From: Gemmatimonadota bacterium | GTDB lineage: Bacteria > Latescibacterota > UBA2968 > UBA8231 | NCBI GenBank assembly: GCA_002712305.1 | Contig: PATE01000048.1 | Location: 1-16,100, forward strand | DNA: 16,100 nt | Reading direction: 5' to 3' | Shown here: in pieces, positions 1 to 16,100 of the stretch | How the letters are laid out: each line of letters opens with the position of its first letter | Numbering within the stretch: position 1 is the first letter of the stretch | Position numbers and translations under genes: made by a program | Notes under the pieces: model-generated | What the model was told of the DNA's origin: nothing | Databases searched by the model: none | Seen by the model: only the letters and a program-made list of their open reading frames with translations

Positions 1-2
1 TG

Positions 3-221
3 GGGGCATGTTATTGGTTCATTTTCCATTTGCCCCCCGAAAACTGGCCATCGGCGGGGATACAGCGCGTCACGATCACTCTCGAACGTCGTGCAGCAGA
101 CGTGGAGCCAGCCATGTCGGTTCGCGATATCGAGTTCGAGGTTCGCTATCTGATGGGAAAGGCCCATCGGCGCGACAACAATGACGCGGATCTGGGTCAA
201 GTCAACTGGGGGAACCTCTGA
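3..221 (+). CDS. Hypothetical protein, C-terminal fragment (5' end outside the window)
   Basis: The reading frame is open from the window edge (first complete codon at 3) to a TGA at 219-221, so what is visible is about 72 C-terminal residues. A TTG at 30 could be read as a start, but the frame is coding-like before it (hydrophobic WFIFHLPPENWP), so truncation is more likely. The visible part alternates hydrophobic and charged residues (IQRVTITLERR, VRDIEFEVRYL), suggesting beta strands, and ends in QVNWGNL. The codons mostly end in G or C like the neighbours. The stop overlaps the ATG of the next gene by one base (TGATG), which implies co-transcription and probably coupled translation. I do not recognise the family. 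Confidence 0.55.
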   Translation, partial: GACYWFIFHLPPENWPSAGIQRVTITLERRAADVEPAMSVRDIEFEVRYLMGKAHRRDNNDADLGQVNWGNL

Positions 222-730
222 TGGACTGGGAGATCAAGCGGCGGGGGCGGGTCACGTACTATCGAAAGAAGACCAATCGGGTGTTCTCCGATCTCGTCGT
301 CGAAGAACTGGACAATGGCGATCTGAAGATCCGCTTCGTGGGCATGACGGGAGCCAGGGCGGCCACCAACGAACTCGACCTTGATGATACAGCGCGCATG
401 GATCCGGAGCGAGAGATCCCTCGCACCTTCGATACGTGGGACCTCTACGTGCGTGAGGCGGGGATCTGTGACGGGCTCAGGGATCTCGATTTCCTCGAGG
501 TCCACTCCTTTGGAGCTGCCCCGAAAGAGCCTAGCCCGATCACCGACCCGGAGGGTTATGCGGCGGAGAAGAAGCGCATCCGCTCAGCGTATTCTGAAGC
601 GTATGCCAACTACTGGGAGACAAAACTCCCTGACAACGGCCTGCCCGTTCGTTTCACCGTCTATCTGGAGGAGTTGCCCGACGTCGACGCGTGTTACGAA
701 CTGAGTGCCGTCGCGTTGCTGCAGAGATAG
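221..730 (+). CDS. Hypothetical protein, 169 aa, translationally coupled to the upstream gene
   Basis: The ATG at 221 shares its A with the TGA of the preceding gene, and a G-rich Shine-Dalgarno (GGGGGAA, 207-213) sits 7 nt upstream. The product is soluble and acidic, with no signal peptide or membrane segment. The N-terminal ~55 residues look beta-rich (RVTYYRKK, DLVVEELDNGDLKIRFVGM). A charged helix follows around residues 110-135 (EGYAAEKKRIRSAYSEAYANYWETK), and another strand-like stretch (LPVRFTVYLEEL) lies near the C-terminus. No catalytic motif or known domain was recognised. It probably works with the protein encoded upstream. The 85-bp gap to the next gene could hold a promoter or be read through. 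Confidence 0.7.
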   Translation: MDWEIKRRGRVTYYRKKTNRVFSDLVVEELDNGDLKIRFVGMTGARAATNELDLDDTARMDPEREIPRTFDTWDLYVREAGICDGLRDLDFLEVHSFGAAPKEPSPITDPEGYAAEKKRIRSAYSEAYANYWETKLPDNGLPVRFTVYLEELPDVDACYELSAVALLQR

Positions 731-815
731 GCCTACCGACAGATCGCGGCGTCAACCAAGAACACCGTGAACTCAGTGGTCATGTTTACGATTCAGAAGA
801 TGGGGAAATTCGGGA

Positions 816-1922
816 ATGGAAACGACAAGAATCGGCATCATCGGCTGTGGCACGATCAGCGGCGCCTATCTGAGTATCGCCAAGGAGTGGCACATTCTCG
901 AGGTGGATGCGGTGGCCGATCTGGTGCCCGATCGGGCTCGGGAACGGGCTGAAGAATTCGAAGTGCGACGTGTCATGACCGTCGATGCTCTGCTCGCCGA
1001 CGATGATCTCGATATCGTCGTGAATCTGACGATCCCCAATGCCCACTATGAAGTTGCCCTGGCAGCTTTGGAAGCGGGCAAGGCCGTGTACAATGAGAAA
1101 CCTCTGACGATCGATCGCGACGAAGGCGCCGCCCTCGTCGCCAAGGCGAGCAGCTCGGGGTGCTTGCTCGGTGGAGCGCCAGACACGTTTCTTGGCGGCG
1201 GGATTCAAACTTGCCGCAAGCTGATCGATGACGGTTGGATCGGCGAACCCGTCGCTGCATCGGCATTTATGATGGGCCACGGGCATGAGAGCTGGCATCC
1301 CGATCCCGCCTTCTACTACAAACTTGGTGGCGGTCCCATGTTCGACATGGGCCCCTACTATCTCACTGCTCTGGTCAATCTGCTCGGACCGGTGACACGG
1401 GTCACGGGCATGGCTCGCACGACTTTTCCGCAGCGCACGATCACCAGCGAGCCCAAGTATGGTGAGATCATCGATGTGGAAGTCCCAACGCACGTAGCGG
1501 GTGTGATGGAGTTCGCCAGTGGGGCCGTGGGAACCATCACGACCAGTTTTGATGTCTGGGGTGGTCGCTTGCCCTTCATCGAGATCTACGGCACCGAAGG
1601 CTCTCTGGCGGTGCCGAATCCGAACACCTTTGGCGGTCCTGTTCTGATCAAGGGGGGAAGTCGCGGTGGAGATTGGCAGGAGGTTCCCCTGTCTCACCCC
1701 AATCAGGAGAACAGTCGGAGTATCGGTGTCGCCGACATGGCCTACGCCCAGCGCTCAGGGCGGGCTCACCGGGCCAATGGGGAGTTGACCTATCACGTGC
1801 TGGATCTGATGCACGCATTTCACGATGCGCAGCAGGCGACGGGGTTTGTCGAGATTACCAGTACCTGCCAGCGTCCAGCGGCGCTGCCCGTGGGCCTCCT
1901 GCCGGGGCATCTGGACCCCTGA
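816..1922 (+). CDS. Gfo/Idh/MocA family NAD(P)-dependent oxidoreductase
   Basis: A 368-aa cytoplasmic protein of normal length for the family. The N-terminal Rossmann fold shows the dinucleotide motif [10 protein letters not shown] (residues 6-15), an acidic residue after beta-2 ([10 protein letters not shown]) and the diagnostic EKP signature (NEKPL, 93-97). The C-terminal alpha/beta domain has the family pattern [16 protein letters not shown] (171-186), whose Asp and Tyr line the active site, and the usual EIYGTEGSL strand (256-263). It ends with the common [12 protein letters not shown] tail. Members oxidise or reduce sugars, inositols or their phosphates, but the substrate cannot be read from sequence. 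The ATG at 816 follows GGGGAA (802-807) at 8-nt spacing. The same-strand membrane trio downstream is separated by 284 bp, so it is probably a separate transcription unit. Confidence 0.93.
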
Positions 1923-1938
1923 TCCTTGAATTGATGCC

Positions 1939-1957
1939 TCCCCTAATCGGAAGGGGA
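1939..1957 (+). terminator. Small hairpin downstream of the Gfo/Idh/MocA gene, weak terminator candidate
   Basis: TCCCCT (1939-1944) pairs perfectly with AGGGGA (1952-1957) around a 7-nt loop, starting 16 bases after the stop codon. There is no U-tract, so it is not a canonical intrinsic terminator. It may be a Rho-assisted end or a 3'-end stabiliser. The rest of the 284-bp gap (1923-2206) holds a GTGGG/CCCAC pair (1976-1980 / 1991-1995), the promoter candidate listed next and a 6-bp hairpin (TCGGTA 2079-2084 / TACCGA 2097-2102). No ORF stands out in it. Confidence 0.25.
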
Positions 1958-2024
1958 CAGCGGGTGTGTTCTCGAGTGGGAATCTTGGCACCCACACTCT
2001 AGACAGCGGCGCCCTATCGACAAC

Positions 2025-2054
2025 TTGACAGTTCTCGGTGATGGGCGGTAAGCT
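2025..2054 (+). promoter_or_regulatory. Candidate sigma-70-type promoter for the membrane-transporter trio
   Basis: A perfect -35 box TTGACA (2025-2030) is followed 18 bp later by a poor -10 match TAAGCT (2049-2054; three of six consensus bases). It would leave a leader of roughly 145 nt before the GTG start at 2207, containing the 2079-2102 hairpin. The position and strand fit the start of the three-gene cluster. This rests on consensus matching only. Confidence 0.35.
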
Positions 2055-2206
2055 AAGCCCTGTCTGCAGTCGCGATCTTCGGTAAATGAAACGTCGTACC
2101 GAGATGGTGCCTGCACGATGTACTCTGACCCCCAAAACCAACCCAACTTAATGCATCCGCCCCATTCGAGCCGACGCATCGCCTCCTGGCATATCGAGGT
2201 CATGCG

Positions 2207-4369
2207 GTGAGGATCGGTCTCCCAGACGATTTTCGAAACTATCTGTCCATGCGGGGGGCCTCAGTCACCCGCGAGGAGGAGGCGTCTCACCAGCCGCTGA
2301 CACCACGGGCTCTCGTGATCGGCGCCTTTCTGTCCTTCTTCCTCGGCGTCGGCGCCAACTACGCCGACATCGTGATCAAGGGCAGCTACATGACCCTCGA
2401 CTTCAGTACGCCGGGGGCCATTTTCGTTTTCCTCATCGTCGTGGGTTTTCTCAACTCTCTGTTCAAGTGGACGGGCCGCCATGTGCTGTTCAGTGGCGTC
2501 GTCACCCTGGCCCTCGCCTTCTGGTGGGCCTGGCATTTCTCACCCTACGACAAACTCTACGTCTACTCGCCCGGTGTGCTCTTTTCGGCCTTCATGGTGC
2601 TCGCCATGCTGGCCAATACCGTTCTTGCGGGCATGGGCCGCAATCTCGCTCTGAATCGGTCAGAGCTGATCGTCGTCTATATCATGCTCATCGTTGTGGC
2701 GTCGATCGCCACCATGGGTGTGTGTGAGACGATTCTACCGGCAATCACGGGGGTCTTCTACTACGCCTCGCCTGAGAACAAGTGGGCGGAAGTGCTGTTT
2801 CCCCATCTGCCGGATATGCTTCTGCTCAACGATGGCGAACAGAACCGAACCTTCTACGAGGGTTTCGGAACGACGGACTACGTCATTCCGTGGTCGATTT
2901 GGATCCGCCCCATGGCGATCTGGGGGATCTTCCTGTTGGCTCTCTACGTGGTGATGATCAGCATCTCCGTCATCCTGCGTCGTCAATGGATGGATCGTGA
3001 GCGCCTTTCCTATCCACTGGTTCAGGCTGCCCAGTCGATCATTCGCGGCGAAGACGAGAACACGGTCATCAATCCGTTCTTCAAGAGCCGGGCCATGTGG
3101 GCGGGGGCGTCGCTACCGATGCTCGTCGGTCTGTTTACGGGCCTCAACAAGTATCTGGGTGGTTGGCCGCTGATCCCGACGGCGTGGAGCTTTCCCATCG
3201 GGTTTGGTCAGTCGATCAACATGACCATCAGTTTCGCCGTGGTCGGATTCTCCTATCTCATCGGTCCCGACATCGCCATGGGGATCTGGGGCTTTGCGCT
3301 GCTGTCGAAGATTGAGAAGATGGTCTTCGTCGCCAACGGCGTGACGAAGCAGCAGGACGTCTGGGCTGTGACGGTGACCGAACTGCTCAATTATCAGGGC
3401 ATGGGGGCCCTGATCGTCTTTGTCGCCATCGGCCTGTGGGTGGGGCGTGAGCACCTCAAGCAGGTAGGTCTGCGCTTCCTGGGTCGTGATTCTGAACTGA
3501 GTGATGACAACGAAATCATGTCCTACAGGGCTGCCGTCACCGGAGCCCTCGTTGGGACGCTGGTGATGATCGGATGGTTCGTCGCCCTCGGAACACCGGT
3601 CTGGGCGGCGACGATCTTCATCTTCATACTGATGGTCATCTTCACAGGCCTTTCTCGCGTCGTCGCCGAATCGGGCATTGCGGCCATCATTACTCCGCTC
3701 AATGCTCCCGACTTCATGATCTACGGCATTGGCTCCAAGCTCCTCGGAGCCCAGGCCGTGACCAACTTCACCTTCGGCTACATCTACGCCGCAGACATTC
3801 GCGTTTTCCTCATGGGATTGGTTGCCAACGGTCTGAAGCTGATCGAGGGTATGAGCAGGCCTGATCGTCGAATCGTCTTTTGGTCGATTCTGGTCGCCAT
3901 TTTTCTCGGAGTCACGGGGTCCCTGTATACGGTGTTGGAATTGGGCTACAAGGAGGGTGGCATCAACTCGAATGCCTGGTTTTTCAACAGTATGCCCAAT
4001 ATCATCTACCGGACCGCCGTCAAAGGCATAGAAAACGAAGGGTTGTACTGGCCAGGCATGGGGGCGATGGGACTCGGCGGTGGGGCGATGCTCATGTTTA
4101 CCTGGCTTCGCCAACGATTCCTCTGGTGGCCCCTGCACCCGATCGGTTTTCCCATTATGTCCAGTTGGCTGGTGGACTGGATGTGGTTCAGCATCTTCTT
4201 CGCATGGCTGATCAAGATCATCGTCCTGAAATACGGAGGCGCCGAATTGTATGCGAAGAGCCGAAATTTCTTTCTCGGCATGATTGCGGGACGCATGTTT
4301 ATCAGTGGCGGTTGGCTCGTTGTCGACTATCTAACCGGTACGGTCAGTAATTCGATCTTCTGGATTTGA
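2207..4369 (+). CDS. DUF6785/DUF6784 family polytopic membrane protein (putative transporter)
   Basis: A 720-aa integral membrane protein with about 14 hydrophobic segments spread over residues 33-715. The pattern matches the DUF6785 family as I recall it: an N-terminal LTPRALVIGAFLSFFLG segment, an ELIVVYIMLIVV helix (153-164), then PENKWAEVLFPHLPDML (189-205), the loop RRQWMDRERLSYPLVQ (258-273), and a C-terminal DUF6784-like block with RQRFLWWPLHPIGFPI (635-650). The loop with LSYPLVQ resembles the LPFPT loop of OPT oligopeptide transporters, and SGIAAIITPLNAPDF resembles a re-entrant substrate region, so distant OPT kinship is plausible but unproven. The substrate is unknown. I chose the GTG at 2207 because GAGG (2196-2199) lies 7 nt upstream; the next Met (residue 15) would lose a charged N-terminus. 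It is the first gene of the trio, 66 bp before the next. Confidence 0.85.
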   Translation: MRIGLPDDFRNYLSMRGASVTREEEASHQPLTPRALVIGAFLSFFLGVGANYADIVIKGSYMTLDFSTPGAIFVFLIVVGFLNSLFKWTGRHVLFSGVVTLALAFWWAWHFSPYDKLYVYSPGVLFSAFMVLAMLANTVLAGMGRNLALNRSELIVVYIMLIVVASIATMGVCETILPAITGVFYYASPENKWAEVLFPHLPDMLLLNDGEQNRTFYEGFGTTDYVIPWSIWIRPMAIWGIFLLALYVVMISISVILRRQWMDRERLSYPLVQAAQSIIRGEDENTVINPFFKSRAMWAGASLPMLVGLFTGLNKYLGGWPLIPTAWSFPIGFGQSINMTISFAVVGFSYLIGPDIAMGIWGFALLSKIEKMVFVANGVTKQQDVWAVTVTELLNYQGMGALIVFVAIGLWVGREHLKQVGLRFLGRDSELSDDNEIMSYRAAVTGALVGTLVMIGWFVALGTPVWAATIFIFILMVIFTGLSRVVAESGIAAIITPLNAPDFMIYGIGSKLLGAQAVTNFTFGYIYAADIRVFLMGLVANGLKLIEGMSRPDRRIVFWSILVAIFLGVTGSLYTVLELGYKEGGINSNAWFFNSMPNIIYRTAVKGIENEGLYWPGMGAMGLGGGAMLMFTWLRQRFLWWPLHPIGFPIMSSWLVDWMWFSIFFAWLIKIIVLKYGGAELYAKSRNFFLGMIAGRMFISGGWLVVDYLTGTVSNSIFWI

Positions 4370-4435
4370 AGGTGATGGTGCGTTTCATTCCCCGAGGCTC
4401 GGCGTGACCCAAACTCTACAAGGAAGTCTGTTCAG

Positions 4436-7400
4436 GTGAGATTTCGTTTGCGACATGGCCTGTCGATTCTGGCATTGATGCTTGTGGGGGCTGCTCTTGT
4501 GCAGCCCGTGCGAGCGCAGCAGCCGGAGACGGTGCGCAGGATCTCGGCGACGGTTCGGGAGTTGTCGTCGCACGGCTCCCGGATGCCGGGATACCCGGGC
4601 GATCGACATGCCGCAGACTATGTCGAGGCTCAGTTGAAAGCTGCCGGCGTTCACGGCGTGACGCGCGAACCCTACGACGTCACCGTACCGATCGACAAGG
4701 GTGCGGGTCTCGAGTTGCTCGACGACGATGGCCATGTCGTCGACGAGATCGGTCTGCTCTCCCTCTGGCCGAACCTGGTGCGGACGAACACCCTGGGGCC
4801 GGAGGGGCTTTCCGGGCACCTGTTTTACGCCGGCAATGGGGAATACGAGGATTTCAATGGCTTCCACGTGGATGGCGCCATCGTCCTCATGGAGTTCAAT
4901 ACCTGGAAAAACTGGAAGAACGCCGCCGCTCTCGGTGCACGGGCCGTCATTTTCATCGAACCCGAGTCCAGCACGCTGTGGGAGTCCCGCTTCAAATGGA
5001 GCTGGGCACCCGTCCATATGCCTCGATTCTGGCTCTCTCGTCAGGCAGCCCTGGCGCTGAAAGAGCGACTGGACGGTGGCCAGCTCTCGGCGCGCCTCCA
5101 TGCGCAGATGGTCTTCGAAAGCCACACGACGTGGAATCTGTGGGGAACCGTCCCGGGTCAAGATCCGGAGTTGGCCGACGACATCATCGCCATCCAGGCC
5201 TACTACGATGGAATCTCGGTCGTCCCTGCCGACAACCCAGCCGCTGAGTCCACGGGCAGCATTGCAGCCCTGTTAGAGTTTGCCCGATATCTGAGGGAGC
5301 ATCCACCAGGGCGCACGGTCGTCCTGATCGCCTCAGGATCGAACTTCCAGGGGCAGCGGGGGCTGTTTGAGTGGTTCGACGTGCACGCCCGCTCTGTGGA
5401 CCCTTTCCGCGAGCGCATGCCAAAACGATTCGTCGCCGACTCATTGGATGTGGAACGACTGATCCGCGAATCGACCAGCAGGGGACTGTCGCTCGACTCA
5501 TTGGGAATCAAGCTGCGATCCGTCGCCGGGCGAACACCGGTCTTTGAATCGGTCGATCAGCCGAGGCTGGAGGCCCTGCTCAAGCTGCGCCGGATCAAGT
5601 CGGATTCGCTTGGTATTCGACTCGAACCGGACAGTCTCGATATCGACCTGTTCATCGCTCTGGAACTGTCTTCGAAGAGTGACCAGGTCGGGCTCGTGCA
5701 CAGTGCACGGTTGCCAGCTCATCGACGGTATTTCGTCCCCTTCGGTCGAAATTTCACCAGATATGCGCAGCACGCCGGCGAAAGGCTCGAGCGCGACCCA
5801 TCGTCGCTTGTCCAACTGATCAGTCCCGTGAAGGGACTCTCCGACGACAGTTACCTTGACGACGAGGTCTATCGCGAATCAGGTCGAGTCGCTCGCGACG
5901 TGGGGCTGATGGCCTTGAACCTGATCACGACCACCGACAAGCGGATGGTCCTCGATACACCATTGGATACGCCAGATCGCGTCAACGTGGGCAACCTGGC
6001 GCGGCAGTCGGAATTCATCAACGTGACCCTTGAGCAGGCGCTGGCTGACCCGGGCCTGTTTGGTGAAGATCCGGAGACCACGCGAAAGCTCCACGACAAG
6101 AACATCAAAGACATCTTCGTCGCCATTAACGGTCGATTGAGACTGTTGCCGCGGCGCAGCGCAGAACCGAAGGATCCCGTCGGCCATGGGATGGTCGTCA
6201 TCGTCAATGACTTCTACAAGTACATGTGGCGGCCGACGATCTATCTGACCGACAAGCGGGGCGAGTATAATGCCCGTGGTCTCGGCAAGTGGCGCACGCA
6301 GTTACGCGGCTTCAAGGTCGATCCCCTCACCGGCGACGTGACCTACGCCACCGACCATGGCGAACGAGCCCAGAAGATCGGTGCCTGGGAGCAGACGTTG
6401 TCCAAGGTCGAGACGGTGTGGACGACGATCATGTTTCCCGCCGAGAGTATCGAGTTCCACGACCGAGTCCATGCCCATTTCCACTTTACCATGGGCAATA
6501 GTCACAAGCGGATGAAGGTCCTCGACCGTCGCGGCGCGGAGCCCCGTCAGTATGGGTTTGTGATGGGGGATGTCGATGAACAGATGATGGTCCTATACGC
6601 AAGTGAAGATGATTCACTGCGTTTCGTCGATGAGTCCGTGCTTCTGCTCAACAACGTTGGCGCCACGGACGAGGTCAGTGGGCAGGGTGTTGGTTTCGAT
6701 TTCATACGCAATCGCACGATTCCACATGCCATGCTGCAGTCGACGAAGGATATGTGGCGTCTCGACGAAGCGCGGATCGAACGGATGCGCGAATTCGCGA
6801 TCGAGAATCCGCGCATTGACGCTCTCCATCAGCGTGCGGCTCGATCGCTGGAGCGGGCAGAAGCGGCGATGGAGCGGCTCGATTGGGGCGAATACATCAA
6901 ATACGCCCGTGAAGCGATCGGCCTGGAATACAACGCCTATCCGGATGTTCGTGGCACGCAGAATGACGTCATCAACGGACTCGTGTTCTTTGTGGCGCTG
7001 CTGATTCCCGCCGCGTTCTTCGCCGAGCGGCTGATCTTTGCCTCGACGGACATTCGTCGACAGTTGACGCTCTTCGCGGCGATCATGCTCGTGATCTGGG
7101 CGATCCTGTCACAGGTTCATCCCGCCTTCGAATTGGCCGACCCCATCATCATTCTGCTGGCCTTGATGGTCATGGTGATGGCCCTCTTCGTGATCGCTCT
7201 TGTCATGTCGCGCTTCAACGGCTTCATGACCGAACTGCGGCAGGCGCGATCGGGTACCGGAACGGGCGATATCAGCCGTTCCGGCACGGCCTACGTCGCC
7301 TTCATGCTGGGCATTTCCAATATGCGCAGGCGCGTTCTGCGTACCAGCTTGACCCTGGCGACGATCACACTGCTGACCTTCACGGTTCTCTCCTTTACCT

Positions 7401-9118
7401 CGTTCAAGCCGCAGATCCAATTTCTCGGCTTTTCGAAGGACTGGAAGCCCGCCTACCACGGCGTGCTGATGCATGACATTCACTGGTGGTCGTGGGAGTC
7501 AACCCACTTCGACTACCTGGACTCTCACTTCGGCTCACACGGGACCGTCGTGCAGCGTACGTGGGATGTGATGGGTTTCGAGGAAGAAGGCTTCATTCCG
7601 ATTCGCCGGAAGGGAAAGGAGGCAGATGCCCTGGGGGTTATGGGCTTCGAACCCGAAGAGAAGTACGTCACCGGCGTCGATCGGGCACTGATCGCCGGGT
7701 CATGGTTCGAGCGCAAGGATGAGGTCTCGGTGATCCTCTCCGATCAGATCGCCGAGAATCTTGGTGTCACGGCCGAACATGTATTGGCAGGCGAGACGGG
7801 GGACCAGGCGCGACCGCAAGTCTTTATCTACGGTCGATTCTGGGATGTGCGTGGCATCTACGATTCCGAGCTCTATGAGTCGATGCACGACCTCAATGAT
7901 GAGCCATTGACCCCTGCCAAGGAGCGCTTCGAGCAGTTCAACATGCCGGGCATGGACGTCATGTTCATGATGAACGAGATGATGTTCTTCGATTCCGATG
8001 TGGACATCGGGTTTGAGCATCAACCGGCGGAACGGCTCGTCATCGTTCCATACCAGCAATTGGAGAGTATGGGCGCTGATCTGATGTCGGTGGCCATTCA
8101 CTTTGATGAAGGGGCCAATGCCGAAGAACTGATCAAGAGTTATCTGTCACGGGCGAGTTTCCGTCTCTTTGTCGGTATGCCAGACGAAGATGGCGATCTC
8201 AAGACCTATGCCTACACCGCTTTTGGAGCCACCAGTATGGAGGGGATCGGCGCTCTTGTGATCCCCATGCTGATCGCAGCTCTCATCGTTCTGAATACAA
8301 TGATGGGCGCCGTGTATGAGCGATTCCGAGAGATTGGGGTCTACTCCTCCGTGGGACTGGCGCCCATTCACATCTCCTTCCTCTTTGTAGCTGAGGCTTG
8401 TGTTTACGGTGTGCTGGGTGTGGTGATCGGATACATCATCGGGCAAGTGGGCGGCAAGGTTCTGCTTCTACTCGATATGTTGTCGGGGATCTCCCTCAAC
8501 TACTCTTCGACCTCCGCCATCGCTGGGGCGACCCTTGTCATGCTCGTCGTCCTCGCTTCTTCGATCTATCCTGCACGAGTGGCGGCACAACTGGCCGTGC
8601 CGGATGTGGTTCGTCGCTGGCAGTTGCCCGATCCGAAGGACGACGTGTGGCAGTTTCCTTTTCCCTTCACGGTGAATGTGAATGCCGTGCAGAGTCTATG
8701 CGGGTATCTACACACACTGTTCACCTCCTACGGGCACGAATCGGTGGGCAAGATGTACACCGAGCGTACACGGGTTGTGAGGGAAGATCGGCCCGATGGT
8801 CCTCACTACGGGGTACAGCTGTTGCTGTGGCTTGCTCCCTTCGACATGGGGGTCAGTCAGTATCTTCAGTTCACCATGAGGCCGAGCGAGGAAAACCCTC
8901 GAATCTACGAGGTCGAGTTGTTTATTCAGCGGATCAGCGGACCCATCGCATTCTGGCAACGATTGAATCTTGGATTCATGCTCGACCTACGGAAACAGTT
9001 TCTCGTGTGGCAAACCCTGAAGAACGATCTGCAGGAAGAACACGCCGAGATGTGCCGCCAGGTCACCATCGATGCATCAGAAGTTGGGCTTCAGGAGCAG
9101 GAAGAGGCGGCCGGTTGA
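4436..9118 (+). CDS. Pseudo-M28 peptidase-like domain fused to an FtsX/MacB-type permease (1560 aa)
   Basis: Signal peptide at residues 1-28 (RFRLRH, hydrophobic core, cut near VRAQ). Residues 30-300 read as an M28 (Zn-aminopeptidase) fold with an inserted PA-like domain (about 100-230: GAIVLMEFN, ALGARAVIFIEPE). At the M28 metal sites the usual HxD is YYD (256-258), the A-D-D-N-A-S-G stretch is AAESTGS (269-275), and the catalytic Glu-Glu is Ser-Asn (302-303), so activity is doubtful. Residues 400-840 form a large periplasmic region with a helical end. Hydrophobic helices lie near 846-866, 875-895 and 901-925. The FtsX part follows: a helix at 966-988, a MacB-like periplasmic domain (990-1265), three helices (1268-1290, 1315-1342, 1360-1383) with REIGVYSSVGLAP, and a soluble tail (1400-1545). 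The GTG start has AGGAAG 9 nt upstream. No ABC ATPase gene is in the window. Confidence 0.87.
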   Translation: MRFRLRHGLSILALMLVGAALVQPVRAQQPETVRRISATVRELSSHGSRMPGYPGDRHAADYVEAQLKAAGVHGVTREPYDVTVPIDKGAGLELLDDDGHVVDEIGLLSLWPNLVRTNTLGPEGLSGHLFYAGNGEYEDFNGFHVDGAIVLMEFNTWKNWKNAAALGARAVIFIEPESSTLWESRFKWSWAPVHMPRFWLSRQAALALKERLDGGQLSARLHAQMVFESHTTWNLWGTVPGQDPELADDIIAIQAYYDGISVVPADNPAAESTGSIAALLEFARYLREHPPGRTVVLIASGSNFQGQRGLFEWFDVHARSVDPFRERMPKRFVADSLDVERLIRESTSRGLSLDSLGIKLRSVAGRTPVFESVDQPRLEALLKLRRIKSDSLGIRLEPDSLDIDLFIALELSSKSDQVGLVHSARLPAHRRYFVPFGRNFTRYAQHAGERLERDPSSLVQLISPVKGLSDDSYLDDEVYRESGRVARDVGLMALNLITTTDKRMVLDTPLDTPDRVNVGNLARQSEFINVTLEQALADPGLFGEDPETTRKLHDKNIKDIFVAINGRLRLLPRRSAEPKDPVGHGMVVIVNDFYKYMWRPTIYLTDKRGEYNARGLGKWRTQLRGFKVDPLTGDVTYATDHGERAQKIGAWEQTLSKVETVWTTIMFPAESIEFHDRVHAHFHFTMGNSHKRMKVLDRRGAEPRQYGFVMGDVDEQMMVLYASEDDSLRFVDESVLLLNNVGATDEVSGQGVGFDFIRNRTIPHAMLQSTKDMWRLDEARIERMREFAIENPRIDALHQRAARSLERAEAAMERLDWGEYIKYAREAIGLEYNAYPDVRGTQNDVINGLVFFVALLIPAAFFAERLIFASTDIRRQLTLFAAIMLVIWAILSQVHPAFELADPIIILLALMVMVMALFVIALVMSRFNGFMTELRQARSGTGTGDISRSGTAYVAFMLGISNMRRRVLRTSLTLATITLLTFTVLSFTSFKPQIQFLGFSKDWKPAYHGVLMHDIHWWSWESTHFDYLDSHFGSHGTVVQRTWDVMGFEEEGFIPIRRKGKEADALGVMGFEPEEKYVTGVDRALIAGSWFERKDEVSVILSDQIAENLGVTAEHVLAGETGDQARPQVFIYGRFWDVRGIYDSELYESMHDLNDEPLTPAKERFEQFNMPGMDVMFMMNEMMFFDSDVDIGFEHQPAERLVIVPYQQLESMGADLMSVAIHFDEGANAEELIKSYLSRASFRLFVGMPDEDGDLKTYAYTAFGATSMEGIGALVIPMLIAALIVLNTMMGAVYERFREIGVYSSVGLAPIHISFLFVAEACVYGVLGVVIGYIIGQVGGKVLLLLDMLSGISLNYSSTSAIAGATLVMLVVLASSIYPARVAAQLAVPDVVRRWQLPDPKDDVWQFPFPFTVNVNAVQSLCGYLHTLFTSYGHESVGKMYTERTRVVREDRPDGPHYGVQLLLWLAPFDMGVSQYLQFTMRPSEENPRIYEVELFIQRISGPIAFWQRLNLGFMLDLRKQFLVWQTLKNDLQEEHAEMCRQVTIDASEVGLQEQEEAAG

Positions 9119-9161
9119 GATCTCTCCGTCAAAACAGGTCAAGATTCGACGCAAGTCGGAT

Positions 9162-9182
9162 CGTGGGGATGACAGCCCCGCG
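9162..9182 (+). other. RNA hairpin between the second and third trio genes
   Basis: CGTGGGG (9162-9168) pairs with CCCCGCG (9176-9182) with one G-U pair and a 7-nt loop, 23 nt before the start at 9206. There is no U-tract, so it is unlikely to stop transcription. It could stabilise or mark a processing site in a polycistronic mRNA. The function is not demonstrated. Confidence 0.3.
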
Positions 9183-9205
9183 TTCTGACCAGCGATGGAG
9201 CAACC

Positions 9206-11878
9206 ATGGCTGACGAACGCAGCGAGAGAAAACGCAAGCGTCAGTACGAGGAGCTCAACGAGTACCGAGACCTTCTCGAAGCGCCGAACCAGTTCGAGGA
9301 AGGGTTCACGCGCAAGACGATCATCGGCGTCTTCTTCATCGCGTTCATCATGACGCCCGGACAGCTCTATCTGAGCCTGGTGACGGGACTGGGCATTGGG
9401 GATGCAGCTCAGTGGGTGACGGTCATCCTCTTCCTCGAAATCGCCAAACGCTCTTTCACGACGCTGAGACGGCAGGAGATCTTCCTGCTCACGTACGTGG
9501 CGTCGCAGCTCATCGTCCGGGCGCAGACCCAGACCTTCCAGGATCTGATTTTCCGGCAGTATTTCGTCGGCTCTCAAGAGGCGGCGCAGTTCGGTCTCAC
9601 GCAGAAACTGGTGAATCTGAAGTTCCTGGGCATGGGCTGGTATTCACCCCCGCCCGATTCCCCGGCGATCATCGCCCGCACCTTCTTCCACAGTGACTGG
9701 ACGCTGCCGATCGTGCTGCTCGTGATCGGAATCATCGTCTCAAAGGTGACCTGGTTTACTTCTGGGTATGTCCTGTTCAGACTGGTCTCTGACCGCGAAC
9801 AGTTGCCCTTTCCCACGGCACCACAAGCGGCGCTCGGTGCCATGGCGTTGGCAGAAGAGAGCGGCTCGGAGGAGCAGAGCTGGAAGTGGCCCTGCTTTAC
9901 CATCGGTGGGGCGATTGGGCTGGTCTTCGGACTGATCTATGTGGCAGTACCCGCCTTGACCGAGGCCTTTGCGGGCGTGAAGGTGGTGATCCTGCCGAAC
10001 CCCTTTGCCGATCTGACGCCCGTTCTTGGGCGTTTTCTCGGCGGCACCCCCATTGCGATTCCCTTTACGCTGTCACCGATCTTCATCGGACTGCTGGCGC
10101 CATTCTGGGGAATCATGGGTGCCTTCGCGGCGGTCGTGTCCTTTGTCGTGATCTCGCCCATGCTCCATCACTACGGCATGATGCCGCGATGGGTGCCGGG
10201 TATGGACGCGGTTCAGACGCAGATCACAGCAGGTGTGGATTTCTGGTCGCCCTTCGCCATGGGCGTCACTCTTGCCCTGGCCATCATCAGTTTTGTGCAG
10301 GTTTTCCGTACGGGGAAAGAACGATCCACCGATAAGGAGCACGCCAAAGAGCATGGCGAAGATCACTCCACGTGTCGCCACCCCGACTGTAAGAATCAAT
10401 CCCAGGTCCGTGGTTACTGTCTGAAGCATCTGAATCGCGGTGATTTCCCTCTGTGGATCTGCATCACCCTGTTTTTCGTCGCTGCCGCCTATCCGATCAT
10501 CCTTGCGAAGACGCTCTTCCCCGTGCTCATCACGACGGGCATGCTCATCCTCATCATGGTCATGGCTTTCGTCTATGCACCCATGATGTCCTTCGTGTCA
10601 GCCCGCCTCGACGGCCTTGTGGGACGAAACATCGTGATTCCTCATCTGCACGAGGCGACGGTCTTTCTCACCGGCTATCGTGGCGTGGAGATCTGGTTTG
10701 TCCCGCTTGCGGGGTCCGACTTCGGTGGCAACGCTGAGATCTTCCGTGTCATCGAACTGACGGGAATGAGATTCAGATCTCTGCTGAAGGCAGAGTTTCT
10801 CATGGTTCCCATCGTCCTGGGGGCAAGTCTGCTCTACTGGAGTTTCCTGTGGCGCTTGGCGCCGATTCCCTCCGATGCCTACCCGTATGTCCAGACCTTC
10901 TGGCCCGCCCAGGCCTTCGCCTCTGCCGTGAGGTATTCGGCGACGCAGTACAGTCTGACGTATCGGACAGGGGAAGAGGTGGAGGGACAGATCGTGCAGG
11001 ACGGCGAGTTTGTCTGGAATCCAGCGAATCTGCAGGACAAGAGCATCTATTACTGGCGTATGCGAGTGACGGACGAGCTTGCTGTCCGCAACCCCCAACT
11101 GCGCAAATACGGCGAGTGGACCCAGAGTGGTTACTTCTATACCGACTTCACCGGTAGCGGAGGTACCCGGGCACCGCCGGAAATCGTGGCCAATCGGTCA
11201 GATCTGGACGTCCTGCAGGTCGGACTGCCGGAGCCGGAGATGGTTTGGCCAATGGACGGCGACGTCGTCTCCGATCCCGACCCGCACATGCGTGCCGCCG
11301 TGCCGCCTGAGTGGGAGGGTCGACTCGAGATCGTCTTCCAGCTCGACACAGACCCGGAGTATCTCGGCGACTTCTATCAGGGGTCGGCGGATACGCCGAT
11401 GTTCTTCAAGATCTACTGGGAGGATCTCGACTACACTGGCGACGGTCGCGATGACGACCTGGATGGCCTGATTGATGAAGAGTATCTGAATCAGAAGGAC
11501 GACGATGGCGACGGCGAGATCGATGAAGACGTCCACCATCCCTTGCGAGGGCGCAAGTGGCCGATCATGGCTCTGGGACTGGGATTTGCGATCGTCCTCT
11601 ACACCGTTCTGAGCTTCTTTGGCATGCCCATGTTCTTTGTCTGGGGATACATCGGCGGTGTCGCGCAGGTCGGGGTGGCGACCTTCTTCAATCTCTTTAC
11701 CGAGTTTATCGGTGCACTGATCGCGCGACGGTACTTCTGGAAGAAGTATGGCAAGCAGGAATGGAGGCGTTATGCCATGGTCCTGGCCGTCGGCTACGGC
11801 GTGGGTCTCGCCCTGGTCGGCATGTTCTGTGCGGCGATCCTGATGATCCGAAAGGCCGTTTCCGCAACAGTGTTCTAA
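9206..11878 (+). CDS. OPT-family-like transporter with zinc-finger-like loop, Fn3-like insert and acidic Ca-binding-like repeats (890 aa)
   Basis: The N-terminus is charged and cytoplasmic. Residues 38-85 resemble the OPT oligopeptide-transporter start (GQLYLSLVTGLGIGDAAQWV), and REQLPFPTAPQAALGAMALA (197-216) matches the OPT LPFPT loop. Many hydrophobic helices fill 38-550. A hydrophilic loop (370-411) holds C390-x4-C395-x9-C405-x2-H408, a compact zinc-finger-like pattern. Residues 570-780 are an extracytoplasmic insert: an Fn3-like part (SIYYWRMRV, YFYTDFTG), a second beta-rich part, then two Asp-rich segments (DGRDDDLDGLIDEE 746-759; DDDGDGEIDED 765-775) of the thrombospondin-3/EF-loop type. 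Helices at 787-885 close the protein. The likely role is peptide or metal-chelate transport; the substrate is unknown. The ATG follows TGGAG (9196-9200). It is the last gene of the trio, 87 bp after the second, with only 3 bp to the convergent MFS gene. Confidence 0.8.
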   Translation: MADERSERKRKRQYEELNEYRDLLEAPNQFEEGFTRKTIIGVFFIAFIMTPGQLYLSLVTGLGIGDAAQWVTVILFLEIAKRSFTTLRRQEIFLLTYVASQLIVRAQTQTFQDLIFRQYFVGSQEAAQFGLTQKLVNLKFLGMGWYSPPPDSPAIIARTFFHSDWTLPIVLLVIGIIVSKVTWFTSGYVLFRLVSDREQLPFPTAPQAALGAMALAEESGSEEQSWKWPCFTIGGAIGLVFGLIYVAVPALTEAFAGVKVVILPNPFADLTPVLGRFLGGTPIAIPFTLSPIFIGLLAPFWGIMGAFAAVVSFVVISPMLHHYGMMPRWVPGMDAVQTQITAGVDFWSPFAMGVTLALAIISFVQVFRTGKERSTDKEHAKEHGEDHSTCRHPDCKNQSQVRGYCLKHLNRGDFPLWICITLFFVAAAYPIILAKTLFPVLITTGMLILIMVMAFVYAPMMSFVSARLDGLVGRNIVIPHLHEATVFLTGYRGVEIWFVPLAGSDFGGNAEIFRVIELTGMRFRSLLKAEFLMVPIVLGASLLYWSFLWRLAPIPSDAYPYVQTFWPAQAFASAVRYSATQYSLTYRTGEEVEGQIVQDGEFVWNPANLQDKSIYYWRMRVTDELAVRNPQLRKYGEWTQSGYFYTDFTGSGGTRAPPEIVANRSDLDVLQVGLPEPEMVWPMDGDVVSDPDPHMRAAVPPEWEGRLEIVFQLDTDPEYLGDFYQGSADTPMFFKIYWEDLDYTGDGRDDDLDGLIDEEYLNQKDDDGDGEIDEDVHHPLRGRKWPIMALGLGFAIVLYTVLSFFGMPMFFVWGYIGGVAQVGVATFFNLFTEFIGALIARRYFWKKYGKQEWRRYAMVLAVGYGVGLALVGMFCAAILMIRKAVSATVF

Positions 11879-11881
11879 GCT

Positions 11882-13168
11882 CTATCCTCTGCCTGCTGCA
11901 CGGATTCCCTCCGTCTCGTCGATGCCCCGCAGGACGAGCGCTCCTGCAAGCAGCAGCATGACCACCACAGACATGCCTGCCTGCTGCGAGTCGAAAAGAT
12001 CTGTCAGTATCCCCAGCAGCAAGGGCCCCACAAAGGCCGTGGCCTTTCCTGAAAAGGCATAGAGACCGAAGAACTCGCTCTCCTTCGATTCGGGTACGAA
12101 TCGTGCCATCAGGGAACGGCTCGCCGCCTGTACAGGGCCGGACAGCAGGCCGATGACGATGGCGGCCGCCCAGAACAGACTCCGGTCCTGTGTCAGCACC
12201 GCACCTCCAGACGCGGCGATGAGGCCAATGACGCTGACCTCGATCGTCCGTTTTCCGCCGTACCGATCGTCAAAGAACCCGAAGAGAAATGCGCCGATTC
12301 CGGCAGCGATGTTGAGGGTCAGCCCGAAGATCATCAATTCGTCGAAGGTGAAGCCGAGGGTCCCCGTCACATAGATGCCCCCGAAGGTGAAAACCGTCAC
12401 CATGCCGTCGTTGTACAGCAGTCGTGCCACCAGCAGACGTGCGATCTGACGATATCGCCGAATGTGACCGATCGTATCGGCCAATTTGCGGAAGGCATCT
12501 GCCGCCACCGACCACGATGCCGCAGAGGTTTGGGCAGACTGGGGCTCCTTCACCCAGAGAAAAAAGGGCACACTGAACACGGCAAACCAGGTGGCAACCA
12601 GAAGATTGACGGCTCGCACGTGTTCGCCATCGGTGGCAAAGCCGAACCAGGGCGTGTCGGTACTGATGAATCCGAACATGGCGATGGCCATGCAGAGCAG
12701 GCCCCCTAAATATCCTACGGCCCAGCCGATCCCAGAGAGTCGTCCGACCCGATCGATGGACACCAGATGGGGGAGGAAGGCATTGTAGAACACGCTGCCG
12801 ATCTCGAAGGCGACGTTGGCAATGACGAACCATATCAGGGCGGTAAGGATCTGGCCCTGTGTTGGGAAGAAGAGTCCTGTCGTGGCCACCACGCACAGGG
12901 CCGTCGTCCCCAGCAGAAAAGCCCGTCGACCGCCACAGCGATCGGCGATGGCGCCGAGGGTGGGGGAGAGCAAGGCGACACAAATGCTGCTGATGGCCAC
13001 TGCCCGTGACCAATACATGGTCCCTGACACGGAATCTGTGGCGATGGCTCGTGTGAAGTAGGACGAGTAGACGAAGGTGACGATGAGGGTCGTGAAGGAA
13101 CTGTTGGCGAAGTCATATAGGGACCACCCCAACAACGCCCGACGATCGCCGTCGGTATGAGAACCCAT
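11882..13168 (-). CDS. MFS transporter, UMF1 (Atg22-like) family
   Basis: A 428-aa protein with about 12 membrane helices. It starts with the family hallmark GWSLYDFANSSFTTLIVTF (14-32), followed by the motif-A-like loop LGAIADRCGGRRAFLLG (71-87). The second half has ARLLYNDGMVTVFTFGGIY (248-266), GFFDDRYGGKR (297-307) and GPVQAASRSLMARFVPE (344-360), then ESEFFGLYAFSGKATAFVGP, all typical of the UMF1 family. Members are inner-membrane permeases of unclear substrate, named after the yeast vacuolar effluxer Atg22. The ATG at 13168 has a GGGAG Shine-Dalgarno 10 nt upstream. Its stop is 3 bp from the stop of the convergent trio. It is divergent from the SDR gene across 130 bp, so the two may share regulatory DNA. 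Confidence 0.92.
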   Translation of the reverse strand: MGSHTDGDRRALLGWSLYDFANSSFTTLIVTFVYSSYFTRAIATDSVSGTMYWSRAVAISSICVALLSPTLGAIADRCGGRRAFLLGTTALCVVATTGLFFPTQGQILTALIWFVIANVAFEIGSVFYNAFLPHLVSIDRVGRLSGIGWAVGYLGGLLCMAIAMFGFISTDTPWFGFATDGEHVRAVNLLVATWFAVFSVPFFLWVKEPQSAQTSAASWSVAADAFRKLADTIGHIRRYRQIARLLVARLLYNDGMVTVFTFGGIYVTGTLGFTFDELMIFGLTLNIAAGIGAFLFGFFDDRYGGKRTIEVSVIGLIAASGGAVLTQDRSLFWAAAIVIGLLSGPVQAASRSLMARFVPESKESEFFGLYAFSGKATAFVGPLLLGILTDLFDSQQAGMSVVVMLLLAGALVLRGIDETEGIRAAGRG

Positions 13169-13195
13169 GTAGACGCCGCTCCCTGGTTGTGTTCA

Positions 13196-13225
13196 AGAGT
13201 AGCGATGCGTCGGGCGATCTGTCTA
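13196..13225 (-). promoter_or_regulatory. Weak promoter candidate for the MFS gene
   Basis: On the minus strand TAGACA (13225-13220) and TACTCT (13201-13196) are 18 bp apart and end 28 bp before the MFS start. The -35 box matches the consensus at five of six bases and the -10 box at three. This is consensus matching only. A 10-bp palindrome, CGGGCGCCCG (13236-13245), lies just upstream and could be an operator half or chance in GC-rich DNA. Confidence 0.22.
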
Positions 13226-13254
13226 CTGCGGCTTGCGGGCGCCCGAGGCAGGTG

Positions 13255-13280
13255 GTTGGTTGAGGTCACGCACAACCAAC
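13255..13280 (+). promoter_or_regulatory. Inverted repeat directly before the SDR ribosome-binding site
   Basis: GTTGGTTG (13255-13262) and CAACCAAC (13273-13280) are perfect 8-bp inverted arms around a 10-bp spacer, 2 bp before the AGGAGG Shine-Dalgarno (13283-13288) of the SDR gene. As DNA it could be an operator for a dimeric repressor in the shared divergent region. As RNA it would form a hairpin touching the ribosome-binding site. Neither role is proven. Confidence 0.35.
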
Positions 13281-13298
13281 ACAGGAGGCTGACGGAAA

Positions 13299-14078
13299 GT
13301 GTCCGAACGCGAGTTGGAGGGGAAGATGGCCCTCGTCACGGGAGCCACAGGTGGGATCGGTCCATCGATCTGTCACGAACTGGTAGAGGCGGGCGATGCT
13401 ATCCTCGTGCATGGCCACACCCAACTCCAGGCGGCCGATGCTCTGGTTCGCGAACTGGACTCCTGCGGTGTCGCCGCCCACGCCGTCTGCAGCGATCTGA
13501 CCGAGCCGACATCCGCAGAGCCCCTGGTTTCAGAGGTCGTCGACCGACTGGGTGGCCTCGACATCGTCGTGAACAATGCAGGGGTCACATTGGGGGGCGT
13601 CGGGGTCGAGGACACGGATCCGGCGGACTGGCTGCGCGTGACGGACATCAACCTTCACAGTGTTTTCTATGTCTGCCGGGCGGCCATTCCCGCCCTGCGA
13701 CAGCGGGGTGGTGGATGCATCGTCAATGTCGCCTCGAACATCGTCAATTCCCTGCCCGGTGGCAGTGCCGCTTATGCGACGACGAAAGCTGGTGTTGTGG
13801 CGCTGACGAAGGTGTTATCAAAGGAGGTCGCTCACGAGGGCATTCGCGTGAATGCCCTGTCTCCCGGTTTGATCGCAGCGGGGATGGGGCAGGGCGCCAT
13901 CGAGCGTCGGACGGTCGACCAGATGGGCCGATTCCTTGAGTCTATTCCCAGCCGGCGCCCAGGCACGGCGCGTGAGATCTCTGCCGTGGTCCGTTTTCTG
14001 TGCTCGCCTGGAGCCAGCTACCTAACGGGGCAGAATGTAACCGTGAATGGTGGCGATCGAACCGAATCGTATCAATAG
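13299..14078 (+). CDS. SDR family NAD(P)-dependent oxidoreductase (classical)
   Basis: A 259-aa cytoplasmic protein of standard classical SDR length. The cofactor motif TGATGGIG is at 14-21, NNAG at 92-95, and the catalytic tetrad reads N118, S146, Y159 and K163 (YATTK). After the active site comes the usual IRVNALSPGLI, and near the C-terminus the YLTGQNVTVNGG segment. This layout is close to 3-oxoacyl-ACP reductase (FabG)-like and sugar or polyol dehydrogenases; nothing here fixes the substrate. The GTG start at 13299 has a full AGGAGG (13283-13288) 10 nt upstream. The upstream DNA carries an 8-bp inverted repeat and is shared with the divergent MFS gene. Downstream, 31 bp separate it from a convergent small gene, with no clear terminator. 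Confidence 0.93.
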   Translation: MSERELEGKMALVTGATGGIGPSICHELVEAGDAILVHGHTQLQAADALVRELDSCGVAAHAVCSDLTEPTSAEPLVSEVVDRLGGLDIVVNNAGVTLGGVGVEDTDPADWLRVTDINLHSVFYVCRAAIPALRQRGGGCIVNVASNIVNSLPGGSAAYATTKAGVVALTKVLSKEVAHEGIRVNALSPGLIAAGMGQGAIERRTVDQMGRFLESIPSRRPGTAREISAVVRFLCSPGASYLTGQNVTVNGGDRTESYQ

Positions 14079-14109
14079 CCGAACATGACCGCCGGGACTT
14101 CGCTGCTTC

Positions 14110-14433
14110 TTAGGCAACCACGTCGATGTCACGAGAGTTAGGTGACGCGCCGGTGCCCGTCGAAGGCTCATCATCGTCGCCCTCTTGTCGGGACGTCTGA
14201 TCACGGCGGGCCTGTTGCTGAAGATTTCCCTGGTCGGCGTCCCGATCCACGCGATTTTCCGGGCCACCACTCTCTTCCGTCGGGACAGGGCGAGCCTGGT
14301 CGAGCGCCCGTTCGTCGGCCAGACGCATCGCGCCGTTTCTTTGCGCCTGATCTGGACTCGATTGCTGGATCTGCTGCTCGCGAGAGGCGAGAGGCGCTTT
14401 TGAGAGGTTGTCCTGTAAATCAATGGGACGCAT
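14110..14433 (-). CDS. Small hydrophilic Gln-rich protein, MRPIDLQDNLSK N-terminus
   Basis: A 107-aa protein, highly charged and rich in Gln, Asp, Arg and Ser, with no membrane segment or signal peptide. The middle (REQQIQQSSPDQAQRN and QGNLQQQARRDQ) suggests disordered or helical Gln-rich stretches, and the end is SRDIDVVA. From memory, the start MRPIDLQDN and a short C-terminal IDI-type ending recur in a small conserved bacterial protein sometimes found near flagellar genes. No flagellar gene is visible here, so I treat that as a hint only. The Shine-Dalgarno is weak (GGAA). Overlapping ORFs on both strands in this interval lack such a recognisable start. It lies downstream of the 43-aa membrane protein but behind a hairpin and its own promoter candidate. 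Confidence 0.6.
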   Translation of the reverse strand: MRPIDLQDNLSKAPLASREQQIQQSSPDQAQRNGAMRLADERALDQARPVPTEESGGPENRVDRDADQGNLQQQARRDQTSRQEGDDDEPSTGTGASPNSRDIDVVA

Positions 14434-14474
14434 GTGTTTCCGTGCCCGTTAGCCTTTCAGGGTAGACCGTTCCC

Positions 14475-14504
14475 TATGTACCCATTCTGAGGGCCACGCG
14501 TCAA
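14475..14504 (-). promoter_or_regulatory. Candidate promoter for the small Gln-rich protein gene
   Basis: The minus strand reads TTGACG (14504-14499), an 18-bp spacer and TACATA (14480-14475), about 42 bp before the ATG at 14433. The -35 box matches five of six consensus bases; the -10 match is poor. It resembles the TTGACA-N18 arrangement found before the trio. Confidence 0.3.
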
Positions 14505-14543
14505 GGGGGTAGGTCTGGTTGCGCCATCGAAACGGATTCACCC

Positions 14544-14573
14544 TCATCGGAGATGAGACCTCATCTCCGATGA
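14544..14573 (-). terminator. Long perfect hairpin at the end of the small membrane protein gene
   Basis: TCATCGGAGATGA (14544-14556) and TCATCTCCGATGA (14561-14573) are perfect 13-bp inverted arms with a 4-base loop (GACC on the plus strand). The 5' arm in the minus-strand transcript contains the last codons and the TGA stop (14563-14561) of the 43-aa protein. No U-run follows on either strand, so it is an atypical terminator, an mRNA 3'-end protector or a translation-linked element. Confidence 0.5.
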
Positions 14574-14692
14574 CTCATGATCCAGTAGATGATCCCCCCG
14601 ATTCCGAACAGAATGAGTGCATTCCACTCGAAGTAATACAGCGCTACCATAGCGGCGATGGCTGCCATCACACGCTGTTCACGCGGGTTCAT
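14561..14692 (-). CDS. Small membrane protein (43 aa), translationally coupled to the upstream GH-like gene
   Basis: The ATG at 14692 overlaps the TGA of the upstream gene in the arrangement ATGA, and a strong Shine-Dalgarno AAGGAG lies 7 nt upstream (14705-14700). The product begins MNPREQRVMAAIAAMVALYY, continues with FEWNALILFGIGGIIYWIMS and ends HRR. That is a short basic N-terminus, two closely spaced hydrophobic stretches (about residues 9-20 and 25-39) and a basic C-terminus. It could be one long or two short membrane helices. I do not recognise a family. The coupling means it is made together with the GH-like protein; whether they interact is unknown. Confidence 0.65.
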   Translation of the reverse strand: MNPREQRVMAAIAAMVALYYFEWNALILFGIGGIIYWIMSHRR

Positions 14693-15728
14693 GGGCCGTC
14701 TCCTTCGGTTTCAGCTAGAGTGAGGTAGACGCGGCGCATGGCCTCCAGTTTGCCGGGGTCTTTGGCAACGCTGTCGAGGGTGAACATCATTACCCCCGTA
14801 GTCCGACCACTGCTACCGTCGGTGAGAACTCGAGCAAATTCCTCCGGTTCGACACGTGGTTGTCGTGAGCCTGGACGATCGGCCACAGCCGGGGAAACGC
14901 ATCGCCCTGCAGATCGAAGCGCTCACCGAAGTAATCGACGTATTCCTTCACATAGGCCGGGGTCTTGCCGGATCGGCCATGGTATATCATGGGACTGAAG
15001 ACATCGACAAAGGGCGCCAGTTCGGTGAAGTCGAGGCCCAGGCAGCGGCGTCGCACGCTGGCAAGGTCGTCGTCCTTCCAGGCGACCTGATAGTTTCCGA
15101 CCAGAGCCTGGGGATTGTGGGCCTTGACGATCTGGTGGATCTCCCGGGCCCAATCGGCCAGGACCGACACGCGCCAGTCCTCCCATTGGCGAGCCGCGTG
15201 CATGAAGATCCATTCGGACCGTTCTTCCATAGGCCCATCGGGAACGGTGACACCCGACGCCTCCTGAAATGAGGTCAGGCACGAGTTGTTGAAGCAGGTC
15301 TTTTCGAAGATAGGATAGGGATCTTCGAACTGGGCATGCCAGTGGAGATAGTCCGTCCACACGCCGTCGAGGGAAGGCAGCTCGCGGAGCAAGTCCCGCA
15401 AAGCCTGCATTCGATACGCGCGGAATCCTGGATCGGTCGGGCACGCCCCGAGAAACCATGTGGCTGGCTCGACAGGTCGACCTGCCTCATCGAGCGGGTG
15501 GGCCTCCGGATGATGGGCCACGTAGTCGCCGTATTTGCCATTGAGGGTGGTGAATTCAGCGAACACGCGACATCCTTCAGACCGAGCTCGCTCGACGGTC
15601 TGTACGTCGAGACTGGCGCCATGGATGAACACGGCATTTACACCGTATTCATCTAATCGAAACCCTTGTTCCCAAAAGGATCGCGGATGTCCGTAGGTAC
15701 CTCGGATCATCTGTGGCAGATCAGTCAT
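14689..15728 (-). CDS. Glycoside-hydrolase-like TIM-barrel protein, interrupted by a frameshift near 14851
   Basis: From the ATG at 15728 the frame encodes 292 residues to about 14853 and continues in another frame to the TGA at 14691-14689, giving about 346 aa if one base is restored between 14850 and 14855 (restored junction NHV-x-EPEEFARV). The barrel is recognisable: VNAVFIHGASL (30-40), CRVFAEFTTLNG (53-64), LDGVWTDYLHW (120-130), ALVGNYQVAWKD, FVDVFSPMIYHGR (240-252), LWPIVQAHDN and, after the shift, TGVMMFTLDS. D121, D126 and nearby aromatics could line a carbohydrate site. The exact GH family was not identified. The in-frame extension upstream of 15728 is mostly non-coding-like. A GTG at 15803 would add a hydrophobic stretch (LAILVGLTLVQSLPAQ) usable as a secretion signal, so the start is uncertain. 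It is divergent from the enolase-type gene. Confidence 0.75.
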
Positions 15729-15871
15729 GGGTCGTCGATCCGGCTGAGCTGGGAGGGATTGAACCAGGGTGAGGCCTACCAGGATAGCGAGCTGCACACA
15801 CACGAGATTCTCGGTCCGATTTTGCAGGGGGACGAGTCGATTACCGATCGAAGATGCCCGGCAAGTATGGT

Positions 15872-15888
15872 TCGGCCCATCGGGCTGA
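15872..15888 (+). other. Hairpin in the leader of the enolase-superfamily gene
   Basis: TCGGCCC (15872-15878) pairs with GGGCTGA (15882-15888), with one G-U pair and a 3-nt loop, 32 bp before the ATG at 15921. A second small hairpin lies at 15837-15851 (TCGAT / ATCGA). Both lie in the 192-bp divergent gap 15729-15920, which must hold the promoters of both flanking genes. I could not pick convincing -35/-10 boxes in it. Confidence 0.25.
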
Positions 15889-15920
15889 GCAAGCCTCGAC
15901 ACAGGGGAGCATGAACAAGG

Positions 15921-16100
15921 ATGAACATTCAGCACACGGACCTTGAGATCCAACGTGAACCCTTCGCACGCCCTTTCGCCTTCAAGGGTTCTGCCTTCCA
16001 CGAGAAATGGAATCTCCTGGTCCGCCTTCGGGACGAGTCCTCCATCGAGTCCTTCGGTCTCGGAGGATTGGCTGTCCTGTGGTCTGATGCGCGTGTCTTT
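15921..16100 (+). CDS. Enolase superfamily (mandelate racemase/muconate lactonizing-like) protein, 3' end outside the window
   Basis: The first 60 codons are visible and the frame is still open at the last base. The product starts MNIQHTDLEIQREPFARPF and continues AFKGSAFHEKWNLLVRLRDE, then FGLGGLAVLWSDARVF. The two-strand start followed by a PF.xPF/AFKG segment and a strand such as NLLVRLRDE fits the N-terminal capping domain of MR/MLE-type enolase-superfamily enzymes, which abstract a proton alpha to a carboxylate (acid-sugar dehydratases, epimerases). The catalytic barrel is not in the window, so the activity cannot be assigned. The Shine-Dalgarno candidate AGGGGAG (15903-15909) is 11 nt upstream. 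An ATG at 15911 in another frame hits a stop after 11 codons and is rejected. Confidence 0.65.
   Translation, partial: MNIQHTDLEIQREPFARPFAFKGSAFHEKWNLLVRLRDESSIESFGLGGLAVLWSDARVF

Follow-up and report, generated by a model that had tools for sequence, protein, structure and literature searches.

The locus studied here raises the question of how three adjacent genes for large membrane proteins, the middle one encoding an FtsX/MacB-like permease, can form a working system when their contig carries no gene for an ABC ATPase. The genes lie in the window, i.e. the whole analysed stretch of 16,100 nucleotides, which is part of a 43-kb contig (C69) in a genome of 146 contigs (G000). The contig most closely related to the window is 87% identical and belongs to SI074_bin69, deposited as Gemmatimonadetes; the other relatives are for the most part deposited as Latescibacterota, the phylum to which we assign the window's genome. 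All three genes, P1 (2207-4369, 720 aa), P2 (4436-9118, 1560 aa) and P3 (9206-11878, 890 aa), are on the forward strand, and their coordinates, with gaps of 66 bp (P1-P2) and 87 bp (P2-P3), agree with those given in an earlier sequence-only reading of this DNA. That reading took the products for one envelope complex, in which a permease without an ATPase would hold two secondary transporters together or present substrate to them. A promoter scan of the window returned 3 sites where 3.4 were expected, i.e. not above chance, and 12 terminator-like sites were found against 7.1 ± 3.5. Upstream of the cassette (816-1922) lies a gene for a Gfo/Idh/MocA oxidoreductase, relatives of which also occur beside P2 in five other loci (L028, L030, L091, L102, L105).

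The three proteins of the cassette

P1 (2207-4369, forward) is a polytopic membrane protein in which Pfam recognises DUF6785 (PF20581; E 5e-111, 372 bits against a curated cut-off of 25) and DUF6784 (PF20580; 5e-27). Its profile found no relative among PDB sequences, and none of 34 DUF6785 members matched the OPT family of Pfam. P3 (9206-11878, forward) itself has no Pfam match; 7 of its 45 relatives match OPT (PF03169, best 1e-10), and its structure model aligns with the OPT transporter YS1 (7wst) over 536 residues (Z 17.1, rmsd 4.5, 11% identity), the first non-OPT row in the same comparison scoring Z 5.1. The P3 profile found no relative among PDB sequences either, and the OPT assignment therefore rests on the fold comparison. 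P1 and P3 gave only a short, non-significant match in a direct BLAST, so that a profile comparison was needed to relate them; profile against profile they align over 434 columns (probability 92, E 6e-7), by which two of the three cassette proteins look like members of the OPT superfamily, P1 being a distant one. P3 thus resembles the OPT/YSL transporters of oligopeptides and metal chelates, such as barley YS1, in its fold and in the Pfam matches of its relatives, and DUF6785 is remotely similar to them. It differs from them in its very low identity (11%), in its Ig-like and zinc-finger-like inserts and in that its gene is almost always accompanied by one for a type VII permease.

The inserts of P3 are variable. 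A zinc-finger-like Cys/His cluster, CRHPDCKNQSQVRGYCLKH (10370-10432, forward), varies among the relatives, of which 5 out of 45 match Zf_WRKY19. An Ig-like beta domain (aa 580-729; 10943-11392, forward), for which the fold search returned generic Ig rows only (Z ~5), is followed by an acidic, D-rich segment of the DxDxDG type, both lying within 10943-11540 (aa 580-778); the Ig-like domain is missing from the P3 paralogue on contig C36. PDZ or zinc-finger-like inserts were seen in other P3 relatives.

P2 (4436-9118, forward) is a fusion of an M28-like domain and a type VII (FtsX-MacB-like) permease. PF04389 (M28) is matched by 43 of the 51 members of the P2 family (best 1e-16), and P2 also has a weak match to the PA domain. 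The model of the N-terminus (4520-6115, forward, limits approximate; pLDDT 91.5) aligns with BSAP/YwaD over 385 residues (Z 26.9, rmsd 5.6), which shows that the M28 fold is present. In the metal site (substituted ligands H256->Y, E271, N/H303) 63 of 67 homologues have Tyr for the first His, and Glu-Glu has given way to His-[Phe/His], with His at the first of these positions in 65 of 67; the co-catalytic metal ligands and the general base of M28 are not kept. Because the metal-site residues are replaced, the N-terminus is very likely not a peptidase. P2 thus shares its N-terminal fold, with the PA-domain insertion, with the M28 aminopeptidases and the pseudo-M28 receptors (YwaD/BSAP, TfR1, nicalin), and differs from them in its substituted catalytic and metal residues and in being fused to an ABC permease. 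Both the 'pseudo'-M28 label and the OPT-like nature that the sequence-only reading had given to the second and third gene were borne out by these comparisons.

The type VII transmembrane module of P2 (7313-8620, forward, limits read from the sequence) consists of TM1, an external domain of ~260 aa and TM2-TM4. It matches FtsX of Pfam (PF02687; aa 1273-1384, 7e-13, 49 bits, cut-off 25.5) and the sequences of MacB (E 5e-14 among PDB sequences), LolC and YtrF. In permeases of the MacB/LolCDE type, the helix that follows TM2 is the one that couples to the ATPase. In P2 the most conserved 25-residue stretch (mean column conservation 0.91 in 67 sequences) falls within aa 1280-1311 (8273-8368, forward), which hold TM2 and the motif VYERFREIG, the predicted coupling helix. 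After TM4 follows a C-terminal domain (8621-9115, forward) with the conserved motif WLAPFD[LM]GVSQ.

Conservation of the cassette and the whereabouts of an ATPase

More than 400 relatives were found in 84,980 species genomes, and the best 80 loci were examined; the locus counts use the original P2 profile, the profiles rebuilt with fused proteins being distorted. P3 lies immediately 3' of P2 in 49 of 69 testable loci and P1 immediately 5' of it in 36 of 60, and among the 59 loci that could be tested on both sides, P1 or P3 adjoins or is fused to P2 in 52 and neither does so in 7. Recurrence of the same genes together in dozens of genomes is more than chance. In five loci (L067, L068, L072, L073, L103) P2 and DUF6785 form a single protein of ~2,130 aa, and such a fusion is strong evidence of a joint function of P1 and P2. 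The genome of the window contains four intact P2 cassettes, on C69, C85, C66 and C36, in three arrangements (P1-P2-P3 on C85, P2-P3-geneA-geneB on C66, P2-P1-P3 on C36); C43 has a P3 on its own. That content is kept while gene order varies suggests that the genes are linked by function and not just inherited passively. Conserved adjacency and natural P2-DUF6785 fusion support well the idea of the sequence-only reading that P1, P2 and P3 would form one envelope complex.

Several further genes were observed around the cassettes. A small TPR protein, possibly a further cassette component, is encoded directly 5' of P2 in L065, L070, L098, L104 and L050, and 5' of P1 in L088, L092 and L095. PspA-like, DUF350-like and spermidine-synthase-like genes, named by reading their sequences, follow P3 in cassettes of the C85 type (L037, L039, L056, L057, L060, L062, L101), and spermidine-synthase relatives also occur 3' of P1-P2 in L088, L092 and L095. 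A link to polyamines, considered from the spermidine-synthase-like neighbours in 10 loci, was not adopted, none having been seen around the window's own cassettes. On contig C60 of the window's genome (L139:7714-9013), a broken C-terminal remnant of a P2 permease adjoins a C-terminal fragment of DUF6785, apparently a decayed P2-DUF6785 cassette.

No ATPase of family PF00005 is encoded on the window's 43-kb contig, and 58 matches are present elsewhere in the genome. The relatives point to one of them. In six loci from Armatimonadota and other relatives (L050, L077, L087, L090, L097, L100) the operon reads P2-P3-geneA-geneB-sF-AB and in a seventh (L099) P2-P3-sF-AB, so that 7 of the 80 loci examined have sF and AB within the P2 operon; moreover, a deep relative within the window's phylum (L150:238-13348, on contig C119 of G006) carries the full series P1-P2-P3-geneA-geneB-sF-AB on one contig. 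AB is a LolD/MacB-like ABC ATPase and sF a small FtsX-type permease of ~220 aa that almost lacks the external domain (MacB match 1e-23). The two adjoin each other in 20 of 20 further genomes and, as a single pair, on contig C41 of the window's genome, where they stand out among the FtsX and ABC proteins read there (sF 261 bits against 76 for the next best; AB 433 against 330). GeneB belongs to the PqqD family (PF05402) and geneA has no match in Pfam, NCBIfam or PDB; both occur in some cassettes only, geneB being missing from many. After P2-P3 on C66 (L009:3309-4719) geneA, a conserved unnamed family of at least two phyla, was seen together with geneB.

Absence of an ABC ATPase, as read from the sequence, accordingly holds for the window's contig and fails for the genome, in which the sF-AB pair is encoded once, on C41. 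The operons that include sF and AB, and the unlinked pair of the window's genome, do not support the premise of a permease that acts without an ATPase. In part of the family an ATPase gene does stand beside the fusion, and a consistent neighbour of this kind was what the sequence-only reading had named as speaking against it.

Co-occurrence and copy numbers

Among 50 genomes of the window's phylum, P2 is present in 47, in 1-9 copies, and P3 in the same 47. A strong sF (at least 257 bits, everything else scoring below 88) is found in these same 47 of 50, always as one copy, and the three negative genomes, all of one family, are without P2, P3 and sF. Four genomes that consist of a single contig have 3, 3, 7 and 8 P2 genes versus one strong sF each, so that the single sF is not an effect of assembly. 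In 121 Armatimonadota, P2 was found in 100 genomes, one of them (G128) by a weak call, and sF in 98 of those and nowhere alone (Fisher 1.5e-21), at no more than 16 kb from P2 in 65 of the 98; the absence of sF from the two others (G151, G161) may reflect missing assembly. DUF6785 occurs, among the Armatimonadota genomes listed, in exactly the 100 that are positive for P2 and in none of the 21 others, and it was likewise found in 16 of 16 P2-positive and 0 of 9 P2-negative genomes in a set of 25 chosen ones and in 0 of 14 control genomes. These figures count genomes rather than independent gains and losses. We place high confidence in the association of the P1-P2-P3 module, sF-AB and DUF6785.

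DUF6785 is at the same time strongly amplified, with 17 matches in the window's genome and a maximum of at least 39 copies in a single genome among the 25 chosen. In the window's genome the unlinked copies lie near genes for sulfatases, a GH32 glycosidase, an enolase-superfamily enzyme, an amidohydrolase, a creatininase and similar catabolic proteins, a neighbourhood from one genome that weakly suggests substrate-specific uptake. One of the 17 matches there (C92:20824-21414, L175) contains an in-frame TAG stop and is likely a pseudogene.

How the system may work

In our reading, P1, P2 and P3 probably belong, as membrane subunits, to an envelope system that is powered by an ABC ATPase and not described before, and in which sF-AB is shared in trans by several P2-P3 modules. 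P2 would be the large type VII permease, with a periplasmic, receptor-like pseudo-M28 domain, and would form with sF a permease pair on a dimer of AB; AB from C41 would serve several P2-P3 modules in trans. The movement of P2/sF that ATP hydrolysis by AB would bring about would be passed on to P3 and to DUF6785 proteins, P1 among them, and would drive substrate through these or else assemble or gate them. Our confidence in this mechanism is moderate: we infer from gene content and conservation the pairing of sF-AB with P2, its use by unlinked P2s, the direction of transport and the substrate. With a single sF per genome, it could also be that the majority of the P2 paralogues depend on a different one of the many ABC ATPases, or on none. 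MacB-like ABC systems, moreover, usually act in the periplasm, and we know of none that drives separate carriers; both points count against the reading.

Compared with the type VII ABC systems (MacB, LolCDE, FtsEX, YbbAP-TesA), the proposed system has the FtsX/MacB-type permease fold in both P2 and sF, a LolD/MacB-like ATPase adjoining sF and a conserved coupling helix in P2, and differs by the pseudo-M28 domain, the extra TM segments, the OPT-fold partners and an ATPase that is often encoded elsewhere, as a single copy. Its economy resembles that of the group II ECF transporters, in which one module is common to many S components (PMC3246461): one ATPase-permease module would serve many carrier-like membrane proteins per genome. 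The copy numbers per genome (one sF, 1-9 P2, up to at least 39 DUF6785) fit such a plan of one module and many carriers. The parts are not homologous, with FtsX-type permeases in place of EcfT and OPT-like carriers in place of S components, and no EcfT or S-component family was found among them by Pfam or fold, so that the likeness is an analogy at most. By this analogy we favour the view that the system energises many DUF6785 carriers, each specific for a substrate, over gating or assembly: the putative carriers are more numerous than the hubs, and these more numerous than the engines, as is the case in group II ECF.

Three other readings have to be weighed against this one. Under the sequence-only reading, P2 would need no ATPase and would serve two secondary transporters as a scaffold or by presenting substrate, and sF-AB would be a separate system that is co-inherited by coincidence. 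OPT transporters in other organisms are indeed ion-coupled, the window's contig lacks an ATPase and sF-AB is not near most Latescibacterota cassettes; against this stand the presence of sF-AB in the P2 operon in several phyla, the small FtsX that tracks P2 in 47 of 47 and 98 of 100 genomes, and the coupling helix, whose position as the best conserved part of P2 would be expected if P2 still works with an ATPase, but not if it were a scaffold and nothing more. We regard this reading as unlikely; of the original interpretation the three-protein complex is well supported and the ATPase-free premise needs correcting, the ATPase being probably encoded elsewhere and apparently shared.

Somewhat less improbable, while still doubtful, is that P2-P3-sF-AB serves the biogenesis or quality control of OPT/DUF6785 proteins with their many membrane spans, in a way that loosely recalls the multipass translocon of eukaryotes: the pseudo-M28 domain would bind folding clients and ATP-driven movement would aid their insertion or assembly. 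Nicalin, a subunit of that translocon, has an M28-type domain (PMC9630114) and is among the PDB sequence matches of the P2 N-terminus (E 9e-10), the best of which, however, are bacterial aminopeptidases. The all-or-none occurrence with an amplified polytopic family, the copy numbers, which one machine with many clients would explain, and the fusion or adjacency of P2 to its would-be clients all suit this idea; yet P3, and sometimes P1, is encoded in the operon itself, as a partner and not just a client, and no ribosome- or Sec-linked gene was noticed near the cassettes. The least probable alternative is an export or extraction machine in the style of MacB, LolCDE and YbbAP-TesA, which would clear the inner membrane of peptides, lipids or a modified peptide, with P3/P1 as the membrane path and geneB recognising a peptide substrate. 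It draws on PqqD proteins, which bind peptides in RiPP pathways and to whose family geneB belongs, on the closeness of the P2 permease and AB to MacB/LolD, and on YbbAP-TesA as a type VII ABC system with a hydrolase partner (PMC12646458). It leaves the amplification of DUF6785 in catabolic settings unexplained, geneB is missing from many cassettes, and RiPP enzymes, a precursor, a MacA-like adaptor or TolC were not recognised in the loci read.

Returning to the shared, ABC-powered system, its boldest form is that one type VII engine (sF with its ATPase) is common to several pseudo-M28/FtsX-OPT hubs and, through them, to DUF6785 carriers that are specific for their substrates and number tens per genome. 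Such an ECF-like economy, evolved independently from MacB- and OPT-type parts, would be a new modular class of primary transport; this we put forward tentatively, as a possibility short of an even chance. In a literature search outside which most subscription papers lay, no description of the P1-P2-P3/sF-AB combination was found, DUF6785 was named in no paper found and combined searches gave nothing relevant. The large family DUF6785 is present in tens of copies in Latescibacterota and Armatimonadota that are uncultured. Its all-or-none occurrence with one machinery offers a function that can be tested, and would account for the ability of these bacteria to run carriers in such numbers. Should the engine be shared, type VII ABC motors would act on separate membrane carriers, and a second, independently evolved form of modular energy coupling would stand beside the ECF transporters.
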